Shown here piece by piece: positions 1 through 64,000 of a DNA stretch of 64,000 bases. The stretch is from contig NZ_CAJYMO010000024.1 in NCBI RefSeq assembly GCF_913776365.1, forward strand, positions 1 to 64,000. Reading direction: 5' to 3'. Under the pieces are notes generated by a model. That model had not been told where the DNA came from. It saw only the letters and a list, made by a program, of their open reading frames with translations, and made no database searches. The number at the start of each line of letters is the position of its first letter. The stretch's first letter is position 1. The translations under genes and the position numbers were made by a program. The DNA is from an uncultured Chryseobacterium sp. GTDB lineage: Bacteria; Bacteroidota; Bacteroidia; Flavobacteriales; Weeksellaceae.

Positions 1-100
1 TATGGCTTATGGCTTATGGCTTATGGCTTATGGCTTATGGCTTATGGCTTATGGCTTATGGCTTATGGCTTATGGCTTATGGCTTATGGCTTATGGCTTA
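1..100. repeat. 7-bp microsatellite (TATGGCT)n
   Basis: About 14 perfect head-to-tail copies of TATGGCT begin at the first base, so the array may extend beyond the window. Because 7 is not a multiple of 3, every plus-strand frame reads the same cyclic heptapeptide and has no stop inside the array; one frame stays open to a TGA near 148. The minus strand is closed by TAA. Copy-number change would shift the frame of anything translated through it. I see no start codon context within the window. Confidence 0.95.
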
Positions 101-182
101 AAGTTACGGTATTATAAAGCAGAAGAAAAAAAATTGGTGAATTTTTGAAATTATTTTTACTGTTTATTATCATGAAAGATGG

Positions 183-640
183 CAAGCCCCAACGGGACGA
201 TTTACAACAGCACCGGGTAAAACCCGATGGTTCAGATCATTCAAAAGTCCGGAATCCATATCTACGGAGCACCAACAGCAAGCCCTAACGGGGCGGCTTA
301 CAACAGCATCGGGTGCAACCCAATGGTTCAGACCGTTCAAACGTCCGCAATCCGTATCAACAGAGCACCAACAACAAGCCCCAACGGGACGATTTACAAC
401 AGCATCGGGTGAAACCTGATGGTTCAGACCGTTCAAACGTCCGCAATCTGTATCAACAGAGCACCAACAACAAGCCCCAACGGGGCGATTTACAACAGCA
501 TCGGGTGCAACCCGATGGTTCAGACCGTTCAAAAGTCACGAATCCGTATCAACGGAATACCAACAACAAGCCCTAACGGGGCGGCTTACAATAGCATCGG
601 GTGCAACCCGATGGTTCAGATCATTTAAAGTCATACACCC
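183..640. repeat. Five-copy 96-bp tandem repeat with two hairpins per unit
   Basis: Units start at 183, 279, 375, 471 and 567, exactly 96 bp apart; the last is partial. Each unit carries a GCCCCAACGGGGC-type hairpin and a CATCGGGT-GCA-ACCCGATG hairpin (8-bp stem, 3-nt loop). Copies 4 and 5 keep the second stem perfect, copy 3 has a G-U pair, and copies 1 and 2 have one mismatch. The period is a multiple of 3, so several frames stay open, but no good start or signal is present. Most likely a non-coding intergenic hairpin repeat. There are no unique spacers, so it is not CRISPR. Confidence 0.9.
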
Positions 641-657
641 CGCGGATAAAATGAAAA

Positions 658-1437
658 TCAATACGTTTTATTCCGCCGGTCTATATAAAAATAGTTTTTC
701 CCGTCTTTTGAGACTTCGAACATCCTGCCCAGTTTCCAGCTGAAATTTCTCTTGATGTCGGCATATTCAAATGGGATTACGGTATTGCCCTCCACATCAA
801 TCACTCCAAAAGTATTATTCCTCGAAGCAATGATCATAGGATTTGCGACATCATCCCCTTCAAGGATGTACAGGTATTCATATTGGGGATACATTTTGAA
901 CTGCCGGTAATCATTTGCATCCTTAAAGACTGATTTTTCGATAATGCCGTAAAATCCATTCATAATATAACCCTGAAACAGCTGCTGTACATATTCTTTA
1001 TGGATACATTGTCCCAGGTCTTCTTTTTTAAAACGGTAGACCCGTTTCCCCTGGCGGTCCACCCTGTAGGAAATTTCATCTTTCTCTACAGTGGCATAAT
1101 CGGCAGTCCCGAATTTTCTCAGCTTTTCATTGGGGGAATTCAGGAGATTGCAGTCTTCATAGAAAAATACGGCAATATGATATTCCGGCTGAATGATAAA
1201 ATTCCCTTTCTGGCTGACATAACCGAAGTTCCCGTCTTTCTTTTTCGGAATCAGAAGCGGAAGATCTTCATGCAGCACCGGAAGAGTACGGTTGCTTTCC
1301 GTCTTCTTCCGGACTGTACTTAACGCATGGGTACCGTTCTTTTTCACCGGTATTTTCCGGGTGGCTGCAGCCTGTGAACAAACTGAAGCTGAAATAAAAA
1401 GGCATAAAAACCGGACTGCATTTTTCATAATCATCAT
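658..1437 (-). CDS. WG-repeat secreted protein
   Basis: A 259-aa protein with an N-terminal signal peptide (hydrophobic stretch about residues 8-24, Ala-rich end). It contains WG-type repeats, seen as DGNFGYVSQKGNFIIQPEY near residue 70 and NTFGVIDVEGNTVIPFEY near residue 210, separated by a more divergent middle. WG (KWG) repeats form beta-rich, often extracytoplasmic domains with no assigned enzymatic role. The gene stands alone, divergent from acnB, with the repeat array downstream. The start is one of three Met in MMIM. Family call is firm, function unknown. Confidence 0.75.
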   Translation of the reverse strand: MMIMKNAVRFLCLFISASVCSQAAATRKIPVKKNGTHALSTVRKKTESNRTLPVLHEDLPLLIPKKKDGNFGYVSQKGNFIIQPEYHIAVFFYEDCNLLNSPNEKLRKFGTADYATVEKDEISYRVDRQGKRVYRFKKEDLGQCIHKEYVQQLFQGYIMNGFYGIIEKSVFKDANDYRQFKMYPQYEYLYILEGDDVANPMIIASRNNTFGVIDVEGNTVIPFEYADIKRNFSWKLGRMFEVSKDGKNYFYIDRRNKTY

Positions 1438-1740
1438 ACATTCAAAAAATTACGGACAAAAATAGAAAATATAAAATTTATATTTATAAAGAATCTAAAT
1501 AATTTCAACTATATAAAATAGTAAAAAATCGTAAATTTGAAAATATTTTTTTGAGGTTAAATACAAAAATTGGCCTGTAAGAGAAATGATTCGCTGCGGA
1601 TCTGCAGTATTTTTCTTAAGGAAACAGATCAGTACCTGAAAAAAATTACAGAGTACAGCTTGTTTTTCTTCTCATTTCAGGGAAGAATTCATCGATAACA
1701 ATGCCGTATTCCCTATAAGATTGAAAAGACTTCTATTATT
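1438..1740. promoter_or_regulatory. Divergent intergenic region before acnB
   Basis: This 303-bp AT-rich spacer separates the minus-strand WG-repeat gene from acnB. An exact flavobacterial -7 element, TAAATTTG, lies at 1532-1539 on the plus strand. I see no TTG at the usual -33 distance. If it is used, the acnB leader would be about 195 nt. No further gene or strong hairpin is visible. Confidence 0.4.
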
Positions 1741-4524
1741 ATGAACATTTATCAGGATTACATCCAAGAAATTGAAGAAAGAAAAAGCCAGGGGCTTCAT
1801 CCAAAACCTATTGACAGTGCAGCATTATTAAGCGAGATCATCGCACAGATCAAAGACACTGCTCACCCGTACAGGGCAGACTCCCTTACATTTTTTATTT
1901 ACAATACATTACCGGGAACAACCAGCGCTGCCGCTGCAAAAGCAACATTTTTAAAAGAAATTATCCTCGGTGAATCCGTAGTAGAAGAAATCTCACCGGC
2001 TTTTGCCTTTGAATTACTGTCCCATATGAAAGGTGGAAAATCCATTGAAGTGTTACTGGATCTTGCGCTCGGCAACGATGCAGCTGTAGCTCAACAGGCG
2101 GCAGAGGTTCTTAAGACCCAGGTTTTCCTTTATGAAGCGGACACTACGCGTCTGAAAGAAGCTTATCAGAATGGTAATGCCATTGCAAAAGAGATCCTGG
2201 AAAGCTATGCCAACGCAGAATTCTTTACTAAGCTTCCGGAAGTGGCCGAAGAAATAAAAGTGGTTACCTTTATCGCCGGTGAAGGTGACATTTCCACCGA
2301 CCTGTTGTCTCCGGGAAATCAAGCGCATTCAAGATCAGACCGCGAACTTCACGGTAAATGTATGATTACGCCTCAGGCACAGGAAGAAATAAAAGCTTTG
2401 CAGGCACAGCATCCTGATGCCAGCGTCATGCTGGTAGCGGAAAAAGGAACCATGGGCGTAGGGTCTTCCCGTATGTCGGGAGTAAACAACGTTGCCCTCT
2501 GGACCGGCAGACAGGCCAGCCCTTATGTGCCTTTCGTGAATATCGCTCCGATTGTTGGAGGAACCAACGGGATCTCCCCGATTTTCCTGACTACGGTAGA
2601 CGTTACCGGAGGAATCGGGATCGACCTTAAAAACTGGGTAAAGAAAACAGACGAAAACGGCGATCCGGTCCGCAATGAAAACGGCGAAATTGTTCTTGAA
2701 GAAGCATACTCGGTAGCAACGGGAACTGTCTTAACCATCAATACCAAAGAAAAGAAACTCTATAACGGAGATCAGGAACTTATTGATCTTTCAAGATCGT
2801 TTACTCCGCAGAAGATGGAATTCATCAAAGCAGGCGGTTCATATGCTATTGTCTTCGGTAAAAAACTGCAAACTTTTGCGGCGAAAACACTGGATATTGA
2901 GGCACCTCAGGTTTTTGCTCCATCCAAGGAAATTTCCTATGAGGGGCAGGGATTGACGGCCGTTGAAAAAATCTTCAACCGGAATGCCGTAGGGGTAACA
3001 CCGGGGAAAGTTCTACATGCAGGATCTGATGTACGGGTACAGGTAAACATCGTAGGTTCCCAGGATACGACCGGTCTTATGACCGCTCAGGAACTGGAGT
3101 CCATGGCAGCTACGGTAATTTCTCCGGTAGTAGACGGAGCATACCAGTCAGGATGCCATACCGCTTCCGTATGGGATAAAAAAGCACAGGCCAATATTCC
3201 GAAATTGATGAAATTCATGAATGATTTCGGGCTCATTACCGCCCGCGACCCAAAAGGGGAATACCATTCCATGACCGACGTTATCCATAAAGTACTGAAT
3301 GACATCACCATCGATGAATGGGCGATTATCATCGGGGGAGATTCCCATACGAGAATGTCCAAAGGGGTCGCTTTCGGAGCTGATTCCGGAACGGTGGCGC
3401 TGGCGCTGGCTACGGGTGAGGCTTCCATGCCGATCCCTGAATCTGTAAAAGTGATTTTCAGAGGAAGCATGAAAGAGCATATGGATTTCCGGGATGTGGT
3501 TCATGCCACCCAGGCACAGATGCTGAAACAATTCGGCGGCGAAAACGTATTCCAGGGAAGAATCATTGAGGTCCATATCGGGACCCTTCCGGCAGACCAG
3601 GCATTTACTTTTACAGACTGGACTGCTGAAATGAAAGCGAAAGCCTCCATTAATATTTCGGAAGACGACACGCTGATCGAATCCCTTGAAATTGCAAAAA
3701 GCAGAATCCAGATCATGATCGACAAAGGAATGGATAACCATAACCAGGTTCTTCAGGGATTGATCAATAAAGCGGACAAAAGGATTACGGAAATCAGATC
3801 CGGCGATAAGCCTGCGCTGACTCCGGATGCCAATGCCAAATATTATGCTGAAGTTGTAGTAGATCTGGATGCCATCACAGAACCGATGATTGCTGACCCG
3901 GACGTAAATAATGATGACGTTTCCAAAAGATATACCCATGACACGATCAGAGACCTTACCTATTACGGTGGTGATAAGAAAGTGGATCTGGGCTTTGTAG
4001 GATCATGCATGGTTCATAAAGGCGACCTCAAGATTGTTTCCCAGATGCTTAAGAACATTGAAAGGAAAAACGGAACAGTAGAATTCAAAGCTCCGCTGGT
4101 AGTAGCCGCCCCAACCTATAACATCATTGATGAACTAAAGGCTGAAGGAGACTGGGAATTCCTGGAAAAATATTCCGGATTTGAATTTGATGACAATGCT
4201 CCGAAAGGTGAAGCCCGTGTGGACTATAAAAACATGATGTACCTTGAGCGTCCCGGATGTAACCTCTGCATGGGTAACCAGGAAAAAGCAGCGAAAGGAG
4301 ATACCGTACTGGCTACTTCTACCCGTCTTTTCCAGGGGAGAGTGGTAGAAGATTCCGAACGTAAAAAAGGAGAATCTTTACTGGCTTCCACTCCGGTAGT
4401 TGTCTTATCAGCCATCTTCGGAAGAATCCCGAATATCGATGAATACAAAGCAGCGGTAGAAGGTATAGACCTTACCACTTTTGTTCCTTCCATCAAGGAA
4501 CTGACCAGTACAAGTGCACATTAG
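1741..4524 (+). CDS. acnB: Aconitate hydratase B / 2-methylisocitrate dehydratase
   Basis: 927 aa, AcnB type, somewhat longer than the E. coli protein. It should isomerise citrate to isocitrate in the TCA cycle and may dehydrate 2-methylisocitrate. The N-terminal about 160 residues form the HEAT-like domain and the swivel domain follows before the catalytic core, the AcnB domain order. The 4Fe-4S ligands are visible as Cys756 (GSCMVHKG) and Cys840/Cys843 (PGCNLCMGNQ). The substrate-loop sequence GGDSHTRMSKGVAFGADSG is intact. A strong hairpin follows at 4557-4590, so it is probably monocistronic although a second aconitase lies 300 bp downstream. Confidence 0.95.
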   Translation: MNIYQDYIQEIEERKSQGLHPKPIDSAALLSEIIAQIKDTAHPYRADSLTFFIYNTLPGTTSAAAAKATFLKEIILGESVVEEISPAFAFELLSHMKGGKSIEVLLDLALGNDAAVAQQAAEVLKTQVFLYEADTTRLKEAYQNGNAIAKEILESYANAEFFTKLPEVAEEIKVVTFIAGEGDISTDLLSPGNQAHSRSDRELHGKCMITPQAQEEIKALQAQHPDASVMLVAEKGTMGVGSSRMSGVNNVALWTGRQASPYVPFVNIAPIVGGTNGISPIFLTTVDVTGGIGIDLKNWVKKTDENGDPVRNENGEIVLEEAYSVATGTVLTINTKEKKLYNGDQELIDLSRSFTPQKMEFIKAGGSYAIVFGKKLQTFAAKTLDIEAPQVFAPSKEISYEGQGLTAVEKIFNRNAVGVTPGKVLHAGSDVRVQVNIVGSQDTTGLMTAQELESMAATVISPVVDGAYQSGCHTASVWDKKAQANIPKLMKFMNDFGLITARDPKGEYHSMTDVIHKVLNDITIDEWAIIIGGDSHTRMSKGVAFGADSGTVALALATGEASMPIPESVKVIFRGSMKEHMDFRDVVHATQAQMLKQFGGENVFQGRIIEVHIGTLPADQAFTFTDWTAEMKAKASINISEDDTLIESLEIAKSRIQIMIDKGMDNHNQVLQGLINKADKRITEIRSGDKPALTPDANAKYYAEVVVDLDAITEPMIADPDVNNDDVSKRYTHDTIRDLTYYGGDKKVDLGFVGSCMVHKGDLKIVSQMLKNIERKNGTVEFKAPLVVAAPTYNIIDELKAEGDWEFLEKYSGFEFDDNAPKGEARVDYKNMMYLERPGCNLCMGNQEKAAKGDTVLATSTRLFQGRVVEDSERKKGESLLASTPVVVLSAIFGRIPNIDEYKAAVEGIDLTTFVPSIKELTSTSAH

Positions 4525-4556
4525 GATATCCTCATCGGACAATAAAATCTGAATAT

Positions 4557-4590
4557 AAAAAGTTCCCCTCCTTACGGAAGGGAACTTTTT
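4557..4590 (+). terminator. Rho-independent terminator after acnB
   Basis: Arms AAAAAGTTCCC and GGGAACTTTTT with a T-run of eight bases lie 33 bp after the acnB stop. Shape and tail are typical of an intrinsic terminator. Confidence 0.85.
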
Positions 4591-4672
4591 TTTGTTTAGA
4601 ACATTTCTATTTAAGTATCCTCTCCCATTATTTTACCGTAAATCAACAGTTACCCTATTATTTTTCCCTACC

Positions 4673-4702
4673 TTGAACTTTGATTAATCCTCTCTATCTT
4701 TA
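4673..4702 (+). promoter_or_regulatory. Putative promoter of the second aconitase
   Basis: TTG at 4673-4675 and TATCTTTA at 4695-4702 are 19 bp apart. This matches the Bacteroidota -33/-7 pattern (TTG, TAnnTTTG) except for the last base. It predicts a 5' leader of about 115 nt before the ATG at 4826. Confidence 0.5.
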
Positions 4703-4762
4703 TGATCTTAACTCTTTTTTAGACATTGGAGGAACGGATTTTGATGGATAACAAAAGGAGAT

Positions 4763-4793
4763 TTTTTCATCCGGCCCTGCTCCGGCTGAAAAA
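4763..4793 (+). promoter_or_regulatory. 5'-leader hairpin upstream of aconitase
   Basis: Arms TTTTTCA-T-CCGG and CCGG-C-TGAAAAA enclose a 7-nt loop, giving an 11-bp stem with one mismatch. It is followed by a T/A-rich run and sits 32 nt before the ATG. It could be an attenuator, a stability element or a binding site. Confidence 0.4.
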
Positions 4794-4825
4794 TATTTTA
4801 TTATAAAAGAAAAAATAAATTAGAT

Positions 4826-7096
4826 ATGACTTTTGATATTGACATGATCAAAAAAGTGTATGAGCGCTACCCTGAAAGAATTGCTGCGGCAAGACAGATT
4901 ACAGGAAAGCCACTGACACTTTCAGAGAAAATCCTTTACACGCACTTGTGGGAAGGAAATGCAACCCAGGAATATGAAAGAGGAAATTCTTATGTAGATT
5001 TCGCGCCGGACAGAGTTGCGATGCAGGATGCTACCGCACAAATGGCCCTGCTGCAGTTTATGCAGGCCGGAAAGCCAAAGGTAGCGGTTCCTTCCACTGT
5101 ACATGCCGATCACCTGATCCAGGCGAAAGTGGGTGCAGACAAGGATTTGCAGGAAGGAATCAATAAAAACTCGGAGGTTTTCAACTTTTTAAGTTCCGTC
5201 TGCGATAAGTACGGAATCGGATTCTGGAAGCCAGGCGCAGGGATTATCCACCAGGTAGTGCTTGAAAACTATGCTTTTCCGGGAGGAATGATGATCGGTA
5301 CCGATTCCCATACGGTAAATGCCGGAGGGCTGGGCATGGTAGCCATTGGTGTAGGAGGTGCTGATGCAGTAGATGTAATGGCAGGAATGGCCTGGGAACT
5401 TAAAATGCCAAGACTGATCGGGGTAAAATTAACCGGTAAGATGTCCGGATGGACTTCTGCCAAAGATGTTATCCTTAAAGTAGCCGGAATCCTGACCGTG
5501 AAAGGAGGAACCGGATGTATCGTGGAATATTTCGGGGAAGGAGCAGAATCCCTTTCTGCTACCGGTAAAGGAACCATTTGTAATATGGGAGCTGAAGTAG
5601 GGGCTACCACTTCTACTTTCGGGTATGACGATTCCATGAGGAGATACCTTTCTGCTACCGGACGACAGGACATCGTGGATGCAGCAGACCAGATTGCCGA
5701 ACATCTGACAGGAGATCCTGAAGTATATGCCAATCCGGAACAGTATTTTGATCAGTTGATCGAAATCAATCTTTCAGAACTTACCCCGCATTTGAACGGG
5801 CCTTTCACTCCGGACTTAGCAACACCGGTTTCTGAATTCAGAGCCAAGGCAGAAGCTAACGGATGGCCTATTGAAGTAGAATGGGCACTGATCGGTTCAT
5901 GTACCAACTCTTCATATGAAGATTTGTCGAGAGCGGCCTCCATTGTAGAGAATGCAGTAGCTAAGGGGGTTAAGCCTAAAGCGATTTTAGGAATTAACCC
6001 GGGCTCGGAACAGGTAAAATATACGGCTGAAAGAGACGGCTTCCTGGATTCGTTCAGGAAATTCGAAAATGCAAGGATTTTTACCAATGCATGCGGACCT
6101 TGTATCGGACAATGGGACAGGGAAGGTGCTGAAAAAGGTGAAAAGAATTCCATTATCCACTCTTTTAACAGAAACTTTGCAAAAAGAGCGGATGGTAACC
6201 CCAATACCCATGCTTTTGTGGCTTCACCTGAGATGGTGGCTGCCGTAGCTATTTCGGGAAGACTGGATTTCAACCCGATTACCGATACCCTGACCACTGA
6301 AAGCGGGGAACAGGTAAAACTGGATGAGCCGAAAGGTTCTGAGCTTCCTTCAAAAGGTTTTGCCGTAGAAGATAACGGATATCAGGCCCCTTCTGAAGAT
6401 GGTTCGGGCGTTGTTGTAGACGTAAGTCCGACTTCAGACAGGCTTCAGATCCTTGAAGAATTCCCGGCATGGGACGGTAAGAACATTACCGGTGCCAAAG
6501 TACTGATCAAAGCTTTCGGGAAATGTACTACTGACCATATTTCTATGGCCGGTCCATGGCTGAAGTACAGAGGCCACCTGGATAATATATCCAATAATAT
6601 GCTGATCGGTGCCGTAAATGCGTATAACATGGAGACCAACCACGTTAAAAACCAGCTAACCGGTGAATACGGGGAAGTACCGGCTGTACAACGGGCTTAT
6701 AAAGCTGCCAATATCCCGTCGATTGTGGTAGGAGACCAGAATTACGGTGAAGGATCTTCCAGAGAGCATGCAGCGATGGAACCGAGGCACCTTGGTGTAA
6801 AAGCAGTCCTGGTGAAATCTTTTGCGAGAATCCATGAGACCAATCTGAAAAAACAGGGAATGCTTGGGCTGACATTTGCCGATGAAGCAGACTACGACAA
6901 AGTACAGGAAGATGACACTGTGAATTTCCTTGATCTCGAACAGTTTGCTCCAGGAAAACAGCTGACCCTAGAATTCGTTCATAAAGACGGATCCAAAGAT
7001 ACGGTCATGGCGAACCATACTTACAATGCCCAGCAGATTGACTGGTTCAAAGCAGGTTCTGCCTTAAACCTGATCAAGCAGCAGGAGAAAAATTAA
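4826..7096 (+). CDS. Aconitate hydratase, mitochondrial-type
   Basis: 756 aa, close to mitochondrial aconitase length and clearly different from AcnB. It performs the same citrate/isocitrate step in the cytoplasm. The Fe-S ligands appear as Cys359 or so ([11 protein letters not shown]) and Cys423/Cys426 or so ([10 protein letters not shown]). The substrate loop [12 protein letters not shown] and the C-terminal swivel motif [19 protein letters not shown] are intact, so it should be active. It has its own likely promoter and a bidirectional terminator at 7120-7149. Having two different aconitases side by side suggests different conditions of use, such as oxidative or iron stress versus growth; that is inference. 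Confidence 0.93.
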
Positions 7097-7119
7097 TTCT
7101 AAGAATTAATTAACCATAG

Positions 7120-7149
7120 AAAAAGCAGTTTCAAATGAAACTGCTTTTT
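7120..7149. terminator. Bidirectional terminator between aconitase and LytTR regulator
   Basis: AAAAGCAGTTTC and GAAACTGCTTTT form a perfect stem of 12 bp or more with an AAAT loop, flanked by A-run and T-run. It serves the plus-strand aconitase and overlaps the stop codon of the minus-strand regulator. Confidence 0.85.
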
Positions 7150-7834
7150 ATTTTATCCTCGCTAAAAGGTGCATGCGGTAGCTCTCTCCTACCGGAATCT
7201 CATGACCGGTAACAAGCATTATTTTCCTTGCGGCCACGTTCCTGATCTGATTTAAATTCACGATGAAGGATTTGTGTATTCTCACAAAAAAAGCTTCCGG
7301 AAGCTGTTGCTCCATCGATTTCAGGGTATCCAATACAATGTATTCCTGCTCCCGTGTTTTGATATTAATATAGTCCCTGATGCTTTCCACATACAGGATA
7401 TCTTTAAAATTAATCCGGTGCTGCTGCCCCGAAGACTTTACAAAAAAGTGAGTAGGCCCTGCAGAACCGGCCGGCATAAAACGTTCCTGTGCTTTCAGTG
7501 TGCTTCTATAAAATCTTTCAAACGTAACAGGCTTCAGCAGATAGTCGATGACGTGATGATCATATCCTTCCAAAGCATATTCCGAATAAGCCGTTGTTAA
7601 AATATACTTCTTCCGGTCGCCGAGGATTTTCATAAAATTGATTCCGGACAGCTCCGGCATCTGAATGTCCAGAAAAATCAGGTCGGATGCATTGTTCTGG
7701 ACATATTCCATTGCCTCAATCGGATTTTCGGTGGAGAAAACCAGTTCCAGAAACGGCACTTTATTCACGTAGCTTTTCAGCAGCGAAACGGCCAGCGGCT
7801 CATCGTCGACAATGACACATTTAATCTTATTCAT
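7148..7834 (-). CDS. LytTR-family response regulator
   Basis: 228 aa with a receiver domain (about 1-118) and a LytTR DNA-binding domain (about 130-228). The acidic pocket VDDEP and phosphoacceptor Asp56 (LIFLDIQMPELSG) are present, as is the conserved Lys region near YLLKPV. The LytTR part shows FVKSSGQQHRINFKDILYVES and the RIHKSFIVNL motif. It overlaps the histidine kinase gene upstream by 8 bp, so the two are translated together as one two-component system. Targets are unknown; the neighbouring outer-membrane receptors are candidates only by position. Confidence 0.92.
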   Translation of the reverse strand: MNKIKCVIVDDEPLAVSLLKSYVNKVPFLELVFSTENPIEAMEYVQNNASDLIFLDIQMPELSGINFMKILGDRKKYILTTAYSEYALEGYDHHVIDYLLKPVTFERFYRSTLKAQERFMPAGSAGPTHFFVKSSGQQHRINFKDILYVESIRDYINIKTREQEYIVLDTLKSMEQQLPEAFFVRIHKSFIVNLNQIRNVAARKIMLVTGHEIPVGESYRMHLLARIK

Positions 7835-8840
7835 TCCGCAAATCTATTTTCAGGTCTACCGCGAATTCGGTTTCGGAATTTTTTATATTCAGTTCATGCT
7901 TACCGGGATAAAGAATGGACAGCCTTTTCTTTACATTTTCAATTCCGATGCCGGAAACCTCATCTTTCATCCTTTCATTTTTATAATTCAACAGATAAAA
8001 ATGCAGAATTTTATGGCTTTCGGAAATCTTCATTTCAAAACCCTTATCCCGGAAGTCTCCGTGTTTAAAAGCATTTTCTACAAACGGAACCAAAATCATC
8101 GGGGAGATTTTCAGCCCGGAATGGCTGATGTGTTTTTCTATGATCAGCAACTCAGGTTTCTTAATCCGCAGTTTTTCCAGCGCGGTCAGGCTGTCGATAT
8201 ACCCGATTTCCTTATCTAAAGTAATGGCATCTTCAGTAAGGTCTTTTGTGCTGTACCTCAGCAGCCTGCTTAATTCTTCAATGGCCGGTAAAGCTTTTTC
8301 GGAATTCTGATACACCAGCGAATAAATATTGTTTAGCGAATTAAAAATAAAATGCGGATTAATCTGGGTTTTTAAGGCCTGCAGTTCTGCGGTCTTTCTG
8401 GCTTCGATGAGTTCGGCTTTTTCAGCTTCCGTCCGGATAAAATATTGAAGAAACCAGAATGTCGTACTGATGAAAATGGCCGTGCTGCTAAAAAAAATGT
8501 TATCGAAAAAATAATAGGCAATTCCCGTATCCGGATCGTAATTCCTGAATCCCAATGTCGCAGGCAGCAACACTTCTTCTATAGAATAGCGCACGATAAC
8601 AAAGCAGGTTACGCTCAGCAAAAAGGCAATAACGGATTTGTAGATCTTATCCGGCTCATAAAACCGGGGAACGATAAAAAAATAGTTGACGTAAAAGGAT
8701 ATAAAGCTGGTAAGAAAAAAGGTGATTTTAAACGTAAGGGATTTTTCAGAATCAAATACGAAATAAGGAATCACCACCGATCCGATAATATAAATCGTCC
8801 AGAAAAAAATATGAAACCAAACAAGCTTATGCGTCTTCAT
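7827..8840 (-). CDS. LytS-type sensor histidine kinase
   Basis: 337 aa. The N-terminal half has four or more membrane segments (about residues 8-135) with no extracytoplasmic sensor domain. It is followed by a coiled linker rich in Glu/Ala and the His_kinase motif QINPHFIFNSLNNI, with the phospho-His near residue 162. The C-terminal ATPase part shows PFVENAFKHG (N box) and GIGIENVKKRL (G box). Known partners of this class are LytTR regulators, which fits the overlapping gene downstream. It overlaps the small secreted-protein gene upstream by 4 bp. Confidence 0.92.
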   Translation of the reverse strand: MKTHKLVWFHIFFWTIYIIGSVVIPYFVFDSEKSLTFKITFFLTSFISFYVNYFFIVPRFYEPDKIYKSVIAFLLSVTCFVIVRYSIEEVLLPATLGFRNYDPDTGIAYYFFDNIFFSSTAIFISTTFWFLQYFIRTEAEKAELIEARKTAELQALKTQINPHFIFNSLNNIYSLVYQNSEKALPAIEELSRLLRYSTKDLTEDAITLDKEIGYIDSLTALEKLRIKKPELLIIEKHISHSGLKISPMILVPFVENAFKHGDFRDKGFEMKISESHKILHFYLLNYKNERMKDEVSGIGIENVKKRLSILYPGKHELNIKNSETEFAVDLKIDLRNE

Positions 8841-9184
8841 CGTACTTCTTTGTTATTGATCAAAATACTTTTCGAGGAGGTATAATGTAAATATAATGAA
8901 ACAGCATCAGTATTCCGGTTTTCTATTGAAAGACTTGCTTTTTTAGGCAGCCGGTATGTGAATCCGGATGCAGCCGCTATGCTGCGGGGCATAGTAAGTT
9001 TTGAAGACAGATTGATTTCTTTATCCGAAAGGTTTTTCAGTTCCAAAGTTACCGGTGCTTTTACCTCATGTATAAAGAGGCTTTCTCCCGGAGGTATGGT
9101 AATTGTCTTCCATACATCGACCCGTTGAGCCGGTATAAAAGATGATGTAAAGATCAGGCTGAAGATAAGAATAAGGTTTTTCAT
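8837..9184 (-). CDS. Small secreted protein, unknown
   Basis: 115 aa with a clear signal peptide (MKNLILIFSLIFTSSFIPAQ). The mature part is predicted mainly beta, without Cys or a known motif. Its stop overlaps the kinase start by 4 bp, so it is the first gene of a three-gene operon with the LytS/LytTR pair. It could be a periplasmic accessory protein of the signalling system. I do not recognise the family. Confidence 0.7.
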   Translation of the reverse strand: MKNLILIFSLIFTSSFIPAQRVDVWKTITIPPGESLFIHEVKAPVTLELKNLSDKEINLSSKLTMPRSIAAASGFTYRLPKKASLSIENRNTDAVSLYLHYTSSKSILINNKEVR

Positions 9185-9342
9185 AGCTCAAAAATAGTCA
9201 AGGACAATGGCATTATTCATACTGAATCTGCAAACACCCGAAAATTATCGACGAAATATTTTTTATCGGATGAAAACCGTTGAAAACCTAAATGCTGTTT
9301 TATGCTTCTTTTCATCAGAATACATTTGCCAAAAAGAAGACA

Positions 9343-11460
9343 ATGAAAAACATTCCTGTTTTGGCTGCCCTGCTGGTCTCCTCTTTACTTTGGTCTCAGG
9401 TAAAGAAAGACAGCATCCGTACTATTGAAAAAGTAGAAATCCTTGTTAAGAAAAAGCTGCTGGAAAGGAAAGCAGACCGGATGATCTTTAACGTGGAAGC
9501 TTCCATTGCTTCCCAGGGGATGGACGGTTCGGAAACCCTGGCCAATGTTCCCATGATCAGGGTGGATGAAACCCTCGGCACCATTTCGATTACAGGAAAA
9601 AGCAGCGTTGGCGTAATGATTAACGGCAGGATGCTGAATCTTTCCGGACAGGCCCTTTTGAATTACCTGAAATCGATCCGCTCGGAAAACATCGCCAAAA
9701 TAGAAGTCATTACCACACCTCCGGCAAAATACGAAGCCCAGGGAAACAGTGGACTGATCAATATCATCCTTAAAAAAAATCCAAACCTGGGATTCAGCGG
9801 CAGCCTTACCTCCAACCTGATCCAGCGAACCTATTCCGGATTCGGAAACACCGGGATGCTGAATTACCAGACCGAAAAGTTCAGCACCAGCCTGAAGCTT
9901 GTCTATTACGATTCCGCCAAACGTACAAATGAAAACTACAGCATCATCGGAGCTACACAGAATTACAGCAACTCCATCAGAAAAGATATGTGGAACGAAC
10001 TGACCCCCGCCATCAATATGTCTTACAAAATCAGTAAAAATTCCGAAGCCGGGTTTGAGTATATTTATGCCCACCAAAGATCGGGAATGGACATCGTTAA
10101 CACCACCCGGAACATCAGTCCAGACCTTACTGAAGAAATGCTTCTGACGAACACATTCCACCGCGAGAAGGAACCGACTCACACGCTAAGCGCCTATTAT
10201 GATCGCAAACTTGATTCATTAGGTAAAAAATTAAGTATTATGGGAAATTTCTATAAAAACAATTCCGATACGGAAGTGAATTTTTCTACGCAAAAATTCT
10301 CCGATACTACCGTTCAGGACGTAAAAACCCTTTCCCTGGTAGCGCCTCAGGTATTTTCCGTACAGGCAGACCTGGAGCTTCCTTTTTCCTTCGGGACCAT
10401 CGAGACCGGGGCAAAGTTTAACCAGTTTAAAAACAATTCCGATTTAAAATATTTCAATCTGACCGATAGCGGATACATCGCTGATGCAGCCAGAGCCAAT
10501 CTTTTTGAATATAAAGAGGAAAATTATGCCGCCTATTTCAGTTATGCCAAAAATTTCGGCGAACACTGGGAAACCAAAGCCGGACTTCGTTATGAAAATA
10601 CCCGGGCAGAAAGCTACACCCCTTCCACAGGTTCCGGCAATCAGTATCGGTATGGCCAATGGTTTCCGTCCGCCTATGTCTCGTATAAGAAAGATAAAAA
10701 TATTTTCAGCCTGGCGTATTCCAGAAGGATCAACCGTCCGGGAATGAGCAGCCTTAATCCGTTCCGCTGGTATTCCAATCCTTATTCCTATTCTTCCGGA
10801 AATCCTTTGCTTACGCCGTCTTATATCAATAATCTGGAACTGGGCTATACCTTCAACAATAAGCTGACAGCAAGTCTTTATTATCTCAGGCTGAAAAATG
10901 CATTCGGACAGGTTTCTTTCCAGGACGGCCTTTCGCAGATCTCGACGTATCTTAATTATTACAACACCAATTCGCTGGGTCTGAATATTTCTTATACCGA
11001 TACTTTTTTCAAACGCTGGGAATCTGCGATTGCGGTAAATGCAAGCAAACAGGCCTCTGAAATTTTCGGGTTGGATGCACAACCTCAGAAAGGAACTTCA
11101 TTCAGCTATTCGATCAATAATACCATTACTTTAAATAAAGCTAAAACCTTTGCTTTTTTCCTGAACTACGAACAAAGCCTCCCTTACAGAAACGTCAATT
11201 ATTATTTTCATAATTTCTCCGATCTTGCTTCAGGATTTAAAATTTCGCTGATGGATAAGCAGCTTCAGGTTAATACAACGGTTACCAATATCCTTGCCCA
11301 GCGGTACCGGGGAGAAATTTACTTCACCGGCAGCGTACAGTATATGAACAATTATTGGGACGGCAGAAGTTTCCGCCTGAGCGTAAACTATACCTTTGGA
11401 GGCCGGAAGAAGAAAATCCAGAAAAAAGCGATCAGGTTCGAGGAAAAAGACAGGGTATGA
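9343..11460 (+). CDS. Outer-membrane beta-barrel receptor (TonB-dependent type)
   Basis: The track start is 9292, but the ATG at 9343 gives MKNIPVLAALLVSSLLWSQ, a typical signal peptide, and is preferred (705 aa). A plug-like domain comes first, with the sequence VMINGRMLNLSGQALLNYLKS. A beta-barrel ends in aromatic-rich strands. Composition and motifs match the outer-membrane beta-barrel family (OMP_b-brl_3) of Bacteroidota, which import unknown ligands. There is no SusD partner. The promoter is divergent from the secreted protein/LytS/LytTR operon. Substrate unknown. Confidence 0.85.
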   Translation: MKNIPVLAALLVSSLLWSQVKKDSIRTIEKVEILVKKKLLERKADRMIFNVEASIASQGMDGSETLANVPMIRVDETLGTISITGKSSVGVMINGRMLNLSGQALLNYLKSIRSENIAKIEVITTPPAKYEAQGNSGLINIILKKNPNLGFSGSLTSNLIQRTYSGFGNTGMLNYQTEKFSTSLKLVYYDSAKRTNENYSIIGATQNYSNSIRKDMWNELTPAINMSYKISKNSEAGFEYIYAHQRSGMDIVNTTRNISPDLTEEMLLTNTFHREKEPTHTLSAYYDRKLDSLGKKLSIMGNFYKNNSDTEVNFSTQKFSDTTVQDVKTLSLVAPQVFSVQADLELPFSFGTIETGAKFNQFKNNSDLKYFNLTDSGYIADAARANLFEYKEENYAAYFSYAKNFGEHWETKAGLRYENTRAESYTPSTGSGNQYRYGQWFPSAYVSYKKDKNIFSLAYSRRINRPGMSSLNPFRWYSNPYSYSSGNPLLTPSYINNLELGYTFNNKLTASLYYLRLKNAFGQVSFQDGLSQISTYLNYYNTNSLGLNISYTDTFFKRWESAIAVNASKQASEIFGLDAQPQKGTSFSYSINNTITLNKAKTFAFFLNYEQSLPYRNVNYYFHNFSDLASGFKISLMDKQLQVNTTVTNILAQRYRGEIYFTGSVQYMNNYWDGRSFRLSVNYTFGGRKKKIQKKAIRFEEKDRV

Positions 11461-11505
11461 ATTATTAACCATATCCCAAAGGTCCAACGAAGTCAAAAGT
11501 CATAA

Positions 11506-11679
11506 GAGATCAATATAATACTTACCGAAGATGAACCATTTGGGAATAAAGAGTCTGCAAAAGTTTTAAAAATCGCTGATTCCATTCCGCAGGAGATAAA
11601 TACCTGTAAGAATGGTTTCATGACCTGCTTTTAGATTGAAGATGCTGATACTTATTTATTTGACCTTAATCAGTTATAA
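11506..11679 (+). pseudogene. Decayed ORF remnant
   Basis: In the 285-bp gap between two receptors, one frame reads like protein (LTEDEPFGNKESAKVLKIAD...), hits an in-frame TAG at 11632 and continues (IEDADTYLFDLNQL) to TAA at 11677-11679. There is no start codon of its own and the upstream codon is a stop. The amino-acid composition, with its D/E/L pattern, looks coding, so it may be the C-terminal end of a lost gene. Weak evidence: short and family not recognised. Confidence 0.35.
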
Positions 11680-11744
11680 ATTTCCCGGATCGCCTGTAAC
11701 AAAATCTGTTTTCCAGTGTCTAATTATTATACTTAAAAAACAAT

Positions 11745-13973
11745 ATGAAAAAAACAATTATTACTTTATCTTTTCTGAGTGTGGCTTTTGCTTCCGCCCA
11801 GGAGAAAAATAATAATCCGACAACTAAGGAAAAGCAGATTGAAGGCGTCGTAATCACCAAAACTAAAAAAGCCGTTGAGCAAAAGGCAGACCGTACGATT
11901 TTTGATTTTTCGGAACAGCCCCAACTGAATAACGGTAATGTTCTAGAAGGAATCAAGAAGCTTCCGGGGCTGATATCAACCGATATCGCGGGAATGATGT
12001 ACCAGGGAAAATTACTGGATGTTTATCTCAACGGCAGGCCTCTGAATATTACCTCCAACGAGCTGAATTCTTTTCTGGAAGGAATGCCTGCCAATTCGGT
12101 AGACCGGATCGAAGTCATCACCCAGCCCGGCGCGGAATTCCCGGCAACTTCCGGCGGTGCAATCATGAACATCATCACCAACAAAAATGCCAATAAATAT
12201 TTAACCGCTACTTATTCCGGAAATTACTCGTTCACAAATTATGACAAGTTCAGAAGCAGAACGAGCAATTCCTTAAATTTAAATGCCAGAAACAAAATCT
12301 TCGGCTGGCAGCTGAACATCGGCCAGAATTACCGCGAAAGCATGCTGAGCACTGATCAGGATAACTTGCTTCACAGCAATACCGACCGTTACGGCAGAGG
12401 CTATTTTGCAAAATCGGGAATCACTTTTGATCTGGGACAGGACCGGCTGCTTTTGAACTATGATATTTACCATAACAATAATGACAATTATACTTTAAGT
12501 GATGGTTTAGCAGATATCCTGACCCAAAGAAATCCTGATATTTATAAAGAAGGAAAGTATGATTCATATGATGCTGCCAACACCAACAATGTCCGCCAGG
12601 AAGCTGTAGTAACTTATCAGAAACGGTTTTCTGACAAAGCACAGAAACTGGATTTCCAGTTCGGATTTACAAAATCTGACAGTAAGTTTGACCAGAACAA
12701 TGTTTTCAGAGACATTACTTTTCTGGATAATCCTGACCAGACAATAAGAACTTCTCTGGGAAATCTTTTGAACAATACCTCGGACATGAGAATCGCCAAC
12801 TTCAAAGTTGATTATTCCCAGCCTATCAAGCTGATGGACGGTGGTAAAGTAAGCTTTGGAGGATTGTACGAGCACCAGCAGTTTGACACGGAAAGCAAAG
12901 GATTAACGAATCTCGAATACACGAGACAAACCACCGCCACCTACCTGGAATTGCAGGCCAAGCTGAAGAAGTTTGATTTCATTCTGGGAACCCGTGCGGA
13001 GAATTATGACATTTCGGGAATTACCCGGTATTATGACCAGAAAAATAACAACAGGCTTACAGAAGCAGATTTACGGCCTTTCAACCGGTTCAAGCTGTTC
13101 CCGAATGCCAGCGTTCAGTATAACCTGATGGAACAGGTACATGTGACGGCTAATTACAATAAAAAGATCAGCCTGCCGAGTATTTCCGCCCTGAACCCGA
13201 ATAACGTTACCTTCCAGGGTCCGAATACCCAGGTTACGGGTAATCCGAACCTACAGCCGACAATCTTTGACAATTATGAATTGAAAATTTCAGCTTTCGA
13301 TTACGCCTTCATCGGATATAGTGTGAGTTCTGCGAAGAACCAGGTGGCCCAGATTATCCGAAGAGAAGGAAAGAATATCTTCAATGAACAGATCAATATT
13401 GCCGATATGAAAATCCATAATTTCAATGTCGGGCTGCCGGTACCGTTCATGATTTTCAGCAAACCGTTGAGCGAGATTATGAAGTTTAATTTCAATCCGG
13501 ACAAGATCAACTTTATGTATCTCTACGCCGGCTATCAGAAACATGACATTGCCAATCTGGACAATAAAGGTTTCTGGATTTTCAACATCATGACACAGAT
13601 TATCCTGCCAAAGGAAATCAAGCTGACCGCCAATTACAGCTATCTGACGCCAAAAGCCGGATATTTCTATTTTACGGCAGAAAAACCGTTCAACAACTCA
13701 TTTGATCTGACGCTGACGAAGAAATTTATGGATAACCGCTTAACGGTTTCCGTATTTGCGAATGATATTTTTAACGGACAGGTAATGCAGGTACGATCCA
13801 ATCCGCCTCTAGGCCAATCGGTGTATATGTACAATAAATACGATACGAGAAACTTCGGAGTATCGGTAAACTATAAAATCCCGACCCGGAACAAGCTGGC
13901 GAAGGAAGACCAGAGCATCCTGAAAGAAAGTAAAAAGGATGACAATGGCGGAATGGTGCCGCAAGGACAGTAA
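11745..13973 (+). CDS. Outer-membrane beta-barrel receptor (TonB-dependent type)
   Basis: 742 aa with signal peptide (MKKTIITLSFLSVAFASAQ). It has an N-terminal region with KAVEQKADRTIFDFSEQP, then a plug (LLDVYLNGRPLNITSNELNS, VDRIEVITQPGAEFPATSGG), then the barrel. It shares the plan of the preceding receptor, so the pair looks like an old tandem duplication with strong divergence. The C-terminus runs past the barrel with a polar tail (about 25 aa, ending GGMVPQGQ). A terminator-like hairpin follows at 13998-14028. Ligand unknown. Confidence 0.85.
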   Translation: MKKTIITLSFLSVAFASAQEKNNNPTTKEKQIEGVVITKTKKAVEQKADRTIFDFSEQPQLNNGNVLEGIKKLPGLISTDIAGMMYQGKLLDVYLNGRPLNITSNELNSFLEGMPANSVDRIEVITQPGAEFPATSGGAIMNIITNKNANKYLTATYSGNYSFTNYDKFRSRTSNSLNLNARNKIFGWQLNIGQNYRESMLSTDQDNLLHSNTDRYGRGYFAKSGITFDLGQDRLLLNYDIYHNNNDNYTLSDGLADILTQRNPDIYKEGKYDSYDAANTNNVRQEAVVTYQKRFSDKAQKLDFQFGFTKSDSKFDQNNVFRDITFLDNPDQTIRTSLGNLLNNTSDMRIANFKVDYSQPIKLMDGGKVSFGGLYEHQQFDTESKGLTNLEYTRQTTATYLELQAKLKKFDFILGTRAENYDISGITRYYDQKNNNRLTEADLRPFNRFKLFPNASVQYNLMEQVHVTANYNKKISLPSISALNPNNVTFQGPNTQVTGNPNLQPTIFDNYELKISAFDYAFIGYSVSSAKNQVAQIIRREGKNIFNEQINIADMKIHNFNVGLPVPFMIFSKPLSEIMKFNFNPDKINFMYLYAGYQKHDIANLDNKGFWIFNIMTQIILPKEIKLTANYSYLTPKAGYFYFTAEKPFNNSFDLTLTKKFMDNRLTVSVFANDIFNGQVMQVRSNPPLGQSVYMYNKYDTRNFGVSVNYKIPTRNKLAKEDQSILKESKKDDNGGMVPQGQ

Positions 13974-13997
13974 TCCGGTTTGAACAGATAAATAATG

Positions 13998-14028
13998 AAC
14001 CCTTTTAATGTATATAATTAAAGGGGTT
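13998..14028 (+). terminator. Terminator after receptor gene
   Basis: Arms ACCCTTTTAAT and ATTAAAGGGGT pair over 11 bp with one G-U, followed by TTATTGT. It lies 25 bp after the stop codon. Confidence 0.6.
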
Positions 14029-14133
14029 TATTGTATCACGCAGGATCTTATTTCCGTCATTAAAAAAAACTTAATTTCACTTTTAGCGTACCTGAGAAAA
14101 AACATTTTTCTCTATTTTTAAAGAAAATTCAGC

Positions 14134-14832
14134 ATGGCAAAAATGAAAACACAAGAAAGCTTTTTCTTAAAACTTAATCCGGTGAAGAGAGGCATCATCA
14201 GCCTGCTGGCTGCAACGTTGGTTTTCTTTTTGATTTTCAGGCTGGACCTGAAACCGCTGATTATGCTTATTTTTTGCTGGCTGGCCTTTTCCCTCGTTTT
14301 TCTTTTCCTGGACTGGCAGGTGATTCTGCACCGGAAAGTGGATAAGATCCGTAAAAAAGCCAGAGACGATGACGGCAATGCCGTTTTTGTTTTTACGACC
14401 ATTATCGTTGCCTGCTTTGCGAGTATGTTTGCCATATTTTTCCTGGTTACCTCCAAAGACAAAGGCGTGCAGAAAGAAATCTACTTCCTCCCGGCTATTC
14501 TGGGCGCAATGATCCTTTCCTGGATTATGGTACAGACCCAATACATCTTCCATTATGCCCGGGAATATTATGATGAAGATCCTTCCGGCAAAAAAGAGGA
14601 GACCGGCGGCCTTAAATTTCCGACCGAAGACGAAAACGAAGTCTACCATCCGGATTATATGGATTTTGCATATTATTCTTTCTGCATGGGCTGTACTTTT
14701 CAGGTTTCCGACGTGAGCATTACTTCCAGGAATTTAAGAAAAATAACCATGCTCCACGGGCTGCTTGCGTTTTTCATGAATACTTTTGTCGTGGCACTGA
14801 CCATCAACCTGGTTGCCGGGCTTAACGGATAA
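14134..14832 (+). CDS. DUF1345 membrane protein
   Basis: 232 aa with about five hydrophobic helices and the DUF1345 hallmark near the C-terminus (YMDFAYYSFCMGCTFQVSDV). The family is found in many bacteria as an inner-membrane protein of unknown function. A charged loop (DEDPSGKKEETGG) lies between helices three and four. It appears monocistronic, with a structured intergenic region behind it. Confidence 0.8.
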   Translation: MAKMKTQESFFLKLNPVKRGIISLLAATLVFFLIFRLDLKPLIMLIFCWLAFSLVFLFLDWQVILHRKVDKIRKKARDDDGNAVFVFTTIIVACFASMFAIFFLVTSKDKGVQKEIYFLPAILGAMILSWIMVQTQYIFHYAREYYDEDPSGKKEETGGLKFPTEDENEVYHPDYMDFAYYSFCMGCTFQVSDVSITSRNLRKITMLHGLLAFFMNTFVVALTINLVAGLNG

Positions 14833-15232
14833 GGAAATCTGCTAAACAGATATTGCTCCTTTGGAGCAAAAAAAATAAGGTTTGTTAATTAAGCCGTTTG
14901 GTTGTAATTACCTGGCAAAAGCTCCAGTCCAAATCTTCCAACATTTTACTCGAATAAGATTGACGCAAAGCTGATAATTGTTCTTATTATTTATAAAGTG
15001 AGCAAAGCGAAGCGGCAAAGCCGCTGATGAAGCGGATAGATTATGCGCGCGCTTCATCAGATCAGCTCGCTGATCTTTCTTTGCCTTCTCATCTCAGCAT
15101 TAGGAAAAGTAAACTTTGCGTTAAAAAATCGAATAAGAATAGAATTACAAGTAAATCTGGAACCAGAGCGCTTGGTCTGATAAACAGAACCTCCAGCATC
15201 CAGCTTCCCTCTTCCAGCCCCTTATATTCTGT
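14833..15232. repeat. Intergenic region with consecutive hairpins
   Basis: No convincing gene. A TTGCTCC-TTT-GGAGCAA hairpin lies at 14853-14869 and is followed by an A-run, so it is not a plus-strand terminator. Three adjacent inverted repeats follow: AGCGGC-AAA-GCCGCT (15011-15025), an 11-bp arm CTGATGAAGCG paired with CGCTTCATCAG (15024-15060), and AGATCAG-CTCG-CTGATCT (15059-15076). They share bases, so alternative folds compete. The 69-aa ORF at 15027 runs through the hairpins and is probably not real. Confidence 0.6.
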
Positions 15233-15943
15233 CTAAAAATCAATCGTCTGAAAATTCCAGTTAAATGTATCAACCAAAGTCAGCTTGTTCATGGGCACAG
15301 GCAGATCTGTGATGATATTTAATGCTAAATTGGCCATCATGCTTCCGACCATTCCCGGCAAAGCACCCAGTACCCCCAGGCTGTCACAGTCAGGAAGATT
15401 TTCATCTGAAGGCGGCTCCGGGAAAATATCCCTGAGGTTTTTACTTCCGTGAATATTAAAAACGGCAACCTGGCCGGAAAACCCGAGAATGCTTCCGTAG
15501 ACCAAAGGTTTTTCTAATTTTACACAAGTGTCATTTACCAGATATCGTGTTGTGAAATTATCGGAACCGTCAACAATAATATCATAGCCTGAAATCAGCT
15601 CTTCTGCATTTGAAGCATCTATTTTTACATGATGCTTAATAAAACTGACCTGATGATTAAGGTTTTTAACGAATTCTCCCGCACTTTCCACTTTGGAAAT
15701 GCCGACTGAATATTCATTATGGATGACCTGCCGGTTCAAATTATGCAGTTCCACCTCATCAAAATCCACCACGCCTATTGTACCGACACCTGCCGCTGAC
15801 AGATACTGGATGACCGGACTGCCCAAACCACCTGCTCCGATAACCAGGACTTTGGCATTCATGATTTTCCGCTGGCCTTCCAGCCCGATTTCCTCGATGA
15901 AAATCTGACGGCTGTAGCGTTCAAAAATATCTTCACCTTTCAT
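15233..15943 (-). CDS. thiF: ThiF/MoeB-family adenylyltransferase
   Basis: 236 aa. It should adenylate the C-terminal Gly of ThiS before sulfur transfer. The nucleotide-binding motif GAGGLGSPVIQYL (about 35-47) and the DNFTTRYLVND segment are present. A Cys in the LPDCDSLGVLG stretch aligns with the catalytic Cys region of ThiF. The two CxxC zinc motifs usual in ThiF/MoeB are absent. It is the last gene of the thiamine operon, separated from thiH by a 355-bp spacer with repeats, so it may also have its own promoter. A MoeB role cannot be excluded. Confidence 0.8.
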   Translation of the reverse strand: MKGEDIFERYSRQIFIEEIGLEGQRKIMNAKVLVIGAGGLGSPVIQYLSAAGVGTIGVVDFDEVELHNLNRQVIHNEYSVGISKVESAGEFVKNLNHQVSFIKHHVKIDASNAEELISGYDIIVDGSDNFTTRYLVNDTCVKLEKPLVYGSILGFSGQVAVFNIHGSKNLRDIFPEPPSDENLPDCDSLGVLGALPGMVGSMMANLALNIITDLPVPMNKLTLVDTFNWNFQTIDF

Positions 15944-16297
15944 TTTTTATAATTTTAAACCTTTAGAATTGACTTCAGGATGAAAGAAATAGTAAGTCTT
16001 CGCAAGCGAACAAATTAAGCTTACTCCATTATTAACTATGAATTCGAAGTAAAAATCAGCTGAACTGGTATTCAATTATTACCATCTTATCAATTGCGTC
16101 GGGCTTTAGCCCGACATAAAAAATTGTAATTTCAAATTGGCTTCAGCCAAAACTTATTGTGATTTTGACTCATCCAATTATTATCCGACATGTAGCAGAT
16201 GGACTCAAGCCTATTTCTATTGATATTTGCATTTGTACATACACTTACACTTAACTCACATTGATAAGCTTAAGTATTTCATAATACATTGATGGTT
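15944..16297. repeat. Intergenic hairpin repeats between thiH and thiF
   Basis: No gene is seen. GTCGGGCT-TT-AGCCCGAC (16098-16115) and TTGGC-TTCA-GCCAA (16137-16150) are two short perfect hairpins in an AT-rich context, probably a dispersed intergenic element. They interrupt an otherwise compact operon. Confidence 0.55.
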
Positions 16298-17425
16298 TCA
16301 TTTGTTGTCTATTCTGCTATACACTACATCCCAGTCTTTCATGACAGGATCGTAGCCTGCCTTCCTGATCACATTTTTTATTTCTTCCATGCTTCTTTCA
16401 TCACTGGTTTCAAACTGTTCCAGCGATTCTTTATCAACGGCATATCCGCCGGGATTGGTTTTTGAAGCCGCACTCATTGCGGTGGCTCCCAATGAAACAA
16501 TATGGTTTCTAAAAGTTTCGTTTTCCCTGGTAGAAATGGAAATTTCAAGATCTTCATTCCAGATACGGTAGGCACAAATTAACTGCAGCAGATCTCTGTC
16601 GGACATGATAAAATTAGGCTCGATGATTCCTTCCGCAGGCCGCAGTCTTGGGAATGATACGGAAAACTTAGATTTCCAGTACTGCTTCTGAAGATAATCG
16701 ATATGGAGCGCGTTGAAAAAGCTGTCGACCCTCCAGTCCTCCAATCCGAGCAGAACGCCGAGCCCCATTTTATGGATTCCGGCCTTTCCGATCCGGTCAG
16801 GGGTTTCCAGGCGGAAACCAAAGTTTGACTTTTTCCCTTTCGGATGGTATTCTTTGTATACTTCCTGATGGTACGTTTCCTGATAAACCAGGACGGCATG
16901 CACTCCCGCGTCATGAAGCTGGCTATATTCTTCTTCCGACAACGGCTGAACTTCGATGGAAATATTCGCGAAGTGCGGCTTTAATAATGTGATGGCATTC
17001 AGAAAATAGTTAATTCCAACCGTCCTATTGGCTTCTCCGCTCACGAGCAGTAGATGATTTACGCCCATCGATTTCAAAACCGAGGCTTCCATCATCAGTT
17101 CCGTATCTGACAGGGTTTTCCGTTTAATAGAATTATCCAGGCTGAAGCCGCAGTAAGTACAAATATTCTGGCATTCGTTGCTGAGGTACAGCGGCGCATA
17201 CAGCTGGATCGTTTTCCCGAAACGTTTCCGGGTAAGCTGCTGTGCCATCCGCGCCATAGTTTCCAGTTTTCCGGCAGCCACGGGAGAAATAAGATTCAGA
17301 AAATCATCAATAGTCCGGTTGCTTTTCTGAAGGCTTTTTTCAACATCAGCCCGTGTTACTTTTTCCAGCCTTGATTTGATTTCATCCCATTGATACTGTT
17401 CAAAAACAGTTGTAAAACTTTTCAT
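16298..17425 (-). CDS. thiH: 2-iminoacetate synthase ThiH
   Basis: 375 aa, radical SAM enzyme that cleaves tyrosine to dehydroglycine for thiazole synthesis. The cluster motif CQNICTYC (CX3CX2C) is at about residues 84-91, followed by GFSLDN. The C-terminal region has the ThiH/BATS-type end, including GATAMSAASKTNPGGY. It lies 9 bp after thiG. Using ThiH rather than ThiO fits the facultative, low-oxygen ability suggested by the cbb3 oxidase; that link is inference. Confidence 0.95.
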   Translation of the reverse strand: MKSFTTVFEQYQWDEIKSRLEKVTRADVEKSLQKSNRTIDDFLNLISPVAAGKLETMARMAQQLTRKRFGKTIQLYAPLYLSNECQNICTYCGFSLDNSIKRKTLSDTELMMEASVLKSMGVNHLLLVSGEANRTVGINYFLNAITLLKPHFANISIEVQPLSEEEYSQLHDAGVHAVLVYQETYHQEVYKEYHPKGKKSNFGFRLETPDRIGKAGIHKMGLGVLLGLEDWRVDSFFNALHIDYLQKQYWKSKFSVSFPRLRPAEGIIEPNFIMSDRDLLQLICAYRIWNEDLEISISTRENETFRNHIVSLGATAMSAASKTNPGGYAVDKESLEQFETSDERSMEEIKNVIRKAGYDPVMKDWDVVYSRIDNK

Positions 17426-17434
17426 GCTTCAGAT

Positions 17435-18211
17435 TTAATCAAACAAAAAAGAAGTCAGCGGACTTGATGCTTCCGCATGTTTTGAAACTGCTCCCAACCC
17501 CGCTTCATACGCTCTTCTGCCGGCAATAACGCCTTCCTTAAAAGCCAGGGCCATTCCCACAGGATCTCCGGCCACGGCAATCGCTGTATTTACCAGTACC
17601 GCATCAGCACCCATTTCCATTGCTTTCGCTGCGTCAGACGGAGCCCCGATTCCTGCATCAACCACTACGGGAACATTGCTCTGGCCAATGATAATTTCTA
17701 AAAAATCCAGGGTTTTCAAACCTTTATTGGTTCCAATCGGCGCTCCCAACGGCATAACGACTGCTGTACCAACATCTTCTAAACGTTTGCACAACACCGG
17801 ATCGGCATGAATGTAAGGCATAACAATGAATCCTAATTTAGCCAGTTCTTCCGTTGCATACAAGGTTTCAATCGGGTCCGGCAGCAGGTATTTCGGATCG
17901 GGATGGATCTCCAGTTTCACCCAGTTGGTTTCCAGGGCTTCCCTTGCTAATTGGGCGGCCAATACTGCTTCTTTCGCTGTCCTTGCGCCTGAAGTATTCG
18001 GTAAAAGATGGGTTCCGGCCGGTTTCAGGGCATTCAGAAGATCATCTTCCGGAGATTGGGAATCAATCCTTTTTAAAGCCATGGTTACCATTTCACTCCC
18101 TGAAGCAATGATGGAATCCGTCATTTCCGAAAGGTTTCCGAATTTGCCCGTTCCCAGAAACAGTCTCGATTCAAAAGTCCGGCCGGCAATTATTAAATTC
18201 TGATTATTCAT
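17435..18211 (-). CDS. thiG: Thiazole synthase ThiG
   Basis: 258 aa, usual length. It forms the thiazole ring from deoxyxylulose 5-phosphate, dehydroglycine and ThiS thiocarboxylate. Typical signatures are FLGTGKF near the N-terminus, [13 protein letters not shown], and the phosphate-binding [20 protein letters not shown]. It sits between thiE and thiH in the operon, 18 bp after thiE. Confidence 0.96.
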
Positions 18212-18229
18212 AGGTAAATTTTATCTGTT

Positions 18230-18862
18230 TTATAAAGTCATGGAATCCTGGTACAATGCAGTCCTGAATGCACTGACGAGGGATGGCCGGGAAGTAATCA
18301 GTCCCGAAACCGCTACTCCGTAAATCCCGGATTGCTGTAACCGTTCGGTATCTTCTAAAAGAACACCGCCGATGGCAAATATTTTGGGAATTTCTATTGA
18401 TTTTTCCCGAAGGTCCCGAATGATTTTTTCATAGCCTTCGAAACCCAGGATCGGGCTCAGATGTTCTTTGGTTGAGGTAAAACGTAAAGGTCCCAGGCCA
18501 ATATAGTCGCAGGACTCTGCCATTCTCTGAAGTACATCCGAAAACATGTTAGCCGTACCGCCGATGATTTTATTTTCGCCCAGAATCTGCCTGGCCTTTT
18601 CCACAGCAGTGTCTTTCAACCCGAGATGGACGCCATCCGCATCTATATCCTTTGCTACTTGAACATGATCGTTGATGATGCACACGGCATTGTACTCTGA
18701 GCAGAGTTTCATCGATTGTTCACAGAGAATTGTCAGCTCTTCCTGAGAAGCATTTTTCCAGCGGACCTGTACCCATTGTACACCGTTATTTAAGGCCTTT
18801 TTAATATTGAATTCCTGTTCGGCTTTTGTGACGCCCTGGGATATGTATTGTAATTTTTCCAT
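18230..18862 (-). CDS. thiE: Thiamine-phosphate synthase ThiE
   Basis: The ATG at 18862 (MEKLQYISQG) is preferred to the track start at 18901, whose 13 extra residues look non-native; this gives 210 aa. The enzyme joins HMP-PP and thiazole phosphate. Visible motifs are VQVRWKNAS, INDHVQVAKDIDADGVHLGLKD, the loop CDYIGLGPLRFTSTK and the phosphate-binding FAIGGV. It is the more canonical of the two ThiE-like proteins in this operon. Confidence 0.92.
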   Translation of the reverse strand: MEKLQYISQGVTKAEQEFNIKKALNNGVQWVQVRWKNASQEELTILCEQSMKLCSEYNAVCIINDHVQVAKDIDADGVHLGLKDTAVEKARQILGENKIIGGTANMFSDVLQRMAESCDYIGLGPLRFTSTKEHLSPILGFEGYEKIIRDLREKSIEIPKIFAIGGVLLEDTERLQQSGIYGVAVSGLITSRPSLVSAFRTALYQDSMTL

Positions 18863-18910
18863 TTTTTTATTTTTACTGTAAAGAGGCACCTGATTTCTCA
18901 ACCGCTTATT

Positions 18911-19626
18911 TCAGGAATGAAATCCCAGTAAGCCGGGAGTGCCCGTTAAAAAATGCCCGATGTAATCTTTTCCTTTTCGGCAGGCCGTTTCAAGGTCTTC
19001 TCCTTTCGCCAGATACGCCGCCACTGCAGATGACAGCACACAACCTGAACCATGTTTCGGATAATAGACGGATGACGTATCACCGGGCCGAAGGGAAATC
19101 TCTTCTCCGTTATTGACCAGAATATCCGTTCCTAAAAGATCTTCCCGATGTCCTCCTTTGATGAGCACAGCGCATGAAGACGCCGGGTTTTCAAACAGTC
19201 CGTTCTTTTGCAAAACCTGATATTCATGATAATTGGGGGTAATCAGATCAAACCTGTTTAACATATTTTTTACGTTTGAAATCGTATTCAAATCAAAAAA
19301 AGCAAACTCAGACGTACTTTTCAGCACCGGATCCCAGACTATTTTAGCCTGAGGAGCGTTGATCGCAGTTACTTTTAAGATCTCATTTAAAAATGCAGCG
19401 TCTTTTACCACCCCAATTTTTACTGCCTGGACAGGATAACTTTTCATCAGCACTTCCATTGTTGATACAATCTCATCCAACGGCTGCCATTCCAGGCCCA
19501 GGCATTGGGAACCGGTCTGGATCGTCATCGCTGTACACACCGCCAATCCCTGGACTTTCAGCTGTTCAAAAGTTTTGATATCGGCCAGGATTCCGGCTCC
19601 GCCACTTGGGTCGAAACCGGCAACTG

Positions 19627-19654
<28 letters not shown>
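18911..19654 (-). CDS. thiD: Hydroxymethylpyrimidine (phosphate) kinase ThiD
   Basis: 247 aa. It phosphorylates HMP twice. The ribokinase-fold signatures AGFDPSGGAGILADIKTFE (N-terminal) and KHGSGCVLSSAVAAYLAKG (anion hole and catalytic region near residue 210) are intact. Its start overlaps the end of the upstream thiE/tenI-like gene by 28 bp, indicating coupled translation. Confidence 0.95.
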
Positions 19655-22034
<2,380 letters not shown>

Positions 22035-22043
22035 TTATGAGGA

Positions 22044-22250
22044 TTAACCGCCCTGAGTGGCAGTAATGATTAAAATTGAATCTTTGTCATTGAGCAATGT
22101 TTCCGCCCAGAAATGCTGCGGAACAATATGGTTGTTGAGGGCTACAGCGATGCCTTTCCGCTTTTGGGGAAGTTCCATAGCCAATAATGCTTCCAGCGTG
22201 GCGGGAAGTACATCAAAAATTTTCCGGGTGTGGTTGATTGTGAGTTCCAT
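22044..22250 (-). CDS. thiS: Sulfur carrier protein ThiS
   Basis: The ATG at 22250 gives MELTINHTRK and 68 aa, matching ThiS length; the track start at 22283 adds 11 residues and is unlikely. The beta-grasp protein ends in the required Gly-Gly (ITATQGG), which ThiF adenylates. It is the first gene of the operon, 67 nt after the TPP aptamer. Its start codon lies in the 3' arm of a perfect hairpin. Confidence 0.92.
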   Translation of the reverse strand: MELTINHTRKIFDVLPATLEALLAMELPQKRKGIAVALNNHIVPQHFWAETLLNDKDSILIITATQGG

Positions 22251-22278
22251 TCCTAAATTTTTACATACTTTAGGAATG
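22248..22278 (-). promoter_or_regulatory. Hairpin sequestering the thiS start codon
   Basis: Read on the minus strand, CATTCCTAAA pairs perfectly with TTTAGGAATG over 10 bp with an 11-nt loop, and the ATG of thiS is the end of the 3' arm. The position after the TPP aptamer suggests the expression platform for translational control. A second small hairpin (GTACA-AGAGAA-TGTAC on the plus strand, 22288-22303) lies between aptamer and platform. Confidence 0.6.
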
Positions 22279-22317
22279 CCCATGACAGTACAAGAGAATG
22301 TACGGCAAAGTCATTGC

Positions 22318-22397
22318 ACTTTTCCCTACGCCGGTATGATCCGGATCAGGTTCAAAGGGTAAATCTCAGCCTGTTTTTCAACAGACACCCCTAAAGT
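22318..22397 (-). ncRNA. TPP riboswitch (THI element)
   Basis: The minus strand carries the conserved CTGAGA (in CAGGCTGAGATTTACCC), then ACCTGATCCGGATCATACC and GGCGTAGGGA. P1 closes by ACTTT at 22397-22393 with AAAGT at 22322-22318. It precedes thiS and the whole thiamine operon. TPP binding would be expected to repress. Confidence 0.97.
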
Positions 22398-22483
22398 CTG
22401 AGGCGAAGGTAGCTATTTTTCCGGAACAGGCAAAATTTTTTGTGGGTAAGGAAAAAGAAAACAGGGCGGGGGATTTCCGTAAG

Positions 22484-22512
22484 GCCTTCAGGACATTAGT
22501 ATTCCTGAAGGC
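22484..22512 (-). terminator. Hairpin downstream of the RluA gene
   Basis: GCCTTCAGGA and TCCTGAAGGC form a perfect 10-bp stem with a 9-nt loop, 16 bp beyond the rluA-type stop. The U-run is missing on the minus strand, so it may protect the 3' end rather than terminate efficiently. Confidence 0.45.
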
Positions 22513-22527
22513 ATAAAGCAGAACAAA

Positions 22528-23205
22528 TTATTGTTCACAAGCCCTCCAGATGGCATCATGCTGTGGAACGGGCGCTGTGATTTCGATATTATCTTTGGTC
22601 ACGGGATGAATGAATTCCAGTTTGCGGGCATGGAGATGAATGCCTCCGTCCGGATTTGACCGTGGCGAGCCGTATTTCAGGTCTCCTTTGATCGGCACTC
22701 CGGTTTTGGACAGCTGCGCACGGATCTGGTGGTGCCTTCCAGTTTCCAGGTCGATTTCCAGCAGCAGATAATTGTCCAGGGTTTTGATTACGTGATAAGT
22801 AAGAACAGCTTCCTTTGCACCGTCCGTCACTTTCGGGAAAACGATAGCTTTATTATTTTTTTCGTTTTTCTTCAGGTAATGAACCAGCCTCTGGGTCTGC
22901 GGGATCATTTCTTTCCCCACCACGGCCCAGTATGTTTTTTTGATCTCGCGGTTCTTCACCATCTGGGTCAGCCGTGATAATGATTTCGAGGTCTTGGCGT
23001 AAATCACCAGTCCTGAAGTCGGGCGGTCGATCCGGTGTACGAGCCCCAGAAAGACGTTACCCGGTTTGTTATCTCTTATTTTTATAAAATTTTTGATGGA
23101 TTCCAGTAAGGATTCGTCCCCCGTTTTATCGCCCTGCACCAGCTGGCCGACTTTTTTATTGATCACCAGAAGATGGTTGTCTTCATATACAATCTGCTCC
23201 TCCAT
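22528..23205 (-). CDS. RluA-family pseudouridine synthase
   Basis: 225 aa, catalytic domain only without an S4 domain. The catalytic Asp sits in HRIDRPTSGLVIYAKT (about residue 60). The C-terminal motif GRHHQIRAQLS and the KGDLKYGSP segment are present. It isomerises uridines in rRNA or tRNA; the site cannot be predicted. It is 3 bp after the small membrane-protein gene, with panB further upstream, as one likely operon. Confidence 0.9.
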   Translation of the reverse strand: MEEQIVYEDNHLLVINKKVGQLVQGDKTGDESLLESIKNFIKIRDNKPGNVFLGLVHRIDRPTSGLVIYAKTSKSLSRLTQMVKNREIKKTYWAVVGKEMIPQTQRLVHYLKKNEKNNKAIVFPKVTDGAKEAVLTYHVIKTLDNYLLLEIDLETGRHHQIRAQLSKTGVPIKGDLKYGSPRSNPDGGIHLHARKLEFIHPVTKDNIEITAPVPQHDAIWRACEQ

Positions 23206-23208
23206 AGC

Positions 23209-23532
23209 TTACTGACGGTAGGTAGGCCGGCTTGCAAAAGACAGGATAATCCCTGCCAGCAGGCCCAGTGTTTTTATTTTTGAAAGTCCTGCTTCTTCAG
23301 GAATCAGTGCCCCGGCCACGCAGACTGCCGCTGCAGCATACATGCCGTAAGTGAAATTTTTATTCTTCATGAAAGGCGCCTGCAGAAAGAAGCTGATTCC
23401 GATAAGAATATAAAATACTTTTGCGGAGAGTAAACGGTTGACTTCAGGAGAAAACAGGTTGAACCACCCTACCAGCAGGCAAAGCAAGGCAGCAATGGAT
23501 AATATTCCCTGTATGGATTGCTGGTTTCTCAT
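23209..23532 (-). CDS. Small membrane protein, unknown
   Basis: 107 aa with about four hydrophobic segments and a short charged C-terminus (SRPTYRQ). No known motif. It overlaps the panB stop by 1 bp and is 3 bp from the RluA gene, so it is co-transcribed with them. I do not recognise the family. Confidence 0.6.
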   Translation of the reverse strand: MRNQQSIQGILSIAALLCLLVGWFNLFSPEVNRLLSAKVFYILIGISFFLQAPFMKNKNFTYGMYAAAAVCVAGALIPEEAGLSKIKTLGLLAGIILSFASRPTYRQ

Positions 23533-24347
23533 TAATAGCTTTCTTTTTCGTTAGGGAAATCCGCACTTTTCACGTCTTTAACGTATTGGGATACGGCGCC
23601 TGTGATTTCTGTATAAAGATCCAGGTACCTTCTCAGGAATTTCGGGCTGAATCCCTGGTTCATGCCCACCATATCATGATACACCAGTACCTGCCCGTCA
23701 CAGTTTACTCCAGCGCCGATTCCGATGGTCGGAATGGTGATGGCTTCCGTTACTTTCTTAGCCAGTTCGGCAGGAATTTTCTCAAGGACTACAGCAAAGC
23801 ATCCCAGTTCTTCCAGCAGCTGCGCATCGGCAATCAGTTTTTCAGCCTCTGCATCTTCCTTGGCTCTTACTTTATAGGTTCCGAATTTGTAGATGGATTG
23901 GGGAGTGAGGCCCAGATGCCCCATCACCGGAATGCCGGCATTGATGATCTTTTTGATGGATTTTGAAATTTCTTTTCCGCCCTCAATCTTTACGGCATGG
24001 GCACCCCCTTCTTTCATCATTCTTACCGCAGATTCCAGCGCCTTTTCAGGATTGCTCTGGTACGTCCCGAACGGAAGATCGGCTACTACCAAAGCCCGGT
24101 CTGTTCCTCTTACCACACTCTGGGAATGGTAGATCATCTGGTCCAGGGTAATGGGAAGCGTGGTTTCGAAGCCTGCCATTACGTTAGCAGCGGAATCACC
24201 GATAAGGATGGCATCCACTCCGCCAGCATCCACCATCTTTGCCGTTGTATAGTCATACGCCGTAAGCATGGTGATCTTTTCCTTATCGAACTTCATTTTA
24301 CGCAGGGTTTCCGTTGTAACTTTCTTAATTTCAGAGTGAACAGACAT
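23532..24347 (-). CDS. panB: 3-methyl-2-oxobutanoate hydroxymethyltransferase
   Basis: The start at 24347 (MSVHSEIKK) is preferred; the track start adds 12 residues. 271 aa. It makes ketopantoate for pantothenate and CoA synthesis. Motifs: MLTAYDYTTAKMVDAGGVDAILIGDS, HAVKIEGG, MGHLGLTPQS, IGIGAG and CDGQVLVYHD. No panC or panD lies nearby. Confidence 0.95.
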   Translation of the reverse strand: MSVHSEIKKVTTETLRKMKFDKEKITMLTAYDYTTAKMVDAGGVDAILIGDSAANVMAGFETTLPITLDQMIYHSQSVVRGTDRALVVADLPFGTYQSNPEKALESAVRMMKEGGAHAVKIEGGKEISKSIKKIINAGIPVMGHLGLTPQSIYKFGTYKVRAKEDAEAEKLIADAQLLEELGCFAVVLEKIPAELAKKVTEAITIPTIGIGAGVNCDGQVLVYHDMVGMNQGFSPKFLRRYLDLYTEITGAVSQYVKDVKSADFPNEKESY

Positions 24348-24408
24348 AATGTATTGAGGTATTAAAAAGGTAAAAGTCGGCACCGGGCCGACTTGGAATT
24401 GTTATGAT

Positions 24409-25122
24409 TTATAAAACTACGTGACCGAGTTTCATGAGTTTATCGTGGTTGAGGATTTTGATGTTTCTGCCGTCTACTTCAATCAGCTGGTCACCTTTGA
24501 ATTCGGAAATCAGCCGGATGGCACTTTCGGTAGCGGTTCCGATGATGTTGGCGATCTCTTCCCTTGTCAGAGAGATTTTGATAAAGCCTTCAGGGTCTAC
24601 GCCAAGTTTCTGTTCCAGCAGCAACAGGATTTCCGCCAGTCTTTCCCGTACCGTCTTTTGGGCAAGAAAGGTAATGGTATTGGAAGATTCTCCCAGTTCA
24701 TAGGAAATCTTCTGAAGCATGACAAATGAAAGCTGGGGATCCACCTCCAGCAGTGACATGAATACGTCGGCAGGCAGAAAAGTAGCTTCAATATCGGTCA
24801 TTGCTTCTGCCTTTGCCTGGAAATTTTCCCCGCAAAGCAAAGAACGATAGCCGATGATATCCCCTTCTTTAATAAATCTTAAAATCTGGTCTTTACCGAA
24901 GGCCCCTGATTTTGATAATTTTGCAGCCCCTTTTTCCAGAACATACACACCTTTCGGAGCTTCACCATCTTCAAAAATGGTTTCATGCTTCTGGAAACTC
25001 AGTTTCTTTTTAGCATTGATATATCTCTCAAAATCAGTACTGGAAAGTCGTTCTTTGAATGATTTATCATTAAAAACCCTGGCGAACCTGTCTTCAATGG
25101 CAATCTGTTGTTCCTGCGACAT
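24409..25122 (-). CDS. Crp/Fnr-family transcription regulator
   Basis: 237 aa. A cyclic-nucleotide-binding-like domain (about 40-150) is followed by an HTH_Crp domain with recognition helix region LTREEIANIIGTATESAIRLISEFK. Only one Cys (LLCGEN) is present, so it lacks the four-Cys Fe-S set of classic FNR and should not sense oxygen that way. It is divergent from ccoI with an 83-bp shared promoter region, which suggests control of the cco genes. A palindrome upstream of ccoS is a candidate target. Confidence 0.88.
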   Translation of the reverse strand: MSQEQQIAIEDRFARVFNDKSFKERLSSTDFERYINAKKKLSFQKHETIFEDGEAPKGVYVLEKGAAKLSKSGAFGKDQILRFIKEGDIIGYRSLLCGENFQAKAEAMTDIEATFLPADVFMSLLEVDPQLSFVMLQKISYELGESSNTITFLAQKTVRERLAEILLLLEQKLGVDPEGFIKISLTREEIANIIGTATESAIRLISEFKGDQLIEVDGRNIKILNHDKLMKLGHVVL

Positions 25123-25183
25123 TTTACATGATATTTATCACAAAAATAGAACTTTTAAACCCGATAAACAAAAAAATTTGTTA

Positions 25184-25191
25184 TAATTTTG
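25184..25191 (+). promoter_or_regulatory. Putative -7 element of ccoI
   Basis: TAATTTTG matches TAnnTTTG exactly and lies 15 bp before the ccoI ATG. The AT-rich spacer to the divergent Crp/Fnr gene also holds the near-palindrome GATAAACAAAAAAATTTGTTAT. No clear -33 TTG is seen. Confidence 0.35.
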
Positions 25192-25205
25192 TAGTTCAAT
25201 AATTT

Positions 25206-27590
25206 ATGGAGGTGAGCGAGAACTGTTTTCATTGTGGTCAAGGGATCGAGAAGGAAAGAATTTCGTTTGATGAGAAGATTTTCTGCTGCAACGGTTGCAA
25301 ATCGGTCTATGAGATTCTGAATGCCAATAATTTATCCAATTTCTACGAATTGAATAAAAGGGCGGGAATCCGTCCGGGAGAAGATCAATCCGGTCAGTTC
25401 GATTACCTGGATACGCCTGAAATTTTTGAAAAGGTAACCGACTTCTCCGAGGGCAACACCAGCCTGGTGACCTTCAAAATTCCGGTGATCCACTGCTCTT
25501 CATGCATCTGGCTCCTTGAAAGCCTCCATACCCTGAACCCGGACATTAAATATTCACAGGTGAATTTCACCAGAAAAACATTGCAGGTATCTTTCAACCA
25601 CAATGATTTCAAACTGAGCGAACTGGCGTATTTCCTGACCAACCTCGGATATAAGCCTGTCATCAGCCTTGAAACTGCTGATAAGAATATAGAGCACCTT
25701 GACAAATCGCTGCTGGTAAAGTTTGCCATTGCCGCCTTCGCTTTCGGGAACGGTATGTTTCTGGCTTTCCCTGAATATATCGGGGGAGAAGATTACTGGA
25801 TGGAACATTACAAAGGGCTTTTCAGGGCACTGATGTGCTTCCTGGCGATCCCTGTAGTCACCTATTCCGCTTCGGACTATTATAAATCCGCCTGGTACGG
25901 GCTGAAGAACGGGATCGTAAACATTGATGTCCCGATCGTACTGGGAATTATCGTCCTTTTCGGACGCAGCCTTTATGAAGTAGCCACCAATTATGGGCCG
26001 GGTTACTTTGATACGCTGTGCGGCCTGCTTTTTTTCATGCTGCTCGGAAAAATTTTCCAGAAACGCACCTACAGCGCCCTTTCTTACGACAGGGATTACA
26101 AATCATTCTATCCGATTGCAGTAACAAAAGTAGATTTTGAAGGCAAGCAGGACAACATATTATTGTCTGAAGTAAAAATCGGGGACCGCATCCTGGTGCG
26201 AAATCAGGAAATCATCCCGGTGGATGCCATTCTGATTAACGGGGAAGGCAATATCGACAACAGCTTCATTACGGGAGAAAGCGCCACCATCAGCAAACAG
26301 CCCGGCGATAAGATCTTTGCCGGCGGAAAACAGATCGGATCTTCCCTGGAGCTTGAAGTGATTAAAAATGTAGACCAGAGTTACCTGACACAATTGTGGA
26401 ATAAAGAGGCTTTCAAAAAACATGAAACCGGACTGGACACTCTTACGAACAGTGTAAGTAAGTACTTCACCTTTATCATTCTGGGAATTGCCCTGATTGC
26501 CGGTGCTTACTGGTATTTCATCGATCTGAACAAGATGTTCCAGGTAATTTCTGCCATCCTGATTATTGCCTGCCCCTGTGCACTGGCTTTATCAGCACCG
26601 TTTACTTTCGGACACATCATGAGGATCCTGGGGAGGAATAAGTTCTATGTAAAGGACACCATTACCATTGAGAAAATTGCAAAACTGGACACGGTAGTGT
26701 TTGATAAAACCGGCACCATCACCCATAGGAAAAAATCAAATATCCGGTATGAAGGCTCCGGAATTGAAGATTTCGACCTGCTGAATATCAAGACACTACT
26801 GAAAAATTCCAATCATCCGCTTTCCAAATCACTGTATGATTTTATTGAGCTGAAAGATGATTACTATACCGTTGAAAATTTCCGCGAAATTTCAGGAAAG
26901 GGTTACGAAGCGGTCGTAAGGGGAAACGTGTACAGAATCGGTTCCGCAAAATACAACAACCAGGAACCCAGAAACCTTGAAACAGCAGTATACATCAGCA
27001 AGAACGGTGAATTTTCAGGAAAGTTCATCTTTAAGAACGAATACCGTGAAAACCTGAAGAACCTGTTCAGGAAACTTACAGGCTATAAGGTTTTTATCCT
27101 CAGCGGTGACAATGCTTCGGAAGAAAACCAGCTGAGAGAACTGATTCCTCAGTACAGCGGAATGGCTTTTAACCAGAGTCCGGAAGACAAGCTGAATTAT
27201 ATCCGGGGACTTCAGGAAAAAGGATTGAAAGTTGCCATGCTGGGTGACGGCCTCAACGATGCCGGCGCTCTGAAACAGAGCAATGTAGGCATTGCCATCG
27301 CCGATGACACCAATAGCTTCACCCCTTCCTCGGATGTCATTATGGACGGCGAAAAGGTAGTGACGCTGGACCGGTATCTGAACGTTTGCAAGAGCTCTAT
27401 CAAAATTGTGAAAATGACATTTATAATCAGTTTTCTTTACAATATTGTCGGATTGAGCTACGCGGTTACCGGACATATGCATCCGCTTTTCGCAGCACTG
27501 ATCATGCCTGCCAGTTCCATTACCGTGGTTTCGTTCACTACTTTTTCGACCTGGATCCTGGGGAGGAAATATTTCAAAAACCGCCCGTAA
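25206..27590 (+). CDS. ccoI: Copper P-type ATPase CcoI
   Basis: 794 aa. It exports or delivers copper for cbb3 oxidase assembly. An N-terminal Cys-rich zinc-ribbon-like region (CFHCGQGI, CCNGCKSVYE) precedes an HMA-like domain with CSSCIWLLES in place of the usual CxxC. Transmembrane helices carry the IIACPCALALSAP ion-path motif. The phosphorylation motif DKTGTIT, the TGES loop, NHPLSKSL and MLGDGLNDAGAL complete the P1B ATPase set. It is the first of the cco assembly/structural block, 110 bp before ccoS. Confidence 0.95.
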   Translation: MEVSENCFHCGQGIEKERISFDEKIFCCNGCKSVYEILNANNLSNFYELNKRAGIRPGEDQSGQFDYLDTPEIFEKVTDFSEGNTSLVTFKIPVIHCSSCIWLLESLHTLNPDIKYSQVNFTRKTLQVSFNHNDFKLSELAYFLTNLGYKPVISLETADKNIEHLDKSLLVKFAIAAFAFGNGMFLAFPEYIGGEDYWMEHYKGLFRALMCFLAIPVVTYSASDYYKSAWYGLKNGIVNIDVPIVLGIIVLFGRSLYEVATNYGPGYFDTLCGLLFFMLLGKIFQKRTYSALSYDRDYKSFYPIAVTKVDFEGKQDNILLSEVKIGDRILVRNQEIIPVDAILINGEGNIDNSFITGESATISKQPGDKIFAGGKQIGSSLELEVIKNVDQSYLTQLWNKEAFKKHETGLDTLTNSVSKYFTFIILGIALIAGAYWYFIDLNKMFQVISAILIIACPCALALSAPFTFGHIMRILGRNKFYVKDTITIEKIAKLDTVVFDKTGTITHRKKSNIRYEGSGIEDFDLLNIKTLLKNSNHPLSKSLYDFIELKDDYYTVENFREISGKGYEAVVRGNVYRIGSAKYNNQEPRNLETAVYISKNGEFSGKFIFKNEYRENLKNLFRKLTGYKVFILSGDNASEENQLRELIPQYSGMAFNQSPEDKLNYIRGLQEKGLKVAMLGDGLNDAGALKQSNVGIAIADDTNSFTPSSDVIMDGEKVVTLDRYLNVCKSSIKIVKMTFIISFLYNIVGLSYAVTGHMHPLFAALIMPASSITVVSFTTFSTWILGRKYFKNRP

Positions 27591-27637
27591 ATCCACTTAT
27601 TTAGACTGATTTTAAATTAGCTGAATGCCGTATTTCG

Positions 27638-27649
27638 TGACGAATGTCA
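27638..27649 (+). promoter_or_regulatory. Crp/Fnr-like palindrome upstream of ccoS
   Basis: TGAC-GAAT-GTCA is a perfect inverted repeat in the 109-bp gap between ccoI and ccoS. It lies 11 bp upstream of an exact -7 element. The half-sites resemble Crp/Fnr boxes. Confidence 0.45.
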
Positions 27650-27660
27650 TTATTTTTCAT

Positions 27661-27692
27661 TAAATTTGAACCCCGAAAATAGGTTAATTTTG
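27661..27692 (+). promoter_or_regulatory. Two candidate -7 elements before ccoS
   Basis: TAAATTTG (27661-27668) and TAATTTTG (27685-27692) both match TAnnTTTG. The first gives a start site near 27675; the second would start at or very near the ccoS ATG (27700). The ccoS-ccoNO-ccoQ-ccoP unit probably starts here. Confidence 0.4.
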
Positions 27693-27699
27693 TTGTCTA

Positions 27700-27927
27700 A
27701 TGGATATTCTCTATTTAATGATCCTGTGCAGTGTTTCCTTAGCTGCAGTTTTCCTGGTGGTGTTTATTATTTACGCCCGGAAAGGACAGTTTGAAGATGA
27801 CGAATCTCCGGCTGTAAGAATCCTCTTTGACTCCGATGAAATCAGGGAAAATAAAGATGCAGACGACAAAGAAAACAAGAATGAAACAGGAGAAAATAAT
27901 AAAAAAATTGAAGAAAAAAGTGAATAG
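27700..27927 (+). CDS. ccoS: cbb3 oxidase assembly protein CcoS
   Basis: 75 aa with one N-terminal TM helix (about 5-25) followed by the conserved ARKGQFEDDESPAVRILFDSDE. CcoS is needed for cofactor insertion into the cbb3 catalytic subunit. A highly charged Lys/Glu/Asn tail follows. It ends 5 bp before ccoNO. Confidence 0.93.
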   Translation: MDILYLMILCSVSLAAVFLVVFIIYARKGQFEDDESPAVRILFDSDEIRENKDADDKENKNETGENNKKIEEKSE

Positions 27928-27932
27928 TTGAT

Positions 27933-30191
27933 ATGGAAACACAGAAGTTTAGTTATGACAACAGTATTGTCCGGGCCTTCCTTTATGCGACCGTCGTTTT
28001 CGGGATCATAGGGTTTTTGTTCGGTCTTACGGCTGCATTAATGCTTTTCTACCCTGAACTTCCGGAATTTTTATTCGGAACGGATGACTCTACCATAAAC
28101 AGTATGGGCGGCAGCATCCAGGGGTTGATAAACACACATGGGGCATTCGGTTTCGGTAGAATCAGGATGCTGCACACCACAACTGTAATTTTTGCCTTTG
28201 TAATGAACGTTGTATACGTGGGGGTTTACTACTCGCTGCAGCGTCTTCTGAAGACAAGAATGTACAGCGACACCCTGTCATGGATCCATTTCTGGACCTG
28301 GCAGATTATGATTTTAGTGACGTATGTTACGTTCTTTATGGGAATCAACACTTCCAAAGAATATGCAGAGCACGAATGGCCGATTGATATTTTGATCGCT
28401 TTCTCCTGGATTATTTTCGGAGCCAACATGTTCCTTACCATTGCCAAGAGAAGAGTAAGACACTTGTATGTGGCCATATGGTTCTATATCGGAACATGGA
28501 TTGCAGTAGCCATGCTTCACATTTTCAACAATCTGGAAGTTCCTTTATCCTTCACCGGCTGGAAATCGTATTCAGCTTACGCAGGGGTAAAAGATGCCAT
28601 CGTACAATGGTGGTATGGCCACAATGCGGTAGCTTTCGTACTGACGACTCCGGTTCTTGGTTTGATGTATTACTTCTTACCAAAAGCTGCAGACCGTCCG
28701 GTATTCTCTTATAAGCTGTCAATCATTCACTTCTGGTCATTAATTTTCGTATATATCTGGGCTGGTCCTCACCACCTTCAGTATACTGCCTTACCGGCAT
28801 GGGCTCAGGCAGTGGGAACAGGATTCTCCATCATGCTGATTGCCCCGTCATGGGGAGGAATGCTTAACGGTCTCCTTACTTTAAGGGGAGCGTGGGATAA
28901 AGTAAGGGAAAACCCGATCCTTAAGTTCTTCGTTGTAGCGGTTACCTGCTACGGGATGGCTACTTTCGAAGGTCCTTTATTGGCAACCAAGAACATCAAT
29001 AAAATCGGTCACTTTACAGACTGGGTAATCGGTCACGTACACGTAGGTGCACTGGGATGGAACGGTTTCATGGCGTTCGGGGTAATCTATTACCTGATCC
29101 CGATCCTTTGGAGAACGAAATTATATTCCGTAAAAATGGCTAACTGGCATTTCTGGTTAGGAACTTTGGGGATTATCTTCTATGCCGTGCCGATGTATAT
29201 CTCAGGATTTACCCAAGGACTGATGTGGAAGCAATTCAACCCGGACGGAACGCTGGTTTGGAAAAACTGGCTGGATACGGTAACTGCCATCATCCCTTAT
29301 TATAAAATGAGATTTGTAGGCGGATTGTTATATCTTACCGGAGGTCTCTTCATGGTAGTGAATCTTATCGCTACGGTAAGAAAAGGATCTTTCCAGAAAG
29401 ATGTGCCTGCTGAAGCACCTGCTTTGGCTAATATCACCGGAAAACGTAAAGAAGGGGAAGGAACCCACCTCTGGCTGGAAAGAACGCCGGTATTGCTGGG
29501 AATCCTGTCTTTGTTCGCCATTTCCATCGGTAGTATGGTAGAAATCATTCCTACGCTTTCATTGAAGAAAAGTGTACCGACCATTTCCGCAGTGAAGCCT
29601 TATTCTCCGCTGGAACTGGAAGGTAGAGACATCTATATCAGAGAAGGATGTAATGCCTGCCATTCACAGATGGTAAGACCATTCAGAGATGAGATCGTAC
29701 GATTTAACGGTAAAAACGGACAGTACTCCAAAGCAGGAGAATTCGTTTACGACAGACCTTTCCTTTGGGGATCAAAAAGAACCGGACCGGATTTACATAG
29801 AGAAGGAGGGAAAAACCCAAGCTCATGGCATTATAAGCATATGTATAACCCAAGATCAACGTCTGCAGGTTCTATCATGCCTCGTTACCCATGGCTGATT
29901 GCTACCAACTTAGACCGTTCTAAAATGGTAGATAAAATGAAGCTGATGAAAAATGCATTTGAAGTGCCTTATACAAAATCTGAAATCGACTCAGCCAATT
30001 CATGGGCAGATAATCAGGCCGTGAAAATCGTAAAAGATATCATGTCTGAAGCACCTGATCTTAAAGCAGCTTATGCCAAGAGACCGAAAGGCGAACTGGA
30101 GAAGAAAGAAATTGTAGCGCTTATTTCTTATCTGCAGAGATTAGGAACGGATATTAAGACAACTGAAATTAAAACAGCAAGTAATAACTAA
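27933..30191 (+). CDS. ccoNO: cbb3 oxidase fused subunits I and II (CcoN-CcoO)
   Basis: 752 aa. The N-terminal part (about 1-490) is CcoN with about 12 helices and the metal-ligand region, for example WYGHNAVAFVLTTP, GPHHLQYTALP and IGHVHVGALGWNG. The C-terminal part (about 530-752) is CcoO with one membrane anchor and one c-haem site, EGCNACHSQMVRPF (Cys573 to His577). In most proteobacteria these are two genes; the fusion is known in Bacteroidota. It is the catalytic core of the high-affinity terminal oxidase. Confidence 0.96.
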   Translation: METQKFSYDNSIVRAFLYATVVFGIIGFLFGLTAALMLFYPELPEFLFGTDDSTINSMGGSIQGLINTHGAFGFGRIRMLHTTTVIFAFVMNVVYVGVYYSLQRLLKTRMYSDTLSWIHFWTWQIMILVTYVTFFMGINTSKEYAEHEWPIDILIAFSWIIFGANMFLTIAKRRVRHLYVAIWFYIGTWIAVAMLHIFNNLEVPLSFTGWKSYSAYAGVKDAIVQWWYGHNAVAFVLTTPVLGLMYYFLPKAADRPVFSYKLSIIHFWSLIFVYIWAGPHHLQYTALPAWAQAVGTGFSIMLIAPSWGGMLNGLLTLRGAWDKVRENPILKFFVVAVTCYGMATFEGPLLATKNINKIGHFTDWVIGHVHVGALGWNGFMAFGVIYYLIPILWRTKLYSVKMANWHFWLGTLGIIFYAVPMYISGFTQGLMWKQFNPDGTLVWKNWLDTVTAIIPYYKMRFVGGLLYLTGGLFMVVNLIATVRKGSFQKDVPAEAPALANITGKRKEGEGTHLWLERTPVLLGILSLFAISIGSMVEIIPTLSLKKSVPTISAVKPYSPLELEGRDIYIREGCNACHSQMVRPFRDEIVRFNGKNGQYSKAGEFVYDRPFLWGSKRTGPDLHREGGKNPSSWHYKHMYNPRSTSAGSIMPRYPWLIATNLDRSKMVDKMKLMKNAFEVPYTKSEIDSANSWADNQAVKIVKDIMSEAPDLKAAYAKRPKGELEKKEIVALISYLQRLGTDIKTTEIKTASNN

Positions 30192-30209
30192 TAGTAAAAG
30201 ATTTGTCTT

Positions 30210-30410
30210 ATGATACCTCAGAATTTTAAAGATATATTATCCAATACGGACAATGCTGGCTTCTACCAGACCCTGGCTCTGATTTTCTTTATGCTTTTCT
30301 TCGTTGCCCTTGTGATCTATGTTTTCAGCAGGCCTAAAAAATATTACAAGGAAGAAGAAGAAGCCCCTCTGCAGGATGACGAAGACGATGATTTTAATTT
30401 AAAAAATTAA
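30210..30410 (+). CDS. ccoQ: CcoQ-like small subunit
   Basis: 66 aa with one TM helix (about 18-40) and the FSRPKKYYKEEEEAPLQDDEDDDFNLKN acidic tail typical of CcoQ/FixQ. It lies 18 bp after ccoNO and 6 bp before ccoP. It probably stabilises the CcoP interaction. Confidence 0.85.
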   Translation: MIPQNFKDILSNTDNAGFYQTLALIFFMLFFVALVIYVFSRPKKYYKEEEEAPLQDDEDDDFNLKN

Positions 30411-30416
30411 TTTATT

Positions 30417-31298
30417 ATGAAACAAAGAACACCGGTTGTTGTAAATATAGGAATCATAGTAGGACTCTTAATTGTTTTTTACTATCTGTTTGTACAGAGC
30501 TATGCGTTTTTGGGATCTCCTTATTTCTGGGGAACCGTGGTGATCGCCGGTATCCTGGCATACATCCACGGAGCCATCGGGGATTTGGTGGAGAACAACA
30601 AATTCAAGAAATTATCTCCTGAGGAAAAAGCAGCTTATCTTGCCGAAAAGAGAGTGCCTTACTTCAAAAGATTATACAATGCCGCTTTCAAAAAACAGAC
30701 GGCAGCGGAAGAAAAAGACATCCTTATCGACCATGGTTTCGACGGAATCATGGAGCTGGACAACCAGTTACCGAAATGGTGGGTAGGTTTGTTCTATTTT
30801 GGGACTGCTTTTTGTATTCTTTATATAGCAGCGTATTCTTTCACTGATTTCGCCCATCCTCTTAATGAGTATGAGCAGGAATACAAAGAGCAGATTGCCG
30901 CTATTGAAATCTATAACAAGACCCAGCCTCCTGTAACGATTGAAACTGCTAAATATTCAGCAGATAACATTGCAGAAGGTAAAGAATTGTTTAAAACCAA
31001 TTGTGCATCCTGTCATAAAGAAGACGGTAGCGGGGGTATCGGACCTAACCTTACCGATAAATACTGGATCAACCAGCCTGAGAAAACGTTATTCAAAAAC
31101 GTATTCCATATGGACTGGAACGGTTCACCAAATAATCCTGCGATGAGGGCCTTTGGTAAAAACGGAGAGGTTTCGGGAGCTGAGATTGAAAAAATAGCAG
31201 CGTACGTATACCACATCAACCAGGAACTGCCTCCGGTAACGGAAGCCCAGGGCGGTGCCGCTCCTCAGGGAACGGAAGCCAATTGGGAGAAAGAATAA
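30417..31298 (+). CDS. ccoP: cbb3 oxidase subunit III (mono-haem CcoP)
   Basis: 293 aa. Two hydrophobic segments occur near the N-terminus and a third around residues 120-143 (WWVGLFYFGTAFCILYIAAY), then a periplasmic cytochrome c domain. Only one CXXCH is present, NCASCHKEDGSGGIGPNL (Cys196 or so), while classic CcoP has two. The distal Met is expected in the C-terminal part. Electron entry may therefore use one haem. It is the last gene of the ccoS-N-O-Q-P unit. Confidence 0.93.
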   Translation: MKQRTPVVVNIGIIVGLLIVFYYLFVQSYAFLGSPYFWGTVVIAGILAYIHGAIGDLVENNKFKKLSPEEKAAYLAEKRVPYFKRLYNAAFKKQTAAEEKDILIDHGFDGIMELDNQLPKWWVGLFYFGTAFCILYIAAYSFTDFAHPLNEYEQEYKEQIAAIEIYNKTQPPVTIETAKYSADNIAEGKELFKTNCASCHKEDGSGGIGPNLTDKYWINQPEKTLFKNVFHMDWNGSPNNPAMRAFGKNGEVSGAEIEKIAAYVYHINQELPPVTEAQGGAAPQGTEANWEKE

Positions 31299-31319
31299 TT
31301 TTAAATAAAAATTAATCAT

Positions 31320-31391
31320 ATGAAAAAACATAATTTGTTATTAGATGAAAAGATAGTAACGAATTATGTTTTTTCTTTTTTCAAATATTGA
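31320..31391 (+). CDS. 23-codon ORF inside a terminator-like hairpin
   Basis: ATG at 31320 opens a 23-aa frame, MKKHNLLLDEKIVTNYVFSF followed by three residues, ending in TGA at 31389-31391. Its codons run through both arms of the hairpin at 31323-31374. It is too short for the track. It may be accidental, or a leader peptide whose translation decides folding, as in attenuation; no run of one amino acid marks the regulator. I treat coding as unproven. Confidence 0.25.
   Translation: MKKHNLLLDEKIVTNYVFSFFKY
31323..31374 (+). terminator. Strong hairpin between ccoP and ccoG
   Basis: The 21-nt arms pair completely with two G-U pairs and a 10-nt loop (GATGAAAAGA), then C and seven Ts. It lies 25 bp after ccoP and 22 bp before ccoG. 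Terminator or attenuator, so ccoG expression may be lower than that of ccoNOQP. Confidence 0.75.
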
Positions 31392-31396
31392 TAGAT

Positions 31397-32851
31397 ATGT
31401 CAGACATAGAAGAAATAGAAGTACGCGGCGGACAGGGTCAGGTGGTAGAACCTGAAACATACAGGGATTCTATAGGAACTATGGACCAGTCCGGAAAGCG
31501 GAAATGGGTATATCCCAGAAAGCCTAAAGGAAAATACACCAATTACCGGTATCTGGTAAGTGCAGGTTTACTCCTGTTCTATTTTACGGTGCCCTTCATT
31601 ACCATTAATGGAAATCCGTTTCTTTTATTTAACGTGATCAACCGGGAATTTTACATTCTTGGCCAGCCGTTTTTTCCACAGGATTTTTTTATCCTGACCC
31701 TCGGTGCTATTGCCTCGCTGATATTCATTATTGTATTTACGATTGCTTTCGGCAGAATTTTCTGCGGATGGATTTGTCCGCAGACAATTTTCCTTGAAAT
31801 GATTTTCCGTAAAATAGAATATGCCATTGAAGGAGACAGAAACAAACAGATGAAACTCGACCGGCAGGAATGGAATACTGAAAAGATCTGGAAAAGAGGA
31901 TTGAAATGGACGATTTACGTCATCATTTCATTAATTATCACCCACTTTATGCTGATGTATGTAGTGGGATACAAAGAAATATTCAGAATTATTTCCGAAG
32001 GGCCATTTGCCCACCCTACCAATTTTATCGTCATGGTACTTTTTACCTCTGCTTTTTACTTTGTATTTGCATGGTTCAGGGAGCAGGTATGTACATTAGT
32101 CTGCCCTTACGGAAGGCTGCAGGGCGTTCTTATCGATAAAGATACCATCAATGTTTTCTATGACTTTAAAAGAGGGGAAAACAGAGCCAAATGGAGAAAA
32201 GGGGAAGACCGTAAAGCGGCAGGAAAAGGAGACTGTATTGACTGTCACCAGTGTGTGGTAGTCTGCCCTACCGGAATCGATATCCGGGACGGACAGCAGC
32301 TGGAATGCGTCAACTGTACCGCGTGTATCGATGCCTGTGATGAAGTAATGGAAAAGGTGGGTCTTCCTAAAGGGCTGATCCGCTATGCCTCTGAGAATGA
32401 AATCGAGCGGCAGAGCCAGTTCCAGTTTACGGGAAGAATGAAAGGCTTTGCCCTGATTCTTATCCTGCTCATGGGATTCCTGGGTTATCTTCTCTACAAC
32501 AGGGGTGAAATGGAGGCAAAATTCATCAAGCCTGCAGGAAGCACCTTCTTTGTAAGGGACGGAAAAATTACCAATACGTATAATTATACCTTCCTTAACA
32601 AGACAAATGATAAAAAGCTGGTCACCATCAAGGTAATTGAACCGACACACGGAGAGATCATCTACAGCGGATCCAGCAAAATTCCGGTAGACCGGGATAA
32701 AATAACAAAAGGAACCATCAATATCAGTTTCCCTGAGAGCGAAATGAACCTTTCCAAGCAGAATATTACCATCGGGGTGTATGACATGAAAGGAAATCTC
32801 ATCGATTCTTACCAGACGTATTTTGAGGGACCGTTTAAACTACAATTTTAA
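31397..32851 (+). CDS. ccoG: cbb3 oxidase accessory protein CcoG
   Basis: The ATG at 31397 (MSDIEEIEV) is preferred to the TTG at 31388; 484 aa. It is a membrane ferredoxin-like protein, known from CcoG studies as a cupric reductase in cbb3 biogenesis. Cys motifs in order: CGWICPQ, CTLVCPYG, then two 4Fe-4S sites CIDCHQCVVVCP and CVNCTACIDAC. About five TM helices and a C-terminal Ig-like periplasmic domain follow. Confidence 0.93.
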   Translation: MSDIEEIEVRGGQGQVVEPETYRDSIGTMDQSGKRKWVYPRKPKGKYTNYRYLVSAGLLLFYFTVPFITINGNPFLLFNVINREFYILGQPFFPQDFFILTLGAIASLIFIIVFTIAFGRIFCGWICPQTIFLEMIFRKIEYAIEGDRNKQMKLDRQEWNTEKIWKRGLKWTIYVIISLIITHFMLMYVVGYKEIFRIISEGPFAHPTNFIVMVLFTSAFYFVFAWFREQVCTLVCPYGRLQGVLIDKDTINVFYDFKRGENRAKWRKGEDRKAAGKGDCIDCHQCVVVCPTGIDIRDGQQLECVNCTACIDACDEVMEKVGLPKGLIRYASENEIERQSQFQFTGRMKGFALILILLMGFLGYLLYNRGEMEAKFIKPAGSTFFVRDGKITNTYNYTFLNKTNDKKLVTIKVIEPTHGEIIYSGSSKIPVDRDKITKGTINISFPESEMNLSKQNITIGVYDMKGNLIDSYQTYFEGPFKLQF

Positions 32852-32858
32852 TCTTATA

Positions 32859-33311
32859 ATGAAAAACTTTAATTGGGGACATGGAATGGTGATCGCACTG
32901 GGCGCATTTATCATTTTTATCCTGTCCATGCTGTTTCTCTTTCCGAACGGACAGAAAAATTCGGAAATGGTAACAGATAATTATTATGAAGAAGAACTGA
33001 AATACCAGGATGTCATCGATGCCAAGAAAAGGGCAGATGAATTGCAGGAAAAGCCTGTGTATAGTCAGGATAAAGAAGGGATCAGGATTACTTTCCCACA
33101 GGATTATAATAATTCGAATACCACGGTGAAGTTTGTGATGAACAGAACCGATGACCAGAATCTGGATGTGCATAAAGCCGTCCAGCTGGATGCCCGTAAA
33201 TCTTTTCTCATTCCTGCACAGGTGCTGAAAATGGGAAATTATACTCTGAGATTAAGCTGGACTAAAGATAAGACCGATTACCGCCTGGATTACGATGTGA
33301 TATGGAAGTAG
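32859..33311 (+). CDS. ccoH: CcoH/FixH family assembly protein
   Basis: The ATG at 32859 (MKNFNWGHG) is 7 bp after the ccoG stop and is preferred to the overlapping start at 32823; 150 aa. One N-terminal TM helix and a periplasmic domain with YYEEELKYQDVIDAKKRA, the FixH signature. It works with CcoG/CcoI in cbb3 assembly. It overlaps the next gene by 10 bp. Confidence 0.88.
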   Translation: MKNFNWGHGMVIALGAFIIFILSMLFLFPNGQKNSEMVTDNYYEEELKYQDVIDAKKRADELQEKPVYSQDKEGIRITFPQDYNNSNTTVKFVMNRTDDQNLDVHKAVQLDARKSFLIPAQVLKMGNYTLRLSWTKDKTDYRLDYDVIWK

Positions 33312-34069
33312 CACTTATCTTGTCGGCCATCGGGCTGGGCTTTGCTTCCGGTTTCCACTGCGTGGGGATGTGTGGACCGATTGCCCTTTCCATGGGACTG
33401 ACGAAAAAGCAGGCGACGAACTTTTACTTACAGAACCTCACCTACCAGTTCGGAAGGATTTTTACCTATTCCTTATTGGGAGCACTGCTGGGAATTATCG
33501 GTGAAGGTTTTGAAATGGCCGGTTTCCAGAAATACCTGACGATTGCAGTAGGGATTCTGTTGATTGTAATGGCTGTTTTCTCTTTCGGCGGTAAAGATTT
33601 TGCTTCAAAGATTCCTTTTATATCCCGGTTTCTTTTTAAGGTAAAATCAAATCTGGGAAAGCTCTTGCAGAAGTCGGATTACCGGTCAAGGTTTACCACC
33701 GGCATCCTGAACGGATTCCTGCCCTGCGGAATGGTCTATATGGCATTAACTGCCAGCCTGGCCAGCGGAGGGATATGGCAGGGAGGCCTTTACATGGCTT
33801 TGTTCGGATTAGGAACCCTGCCGTTCATGTTTGCGGTCGTTCTGGCCGGAAACCTCATGAACCAGGCGTTCAGGATAAAGGTGCTCAAAGTCATACCGGT
33901 TGTTATGATCATTCTGGGAGGATTATTTATTATCCGCGGACTGGAACTGGGAATCCCTTATGTTTCCCCGAGAGCTGAAGCAATGACAGTTTCCAAAGAT
34001 AATCAGGGCGACTGCCATTTACCGGGAGATCACAGCTCACATGAGCATGTAAATCAGAATTGCCATTAA
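33302..34069 (+). CDS. SafE/TauE-type membrane protein of the cbb3 locus
   Basis: 255 aa with about six helices. The motifs GFHCVGMCGPIALSMG and GILNGFLPCGMVYMAL mark the urease accessory/sulfite exporter (SafE-like, also CcoH-locus) family, thought to handle copper or metal export. The C-terminus is His/Cys-rich (GDCHLPGDHSSHEHVNQNCH), consistent with metal binding. It overlaps ccoH by 10 bp and ends the cluster before a terminator. Confidence 0.85.
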   Translation: MEVALILSAIGLGFASGFHCVGMCGPIALSMGLTKKQATNFYLQNLTYQFGRIFTYSLLGALLGIIGEGFEMAGFQKYLTIAVGILLIVMAVFSFGGKDFASKIPFISRFLFKVKSNLGKLLQKSDYRSRFTTGILNGFLPCGMVYMALTASLASGGIWQGGLYMALFGLGTLPFMFAVVLAGNLMNQAFRIKVLKVIPVVMIILGGLFIIRGLELGIPYVSPRAEAMTVSKDNQGDCHLPGDHSSHEHVNQNCH

Positions 34070-34090
34070 TATAATTTAATAAGAACAATA

Positions 34091-34120
34091 AAAACAGACC
34101 AGCTATGCTGGTCTGTTTTT
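34091..34120. terminator. Terminator at the end of the cco block
   Basis: AAACAGACCAGC-TAT-GCTGGTCTGTTT forms a 12-bp or longer perfect stem with T-run, 21 bp after the last cco-locus gene. The symmetric A/T flanks allow bidirectional use for the converging minus-strand gene at 34211. Confidence 0.9.
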
Positions 34121-34210
34121 ATTTGCGTTACATTTCAGATCATGTATCAATAATAACTTCATTGTTGTATACATCTGGTGCAGAGCAAGTTGCACTAAAC
34201 TTTCTACTCC

Positions 34211-34573
34211 TTACTTTGTATAAAGCTCATAAAAAAGCGCTCCGGATCCGGAAGACGTCATCCGTCTAATCTGTTTTCTTTTTAATAACGGATTGATAGC
34301 AGAAGCCTTCATAGGCTGTTGCCCGTCTACTGAAACCAGTTCATCCGGAGAATTGATCTTCAGCCAGCCGGTGTCGCTCATCAGGTAATAGGAACCGTTT
34401 ACTGTAAAGAGGATATCTTGATTATCTGCCTTGGCAGCCTCCAGCATATTTTCCATCCTTATTTTATCTTTTACAGGTTGTAATCCTTCGTACATACCGT
34501 CGTATGAAAGGTTCCTGCCTTGCCTCATTTCGGAAAAGGCTTTTATACCGGATGTACTTTTAACGGCTTTCAT
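34211..34573 (-). CDS. Hypothetical protein
   Basis: 120 aa without signal peptide or TM segment; basic C-terminal third (NPLLKRKQIRRMTSSGSG). No recognised motif. It overlaps the upstream signal-peptide protein gene by 4 bp, so the two form one operon. The N-terminus (MKAVKSTSGIKAF) looks odd for a secreted protein, so the two ORFs might be one broken gene; no matching frame joins them obviously. Confidence 0.55.
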   Translation of the reverse strand: MKAVKSTSGIKAFSEMRQGRNLSYDGMYEGLQPVKDKIRMENMLEAAKADNQDILFTVNGSYYLMSDTGWLKINSPDELVSVDGQQPMKASAINPLLKRKQIRRMTSSGSGALFYELYTK

Positions 34574-34923
34574 TCCAATATAATATATTCCGCTGACGGA
34601 ATTTCCGGAATCTGCCAGTGTTCGGTTTGTATAAAAGAAGAATAGCCTTTCTTCTCTATCTTTATCCTGAATCGGACTTCTCCTTTGTCGGCAATACTGA
34701 AAGTCCCTTTAAAATACCCTTTAGCGTCTGTATTGGCAATAACTAATCCTTTATCATCATATACTTTGGCATTATCAATCGGAGAAAAAGATGAGGCATC
34801 GGTAATGATTCCTGCAATATGAACGGTTCTTAGAAATGAAAGTTTGCAGGTAGTTGCAGATGCCGGCATACCAAAGATAACAGCCCAGAAAAGGCAAAGA
34901 AAAATGCTGAGTGGTGTTTTCAT
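34570..34923 (-). CDS. Secreted carboxypeptidase-regulatory-like protein
   Basis: 117 aa. A signal peptide (about 1-24) is followed by VHIAGIITDASSFSPIDNAKVYDDKGLVIANTD, the pattern of a carboxypeptidase-D regulatory-like (beta-sandwich) domain. Such domains occur alone or as N-terminal extensions in Bacteroidota. It overlaps the downstream gene by 4 bp. Function unknown. Confidence 0.6.
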   Translation of the reverse strand: MKTPLSIFLCLFWAVIFGMPASATTCKLSFLRTVHIAGIITDASSFSPIDNAKVYDDKGLVIANTDAKGYFKGTFSIADKGEVRFRIKIEKKGYSSFIQTEHWQIPEIPSAEYIILE

Positions 34924-34961
34924 AATTATTTGTTTTTAGTTAAATATATACTTTAAAAAGA

Positions 34962-34985
34962 AGATACCCTCTTGCAAGGGTATCT
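34962..34985 (-). terminator. Terminator after serS
   Basis: AGATACCCT and AGGGTATCT pair over 9 bp with a 6-nt loop, followed on the minus strand by TCTTTTTAAAG. It sits 9 bp after the serS stop. Confidence 0.75.
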
Positions 34986-34994
34986 CTCTATATA

Positions 34995-36263
34995 TTAATC
35001 AATTATATCAAATCTTGCATATTCCGCAATTTTCATCGGAAGCTTTATACCTTCTGCTGTCTGATTGTTCTCCAGCAAGGCAGCCATAATTCTTGGTAAG
35101 GCCATAGCAGAGCCGTTCAGCGTATGCACCAGCTGGGATTTGCCTTCCGTTTTGTAACGGCATTTCAGCCTGTTGGCCTGGAAAGTTTCGAAATTGGAAA
35201 CGGAACTCACTTCCAGCCACTTTTCCTGGGCAGCACTCCATACCTCAAAATCGTAGGTCATAGCAGAAGCAAAGCCGGTGTCTCCGCCGCAAAGCCTCAG
35301 TACACGGTAAGGCAATTCAAGATCGCTCAGGATCTCTTTGATGTGCTCTACCATCTCTTCCAGCACGGCATAGGAGTTTTCAGGCTTTTCTATCCTTACG
35401 ATTTCCACTTTTTCAAACTGGTGAAGACGGTTCAGCCCTCTTACATGGGCTCCGTAGCTTCCCGCTTCCCTTCTGTAACATTGGGAAAAGGCTGTATTTT
35501 TAATCGGAAGGTCCTTTTCATCAAGCAAAACATCGCGGTACAGGTTGGTTACCGGAACTTCAGCGGTTGGAATAAGATATAGTTCGTCTGCCTGGATATA
35601 GTACATCTGCCCTTCCTTATCCGGAAGCTGCCCGGTTCCGTATCCGGAAGCTTCGTTCACCACATGAGGCGGATTGACTTCAGTATATCCTTTTTCAACG
35701 TTTTTATCTAAAAAGTACTGCACCAATGCCCTCTGCAGCCTGGCACCTTTTCCAAAATAGACAGGAAATCCGGCACCGGCAATTTTTACCCCCAGCTCGA
35801 AATCGATCAGGTTGTATTTCTTAGCCAGTTCCCAATGCGGAATTGCTCCTTCACCAAGCCCTTCCACATCGTGGGACTGGTAAATGATCTCATTATCTTC
35901 TGCAGAAGCGCCGCTTTTTACTTTTTCGTAAGGAATATTAGGCAACTGATATAAAATGTTGATCAGTTCTTTTTCTTTATCCTCCAGCTGCGATTTTAAT
36001 GCTGATGTCGATTCTTTAAGACTGGAGGTTTGAGATTTTGCAGCTTCCGCTTCTTCTTTCTTCCCTTCTTTCATGAGCATTCCGATCTCTTTGGAAACCT
36101 TATTGATTTCCGAAAGCTGGGAATCCAGTTCAAACTGGATTTTTTTCCGTTCTTCGTCGGCAGCAATTGCTTCGTCTACCAACTCAAGATTTTTGAACTG
36201 TCTTTTCTTAAGACCTTCTACAGCGCGCTCTTTGTGATCGCGTAAAAAATTGACTTGTAACAT
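34995..36263 (-). CDS. serS: Seryl-tRNA synthetase
   Basis: 422 aa, usual length. The N-terminal coiled-coil arm (about 30-110, Lys/Glu/Gln-rich) and the class II motifs FSQCYRREAGSYG (motif 2) and LNGSAMALPRIMAALLENNQ (motif 3) are present. It charges tRNA-Ser and Sec-type tRNA. The gene stands alone with its own terminator. Confidence 0.97.
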   Translation of the reverse strand: MLQVNFLRDHKERAVEGLKKRQFKNLELVDEAIAADEERKKIQFELDSQLSEINKVSKEIGMLMKEGKKEEAEAAKSQTSSLKESTSALKSQLEDKEKELINILYQLPNIPYEKVKSGASAEDNEIIYQSHDVEGLGEGAIPHWELAKKYNLIDFELGVKIAGAGFPVYFGKGARLQRALVQYFLDKNVEKGYTEVNPPHVVNEASGYGTGQLPDKEGQMYYIQADELYLIPTAEVPVTNLYRDVLLDEKDLPIKNTAFSQCYRREAGSYGAHVRGLNRLHQFEKVEIVRIEKPENSYAVLEEMVEHIKEILSDLELPYRVLRLCGGDTGFASAMTYDFEVWSAAQEKWLEVSSVSNFETFQANRLKCRYKTEGKSQLVHTLNGSAMALPRIMAALLENNQTAEGIKLPMKIAEYARFDIID

Positions 36264-36329
36264 TGTATTTAGATGTTAGTTATTAGAAAGTTGAGCATCA
36301 GCATGTCAACAGTTGTGCAAAGGTATACA

Positions 36330-36833
36330 TTATTTTATGATCGTCACTACATTCGGTGCGCCGGCCTGTTTGGTAAACCGCAGGGTATCGTTATACAGTA
36401 CTTTCGAGACTTCGAAGACCTGGGGCGTCATCCGGTACTGGATCTCCAGCTTGTCATTAATGGTATCCAGAATCGTATTGTTCAGCCTCTTGATCAGCGA
36501 AACCGTAATGACCGAATGGTAAATCTTATCATCGGGGTTCAGTGTATCGAGTCCTACTCTTTTAGCTCCCGCAATGTATTCAATGAAGAGTGTGGAATCT
36601 GCAGTTGCCCTGAGCGTACTGTTTACCGGGGCAATATCCGAAACGCCATTGACGTCATTCAGCGAGTACGTAAAATAGGTATTGTCTTTCCTGCTGTGCA
36701 GAACGTCGCGTCCGGCTTTATTTTTCATGTAGATATTTAAAATCTGATCGATTCTCCGCACGTCTTCATCACCTGTCCGGCAGCTCAGCAAGGCAAAGAA
36801 AATAATCAGCAGTCCAAAAACAATATTCTTCAT
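36330..36833 (-). CDS. Putative lipoprotein
   Basis: The ATG at 36833 (MKNIVFG) is preferred over 36842. 167 aa with a lipobox (FFALLSC) near residue 18 and a Cys-terminated signal. The mature domain is of unknown family and beta-rich, with NYTF-like repeats absent. It stands between serS and the flippase on the same strand, with gaps of about 65 and 85 bp. Confidence 0.6.
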   Translation of the reverse strand: MKNIVFGLLIIFFALLSCRTGDEDVRRIDQILNIYMKNKAGRDVLHSRKDNTYFTYSLNDVNGVSDIAPVNSTLRATADSTLFIEYIAGAKRVGLDTLNPDDKIYHSVITVSLIKRLNNTILDTINDKLEIQYRMTPQVFEVSKVLYNDTLRFTKQAGAPNVVTIIK

Positions 36834-36918
36834 GTCCAACAAAGATAAAAACTTATTTTAATTTTCAAATGGATTCGCCGGCTGAAATTGAAGAAAGCCC
36901 CGGTAAGTTCATGCAAGT

Positions 36919-38172
36919 TTACTTTTTCTGAAGCTTTTTCATCAAAATCCCCATTTCAGCTTTGGAAAGGAAATAATCCCGGAACCGGAATTCAGTAATC
37001 CGGTAAAATCTCCAGAACAGAAGCCCCGAAGAGAGACAGTAAGAAAGTGATGTTATGATACAGGCTCCCCGGATTCCCCATTTCGGAATGATGAGGAATG
37101 AAGAAACCAAAGTAAAAATCAATCCGATCAGCGCTTTCACATTCAGGATGCGAAGCTTATTGATGCCTGCAAAATAGTATCCTATAATATTGCTGACAGC
37201 AATAGCAAGGATTCCCGGAGCCAACAGAAGTACGATTTCCTTGGTCTGGCTGAAATCTTTACCGAATATAAAAGAGTAAACACGGGCAGGAATGATCAGC
37301 ATGACCGCTATGAATAATAAGGTAATTAAGAAGCTGATTCTTAGTGAAATCTTGGTTTTTTCTATAGCCTGGTGCGGGCTGGCGGTATTGATGACATCGG
37401 CATACAGGATAACGGAAAGGCTGCGGCTTATGGTCCAGACGGCTTCGGAAACGGCAATTCCCACTGAAAAAACACCTACGCTTACCATTCCCCTGAAATA
37501 TTCCAGGAAATAAAAGGAAAGCCGGTTATTCAGGAACTGCAGAAATGCACTCAGCTGTGTTTTCCAGCCATAGCTGAACAGCTTTTTCCCGGTAGCTCCT
37601 GAAAAGGAAATTCTCTTCAGCATTCCCGGCTTTACGATCTGAAATATACTGGTCAGGAATAAAAGCCCTAAGCAACCGGCCTGGGCCATAAAATAGGCTT
37701 CAATGGAACTGATGTTAATCAGATAAACAATGATGATAATAAAAATGATATGGATAAGTTGCTGCAGAATCGTGTATATATTGAACATGGTAATGTTCTT
37801 TTGCCCTACAAAGAGATTCACATTGGCGGTAAGCAGTGAGGTGAGTACCGAAAGGGAGATCAGATATCCTGAATATGGCACTGCATGGCTGAAACTGAAA
37901 AGCAACGGGATGGAAATTCCTGTGATTACTGACCATAAGTAGGCAAAAGGCAGGATTTCTTCGATCTTGTATCTGGAAGCAAAATAGCTCATGCTGCTGC
38001 CCACAAAAATATTGGCAAAAAAGCTGATCACGGTAAGATCTGCGATCACGATGGAAATCGATCCTTTTCCTTCGCTTCCCCAGAAGTTGGTTGTGTAGAT
38101 AACCAGTCCGAAATTCAGGAACAGAATAAAAAAACGGGAGAAAAAAGTTGTAAGGAGAGTTTTCTGCTTCAT
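36919..38172 (-). CDS. Polysaccharide flippase (Wzx/MATE-like)
   Basis: The ATG at 38172 (MKQKTLLTTFFSR) is preferred; 417 aa with about 12-14 TM helices, including the typical start LLTTFFSRFFILFLNFGLVIY. Such proteins move lipid-linked oligosaccharides across the inner membrane. Start and upstream stop are 1 bp apart, so it is coupled to the glycosyltransferase. Substrate unknown. Confidence 0.8.
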   Translation of the reverse strand: MKQKTLLTTFFSRFFILFLNFGLVIYTTNFWGSEGKGSISIVIADLTVISFFANIFVGSSMSYFASRYKIEEILPFAYLWSVITGISIPLLFSFSHAVPYSGYLISLSVLTSLLTANVNLFVGQKNITMFNIYTILQQLIHIIFIIIIVYLINISSIEAYFMAQAGCLGLLFLTSIFQIVKPGMLKRISFSGATGKKLFSYGWKTQLSAFLQFLNNRLSFYFLEYFRGMVSVGVFSVGIAVSEAVWTISRSLSVILYADVINTASPHQAIEKTKISLRISFLITLLFIAVMLIIPARVYSFIFGKDFSQTKEIVLLLAPGILAIAVSNIIGYYFAGINKLRILNVKALIGLIFTLVSSFLIIPKWGIRGACIITSLSYCLSSGLLFWRFYRITEFRFRDYFLSKAEMGILMKKLQKK

Positions 38173-38173
38173 C

Positions 38174-39304
38174 TTACGGCAAGGAATTTTGGATGAAGCG
38201 GACAAAAGGTTCTCTTATATTCTTCCAGTTGTATTTATGTTCGTAAGAAAGCCTTGCATTGCGGGAGTGGCACTCATATAAATCAGGGTTTTCAGCATAC
38301 TTTATGATAAGGTCTGCAATTTTCCCGGAATCCTCAGGATCCACCAGATATCCGAATTCTGAAACATTCACATGCTTTCTTGTTGCTTTAAGATCAGTAT
38401 AAATCACCGGTTTTCCGGAAGCCGCATAATAAAAAATCTTGATCGGCAGGCAGTGGTCATTTTCAAAGTTCAGGGTTCTGAGATCGAAACAGAGATCGGC
38501 CTCTGCATAGGATTCGGTAAAGGTCTCAAAAGAAGCGGATTTCCTGATGGTGATCCTTTCAAACCGGTATTCTGAGAGTAATTCGGAGAAATACTGCTCA
38601 TCCTTTTCTTTCCGGCAGCCTCCGATCAGCAGCAGGGAAACGACAAGGTCCGGCTTCTTCTTTCTCACCTGATCTGCAGCGGCAAAGAAATTCCCGATTC
38701 CCTTCTCTTCAGAAAACTGTCCGGTATAACAGAGCGTGATCTTATTTTTTTCCGGTTTTTTCAGGTGCGGATGGATGTATTGCTCATCCGGATAATAAGG
38801 GAGAAGCAGGGATTTGGTAAATGGAAAAAAATAGGCCAACGGAAATTTTTTAGCGTCCTCGCCGAAAATATAACCGGTACTCAGAAAGCCGGCATACAAC
38901 TGTACCAGAAAGAATTTAAAGGCGTGGAATATATTCATCGGAAACCTGAAATTTTCTACCATCCGCATGGAAGGGTACCATTCCGTGATATCATAGATGA
39001 TTTCTGTTTTTTTCTTTTTGCGGTATTTCCGGGCGGCAATAACAGCAAGGGGCTCAGAACAGATAATACAGTCCGGCCGGAATTTTTCACAGATAGTCTC
39101 AAATATTCGCTTCTTATCTTCGGTGCTCCTTTGAAGTACTGAGTAGGATTCAACTTCAATACCGTCAATGGTCCCATGAAATGCAGAAGAGAGACTGCAG
39201 ATTTTCACCCTATGTCCCGATTCCTGTAATGCTTTTGCCTGATGAAAAAAAATCCGGTCATCATTATAATGGTGTGCAGTGGTTAAAAAAAGAATATCAG
39301 ACAT
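38174..39304 (-). CDS. Glycosyltransferase, GT4-like (GT-B)
   Basis: The start at 39304 (MSDILFLTTAHHYNDD) is preferred over 39337; 376 aa. The C-terminal domain shows CYTGQFSEEKGIGNFF and the donor-binding PIKIFYYAASGKPVIYTDL region with EDSGKIADLI. The N-terminal domain begins with ILFLTTAHHYNDDRIFFHQAKAL. It probably adds a sugar to a surface glycan. It precedes the flippase in a two-gene unit. Confidence 0.85.
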   Translation of the reverse strand: MSDILFLTTAHHYNDDRIFFHQAKALQESGHRVKICSLSSAFHGTIDGIEVESYSVLQRSTEDKKRIFETICEKFRPDCIICSEPLAVIAARKYRKKKKTEIIYDITEWYPSMRMVENFRFPMNIFHAFKFFLVQLYAGFLSTGYIFGEDAKKFPLAYFFPFTKSLLLPYYPDEQYIHPHLKKPEKNKITLCYTGQFSEEKGIGNFFAAADQVRKKKPDLVVSLLLIGGCRKEKDEQYFSELLSEYRFERITIRKSASFETFTESYAEADLCFDLRTLNFENDHCLPIKIFYYAASGKPVIYTDLKATRKHVNVSEFGYLVDPEDSGKIADLIIKYAENPDLYECHSRNARLSYEHKYNWKNIREPFVRFIQNSLP

Positions 39305-39346
39305 AGGTTCCGGAATCTCAGGATCAAAATATTGCAAATATACCTA

Positions 39347-39382
39347 AAAACAGAAAAGCGGACTGCTCCGCTTTTCTGTTTT
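39347..39382 (-). terminator. Terminator upstream of the glycosyltransferase unit
   Basis: AAAACAGAAAAGCGGA-CTGC-TCCGCTTTTCTGTTTT is a perfect 16-bp stem with A/T tails, between the stop of the 39400 gene and the start of the glycosyltransferase. It should end the 39400-39888 transcript. Confidence 0.9.
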
Positions 39383-39399
39383 ATCAATGATCATTCAAA

Positions 39400-39888
39400 T
39401 TATTTGATCCCTGCGGCCCAGCTTCTGTCAAAAGGAAGCAGGAAGTTACCCAAAAATTCCAGGTAGGTATTTTTTGAAAAGTCGAAAACCTCAACGTCCT
39501 TAGCAATTTCACCGCTTCTGACTTTAGATTTAAAATCAATAAGCTTAAGGGTTTTCACTTGTCCGTCTTCAACATAGGAGGCTTTCATACGATCAAAAAG
39601 TCCCAGCTGGTATTCTTCGTCTATCTCCCGCATTACTTTTCCCAATGCGTCGATGCTGCATCCGGAAGCCATTTCTTTTTCTTCATCCACACAGATAATA
39701 ATAAACTGGTTTTTCTCTATCTTAAAAGATGATGAAAGCGGTTTTCCATGGGCTGCCCATCCGGCAAGGAAATCATAAAGCCTTTCAGTAATCGTCTTGG
39801 CTTCTTTGGTAGTAAAAGGTCTTGATGCCGGATAGATAATTACCCTGTAATCATTAGCTTCTACGATATCTGATTCTTCAATCTTCAT
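39400..39888 (-). CDS. Conserved Bacteroidota protein, unknown
   Basis: 162 aa, soluble, no signal. Segments YRVIIYPASRPFTTKEAKTI and IICVDEEKEMASGCSIDALG are distinctive. Relatives are often labelled ABC transporter ATPase in annotations, but no Walker A or signature motif is visible here, so that name is unsupported. It follows the membrane-protein gene by 23 bp. Function unknown. Confidence 0.6.
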   Translation of the reverse strand: MKIEESDIVEANDYRVIIYPASRPFTTKEAKTITERLYDFLAGWAAHGKPLSSSFKIEKNQFIIICVDEEKEMASGCSIDALGKVMREIDEEYQLGLFDRMKASYVEDGQVKTLKLIDFKSKVRSGEIAKDVEVFDFSKNTYLEFLGNFLLPFDRSWAAGIK

Positions 39889-39911
39889 TGGAATAAATTT
39901 AAAGTATAAAA

Positions 39912-41048
39912 TTACGCAATTTTCCTGAGTCTGAAACCATTATATTTATGACTGACTGTGTTAAGGAATATCACAAGAAGCATGATGATAAATATGAAGA
40001 AGAATCTCATTCCGGCCGCATGCGGAAAAAATAAAAATTTAATATAGATATTAACAAAAATCAACAGGGCAAAAATCCTGTTCTCAAGATCTTTTGAGCA
40101 AGAAAAGATAAGGATTAATAGTGTAAGCGACATAACGGATACCCTTTTGAAATAGATAATTCTATGAAAGAGAATATCGAGATAATCATGAAAGCTGAAA
40201 TCCGGAGATTGTGCGGAAATTACCGGTCTTCTGTAAATAAAGGAATCATAAAAAAGACTTTTCCATCCCGGATAATGGCACAAACGGATAATCGCCATAT
40301 AGAAAAGAACAAGCACTAATCCCTGCAGGAAAAAATAACCGTTTAATTTCCCATTGTTAAAATAATGCAGCCCTATTCTCACGGCAAGATAAGTCAGGGC
40401 AAACAGAATATAATCCGGTCTGGCGAAAACAATCATTATAAGAATGGCAAAAATAGCCCATTGATTCACTTTTTTGAGTAAACCCAACATAAACAGAAGC
40501 ATAAACTGGAAAAGAAACATATCCGGCGTAGGAATCCTGGCCATATGTATCATAGGCGGTAATAACAGGACTGCTGCCGTAAGAAATGCAGCCAGAACTG
40601 CATTTTTGGGAAAGATGATCTTCATCAGAAAAAAAAACAGGATTCCTGAGACAAAATAGGAAATACTGCTTAACAGCAAGACCGATTGCGGAGAAGTAAA
40701 GCCGAGTTCATATAAAATCAAAACAGCACTGGTATAGCCTATTTTAATCTGGTAATAGGGAAGCTGTTCACGGAATGCTTTCGTATTGTTAGCAAAGGCC
40801 TGCCGTGCTTTATCGGCCGGTTGAAGTCCGAGAATATCTTGGTATTGAATTTCCGGAGCTTCTTTCCGGATATCCCGGTAAGTAAGTATACGGACTTTAT
40901 CCGGCTGCTGTGGAAATTTCAGGGAATACAAACAACCGATATAGCCCGGCATATCCCAGTCGAAAACCCGGTTTCTGTAATTCCAGCAGCTTAACAGGAA
41001 AAGAAAGATTACCGTGAGCAGGAATGAGATCTTCCAGTTTATTTTCAT
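39912..41048 (-). CDS. Polytopic membrane protein, possible GT-C type
   Basis: 378 aa with about 9-11 TM helices and a large soluble loop near residues 50-90. The first loop has RNRVFDWDMPGYIG, where an Asp pair recalls GT-C glycosyltransferases or oligosaccharide-synthesis membrane proteins. Another loop has HMARIPTPDMFLF. Position beside a glycosyltransferase/flippase pair fits a surface-glycan role. Assignment is weak. Confidence 0.5.
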   Translation of the reverse strand: MKINWKISFLLTVIFLFLLSCWNYRNRVFDWDMPGYIGCLYSLKFPQQPDKVRILTYRDIRKEAPEIQYQDILGLQPADKARQAFANNTKAFREQLPYYQIKIGYTSAVLILYELGFTSPQSVLLLSSISYFVSGILFFFLMKIIFPKNAVLAAFLTAAVLLLPPMIHMARIPTPDMFLFQFMLLFMLGLLKKVNQWAIFAILIMIVFARPDYILFALTYLAVRIGLHYFNNGKLNGYFFLQGLVLVLFYMAIIRLCHYPGWKSLFYDSFIYRRPVISAQSPDFSFHDYLDILFHRIIYFKRVSVMSLTLLILIFSCSKDLENRIFALLIFVNIYIKFLFFPHAAGMRFFFIFIIMLLVIFLNTVSHKYNGFRLRKIA

Positions 41049-41088
41049 AGAAGGAACAATCCATTAGGACAGACAAAAGACGGGGACA

Positions 41089-41874
41089 TCAGAGATCATC
41101 CGCTTCTGCCAGGAGTTCCACAATATCTTTAACGGCAACCTCGGTATTTTTATTGAAATGTTTTACCCCGTCCGTCAGCATGGTATTACAGAACGGGCAG
41201 CCGGTAGCGATAACCTTCGGCTCAAAGGAAAGTGCTTCTTCCGTTCTTTCGATATTGATATCTTTTCTTCCTTTTTCAGGCTCTTTGAACATCTGCGCGC
41301 CACCGGCTCCGCAGCAGAGGCCATTGGTCCGGCAGCGTTTCATTTCCACCAGTTCAGCATCCAGCTTTTCCAGGAGCATTCTCGGTGCTTCGTACTCGCC
41401 ATTCCCTCTTCCCAGGTAACAAGGATCATGAAAAGTGATTTTTTTACCGCTGAAAGCACCACCCTCAATTTTTAAACGCCCTTCTTCCATCAGGTTTCTG
41501 AGGAATTGGGTATGGTGAATCACCTCATAATTTCCGCCAAGGCCTGGGTATTCGTTTTTAAGGGTATTGAAACAGTGCGGGCAGGCCGTAACGATTTTTT
41601 TCACTTCGTAGGCATTCAGTACTTCAATATTCGTTAAAGCCATCATCTGAAATACAAACTCGTTTCCGGCACGTTTGGCAGGATCTCCCGTACAGCTTTC
41701 TTCCTGTCCTAAAACAGCAAATTCAACGCCTATCTTGTTAAGGATCTTACAGAATGCCTTTGTGATTTTTTTAGCACGGTCATCAAAGCTTCCGGCGCAT
41801 CCTACCCAAAACAGGACTTCCGGGGATTTTCCTTCGGCAGCATAATCTGCCATTGTTTTTATAGTGAAATCCAT
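41089..41874 (-). CDS. (Fe-S)-binding CCG-domain protein
   Basis: 261 aa. Two CCG-type domains are visible: the first ends in HCFNTLKNEYPGLGG, and the second has HDPCYLGRGNGEYEAPR and CCGAGGAQMFKE. Such domains bind unusual 4Fe-4S clusters in heterodisulfide reductase, GlpC and LutA proteins. It is 86 bp from the membrane-bound Fe-S gene upstream, so the two likely form an electron-transfer module. Confidence 0.85.
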   Translation of the reverse strand: MDFTIKTMADYAAEGKSPEVLFWVGCAGSFDDRAKKITKAFCKILNKIGVEFAVLGQEESCTGDPAKRAGNEFVFQMMALTNIEVLNAYEVKKIVTACPHCFNTLKNEYPGLGGNYEVIHHTQFLRNLMEEGRLKIEGGAFSGKKITFHDPCYLGRGNGEYEAPRMLLEKLDAELVEMKRCRTNGLCCGAGGAQMFKEPEKGRKDINIERTEEALSFEPKVIATGCPFCNTMLTDGVKHFNKNTEVAVKDIVELLAEADDL

Positions 41875-41960
41875 TCTTTATTCAATTTGAAAATGTAAGA
41901 ATTTGGAAATTTGAAAATATACGATAAATTTTCAAATTTTTAAATCTCGTAATTGATTAA

Positions 41961-43298
41961 TTAATCTTTTGCCCAGTTCAGACGGTCTGCCTGATTGTAT
42001 TGCCATGGAGCGGCATTGTTCTCAATGTTGGCCATCATCAGGTTAAGTTCCTGTGGTGCCGCTGATTGTTCCATTACTAGGAATCGTCTCATGTCATTGA
42101 TGATCGACAGCGGGTCCAGCAATACCGGACATGCTTCCGTACAGGCATTACAGGTGGTACACGCCCACAGCTCTTCTTTCGTAATATAATCGTGCAGCAA
42201 TTTTTTGCCATCATCTTCAAACTTGCCATTCTGGTCAATGTTCCTTCCGACTTCTTCAAGACGGTCTCTGGTTTTCATCAGGATCAGTCTCGGAGAAAGC
42301 TTTTTTCCTGTAATATTCGCCGGGCAAACGGCTGTACACCGGCCGCATTCCGTACATGAATAAGCGTTTAAGAGCTGAACCTGATTCAGATCGAATACAT
42401 CTTCTGCTCCGAATTTTGAAGGTGCTTCGGCTTCTACTTCTGCAGGGGCTGCATAAGGATCTGCATTCGGATCCATCATCAGTTTAATTTCTTTGGTAAC
42501 GGACTCAAGATTGTTAAATTTCCCTTTCTTTTCAAGATTGGCGTACCATGTGCTTGGAAAGGCCAGAATAATATGCAGATGCTTGGAATAATACAGGTAA
42601 TTCATGAAAAACAGAATTCCTACAAAATGGAACCACCAGGCAAACCTTTCAACAAATACCAGAAAACCGTCACTGAAACTGAAAACTTCAAGGAAAGGTA
42701 CGAAAATCGCCTGGCTTACCGGGAATGTCCCTGCCAGATGGAAACCTTCCGCCCCTCTCATCTGCAGAATGGAATCTGAGGCATTCATGGTGAAAAAAGC
42801 CATCATAAGAGCAAATTCAATAATGAGAATCCAGTTGGCATCCTCTTTCGGCCATCCCAGAAGTTCTTTCATCGTCAGCCTCTTCACACCGTAGAAATTC
42901 CTTCTGATAAAGAATAAAACCACACCGATAATAACCAGCAGAGCCAGGACTTCCAAGGTGGCAGTAAAAAAGCTGTAGCCTCCGTTTCCGATAACGGAAA
43001 ACAGGAACCGGTGGGTTCCGAAGATCCCGTCTATGATAATCTCGATCAGCTCTATATTAATGATAATAAATCCTACGTATACAAAAAGGTGCAGGGTTGC
43101 AGCGATAGGGCGTTTCACCATCTTACTCTGGCCCATTGCTACCCTGGCCATGGTTTCCCAACGCTCCCCTTTTCTGTCGCTGCGGTTGATTTCCCGGCCC
43201 AGTCTGATGTTTCTGTAAATTTTCTGCAAGCTCCTGGCAAATAGCCCGAAACCTGTGATCAATAGAATAAGAAAAATAATGGCACTGATATATTGCAT
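41961..43298 (-). CDS. Membrane Fe-S electron-transfer protein (HdrD/DsrK-like)
   Basis: 445 aa. The N-terminal half has about five TM helices including a NarI-like set. The C-terminal half has a 4Fe-4S dicluster: CTECGRCTAVCPANITG and CTTCNACTEACPVLL. It would pass electrons between a quinone pool and a soluble partner, likely the CCG protein. The partner for catalysis is not in the window. It lies 14 bp from the mlaD stop/start side. Confidence 0.85.
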   Translation of the reverse strand: MQYISAIIFLILLITGFGLFARSLQKIYRNIRLGREINRSDRKGERWETMARVAMGQSKMVKRPIAATLHLFVYVGFIIINIELIEIIIDGIFGTHRFLFSVIGNGGYSFFTATLEVLALLVIIGVVLFFIRRNFYGVKRLTMKELLGWPKEDANWILIIEFALMMAFFTMNASDSILQMRGAEGFHLAGTFPVSQAIFVPFLEVFSFSDGFLVFVERFAWWFHFVGILFFMNYLYYSKHLHIILAFPSTWYANLEKKGKFNNLESVTKEIKLMMDPNADPYAAPAEVEAEAPSKFGAEDVFDLNQVQLLNAYSCTECGRCTAVCPANITGKKLSPRLILMKTRDRLEEVGRNIDQNGKFEDDGKKLLHDYITKEELWACTTCNACTEACPVLLDPLSIINDMRRFLVMEQSAAPQELNLMMANIENNAAPWQYNQADRLNWAKD

Positions 43299-43312
43299 AT
43301 CGAAGGTATGGA

Positions 43313-44263
43313 TTAGTCTTTAGTGTTCTTACCGAATACGGAGAAATTTACATATCGCTTCGGATTCGCTTTTACATCTTCGAGTAAAGTATTAAGATTG
43401 GTAGAAGCGGCGTTCAGATTATTATAAAGCTGGTCGTCCTTCATGATTTTCCCCAAGCTTCCCTGTCCGCTGTTGATTCCGTCAACAACATTATTCAGCT
43501 TACCTACGGTAACATCCAGATTGGCGATGGTAGCATTCAGTTTTTGGGTATCAATGCTTTCTGCAAGGTTTCCGTACTTATCAAGCGTTGTTTTTCCGCT
43601 CTGCATCGTAAGGCTTGCCTCGTCCAGTACTTTCTGAAGCTTAGGATCGTTGTGACCTACAAGGGAATTCACGCTTCCGGCTGTAGTCTGAAGTGCTGAT
43701 ACGGTTTTATTCAGATTAGCCAGTAACAAACGGATCTCTTCCCGGTTTTGGGCATTCACCACCTGATTGGCACTTGACATCAATGAATCTACACGATATA
43801 AAACAGTCTGCAACTGATCTTTTACCGGTCCAACCTGGGAAGAAAGGCTCCCCAGTGTTCCCAGCTTGAATGCTCCTTTCAAGGTGTCGCCATCCTTGGC
43901 AGTAGGGCCGCCATACATCAGGTTGATCCTCATCTCCTTTCCGGACATAATCCCCGGCTCAAAAATCTCAAGGGTTGAATTTTTTGAAAACTCGAAATTA
44001 TTATCCACGGTAATTTTTACCAGAAAATCGATTTTACCATCTTTTGAGGTATGAGGAATAATTTTATCTACCTGTCCGACTTTCAGGCCATTGATGGACA
44101 CAGGCGAAGATTGCGCCAATCCTTCAACGTTGTCATATTGTGCATAAAATATATTATCGGTAGTAAAAAGGCTTCTGCCTTTCATAAATTGAAAAAGCAC
44201 CACAAAGCCTACAATGGCTATCAGTGCGATTACACCAGCTTTTAATTCTTTACTGAACTTCAC
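43313..44263 (-). CDS. mlaD: MlaD/MCE-family lipid-transport protein
   Basis: 316 aa. One N-terminal TM anchor (about 8-28) is followed by the MCE domain (FYAQYDNVEGLAQSSPVSINGLKVGQVDKI, about 40-130) and a long helical part with regular Leu/Asn spacing (about 140-300), typical of MCE proteins. It holds phospholipids between inner and outer membranes. A permease of the same system (MlaE) lies 20 kb away. Confidence 0.88.
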   Translation of the reverse strand: MKFSKELKAGVIALIAIVGFVVLFQFMKGRSLFTTDNIFYAQYDNVEGLAQSSPVSINGLKVGQVDKIIPHTSKDGKIDFLVKITVDNNFEFSKNSTLEIFEPGIMSGKEMRINLMYGGPTAKDGDTLKGAFKLGTLGSLSSQVGPVKDQLQTVLYRVDSLMSSANQVVNAQNREEIRLLLANLNKTVSALQTTAGSVNSLVGHNDPKLQKVLDEASLTMQSGKTTLDKYGNLAESIDTQKLNATIANLDVTVGKLNNVVDGINSGQGSLGKIMKDDQLYNNLNAASTNLNTLLEDVKANPKRYVNFSVFGKNTKD

Positions 44264-44337
44264 TTGCTAAATTTTTCTAATGAGCAAATATAACACATTT
44301 ATGAGTGTTTTTTGTACCGCTCCTTGTTAAACGTAAA

Positions 44338-44364
44338 AAAAGCGGCAAAAACTTTGCCGCTTTT
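44338..44364 (-). terminator. Terminator after the PpiD-like gene
   Basis: AAAAGCGGCAAA-AAC-TTTGCCGCTTTT forms a perfect 12-bp stem, 26 bp after the stop of the minus-strand PpiD gene. A-run on one side and T-run on the other. Confidence 0.85.
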
Positions 44365-44390
44365 CTATCCTGATGGAAAATAATAGGGTA

Positions 44391-46535
44391 TTACTGCTGA
44401 GCACCGACTTTATTCCAGATTTCGATTCTGTAGTCATCGATATCCGCATTGTCCTGAAGGCTTTTTAACCATGCCTGTCCGAACATTCCCGCATTTCTCT
44501 GGGTTACGGATTCCGTGAACTGCTTAAGGTCTCCAGGCTGTTTGTTTACGGTTTCATTCTTTTTGATCAGAACATATACTCCGGTACCGCCCTCAACAGG
44601 GTTGGAAAGTTTTCCTTTCTGAACCCCGAATGCCGCTCCGGCTACTTTTGGCTCCATGGAACCGGCTACCGAAGGATTCAGCATGTTTACCTGCGCGGAT
44701 TGTTTTGTCACACCGAATTGTTTTGCAATCTGATCCAGGCTTCCTGCCTTCCCGATCTTTTCAGAAATCTGTTTAGCAGCAAGTTTGTTTTTTACGACCA
44801 CTTCAATCTGATCTCTTACTGATTCCGGGTCGGCGCTTCCTTTTTCCTGCTTCCCGTTCAGATAAACTACAATCTTATCACCGGTACCGTCTACAGTAAA
44901 GAATTCGGTATCTCCTTTTTCTCTTTTCTTATCGAAGGCCCATGCCAGGATGTCGCCGTCTTTCTCAGTACCTAGCCCCTGGAGCTGACCGTCGAATCTC
45001 TTCGCCTGCTTAGGATTGGAGAACTGATAGTTCCCTTTCTTGGCAATGTTCACGAAATCATTGAAAGATTTCCCCTGAACCTGCTGAATGAACCGTCTTG
45101 CTTTTTTATCATTATCCGCTTCCGTAGCATCGGAAGGCTTGATGGCTTTTACCAGGTTGGCTACTTTATAGCTCATGGCTCCCGGTTTTTTGTCTTCAAT
45201 ATTGATGATATGGTACCCGAACTGGGTTTCCACAACACCTGTGGCTCCTTTAGGATTGTTTGCTAAGTAAGTCAGGAACTCAGGAACGAAAGGTGTTTCA
45301 GGAGTTGTCCATCCTAAACTTCCGCCCTGTGCTGCAGAACTCGGGTCGTTTGACAGTTTCAGGAAGTCGGTAAACCTGGCAGGATTTGCCTTTACGACAG
45401 CTCCGATGGAGTCTGCCAGCTTCTTAGCCGCTTCTTTGGATCTTGTCACCCCTTCTCCGGCAGGACTGCCTTTGAATGCAATGAGAATATGCCTTGATAA
45501 AGTGGAATCCGAAGTTTTCTTGTCCAACAATTTGGAAACCACATAAAAATTCTGCTCTTTATAAGGTCCGAAAGTCTGTCCGATGGCTGCTGCCGGAATC
45601 TGGGCCTGAATAGTCTGAGGCAATTGATTCGGCTTTACATACTGCGCATTGAAAGGCATATCTGAATTGGCCATAACGAACATGGAGTCGTTTTTGGTAT
45701 TCTGGAAATTTTCGGTTCCTCCGCTGGCATCGGTCCCTCCTGAATAGAGTTTGTTGATTTCCTTCTGCGCTGCTGCATCATCTGCCGCACTCGGCTGCGA
45801 AGGGAAATAGACAACCCCGAGGTTCCTGCTGGCTTCCGCCTTGAACATGACCGGATGCTGTTTGATATAATTGGCAAGATCTTCAGTCGTTACTTTGATG
45901 TTGTTTTTCTGAAGATAAGCAGCATAATCAATTTTTACAAAGTCGATATCTGCCAGCTGATCCCTTTCTTTCATCAGTTCCTCCGCTTCTTTTTTACCGG
46001 TAGTAATCCCTGCCGAAAGATTGGCGAACACCTGTCTGGCCATCAGCCTGTATTCGATGGATTTACGGCTTTTCAGCCATTGGTTGTACCCTTCCGGAGA
46101 AGACGCTTTCATGTCTTCGATCTGTTTTTTAAGCTCCTGGGTTTTGAAGTTGCCTTTTTCGTCGAAGAACTGCTTTTGCTGCGCAAACATCTGATCGTAC
46201 TGGAGCTGGTTCCAGAAATAATCTTCTGTCATTTCAAAGCCCAGCTTCTCAAACTGCTGCTTGATCAGTTTAGACTGTACCAACAACTGCCAAGCCTGCT
46301 CTTCAAGGCCTGTTTTAGGCTGGCCCTGCTGGTCTGCCTGCTGCTGCAGTACGAAAAGCTGATCGTTAAACTCTTCACGGGTAATTTTCTCACCATTCAC
46401 TTTTCCTAAAACATCAGGATTTTTACCGAAAACCTTCTCAATACTGTCGGGGTTTACAAGGAACGCCAAAAGCGCCAGTGCAATTACTCCCATCAAAAGC
46501 CAAGGTCTACTCCTAATTTGTCCTAAAATTGCCAT
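44391..46535 (-). CDS. PpiD-like periplasmic chaperone/peptidyl-prolyl isomerase
   Basis: 714 aa. An N-terminal TM anchor (about 12-28), a SurA/PpiD-like N domain, a parvulin PPIase domain (SRHILIAFKGSP ... GGSLGWTTPETPFVPEFL ... TQFGYHIINIEDKKPG, about 345-460) and a second, less conserved parvulin-like region. It aids outer-membrane protein folding. Located before lon, another quality-control gene, on the opposite strand. Confidence 0.9.
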   Translation of the reverse strand: MAILGQIRSRPWLLMGVIALALLAFLVNPDSIEKVFGKNPDVLGKVNGEKITREEFNDQLFVLQQQADQQGQPKTGLEEQAWQLLVQSKLIKQQFEKLGFEMTEDYFWNQLQYDQMFAQQKQFFDEKGNFKTQELKKQIEDMKASSPEGYNQWLKSRKSIEYRLMARQVFANLSAGITTGKKEAEELMKERDQLADIDFVKIDYAAYLQKNNIKVTTEDLANYIKQHPVMFKAEASRNLGVVYFPSQPSAADDAAAQKEINKLYSGGTDASGGTENFQNTKNDSMFVMANSDMPFNAQYVKPNQLPQTIQAQIPAAAIGQTFGPYKEQNFYVVSKLLDKKTSDSTLSRHILIAFKGSPAGEGVTRSKEAAKKLADSIGAVVKANPARFTDFLKLSNDPSSAAQGGSLGWTTPETPFVPEFLTYLANNPKGATGVVETQFGYHIINIEDKKPGAMSYKVANLVKAIKPSDATEADNDKKARRFIQQVQGKSFNDFVNIAKKGNYQFSNPKQAKRFDGQLQGLGTEKDGDILAWAFDKKREKGDTEFFTVDGTGDKIVVYLNGKQEKGSADPESVRDQIEVVVKNKLAAKQISEKIGKAGSLDQIAKQFGVTKQSAQVNMLNPSVAGSMEPKVAGAAFGVQKGKLSNPVEGGTGVYVLIKKNETVNKQPGDLKQFTESVTQRNAGMFGQAWLKSLQDNADIDDYRIEIWNKVGAQQ

Positions 46536-46674
46536 TATATATATTATAGTTTTTTATCAGTTTGCGAAAATACACATTTTTAAGAAATTACGGAAATCGA
46601 AGGCCTTTTTTTAATTTTTAAAATTTAAATTTTACGAAAAAGGAAATTTTGACCGTATTTTTTACTAAAAAATG

Positions 46675-46697
46675 AATGGCATAAGTCTTGTGCCATT
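46675..46697. repeat. Inverted repeat upstream of lon
   Basis: AATGGCA and TGCCATT are perfect 7-bp arms around a 9-nt loop in the 258-bp gap between the PpiD-like gene and lon. It is followed by a short T-run, so it could be a weak terminator or a regulatory element. No protein is attached to it by sequence. Confidence 0.4.
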
Positions 46698-46769
46698 TTA
46701 CCACCCATACTGTGTTCTTCATGGATACAACATGTTATGGAATTTCACGTTAACGAATTAAAATGGTAA

Positions 46770-46782
46770 TGACAATTTGTCA
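46770..46782. promoter_or_regulatory. Palindrome just before lon start
   Basis: TGACAA-T-TTGTCA is a perfect 13-bp palindrome ending 11 bp before the lon ATG. This close position would suit repression of initiation. It shares TGAC...GTCA half-sites with the ccoS palindrome but with a different spacer. Confidence 0.4.
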
Positions 46783-46793
46783 TTCAATCTACT

Positions 46794-49199
46794 ATGACAG
46801 AGTTTGAAGATATAAGTTTAGAAGAAATGATAGGCGACGGATTTGATATTGTAGCAGAAGAGATCAGCCTTTCTGATCTTTCGGAGAGCGAAAAAAATTC
46901 CGGCCAGAAAATATTCCCCATCCTTCCTGTAAGAAATATGGTAATGTTCCCTAACGTGGTGATTCCCATTACTGCAGGCAGGAAAACATCCATTCAGCTG
47001 CTGGAAGAAGCCCAGAGCAACGGCGATCTTATAGGAATCGTAAGCCAGAAAAAATCTGATCTCGAACAGCCGGAGGAAAAAGATCTTTACCAGATCGGTA
47101 CCATGGCGAAAATCATTAAAATCATTAAGCTTCCTGAAGGAAATATCACTGCCATTACCAAAGGTTTTTACCGCTTTAAAGTAAAAAAAATGGTTGAAAG
47201 CCAGCCTTATTTCAAAGCAGAGATCTCTAAGCTGAAAGATGCCAAACCTAAAGATGCAGATGAGTATGAAGCCCTGCTTGAAAACGTAAAGGATCTGGCA
47301 CTGAAAATCATCGAGCTTGATCCGAACATTCCTAATGCAGCCAATTTTGCCATCAAGAACATCAATAACAACGATGACCTGCTGAATTTTATCTGTACGA
47401 ATGCCAATTTCCCGTCTTCGGAAAAGCAGAAGCTGCTGGAAGAGAAGAACCTGATGGAAAGAGCGCATAAATGTTATGAAATGATGCATGAGGATTTCAG
47501 GAAACTGGAACTCAGAAACCAGATCCACCAGAAAACGTCCAAGGACCTGGATAAGCAGCAGCGTGAATATTTCCTGAACCAGCAGATCAGGACCATTCAG
47601 GAAGAACTCGGCGGCGGACCGGAAAGCGATGTGGAAGACCTTATCGCCAAAGCCGCAAAAAAAACGTGGAATAAAGATGTGGAAGAGCACTTCCAGAAGG
47701 AAATCAACAGACTCCAGCGGCAAAACCCGAATTCCCCGGATTATAATGTCCAGAGGAATTACCTGGATTTCTTCACCGATCTTCCCTGGGACACCTTTAC
47801 CAAAGATACTTTCGATATCGAAAAGGCCCAGAAAATCCTGGACAAGGCCCATTTCGGACTGGAGGACATCAAGAAAAGGATCCTGGAACATATGGCTGTC
47901 CTGAAACTGAAGAACAATATGAAGTCACCGATTCTGTTATTGGTAGGCCCTCCGGGAGTCGGGAAAACCTCTCTCGGAAAATCGGTAGCAGATGCATTAG
48001 GGAGAAAATATGTACGCGTTTCTCTTGGCGGGCTGCATGATGAAAGCGAAATTCGCGGGCACAGGAAGACGTATATCGGAGCCATGGCAGGGAGGATTCT
48101 CCAATCCATTAAAAAATCAGGCACTTCAAACCCGGTCATCGTACTGGACGAAATTGATAAAGTAGGAAAAGGGATGCATGGCGACCCAAGCTCAGCACTC
48201 CTTGAAGTCCTTGATCCCGAGCAGAATAAATCTTTTTATGACAATTTCCTCGAAATGGGATATGACTTGTCTAAAGTGATGTTTATCGCGACAGCCAATT
48301 CACTTTCCACCATTCAGACCCCTTTACTGGACAGGATGGAAATCATTCAGATTGCAGGATACACGCTGGAAGAAAAGTCTGAAATTGCCAGAAGGCACCT
48401 GATTAAGAAGCAGCAGGAAGAAAATGGGCTGAACTCAAAGTCTTTCAAACTCGGACATGCGGAATTAAAACATATCATTGAGGCCCATACTTCGGAAAGC
48501 GGAGTAAGGACGCTGGAAAAAAGAATCGCTTCGATAGCCAGATGGGTTGCCTTACAGACCGCCCTGGTAAAAGATTACGATGCCAAGATTTCCATTGAAA
48601 AGATAGATGACATCTTAGGAGTCCCGAGACCGAAAAGCCTGTCGGAACTTACAGATGTTCCCGGTGTGGTAACAGGTCTTGCATGGACCAGCGTAGGAGG
48701 AGACATCCTGTTTATCGAAAGCATTATCAGCAACGGGAAAGGTGCCCTTACCATGACCGGCAATCTGGGAACGGTAATGAAAGAATCTGCCACCATTGCC
48801 CTGGAATATATCAAGGCAAAGCATGACGAACTGGGAATTTCGCAGGATGATATCGAAAAGAAAAATATCCACGTCCATGTTCCTGAAGGTGCTACGCCTA
48901 AAGATGGACCGTCTGCCGGTATTGCCATGCTGACATCGATGGTTTCTTCATTCAAGAACAGGAAAGTAAAACCTCATCTTGCCATGACCGGCGAGATAAC
49001 CCTGAGGGGAAAAGTGCTGCCGGTAGGAGGAATCAAAGAAAAGCTCCTGGCAGCTACAAGAGCAGGAATCCAGGAAGTCATCCTTTGTGAGGCCAACCGT
49101 AAGGATGTTGAGGAAATCAAGAAGGATTATCTTAAAAACCTCGAAGTCCACTACGTCAGCTGGATGAACGAAGTACTGGAACTTGCGCTTGAAAAATAA
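46794..49199 (+). CDS. lon: ATP-dependent Lon protease
   Basis: 801 aa, typical length. LON N-domain (about 40-240), AAA+ module with Walker [14 protein letters not shown] (about 384-396), and C-terminal serine protease domain. The catalytic dyad is Ser707 in [12 protein letters not shown] and Lys750 in GGIKEKLL. It degrades misfolded and regulatory proteins. A terminator follows at 49231. Confidence 0.97.
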
Positions 49200-49230
49200 T
49201 ATGGCAGAGAAATCTGCTTTGAATCTAGTA

Positions 49231-49260
49231 AAACACGCTGTAGATACGGCGTGTTTTTCA
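49231..49260 (+). terminator. Terminator after lon
   Basis: AAACACGC and GCGTGTTT form an 8-bp stem with a 10-nt loop, then TTTTT. It begins 32 bp after the lon stop. Confidence 0.8.
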
Positions 49261-49367
49261 TATTCTTAACCCGGAAACATGGCACGGAATTTTCTGATAC
49301 CACGAAACAGCCGGCAGTTTATCTTGTGATTTATTATAAGGTAATTGTTTATACAATATTTAGCATT

Positions 49368-50480
49368 ATGAATCTACTTCAGCTTCCTTTCCTTGTCAAG
49401 CTCACGCTTGTGATCATCTGTATTCTGGGTCTCGGTTATCTCCTTTCATTAGGGCAGAGTATTCTGGCGCCTTTTTTCTTTGCTTTCCTGATGGCTATGC
49501 TGTTCCTGCCTGCCGCCAACCTCATGGAAAAGAAACCGAAGTTCACCCGCTCAATGTCTACAATTGCTTCACTGATGATTATGCTGATGATTCTCACCGG
49601 ACTGGTTTATTTCTTCGGTTCCCAGCTTTCAGATTTCAGCAAGGACATCCCTCATCTCAGGATACAGTTTACCAAAGTTTTCGGTGATCTCCAGCACTGG
49701 GTTTCCAAGACATTCCACGTAAAGATCAATGAACAACTGACTTATATTGACCAGGGACTGAATAAACTGCTTTCTTCCTCAGGAGTCATCCTGGGCTTCA
49801 CATTAGGCATTTTTTCTACAGGACTCGGGTTTATTGCTTTTTTTATCCTGTTTTTTATTTTCATCCTGAATTACAGAAGGGTACTGAATAATTTCATCAT
49901 CACGGTCTTTAACGAAAAACATAAAGCAAGCGTGCTAGAAATAGTCAGTGAAGTAAGGGTAATGACCAAAAAATACATCATCGGGCTCTGCCTTCAGGTA
50001 TTGATCGTCTCTACTTTAACTTCTATCCTGCTTACGGTTTTAGGTGTAAAGTATGCGGTCCTGCTGGGTGTACTTACCGGTCTGCTGAATGTAATCCCTT
50101 ATCTGGGCATCTGCATCGCACTGTTAATTTCCTGTTTCATCGCCTTTGCCACCTCTGTGCCCTCTACCTGTATCTACGTACTGATCGGATATGTTGGAGT
50201 GCATGCCATTGACGGGAATATCATTCTGCCCTTTGTTGTGGGGTCGAAAGTAAAGATCAATGCCTTATTTTCTTTCCTCGGCATTATCATCGGGGAACAT
50301 TTGTGGGGAATTGCAGGCATGTTTCTCTGCATCCCGGCTATTGCCATCATCAAAATAATTTTTGAGCGGGTTGACGGTTTAAGGCCATGGGGAAAACTTT
50401 TGGGTGAAGAGGAGAAACCCGGAAAAGTAAAAAAGACCTACAAGCTTTCGAAAAATATTACCCTCAAAGAAATGGATTAA
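49368..50480 (+). CDS. AI-2E family transporter
   Basis: The ATG at 49368 (MNLLQLPFLVKL) gives 370 aa, the usual size; the track start at 49251 overlaps the lon terminator and is rejected. Seven or eight TM helices with the family pattern FAFLMAMLFLPAANLMEKK and the C-terminal VVGSKVKINALFSFLGIIIGEHLWGIAGMFLCIPAIAI. Family members include PerM/YdiK/TqsA types; substrate unknown. Confidence 0.88.
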   Translation: MNLLQLPFLVKLTLVIICILGLGYLLSLGQSILAPFFFAFLMAMLFLPAANLMEKKPKFTRSMSTIASLMIMLMILTGLVYFFGSQLSDFSKDIPHLRIQFTKVFGDLQHWVSKTFHVKINEQLTYIDQGLNKLLSSSGVILGFTLGIFSTGLGFIAFFILFFIFILNYRRVLNNFIITVFNEKHKASVLEIVSEVRVMTKKYIIGLCLQVLIVSTLTSILLTVLGVKYAVLLGVLTGLLNVIPYLGICIALLISCFIAFATSVPSTCIYVLIGYVGVHAIDGNIILPFVVGSKVKINALFSFLGIIIGEHLWGIAGMFLCIPAIAIIKIIFERVDGLRPWGKLLGEEEKPGKVKKTYKLSKNITLKEMD

Positions 50481-50691
50481 AGTAAAATCTATTCTATACT
50501 TGCTATATTTATATTTTTTGTGTTATCAGGTTATTAAAAAGCAATTCAGTAGAGCTTCACATCAAATTTTCTATAGATAATAAAAATGTTATAATGCAAT
50601 ATATTGTGTTATATACAATTATCATTAAAATGATGTTAATAAAAGTTTATTAATAATACATTTTTTTGTAAATTGGTTTAAAATTATTAAC

Positions 50692-51525
50692 ATGAAAAAA
50701 TACTTTAGCCTTGGTTCTCTTTTATTAATATCTATTGTTTTTGCTCAGAATCAAAGATTCAGCTATGAATACCGTTCAGTGCCGGATTTTTCCAAACCAA
50801 ATGATACTGTTGTACAGACTATGCGTCTGGAAACATCTCCAAAAGGTTCTTCCTTTTACAGTTATGAAACAGCTTATAATGATTCAATCAGAAGAATTCA
50901 GTATGAAAAACAACTGGAATTTTCCCAAAATTTGAACATATCCCAAGCAGACGCAGCTTCAAGAAAAAGATACTTTAAAGATAAAATATCGAAGACTTAT
51001 CCGAAATTTGAGATTTTTTCGCATACCTCCATAGGTCGTGATAAGCTCAAAGTAGAAGAAAGCAGACCGATAAAATGGCAAATTCTTAATGAAAAAGAAA
51101 ATATAGGGTTATGGTCAACACAAAAAGCAAAAACGGAATTTGCTGGAAGAAAATGGACAGCGTGGTTTACAACAGAAATTCCTTTGCAGGAAGGGCCTTA
51201 TAAATTTTATGGTTTGCCTGGACTTATTGTTAAAATGGAAGATGAGACGAAAAGCCACGTTTTCCTTTTAAAAGAAGTGAAGAATATGCCGGAAAATTTT
51301 GAAATAAAAAATATTGCAGATAATAAAGAAGTAAAAGCTTCAGTTAATCAATATGCTAAGCTTATAAAACAGCACAATGATGACCCTATGCGTACACTGC
51401 GTACAGCAGAAGCAAACGGACAAATAAAGATTACACCTGAAAACAGGGCAAGTTATGAAAAATCGCAAAAAACCAGACTGGAAAATCGTAAAAATGAAAA
51501 TCCTATTGAAATTCAAGTAAATTGA
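50692..51525 (+). CDS. GLPGLI family protein
   Basis: 277 aa with a signal peptide (MKKYFSLGSLLLISIVFAQ). The eponymous motif PYKFYGLPGLIVKMEDETKSH is present near residue 170. The family is secreted, common in Bacteroidota, and of unknown function. AT-rich codons relative to the preceding lon gene mark the start of the AT-rich island. No operon partner is seen. Confidence 0.85.
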   Translation: MKKYFSLGSLLLISIVFAQNQRFSYEYRSVPDFSKPNDTVVQTMRLETSPKGSSFYSYETAYNDSIRRIQYEKQLEFSQNLNISQADAASRKRYFKDKISKTYPKFEIFSHTSIGRDKLKVEESRPIKWQILNEKENIGLWSTQKAKTEFAGRKWTAWFTTEIPLQEGPYKFYGLPGLIVKMEDETKSHVFLLKEVKNMPENFEIKNIADNKEVKASVNQYAKLIKQHNDDPMRTLRTAEANGQIKITPENRASYEKSQKTRLENRKNENPIEIQVN

Positions 51526-52090
51526 TTCATAAGGTTAAATATAAATTTAAGTTATTTTAATTTTTCTACTGAAACAGGCTGTAATTCAAGGTATTTTGAT
51601 TGTTAAAAGCTACCTTAATTTCCAGCCTATTTCTATGTAAAGATATAATAAGTATATTAAAAAAATGTAATATCTTAGATTCCGAATTCTGTCCTTTTCT
51701 CGCTAATCCAAATTAATTGTTAATTGTAGACATGCCTAATATTTAAAATTAAAAAAAATTAGCTATTATAACAGGAAAAAAGAAGAACTTAATGTTTTAT
51801 TTTATAGATAGAATGGTATTCCTCCAGCCATGGATAAATTTTAAACAGGCAGTCGTATAATATAATGTATATGATTTCGAGTCCATTCTAACAAAACATT
51901 TCCGGGTTTAAAAAGTGATAAATCCATATTTGAATAAGTAAAAAAACGAAGTGTTAAATCACGAGTCCTTTCTGATGAACTTCACAAGAAATAGTATTTT
52001 TTCAGAAAGGCCATCTGCGTATTTTGATGATTTCATATCTTTCTTACTTATACAAGAACCTAAACAACAGTAAAATGTAGATGCACTCAA
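51526..52090. other. AT-rich intergenic region
   Basis: 565 bp without a credible ORF. One inverted repeat, CCTTTCTGA (51967-51975) with TCAGAAAGG (52002-52010), could terminate the converging transcripts; its loop is long (26 nt). The rest is AT-rich sequence, with nothing else I can assign. Confidence 0.5.
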
Positions 52091-53593
52091 CTAGTCACTT
52101 TTTTTTGCAATTTTTATAAGCTGCTGAATCTGATCATCGCTATTGCATAGTATTTGAGATATTGTTCTTGGCAGTTGAATATCGGGATCGGTTCCTATTC
52201 CGTCAAATAAATTTCCATTTTTTTGAAATGAAATCATTTGTGAAATGGTAAATTGTATTTGAGATTGATTTAAGTTATAGGTCATAGGCATGCCACTGGA
52301 TCCATCAGTAGGGCTTCCTGCTATTTTGATATTCCCAATTCCCTTGAAAACAGAAACAAATATGCTGGCAGAGCTAAAAGTCATCTCATTAGCTAATATA
52401 TAAACAGGTTTTTCAAAATAAAAATTATCTGTTTGCCTGGCATTTTTATTATTTAATACCATATAGAAATATTCGCTATATAATTTATTATCAATCTGCA
52501 CATCAGGATGAAATGTTTTTAGAAAATTATCAATTGCCTCTTTTGATTTTGCATTCTTAAATCTGCTATATGGATAAAGATACTTCGCCTCTAAATCTTT
52601 AATAATTTCCGCATTTAGGGATCCTTTATTTTTAGCTATATTAACAACTTTATATTCATCTGGTTTTAAAAAATAACTTGAAAAAAAATCTATTAAATCT
52701 CTGCTTCCTCCAGAATTGTTTCGAACATCTATAATCAGGGCATCAGAGTTTTTCAATAATTTTAACTTTTCCTTTAATAATTGAAAATATTTCGGATTTT
52801 CTGAATAACTATACATTTTAGGAATTTTAAAGTATAGTATATTATTATCATCCAACTTAATTATTGGTTCCTCTTTATTATCGTTTATATAGTTATCAAT
52901 GTCACGCCATTTATTTTTTGATGCAACAACTTTAATAAAAATAACAGAGTCTTTTTTGAGGTCCTTACTTAAAAAAGTTAACTTCAATTTATCTCCAATC
53001 CGTAATCCTTTTTTTATTTTATATAGTTCGTTTAATTTATCCACTCCATGCGCTAAGGAAGAATATTCAGGTGCCTTTTTGTTTTCCGGATCATATTTAT
53101 GAATAAAGTCTATTAAACTATAATTGTCAATACGACTCAGGTATGGAAAATCTTTCATGAATAAAGAGAATTTTCCTTTTCCTGCTTTGACAACTGCAAC
53201 CGCCTGGTTATTTTTCCAAGGTGCCAAACCAAATGGTAAATAATATTTACTATTTTCCTTACAATTCCCTATATAATTTAAATGGAAATGTCTATCTCCT
53301 AAATTTGATAATATTTTACGTAAATTGTCTGAATATTCCTCTTTTTTTATCTTACCATTCTTATCAGATAAAGCTTTGGAAGACAATATATCTAATGAAT
53401 CCAGAACACCTGAGTTTTTTATGTCTATATATGGAGATGTTTCCAAAAGAAGCTTTTTAATATGCTCAATTTCAGATATAATTTCAGTATTGTTTACAAG
53501 GCAATCGTTATTTTTATCCGAGCAACTAAAAATAGCAATTATAAATATGGCTAGATATATTATATGATGACTTTTATTAATTTTTAATTTCAT
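52091..53593 (-). CDS. S41 family peptidase lipoprotein
   Basis: 500 aa. A lipobox (FSCSDK) follows a signal segment (about 8-23). The middle includes a helical region without an obvious PDZ domain. The catalytic domain has ALIIDVRNNSGGSRDLIDFF and the nucleophile region ILANEMTFSSASIFVSVFKG, with GSPTDGSSG following. S41 members are C-terminal processing or tricorn-like proteases; the substrate is unknown. It is 9 bp downstream of the polytopic membrane-protein gene, so likely in one operon, and may process a secreted peptide. AT-rich. Confidence 0.8.
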   Translation of the reverse strand: MKLKINKSHHIIYLAIFIIAIFSCSDKNNDCLVNNTEIISEIEHIKKLLLETSPYIDIKNSGVLDSLDILSSKALSDKNGKIKKEEYSDNLRKILSNLGDRHFHLNYIGNCKENSKYYLPFGLAPWKNNQAVAVVKAGKGKFSLFMKDFPYLSRIDNYSLIDFIHKYDPENKKAPEYSSLAHGVDKLNELYKIKKGLRIGDKLKLTFLSKDLKKDSVIFIKVVASKNKWRDIDNYINDNKEEPIIKLDDNNILYFKIPKMYSYSENPKYFQLLKEKLKLLKNSDALIIDVRNNSGGSRDLIDFFSSYFLKPDEYKVVNIAKNKGSLNAEIIKDLEAKYLYPYSRFKNAKSKEAIDNFLKTFHPDVQIDNKLYSEYFYMVLNNKNARQTDNFYFEKPVYILANEMTFSSASIFVSVFKGIGNIKIAGSPTDGSSGMPMTYNLNQSQIQFTISQMISFQKNGNLFDGIGTDPDIQLPRTISQILCNSDDQIQQLIKIAKKSD

Positions 53594-53602
53594 AAATATT
53601 AG

Positions 53603-54478
53603 TTATAAAGAATTTTTAAAATAGAAAATAGATTCTTGCCAAGGAACCATAATAAATTGAAGAAGAATAAAAGCTATTATATAATATATTGAATATTTGA
53701 CATTAGTCTGTCCTATTCCTAACAATAAAAGTATAGAGGAAAAACCTAGAACCGGAAAAATAAAATATGTTCCAATACAAAAGGTAATCAAGGCAATATC
53801 TTTTATGGTATTTTCTTTTTTTATAAAAAGAAAAAGTGCGGCTACAATTGCTTCGAATATCAATCCAAATATTTGGAAACAATAAAGAATCCTACTGAGA
53901 TATAAAGAGTTGGTTAAGTTTATATAGCTGTTATCTATAGGTAAATAATTTAGTAAGCTGACATCTTTCTGATTTTCAAATAACTCTTCGTAAGGTGTTT
54001 GAGTAATAAAATTCGTAACCAACATAAATCTTCCGTCAATAAGGAAGCGTCCGTGTAGAAACCCTGGAGTATGAAATCCATTCAGAAATTTTTGCAATAC
54101 TGCGAAAAACATGACGAGACCTATCATCAGCCTTGCATTATTTTTAATATACCCAATATTTTTCCCAGTCCATAAATAAACTGTTATCAGCAATATCCAA
54201 TAAGTGAAGAGAATTTTATGATTATCTAAGCTGTAAAATTGTAAACTATTGAAAAAAATCAGAAAAAATGATATTAATAACCAGAGTAATTTATTGGCTA
54301 TATAATTATTAAAAGCAAGCATTATAACGCATATTATGCGCATAAAAACATCTAATCCCCATCCTGTACTCCCATCAAGTACCAATAGTATCAGCGAAAA
54401 CTTTAATATGAGATTCTCTTGAAAAGTTTGAGGTACAACATTATAATGTTTTATAAATGCAATAATTTTATTTGTCAA
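53603..54478 (-). CDS. Polytopic membrane protein, HTTM/SdpB-like
   Basis: 291 aa with about 8 TM helices. Segments MIGLVMFFAVLQKFLNGFHTPGFL and DNHKILFTYWILLITVYLW recall the loop-and-helix pattern of HTTM/SdpB-type and DoxX-like membrane proteins, but no diagnostic catalytic residues can be assigned by eye. Gaps of 10 and 9 bp to its neighbours show a compact operon. A role in peptide export or modification is inference from context. Confidence 0.55.
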   Translation of the reverse strand: MTNKIIAFIKHYNVVPQTFQENLILKFSLILLVLDGSTGWGLDVFMRIICVIMLAFNNYIANKLLWLLISFFLIFFNSLQFYSLDNHKILFTYWILLITVYLWTGKNIGYIKNNARLMIGLVMFFAVLQKFLNGFHTPGFLHGRFLIDGRFMLVTNFITQTPYEELFENQKDVSLLNYLPIDNSYINLTNSLYLSRILYCFQIFGLIFEAIVAALFLFIKKENTIKDIALITFCIGTYFIFPVLGFSSILLLLGIGQTNVKYSIYYIIAFILLQFIMVPWQESIFYFKNSL

Positions 54479-54488
54479 TGTGCATGTT

Positions 54489-55052
54489 TTAAAATTTAAC
54501 GGACTCTTCTTTACCTATATAATGTTTCTGAACTTTTACACCTTGTTCATAAAAATCTGTTTCATACAACATAACTTTCACCTTTTCTATATTGATTGCC
54601 CCTTCTAAATTAGCATTCTTCAAACCTTGGTAATACTTAGGAGTATATATTTTACTATAAAATTTTTTATTGTTTTTGATATAATTTGTACTTTTTTCAT
54701 CTAGATGCTGAGGAAGCGTAAGGGAAGAAGGTTTCAAATAAGAATTTACAATTAAAGTTGCTAATTTATTCAGTCTATTTTTATCCGGAAACTGTTTGGT
54801 TTGATTTAAGAAATTTCTGGGAATAGGAATATCATATTTACTACCTTCCACTTTTATCAATACTGAATCTCCGTCTTTTGTATATCCAATAGCTGTGATA
54901 TTTGAAGTTTTATTAGTAGAAAACATACCAAATCCACCACCTTTCCAAGGGGTTAATCGATCAAATTGGGAATCATAAATTTGAACTAATGCAACAAATA
55001 CTAAAACAAAACATATGAAAAAATTATCTACTATTTTCACAAGAGTATTCAT
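54489..55052 (-). CDS. One-TM protein, SdpA-like in layout
   Basis: The ATG at 55052 (MNTLVKIVDNFFI) is preferred over the track start at 55175, which would overlap a hairpin; 187 aa. One N-terminal TM helix (about 8-27), then an extracytoplasmic domain starting with QFDRLTPWKGGGFGMFST. Size and topology resemble SdpA (one TM plus small soluble domain), but no homology can be shown here. It lies 10 bp upstream of the polytopic gene. Confidence 0.6.
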   Translation of the reverse strand: MNTLVKIVDNFFICFVLVFVALVQIYDSQFDRLTPWKGGGFGMFSTNKTSNITAIGYTKDGDSVLIKVEGSKYDIPIPRNFLNQTKQFPDKNRLNKLATLIVNSYLKPSSLTLPQHLDEKSTNYIKNNKKFYSKIYTPKYYQGLKNANLEGAINIEKVKVMLYETDFYEQGVKVQKHYIGKEESVKF

Positions 55053-55162
55053 GGTTTGAAAGTTTAAAAGAGAACATCTTGAAAGCAAGACAATACTCTT
55101 TGGAATAAAATATTTATCTATACTTGTCGTATAGGGAGGGATATGAACAAAATTTATAAAAT

Positions 55163-55193
55163 AGAGGCTGCCCAAATTTTTTCGACAGCCTCT
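55163..55193 (-). terminator. Hairpin between peptide gene and operon
   Basis: AGAGGCTG and CAGCCTCT are perfect 8-bp arms 10 bp after the peptide stop; on the minus strand TATTTTATAAATTTT follows. It may partly terminate or stabilise the peptide mRNA, making the peptide more abundant than downstream proteins. Confidence 0.6.
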
Positions 55194-55202
55194 TGATTTT
55201 AA

Positions 55203-55409
55203 TTAGGGTGTGTTAACTTCCGCTTGTGCTTCCATTAATTCATATCGTTCTTCACGCAATTCTGCAGGAGGTCGTATTTCATCCGATGCATCAAAATTTG
55301 GTGCAGCAGTTAAAACATCCGATGTTTTAGAATCGTCCATTTTTGAAAAAGAAAAGGATCCTATAACGATTGCGCCTAGTAATCCATAAAACATTAATTT
55401 TGTTTTCAT
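55203..55409 (-). CDS. Small secreted peptide precursor
   Basis: 68 aa. A signal peptide of about 22 residues (MKTKLMFYGLLGAIVIGSFS) precedes an acidic, Cys-free segment of about 45 aa (KMDDSKTSDVLTAAPNFDAS, then Arg/Glu-rich, ending AEVNTP). Net charge is clearly negative, unlike common cationic antimicrobial peptides. It is the first gene of the minus-strand cassette. It could be a pheromone, bacteriocin precursor or modified peptide. Function unknown. Confidence 0.6.
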   Translation of the reverse strand: MKTKLMFYGLLGAIVIGSFSFSKMDDSKTSDVLTAAPNFDASDEIRPPAELREERYELMEAQAEVNTP

Positions 55410-55816
55410 AATGATTGATTTAGTTAATTTATTGCCTACTTTCAGTTTTTTTCAGTCTCTGTTTCGGCTTTTCAGACTTTAAATATCTTTTACAAATATA
55501 TTTAAAATTTTAATAATTCTATTAAAATTATTGAATAATTATAAAATATATGTAATTCAGATTAAATAAATCACCATTTTTATAATTCACAACACAACGA
55601 AAAATAACAATCAATAAACTAAATATCAACACGTTATATCATTTGCTTTTTATGACTTATTTTTTGAAATACACTAAATATTTGATTACCTAATATTTGC
55701 ATTATCGAAAATATTAGCTATAATTAGATTATTTGCATTGAGACCGCTGAATGTCTCTAGGCGCTGTGGCATATATTGACCTGTATTAAAGCTATAAGCA
55801 AAACTTACTATGATTT
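55410..55816. promoter_or_regulatory. AT-rich region upstream of the peptide gene
   Basis: 407 bp without a gene. An exact -7 element TATATTTG lies on the minus strand (plus 55493-55500), 84 bp before the peptide ATG; no -33 TTG is evident. A small GAGAC/GTCTC hairpin at 55740-55757 lies near the acyl-CoA dehydrogenase stop. The rest is AT-rich. Confidence 0.4.
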
Positions 55817-57175
55817 CTACACAAAAGCACTAAAGCCTGTAATTGACCTTCCCACAATCAGGGAATTGATTTCCTTGGTGCCTTCGTAGGAATAAATAGC
55901 TTCGGCATCAGCGACAAATCTGGCCACATCATATTCAAGCAGGATGCCGTTGCCGCCCAATACCTCACGTGCTCTTGATACAATATCCCGTGTTCTGAGC
56001 GTACAGAATACCTTGGCCAGCGAGGCATGCTCATCTTTCAGGACGCCTTCATCCTGCATTTCTGAAAGCCTGAAAACCATAGTCTGCATGGCAGTTAAAT
56101 TAGACAGCATTTCCACCAGATGTCCCTGGATCATCTGGAAAGAAGCAATCGGTTTGCCGAACTGCTCTCTTTTCCGGGTATAATCCAAAGCGCTTTCATA
56201 GGCACCCCTTGCGCAGCCGGTAGCCATCCATGCGACACCTGCCCTCGTCATCTGCAGCACTTTTGCCGTGTCTTTGAAAGTATGAGCATTTTGCAGGCGG
56301 TTCTCTTCAGTAACCACACAGTCTTTCAGCGTAATAAGTCCGTTCTGTACAATCCGTAAAGCCATTTTCCCTTTAATTTTTTCCACAGCATAGCCCGGAT
56401 TATCCTTTTCCACGATAAACCCCTTCACTTCTCCATCATCAAGATCCCTGGCCCAGATGATGATAACATCTGCAAAAGTGGCATTTCCTATCCATTTTTT
56501 CTGTCCGTTCAGGATCCAGCCTTCCGGAGTTCTCTTGCAGGTTACGGTAAGACCACCTGCCGCACCGGAGCCTACTTCAGGTTCCGTAAGCCCAAAAGCC
56601 CCGATCTTTTCAAACTTCTGCATCTGCGGCAGCCATTTCTGTTTCTGCTCTTCCGAGCCGCACATGTAGATGGATCCCATGGAGAGGCCCGACTGTACGC
56701 CAAAGAAAGTAGCAATGGAAGCATCGATCCGTGCCATCTCCATGGCGATAATGCCTTCCATCAGGAAGGGCATTCCCGGACATCCGTACCCTTCATAGGT
56801 AACTCCGCAAATCCCCAGTTTCTGGAATTTCGGGATCAGTTCGTGGGGAAACTCATCCCGCAGCCAGTAATGGTTCACCAAAGGCTTCACCTCTTTTTCC
56901 ATAAACGCCCGCACCCTGAGCTGGATTTCCCTGTGCTCCGGGGAAAGCTTATGTGACATATCGTAAAAATCTCCATCAATGGCCGGAAGTTCTTTTTTTA
57001 CTTTGTTAGGATCCAGCATCTTCATCATCCCTTTCAGCTGCTTATCATCAAGCTTTGAAAAATTTTCCATCAGTTTAGGAAGATTGACTTTCTGAGAGAT
57101 GGTGCTGAGCTGATCAAAATCAATTGACCTGAATAATTCTATGGCATTTCTGATTTTAGAAAAAGTTTTTGACAT
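55817..57175 (-). CDS. Acyl-CoA dehydrogenase family protein
   Basis: The ATG at 57175 (MSKTFSKIRNAIEL) is preferred over 57262; 452 aa. Flavoprotein fold: GAFGLTEPEVGSGAAGG and the FAD segment TCKRTPEGWILNGQKKWIGNATFADV. The catalytic Glu is in YSYEGTKEINSLIVGRSITG. The C-terminal motif resembles glutaryl-CoA dehydrogenase. An N-terminal extension of about 60 aa is unusual. Substrate unconfirmed. Gene is monocistronic. Confidence 0.88.
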   Translation of the reverse strand: MSKTFSKIRNAIELFRSIDFDQLSTISQKVNLPKLMENFSKLDDKQLKGMMKMLDPNKVKKELPAIDGDFYDMSHKLSPEHREIQLRVRAFMEKEVKPLVNHYWLRDEFPHELIPKFQKLGICGVTYEGYGCPGMPFLMEGIIAMEMARIDASIATFFGVQSGLSMGSIYMCGSEEQKQKWLPQMQKFEKIGAFGLTEPEVGSGAAGGLTVTCKRTPEGWILNGQKKWIGNATFADVIIIWARDLDDGEVKGFIVEKDNPGYAVEKIKGKMALRIVQNGLITLKDCVVTEENRLQNAHTFKDTAKVLQMTRAGVAWMATGCARGAYESALDYTRKREQFGKPIASFQMIQGHLVEMLSNLTAMQTMVFRLSEMQDEGVLKDEHASLAKVFCTLRTRDIVSRAREVLGGNGILLEYDVARFVADAEAIYSYEGTKEINSLIVGRSITGFSAFV

Positions 57176-57378
57176 AATAATAGGTTGTGCTTGTTGTATG
57201 GAATGGTAGCAAAAATTAATCCGAAAACAGAGGTCTTTACCGAGATTTGTTTTACAAAACATTGATCGTTAATCAGTTATTCCGAATTTATTGTTTACAA
57301 TACCTTTATAGGAGATTTTCAAACGTTACAAAAAATCCGGGCTGAACTTTGAAAGATATAAACCCTTACAATAATTCT

Positions 57379-58290
57379 ATGAAAACAACGTACATCAGAC
57401 TGATCTTTGCAGCATCCATCCTTTCAGCCGTTTACTCCTGCAAGAAAGGAGAAGCTTCAAAAGCAGAGCGCAACGCATACGCAACAGCAGATTCTGCAAC
57501 AGCAGTAGCACCAGACAGCATCTCCTCAGCAGTTTCCATCAGAGTTAAAGACAAACAGTTCATTACTACTGCCCATGTCAATATGGAAGTAAAAAATGTC
57601 TATGAGGCAACCATTTCCATCGAAAAATCGGTTCAGGAACTGGGAGGATTTGTTACCCATAGCGAGATGAAGAGCAATATAATTTCAGAAGAAACCTATC
57701 ATACTTCGGATGAAGAGGCCTTACTGATAAAAAAATACCAGACAGAAAACGGCATGCAGGTAAAAGTGCCTTCTGAAAAGCTCGGGGAGCTTTTAACCCT
57801 GGTGAATGACAGGAAACTGTTCCTGAATACACGGTCCATCCATGCGGAAGATATAACTTCCGATATCCAATATGCAGCGCTGGAAAGCAACCGGGTGAAA
57901 AAGAATGAAAACAACATCAGCCGTCTGAAACCGGGTAAAGACCAGGTTAAACTGGATAATGAGAATGCGGCAGAAAGCAATATCCAACAGCTGAACAGCA
58001 TGAACGTTACCGACCAGCTGAGATACAGTACTGTGGATATTTATATTAAAGAGCCCGGTGTCCGTGTAGCAGCCATTCCGGTCATTAACACCGAAAGTAT
58101 AGACAAGCAATACAGGTTTGATTTTGCTTATAGTATAAAGACTGCTTTTGAAGAGGGCTATTACCTTATCCAGAAGATAATAGCCGGGCTGATTGCCATC
58201 TGGCCGATCCTGCTGATTGCTGCCGTGGTTACCTACTTTATAAGAAAAAGAAAAACCCTTAAAAAACATTCGGCAGAGATGGAAATCTAA
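57379..58290 (+). CDS. DUF4349 lipoprotein
   Basis: The ATG at 57379 (MKTTYIRLIF) is preferred; 303 aa. A lipobox (AVYSC) ends the signal. The mature part has HVNMEVKNVYEATISIEKSVQELGGFVTHSE and QVKVPSEKLGELLTLV, the DUF4349 pattern, and a C-terminal TM helix (about 265-285) with a basic tail. The family is membrane-associated and of unknown function. Confidence 0.8.
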   Translation: MKTTYIRLIFAASILSAVYSCKKGEASKAERNAYATADSATAVAPDSISSAVSIRVKDKQFITTAHVNMEVKNVYEATISIEKSVQELGGFVTHSEMKSNIISEETYHTSDEEALLIKKYQTENGMQVKVPSEKLGELLTLVNDRKLFLNTRSIHAEDITSDIQYAALESNRVKKNENNISRLKPGKDQVKLDNENAAESNIQQLNSMNVTDQLRYSTVDIYIKEPGVRVAAIPVINTESIDKQYRFDFAYSIKTAFEEGYYLIQKIIAGLIAIWPILLIAAVVTYFIRKRKTLKKHSAEMEI

Positions 58291-58331
58291 ACCTCATTCC
58301 TGCTGAAAATTATTTTCATATCATTCATTAT

Positions 58332-58358
58332 AACCTCCTGGCAATGCACGGAGGTTTT
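58332..58358 (+). terminator. Terminator after DUF4349 gene
   Basis: AACCTCC and GGAGGTT are 7-bp arms with an 11-nt loop, followed by TTCCCTTTTT, 42 bp after the stop. Confidence 0.6.
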
Positions 58359-58433
58359 CCCTTTTTCCGGGATCAGTCACCATATGCCGACTGATTTTTA
58401 ATCATCCATTAACATCATTGAGGTAAAATTCCG

Positions 58434-58441
58434 TAAATTTG
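58434..58441 (+). promoter_or_regulatory. Putative -7 element of pgi
   Basis: TAAATTTG matches the Bacteroidota -7 consensus exactly, about 79 bp before the pgi ATG. A TTG at 58418 is only 13 bp upstream, closer than usual, so the -33 match is poor. Confidence 0.35.
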
Positions 58442-58519
58442 CGCATCAACAATCGTGCAGACGGATCCGGCATTTAGACACCCCGACTCCGAAGCCTTAA
58501 CACCTTAATTTCTAAACAC

Positions 58520-60160
58520 ATGCTATCAAAAATAAATCCAACTCAAACCAACAGCTGGAAAGCACTGGACGAACAGTTTGCCAACAATGACTTTGATCTG
58601 AGAAACCTTTTTGAAAATAACCCCAACCGTTTTACTGAATTTTCTATCAAAAGACCCAACTTTTTGTTTGATTATTCCAAGAACCTGATTGATGCTGAAA
58701 CAAAGCACCTTCTCCTGAATCTGGCAGAAGAATGTAACCTGAAAGAAGCCATTTCCAAAATGTTTTCGGGTGACATCATCAACGAAACGGAAGGCAGGGC
58801 TGTACTTCATACGGCATTAAGAGATTTTTCCGGTAAGGAAATCCTGGTGGACGGAGAAAATATTAAACCTCAGATCAGAAGAGTACTGGATCACATGAAG
58901 TCTTTTTCCGAGAGCATCATCTCAGGAAACCATAAAGGCTTCAGCGGAAAAGAAATTACCGATGTCGTAAATATCGGGATCGGAGGTTCAGACCTGGGTC
59001 CGGTAATGGTGGTTTCTGCCCTGAAGCATTTTAAAACGAGGCTTAACGTTCATTTTGTATCCAATGTAGACGGAAACCATCTGGCGGAAGTCGTAAAAAA
59101 TCTGAATCCTGAAACGACACTGTTCATTATTGCCTCCAAGACGTTTACGACACAGGAAACCATGACGAATGCCAACTCGGCAAAAGACTGGTTCCTGAAT
59201 GCCGGAACCCAGGAAGATGTAGCCCGCCATTTCGTGGCGCTATCCACCAATGTGCAGGCAGTGAAGGATTTCGGGATTGCGGAAGAAAATATTTTTGAAT
59301 TCTGGGATTGGGTCGGCGGCCGTTATTCCTTATGGAGTGCCATCGGACTGAGTATTGTTCTTTCCGTAGGCTATGATAATTTTGAGCAGCTCCTAAAGGG
59401 AGCGCATGATACGGATGTTCATTTCCAGACTGCGGAATTCCCTGAGAATATTCCGGTACTGATGGGAATACTGGGAATCTGGTACCGCAACTTCTATGCA
59501 GCTACCAGCTATGCCATCTTACCTTACTCCCAATACCTGGACCGTTTTGCAGCCTATCTCCAGCAGGGCGATATGGAAAGCAACGGAAAATGCGTGGACC
59601 GGAATGGTGAATTCGTAGACTATGAAACCGGCCCGATTATCTGGGGAGAGCCCGGAACCAACGGGCAGCATGCCTTTTATCAGCTGATCCACCAGGGAAC
59701 CGAGCTGATTCCGGCAGATTTTATTGCGTATGCCAAGAGCCCGAATAAAGTTTCAGACCATCAGGATAAATTGCTGGCGAACTTTTTTGCCCAGACCGAA
59801 GCCCTTGCTTTCGGGAAAACGGAAGAAGAGGTAGAAGAAGAACTGAGAAATTCCGGGAAATCGGAAGAAGAAATTGACTTCCTGCTGAATTATAAAGTTT
59901 TCCATGGTAATACCCCGACCAATTCTGTGATCTTCAATGAGCTGACTCCATTTTCCCTCGGACAGCTGATTGCATTGTATGAGCATAAGATTTTCGTTCA
60001 GGGAGTGATCTGGAATATCTTCAGCTTCGACCAATTCGGTGTAGAACTGGGGAAAGTACTTGCCAACAAGATCCTTCCGGAACTGGAAAGCAATGAAGCG
60101 GTTACTTCTCATGACAGCTCTACCAACGGACTGATTAATTATTATAAAGCAAATAAATAA
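58520..60160 (+). CDS. pgi: Glucose-6-phosphate isomerase
   Basis: 546 aa, typical. It interconverts G6P and F6P in glycolysis. The PGI signatures are [63 protein letters not shown] and [12 protein letters not shown]. It precedes the toxin-antitoxin pair by 41 bp but is a separate function. Confidence 0.97.
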
Positions 60161-60201
60161 GTACTGCGGATTTTCATTAATTTTGATTAAAAATAAAACA
60201 A

Positions 60202-60420
60202 ATGAGTACCATAACAATACATCTGAAAGATAAGGAAGAAGAAACTTTTATGGAAAATCTTTTGAAAAAAATGAAGATCCGTTTTGAAAAGGAAGAGGAT
60301 GATTTTGAATTGACCGAAGAAATGAAAAGGTTGATTGATGAAAGAAAGGCTAAAAATCATACGGAATTTACTACGGCAAAAGATTTTTTACAAAAACTGA
60401 AAAAAGATCATGGCATTTGA
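60202..60420 (+). CDS. Antitoxin of a ParE-type module
   Basis: 72 aa, charged, predicted helical, with a Lys/Glu-rich middle (MKIRFEKEEDDFELTEEMK) and KDFLQKLKKDHGI end. The family is not recognised by motif, but size and 11-bp overlap with the toxin gene fit a type II antitoxin. It should neutralise the toxin and autoregulate. Confidence 0.75.
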   Translation: MSTITIHLKDKEEETFMENLLKKMKIRFEKEEDDFELTEEMKRLIDERKAKNHTEFTTAKDFLQKLKKDHGI

Positions 60421-60700
60421 TATCTTCCATTATCCGGAAGCAAATGAAGATATTTTAGAAGCAGTACATTATTATAAAGCGATTTCTCCTTCAGCAGCTT
60501 CAAACTTTCGGAAGCAATTATCGAAAGCTTATGAAAACCTGGAGAAAAATCCCTTTTTCCAGATACGGTATGATGATGTAAGAGTACTCCCAATAAAAAA
60601 GTTTCCCTATATTATTCTCTTCCATATAGATGAAACTAAAAAATTTGTTTACATAATTTCCATTTTCTGCACGCATCAGAATCCGGAAAAGTATCCTTAA
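60410..60700 (+). CDS. RelE/ParE-type toxin
   Basis: 96 aa. FHYPEANEDILEAVHYYKAISPSAA and the C-terminal IRYDDVRVLPIKKFPYIILFHIDETKKFVYIISIFCTHQNPEKY follow the ParE/RelE fold, with the typical small basic beta-sheet. It overlaps the antitoxin by 11 bp. ParE types poison gyrase and RelE types cleave mRNA; which applies is not decided. Confidence 0.82.
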   Translation: MAFDIFHYPEANEDILEAVHYYKAISPSAASNFRKQLSKAYENLEKNPFFQIRYDDVRVLPIKKFPYIILFHIDETKKFVYIISIFCTHQNPEKYP

Positions 60701-60733
60701 CAATCTAATAAATAAAGTAAATAAAAAGTAAAA

Positions 60734-61618
60734 ATGGCAGAAATTCTGGACGGATTAAAGATATCCAAAGAAATAAAACAGGAAATCAAGGCTGAGGTTG
60801 AAAAAATTGTTGCCGGGAAAAGAAGAGCCCCGCATTTGGTCGCCATCCTGGTGGGGAATAACGGAGCCAGCAAAGCCTACGTAAACTCCAAGGTGAAAGA
60901 CTGTGAGGAAGTAGGATTCCAGTCAAGCCTGGTAAAATTCCCGAGCACGGTCTCCGAATCTGAGCTTTTGGAAAAAATTGATGAATTGAATAAGTCAAAA
61001 GCAGTGGACGGATTTATCGTTCAGCTTCCCCTGCCTGATCAGATCGACCAGGAAAAAATCATCAACGCAATTGATCCCAGGAAAGACGTGGATGGCTTCC
61101 ATCCGGAAAACTTCGGAAGAATGGCATTGGAGATGGATACTTTCCTGCCTGCCACACCGTTTGGGATTTTAACATTGCTGGAAAGATACAATATCGAAAC
61201 CAAAGGGAAAGACTGCGTCATCATCGGAAGAAGTAAAATCGTGGGAAGACCGATGAGCATCCTGATGGGAAGGAAAGATTTCCCGGGAAACTCTACCGTT
61301 ACCCTGACGCATTCCTATACAAAGGATATTGAAGAATACACCCGGAAAGCGGATATTGTGATCACAGCTTTGGGTGACCCTCATTTCCTGAAAGGTGATA
61401 TGATCAAGGAAGGAGCGGTGATCGTTGACGTAGGGATTACCAGAGTAGACAATGATTCTCCCAAGGGATATTACCTGGCAGGAGATGTAGATTTTGACAG
61501 CTGTGCGGCCAAAGCGAGCTGGATTACGCCTGTTCCGGGAGGAGTTGGGCCTATGACAAGAGCGATGCTGATGAAAAACACCATCATTGCCTATAAAACT
61601 TCGGTCTATAACGACTAA
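60734..61618 (+). CDS. folD: Bifunctional methylenetetrahydrofolate dehydrogenase/cyclohydrolase
   Basis: 294 aa. It converts 5,10-methylene-THF to 10-formyl-THF. Motifs: VGNNGASKAYVNSKVKDCEEVG (catalytic Lys region), GFIVQLPLPDQ, PRKDVDGFHPENFG, VIIGRSKIVGRPMS (NADP site) and PVPGGVGPMTRAMLM. It ends 7 bp before queE. Confidence 0.96.
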   Translation: MAEILDGLKISKEIKQEIKAEVEKIVAGKRRAPHLVAILVGNNGASKAYVNSKVKDCEEVGFQSSLVKFPSTVSESELLEKIDELNKSKAVDGFIVQLPLPDQIDQEKIINAIDPRKDVDGFHPENFGRMALEMDTFLPATPFGILTLLERYNIETKGKDCVIIGRSKIVGRPMSILMGRKDFPGNSTVTLTHSYTKDIEEYTRKADIVITALGDPHFLKGDMIKEGAVIVDVGITRVDNDSPKGYYLAGDVDFDSCAAKASWITPVPGGVGPMTRAMLMKNTIIAYKTSVYND

Positions 61619-61625
61619 TGTAATA

Positions 61626-62255
61626 ATGAAAATAGAAGAAAATATTTTATTGAAAGAAGGTAAAATGCTCCCGGTGATGGAGCATTTTTACACTCTTCAG
61701 GGAGAGGGGGCCTATACCGGCAAAGCAGCCTATTTCATCAGACTGGGCGGATGCGATGTGGGATGCCACTGGTGCGATGTCAAGGAAAGCTGGGATCCCA
61801 CCTTACATCCGCTGATGAATGCAGAAGAAATTGCAGAACAGGCAGCCAGTCACTGCAAAACCATCGTCCTTACCGGCGGTGAGCCGCTGATGTGGAATCT
61901 TGATGTTCTAACGTCCCGCCTGAAGGCATTGGGATGCACCATCCATATTGAAACTTCCGGAGCCTATCCTTTGAGCGGGCAGATCGACTGGATCACGCTT
62001 TCCCCTAAGAAGACAGGGCTTCCGAAAGAAGAGATTTACCGGCGGGCCCATGAGCTGAAAGTAATTGTCTTTAACCATAATGATTTTAAGTTTGCCCAGG
62101 AGCAGGCTTCGAAAGTTTCGGAACACTGTACCCTTTATCTCCAGAGCGAATGGAGCAAAAGAGATGAGATGTATCCCAAGATCACCGACTTTATTCTGGA
62201 ACATCCTGAGTGGAGAGCTTCGGTTCAGACTCACAAATACCTGAATATACCGTAA
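61626..62255 (+). CDS. queE: 7-carboxy-7-deazaguanine synthase
   Basis: The ATG at 61626 (MKIEENILLKEG) is preferred over 61587; 209 aa. Radical SAM enzyme of queuosine synthesis with the CX3CX2C motif in GGCDVGCHWCDV, the substrate loop LQGEGAYTGKAA and TGGEPLMWNLDVL. It is 7 bp after folD. No other queuosine gene is nearby. Confidence 0.93.
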   Translation: MKIEENILLKEGKMLPVMEHFYTLQGEGAYTGKAAYFIRLGGCDVGCHWCDVKESWDPTLHPLMNAEEIAEQAASHCKTIVLTGGEPLMWNLDVLTSRLKALGCTIHIETSGAYPLSGQIDWITLSPKKTGLPKEEIYRRAHELKVIVFNHNDFKFAQEQASKVSEHCTLYLQSEWSKRDEMYPKITDFILEHPEWRASVQTHKYLNIP

Positions 62256-62295
62256 AATTACGTAATTTAGACCCCGTAGCCGTTAATTCTAATCC

Positions 62296-63666
62296 ATGCA
62301 GAGAATCCGATATTCCAGATATCTGAAATCGATTATTGTTTTGCTTGACCTTATGGTTATTGCAGGCGTTTTCGTATTCTTCTTTGTAAGCCGGAATATG
62401 GAATTGAAGTATAACCCGGAAACCTGGTACCAGAATGCGTTTTCCCTGGCCTTATTATTTCTGTTCTGGATGCTGCTGAGCGGCAGGACAAAAATCTACA
62501 ATATCCCGAGGAACCTTACTTATACCCTTTTCCTTGAGCGGCTGCTCGTCCATTTCCTGTTGTTTATTTTCGGGATCCTGCTGATCAGTAAAGTAAGCCA
62601 GAATGTATTTTTCAATTCGGATATCTACTGGCTGTCATTTTATCTTTTCTTTTTTATCTTCCTGTCAAAATCGCTTATCTATTTCGGAATCAAATATTTC
62701 AGGAGTTTGGGGATTAATCACAGAAACGTTATGTTTCTCAGTGAAAACAATGCTACGGAAGTCCTGAAAAACATCCTGAAGACAAGAAAGGATTACGGAT
62801 ATAAAATCTTTAATTATACCCATCCTGAAATCAATGCTGAAGAACTGATCGGTTTCTGGAAAGCCAATGGCATCCACACCCTTTTTATCCCGATGGAAAA
62901 TTCATACAGTGAAAGCAAGGAAAAGGAAATCTTCCGGCTGGCTGAGGCCAATAAGGTTCATATTTCTCTTATTCCGAGCATTACCCAAAGTGACTTTTTC
63001 CTCTATGACATGGGCTATATCCAGACACAGCCCGTACTGAACCAGGCAAAATACCCGCTGGATTACCATTCGAATTTCCTGCTGAAAAGGACTTTTGATG
63101 TTGTTTTTTCCATGATCGTGCTGATCACCATCTGTACGTGGCTCTTCCCGCTTATTGCCCTCTGTATTAAAATTACCTCAAAAGGACCTGTTTTTTTTAT
63201 GCAGAAGAGATATGGATTTCATGAAGATGTATTTCAATGCATTAAGTTCCGGACCATGATTGTGAATGATGATTCCTCGGTAAAAACAACACAGCCCAAT
63301 GATGCGCGCATCACGAAAATCGGCAGGTTCCTGAGGAAAACCAGCCTGGATGAAATGCCGCAGTTCCTGAATGTACTGAAAGGGGAAATGTCCATCGTCG
63401 GTCCAAGGCCGCATATGCTGGCAGTAGATAATTATTATAAGCCCAAAATCGGGAGGTACAGCCTCCGGAGTATGGTCAGCCCGGGAATCACAGGTCTGGC
63501 ACAGGTTAATGGCCTTCGCGGGGATGCAGGCGATGTGGAACTCGAAATGAATAAGAGAATATTAGCTGATGCCTTTTACGTACGTAACTGGAGTTTTGTA
63601 CTGGATCTCGTTATTATCCTCAAAACTGTATTATTGGTCATCGGAGGAGATAAAAACGCAGAATGA
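62296..63666 (+). CDS. Polyprenyl-phosphate glycosyl-1-phosphate transferase
   Basis: 456 aa. Four N-terminal TM helices and a CoA-binding-like middle, then a fifth TM and the PF02397-type domain: KRTFDVVFSMIVLI, FMQKRYGFHEDVFQCIKFRTM, RKTSLDEMPQFLNVLKGEMSIVGPRP and GITGLAQVNGLRGDAG. It initiates lipid-linked oligosaccharide synthesis (WcaJ/undecaprenyl type). Other glycan genes lie 20 kb away. Confidence 0.92.
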   Translation: MQRIRYSRYLKSIIVLLDLMVIAGVFVFFFVSRNMELKYNPETWYQNAFSLALLFLFWMLLSGRTKIYNIPRNLTYTLFLERLLVHFLLFIFGILLISKVSQNVFFNSDIYWLSFYLFFFIFLSKSLIYFGIKYFRSLGINHRNVMFLSENNATEVLKNILKTRKDYGYKIFNYTHPEINAEELIGFWKANGIHTLFIPMENSYSESKEKEIFRLAEANKVHISLIPSITQSDFFLYDMGYIQTQPVLNQAKYPLDYHSNFLLKRTFDVVFSMIVLITICTWLFPLIALCIKITSKGPVFFMQKRYGFHEDVFQCIKFRTMIVNDDSSVKTTQPNDARITKIGRFLRKTSLDEMPQFLNVLKGEMSIVGPRPHMLAVDNYYKPKIGRYSLRSMVSPGITGLAQVNGLRGDAGDVELEMNKRILADAFYVRNWSFVLDLVIILKTVLLVIGGDKNAE

Positions 63667-63803
63667 AGCAATTCAGATAGCCTGTCACATTGATGTTACA
63701 GACGGCCGTTTCAATATTTAATTTAAATTGACAACAGCATATCTGTTTCGGCACTCTTGTTGTTCTCTGATTTAAATTCAATAAAAAAGTCTAATTTAGC
63801 AGA

Positions 63804-64000
63804 ATGGTAAAAAAGTTTTTTACAGCAATAGGAGAATACATTCTTCTCCTGGGTAAATCTATACAGAAACCTCAGAAGATGAGGGTATTCTGGAAGCTGT
63901 TCATGAGGGAAATCAATGATCTTGGCGTCAACTCTTTTGGTCTAGTCATCTTTACTTCTATATTTGTCGGGGCTGTTGTCGCCATACAGATGTTCAATAA
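63804..64000 (+). CDS. mlaE: MlaE-type ABC permease, truncated by window edge
   Basis: The ATG at 63804 starts MVKKFFTAIGEYILLLGKSI and continues LGVNSFGLVIFTSIFVGAVVAIQMF, the MlaE/YrbE permease beginning. About 65 codons are inside the window and the frame is open at 64000. It is the permease partner of MCE proteins such as the MlaD encoded at 43313. Confidence 0.85.
   Translation, partial: MVKKFFTAIGEYILLLGKSIQKPQKMRVFWKLFMREINDLGVNSFGLVIFTSIFVGAVVAIQMFN

What the first reader, a model, noticed from the sequence alone, without database searches (positions are those of the whole stretch)
50481..55816. AT-rich cassette: secreted peptide, one-TM protein, polytopic protein and S41 protease
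Seen: a 68-aa signal-peptide precursor, then three genes spaced 10 and 9 bp apart encoding a one-TM protein with a LTPWKGGGFGMFST segment, an eight-helix protein and a lipoprotein S41 peptidase, all on one strand in AT-rich DNA unlike the flanks. Known: Sdp systems pair a secreted precursor with one-TM SdpA and polytopic SdpB. Inference: an Sdp-like or new peptide maturation or export system with a dedicated protease. The acidic, Cys-free peptide differs from known Sdp toxins.
Basis: partly seen in the sequence, partly recalled or inferred. Interest (0 to 1): 0.78.

Follow-up and report, generated by a model that had tools for sequence, protein, structure and literature searches.

The report
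Glu-rich peptide with carboxylase-like membrane enzyme
A recently acquired gene cassette makes a small secreted, glutamate-rich peptide together with a two-part membrane enzyme, whose larger part carries the active-site residues of the human vitamin K-dependent carboxylase, and a protease, so it may be a bacterial route to carboxylated (Gla-like) peptides; this still needs a mass-spectrometry test.

Summary
A 5.3-kb AT-rich insert (27-31% GC; flanks mostly 42-49%) carries a 68-aa precursor, a one-TM protein, an eight-TM protein and an S41 protease on one strand. Nine congeners lack it at this site. The three large genes recur in the same order in eight other Bacteroidota, with one to four precursor genes each. 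All 17 precursors have Glu-rich tails (20-47% Glu; background 6%).

The proteins match no SdpA/SdpB model and no Pfam family except S41. Profile comparison places the eight-TM protein in the HTTM superfamily. It keeps the Asn-His and Lys of vitamin K-dependent gamma-carboxylase (VKGC/GGCX) in every homologue examined; the SdpB-type proteins compared lack the Asn-His. The one-TM protein's invariant PWKGGGFGMF loop may correspond to the VKGC linker; that link is unproven. Best reading: an Sdp-shaped peptide maturation system whose enzyme resembles a split glutamyl carboxylase acting on Glu-rich peptides, with S41 trimming. Carboxylation is inferred, not shown.

Side finding: a 49-nt pseudoknot leader precedes the precursor (6 of 11 pairs covary over 40 copies; no Rfam match). 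In other genomes of the family it precedes mostly exported proteins.

The parts
50481..55816 (.). AT-rich inserted segment between the AI-2E-type permease gene and the acyl-CoA dehydrogenase gene
   Evidence: GC 27-31%; nine congeners have the two flanking genes adjacent without this DNA; SdpA-like gene absent from 174 other genomes of the genus
55493..55500 (-). TATATTTG, a match to the Bacteroidota -7 consensus TAnnTTTG, just upstream of the structured leader; no clear -33 box
   Evidence: the consensus is from general knowledge; weak
55434..55482 (-). 49-nt structured leader (H-type pseudoknot), 24 nt upstream of the precursor start codon
   Evidence: 68 bits with model R2; 40 copies, 6 of 11 pairs with changes on both sides, 28 such cells against 8.2 +/- 2.5 in shuffles; not in Rfam
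55203..55409 (-). 68-aa secreted Glu-rich precursor peptide (signal peptide, conserved short segment, Glu-rich tail)
   Evidence: homologues at the same place in seven loci, up to four in tandem; last 30 residues 23% Glu
55157..55201 (-). hairpin after the precursor gene (attenuator/terminator-like or stabiliser)
   Evidence: -20.8 kcal/mol, z -4.4; hairpins of different sequence at the same place in most other loci
54489..55052 (-). one-TM protein (187 aa) with invariant LTPWKGGGFGMF loop and an extracytoplasmic alpha/beta domain
   Evidence: 32 homologues; model pLDDT 88.6, loop 36-43 disordered in the monomer
53603..54478 (-). eight-TM HTTM-superfamily protein (291 aa) with invariant N86-H87, K130, F233, F246
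   Evidence: (pLDDT 85.5)
52091..53593 (-). S41 peptidase with lipoprotein signal (IFSC); S407 and H102 invariant in nine homologues
   Evidence: PF03572 E=1.3e-21, CPAF-like; alignment
50692..51525 (+). GLPGLI-family secreted protein; in the same inserted segment but not part of the conserved operon
   Evidence: TIGR01200 E=7e-47; absent from the eight related loci

Best explanation
The cassette is a horizontally acquired peptide-maturation system. The precursor is exported by its Sec signal peptide. The eight-TM HTTM protein and the one-TM protein together form an envelope enzyme that is a two-gene counterpart of VKGC: the HTTM subunit carries the catalytic Asn-His (Glu pocket) and Lys (base that deprotonates the reduced quinone), and the one-TM subunit inserts its PWKGGGFGMF loop at the membrane surface, where the VKGC linker with its Met residues lies, and holds the substrate. 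It modifies glutamates in the tail of the precursor, most likely by gamma-carboxylation driven by menaquinol. The membrane-anchored S41 protease then cuts the peptide; the outer-membrane barrel protein found in most relatives may pass it on. Shown: gene order and conservation, Glu enrichment, HTTM membership at superfamily level, conservation of the residues that match the VKGC active site, S41 family. Inferred: complex formation, Glu as target, carboxylation, menaquinol use, order of processing.
For: Conserved gene order in eight other Bacteroidota. 17 precursors, last 30 residues 20-47% Glu (mean 0.29) against 0.063 in other proteins of the same loci; only 2.4% of background windows reach 0.20; precursors unalignable with the others in L008 are still Glu-rich. 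Empirical ranking of 78 polytopic ORFs with the family profile: after the family itself, the next 23 hits are all VKGC or SdpB-type HTTM proteins (19.0-40.6), best other protein 18.5; reversed profiles 14-18. The free alignment pairs N86-H87 with the VKGC Asn-His, K130 with the VKGC Lys, and F233/F246 with GGCX F286/F299. These are N, H, F, F in 31/31 and K in 30/30 readable sequences. In GGCX these positions are the Glu pocket (N159, H160), the base (K218) and the vitamin K ring pocket (F286, F299); M401/M402 of the linker separate the two pockets (PMC12589487). VKGC keeps NH in 20/20; SdpB-type proteins carry E/D-GGD or QNGG instead. DCC1-like thiol oxidoreductases lie beside the pair in several loci. 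The genome encodes a VKOR-family protein and a DCC1-like protein elsewhere.
Against: No Pfam, NCBIfam or PDB sequence match for either membrane protein and no significant Foldseek match to any solved structure, GGCX included among the entries held. The one-TM protein is not significantly similar to the VKGC tail or SdpA. The invariant-residue match is a correspondence in an alignment of modest score, not a proof of activity. From memory, a Leptospira VKGC was reported to lack protein carboxylation. Some carriers of the two-gene pair are Alphaproteobacteria, which generally use ubiquinone. Many distant pairs have no obvious Glu-rich peptide beside them. The window's copy lacks the barrel and DCC1-like genes of its relatives.
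Confidence: 0.42

Rival explanations
1. A diverged Sdp-type bacteriocin or signalling system: the membrane pair is a processing/export complex for a secreted acidic peptide, as SdpA/SdpB are for SdpC, without carboxylation; S41 does the cutting.
For: Same architecture (secreted precursor, one-TM protein, polytopic HTTM protein). SdpA has TM plus P-x-GW-x-FFT, similar in place to TPWKGGGFGMFST. Tandem variable precursor paralogues, as expected of a toxin or signal. Two-component systems lie beside three related loci.
Against: No match to TIGR04033/TIGR04034. SdpC and YitM carry a C-terminal hydrophobic toxin domain (PMC6818787); these precursors have none. SdpB-type proteins lack the Asn-His that is invariant here. 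No SdpI-like immunity gene in the cassette.
Confidence: 0.27
2. The HTTM pair does another quinone- or base-catalysed modification of the peptide (for example epimerisation or an oxidation), with the acidic tail serving as a metal-binding or solubility feature rather than as the site of chemistry.
For: HTTM proteins occur in linaridin clusters with unproven roles in maturation (PMC9927463). The catalytic Lys is shared by all HTTM groups. L010 and L008 precursors differ widely apart from acidity.
Against: Glu is the only residue enriched in every precursor. The Asn-His that in GGCX contacts the Glu side chain is kept here and missing from the SdpB-type group.
Confidence: 0.16
3. An envelope stress or metal/calcium homeostasis operon in which the acidic secreted peptide itself binds cations and the membrane proteins are a sensor or transporter.
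For: High acidity of all precursors; in relatives a TonB-receptor-like barrel follows; the leader element elsewhere precedes exported proteins.
Against: HTTM superfamily members with known roles are enzymes or maturation factors, not sensors; precursors vary in number and sequence, unlike a housekeeping binder.
Confidence: 0.1

Closest known systems
Vitamin K-dependent gamma-carboxylase (VKGC/GGCX; HTTM PF05090)
   Same: HTTM fold family by profile ranking; Asn-His, Lys and two ring-pocket Phe at matching places; substrates are secreted, with a conserved segment after the signal peptide followed by a Glu-rich region, as in vitamin K-dependent proteins
   Different: Two genes instead of one chain; the lumenal part is a separate one-TM protein without provable sequence homology; TM4-TM5 spacing shorter (43 against 58 residues from His to Lys); no Pfam-level match; activity unknown
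SdpABC / YitPOM of Bacillus subtilis (TIGR04034, TIGR04033, SdpC)
   Same: Secreted precursor, one-TM protein and polytopic HTTM-type protein in one operon
   Different: No HMM match; SdpB-type proteins have GGD or QNGG in place of Asn-His; SdpC has a hydrophobic toxin domain and no Glu-rich tail; a dedicated S41 protease is added here
S41 peptidases (PF03572; CPAF-like and tail-specific proteases)
   Same: Domain match E=1e-21; Ser407 and His102 invariant
   Different: Always in this operon in the relatives found; membrane-anchored, with its own N-terminal region
Linaridin HTTM proteins
   Same: HTTM protein in a peptide-maturation cluster
   Different: Different precursors, no S41 protease, no PWKGGGFGMF protein; compared from the literature only

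Membership tests
Sdp system | SdpB family (TIGR04033) | tested here: not met
   no NCBIfam hit for any of 26 homologues
Sdp system | SdpA family (TIGR04034) | tested here: not met
   no NCBIfam hit for any of 32 homologues; profile comparison not significant
Sdp system | SdpC-type precursor with C-terminal hydrophobic toxin domain | tested here: not met
   tails are acidic in all 17 precursors; SdpC description from PMC6818787
Sdp system | operon of secreted precursor, one-TM and polytopic protein | tested here: met
   window and eight relatives
Sdp system | dedicated immunity protein (SdpI type) | not tested
   none seen among cassette genes; not searched genome-wide
HTTM superfamily | Pfam PF05090 at gathering score | tested here: not met
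   no match; own genome has no PF05090 hit
HTTM superfamily | profile-profile similarity above unrelated polytopic proteins | tested here: met
   next 23 of 78 polytopic ORFs after the family are all HTTM; best other 18.5 against 40.6
HTTM superfamily | fold of the HTTM domain | tested here: inconclusive
   good model but no significant PDB match; GGCX entries are held
VKGC | Glu-pocket Asn-His and catalytic Lys | tested here: met
   N, H 31/31 and K 30/30 readable in the family; NH and K 20/20 in bacterial VKGC
VKGC | single chain with lumenal propeptide-binding domain | tested here: not met
   separate one-TM protein; homology to the VKGC tail not significant
VKGC | gamma-carboxylation of Glu with reduced vitamin K | not testable with these tools
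   needs mass spectrometry and enzyme assay
S41 peptidase | PF03572 domain and catalytic Ser | tested here: met
   E=1.3e-21; S407, H102 invariant in nine
RiPP system | genetically encoded precursor plus linked modifying enzyme and protease | tested here: inconclusive
   linkage met; modification not shown

The most novel reading that the evidence does not exclude
A natural bacterial pathway for gamma-carboxyglutamate (Gla) peptides: Glu-rich secreted precursors carboxylated by a split, menaquinol-driven relative of the vitamin K-dependent carboxylase and released by a dedicated S41 protease, with the precursor made under a new class of pseudoknot RNA leader.
Probability: 0.33. Interest if true: 0.93.

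Novelty: new variant of a known kind. Interest (0 to 1): 0.72.

Why it matters
Bacteria carry many HTTM and VKGC-like proteins whose substrates are, to my knowledge, unknown. Here a protein with the VKGC catalytic residues is fixed next to small Glu-rich secreted peptides, which gives a natural enzyme-substrate pair to test. If carboxylation is confirmed, it would be the first bacterial Gla-peptide pathway I know of, would shed light on the origin of vitamin K-dependent carboxylation, and would suggest what SdpA/SdpB do. The pseudoknot leader is a separate lead: a well-covarying RNA element with no Rfam match, upstream of mostly exported proteins in the same bacterial family.

Tried and rejected
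SdpA/SdpB membership by HMM: no hits. Pfam for the two membrane proteins: nothing above chance. PDB sequence search with both profiles: no relevant match. Foldseek of both AlphaFold models against the PDB: no significant match, so no structural proof of the VKGC link. Profile comparison of the one-TM protein with VKGC tails and SdpA: same register of TM and motif but scores within the null; reported only as a suggestion. Defence-system library: no match. Plasmids and viral contigs: no relatives. The leader as a known riboswitch: no Rfam match at gathering or relaxed thresholds. Literature: no paper found in the open library on bacterial Gla peptides or HTTM plus DCC1-like pairs; the library is incomplete.
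Full report
CHECK OF THE OBSERVATION. The window segment 50481-55816 has 27-31% GC against mostly 42-49% on either side. On the minus strand it encodes a 68-aa signal-peptide precursor (55203-55409), a one-TM protein (54489-55052, ATG start), an eight-TM protein (53603-54478) and an S41 lipoprotein (52091-53593), the last three spaced 10 and 9 bp apart. A GLPGLI gene lies on the other strand in the same AT-rich DNA. In nine congeners the AI-2E-type permease and acyl-CoA dehydrogenase genes that flank the segment are directly adjacent. None of 174 other genomes of the genus holds the one-TM gene. The segment is therefore an acquired insert.

CONSERVATION. A scan of 85,462 species genomes with the one-TM family found 32 relatives. 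Eight, all Bacteroidota, are close (49-59% identity) and carry the same gene order: one-TM protein, eight-TM protein (56-69%), S41 protein (35-49%), with precursors upstream in seven and downstream in one. Precursors come in tandem sets: four in L003, two in L004, three in L008 and in L010. Most of these operons continue with an outer-membrane barrel protein (six of eight; PF14905), some with a DCC1-like thiol oxidoreductase (PF04134; three of eight) and a TPR histidine kinase plus response regulator (three of eight). The window copy lacks these extra genes. The other relatives, from many phyla, keep the pair of membrane proteins without the S41 gene; in those with a contig long enough the eight-TM gene directly follows.

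THE PRECURSORS. All 17 have a Glu-rich end: 20-47% Glu in the last 30 residues (mean 0.29) against 0.063 for other proteins of these loci. The signal peptide and a short segment after it (xKxADVVTVxS) are conserved in the main group, while the tail varies apart from its Glu. The L008 precursors have no detectable similarity to the others and are even more acidic. The Xenococcus pair (L014) has a secreted Glu-rich 81-aa ORF just upstream. Glu is thus the shared feature of the substrates.

THE EIGHT-TM PROTEIN. It matches no Pfam or NCBIfam model. Twenty bacterial VKGC and about twenty SdpB-type HTTM proteins were collected and a profile of the family was run against 78 polytopic ORFs. After the family itself, the next 23 were all VKGC or SdpB-type HTTM proteins (scores 19.0-40.6); the best other protein scored 18.5. 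Reversed profiles gave 14-18. This supports membership in the HTTM superfamily. The unforced alignment pairs N86-H87 with the VKGC Asn-His, K130 with the VKGC Lys and F233/F246 with the ring-pocket Phe. In 31 homologues from several phyla N86, H87, F233 and F246 are invariant and K130 is present in all 30 readable ones. In GGCX these positions are the Glu pocket (N159, H160), the base (K218) and the vitamin K pocket (F286, F299) (PMC12589487). All 20 bacterial VKGC have the Asn-His; the SdpB-type proteins have E/D-GGD or QNGG motifs and no Asn-His at that place. The site is therefore of carboxylase type rather than SdpB type. The AlphaFold model is good (pLDDT 85.5), but Foldseek found no significant PDB match.

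THE ONE-TM PROTEIN. It has an N-terminal TM, an invariant LTPWKGGGFGM loop and an extracytoplasmic alpha/beta domain (pLDDT 88.6; loop 36-43 disordered in the monomer). VKGC runs from its last TM through a W-TEQGYRFSWRVML linker into a beta domain, and in GGCX the linker Met residues wall off the two pockets. The order TM, Gln, Trp, Gly-rich, Phe, Met is similar, but sequence scores lie within the null and no fold match was found. That it supplies the linker part of a split VKGC is a proposal.

THE PROTEASE. PF03572, E=1.3e-21, nearest named model CPAF. S407 and H102 are invariant in nine homologues; most carry a lipobox, others an N-terminal TM.

LEADER RNA. Upstream of the precursors lies GTCGGAnnnrCCGAAACAGCGAC-n-CTGAAAGTAGGy. 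It folds as an H-type pseudoknot; 40 copies show changes on both sides in 6 of 11 pairs (28 cells against 8.2 +/- 2.5 in shuffles, 0 of 500; slid controls 0-4 cells). In the window the fifth stem pair is U-A where most have G-C, itself a double change. It is absent from Rfam. It occurs in 28 of 323 genomes of the family, three times in this genome, typically about 20 nt before the start codon of a small secreted protein or lipoprotein. It is therefore a general leader, not specific to this cassette.

MECHANISM AND VERDICT. The evidence supports an Sdp-shaped peptide maturation cassette with an HTTM enzyme whose active site resembles that of VKGC and whose substrates are Glu-rich. Carboxylation with menaquinol is the mechanism that best explains both the active site and the Glu enrichment, but it is inferred. 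The main doubts are the modest profile scores, the absence of a structural match, the distribution of the pair in organisms that probably use ubiquinone, and a recalled report that a Leptospira VKGC does not carboxylate proteins.

Noticed in passing
window 55434-55482 (-); G000 C64:237-286 and C285:9476-9522; 25+ further loci: 49-nt H-type pseudoknot leader upstream of mostly exported small proteins in this family of Bacteroidota; strong covariation, no Rfam match; ligand or partner unknown.
   Followed up: partly
L099:306-554, L100:4735-4956: Two other small secreted peptides of this genome (82 aa; 73 aa, Cys-rich) follow copies of the leader; both look like precursor peptides of unknown function.
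   Followed up: no
L010:6529 and 7517 upstream: L010 precursors have a shortened or diverged leader (GGTCG..GCCGAAAAACCTGAA..AGTAGGC) that the model does not detect.
   Followed up: no
L029-L034: Alphaproteobacterial version of the two-gene pair with Ala-Asn-His and a neighbouring DCC1-like gene in several loci; no Glu-rich peptide seen beside it.
   Followed up: partly
L014:7535-7780: A Xenococcus (cyanobacterium) pair has an 81-aa secreted Glu-rich ORF just upstream, a possible independent substrate.
   Followed up: no
L003, L004, L007: TPR histidine kinase and response regulator genes beside the cassette, suggesting regulated production.
   Followed up: no
L035-L054: About 450-aa VKGC homologues are frequent in class Bacteroidia genomes (PF05090 in 47 of 119 genomes); their substrates are unknown.
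   Followed up: no
window 50692-51525 (+): GLPGLI-family secreted protein inside the inserted segment, opposite strand, own promoter region.
   Followed up: no
window 22306-22402 (-): TPP riboswitch (RF00059, 78 bits).
   Followed up: no
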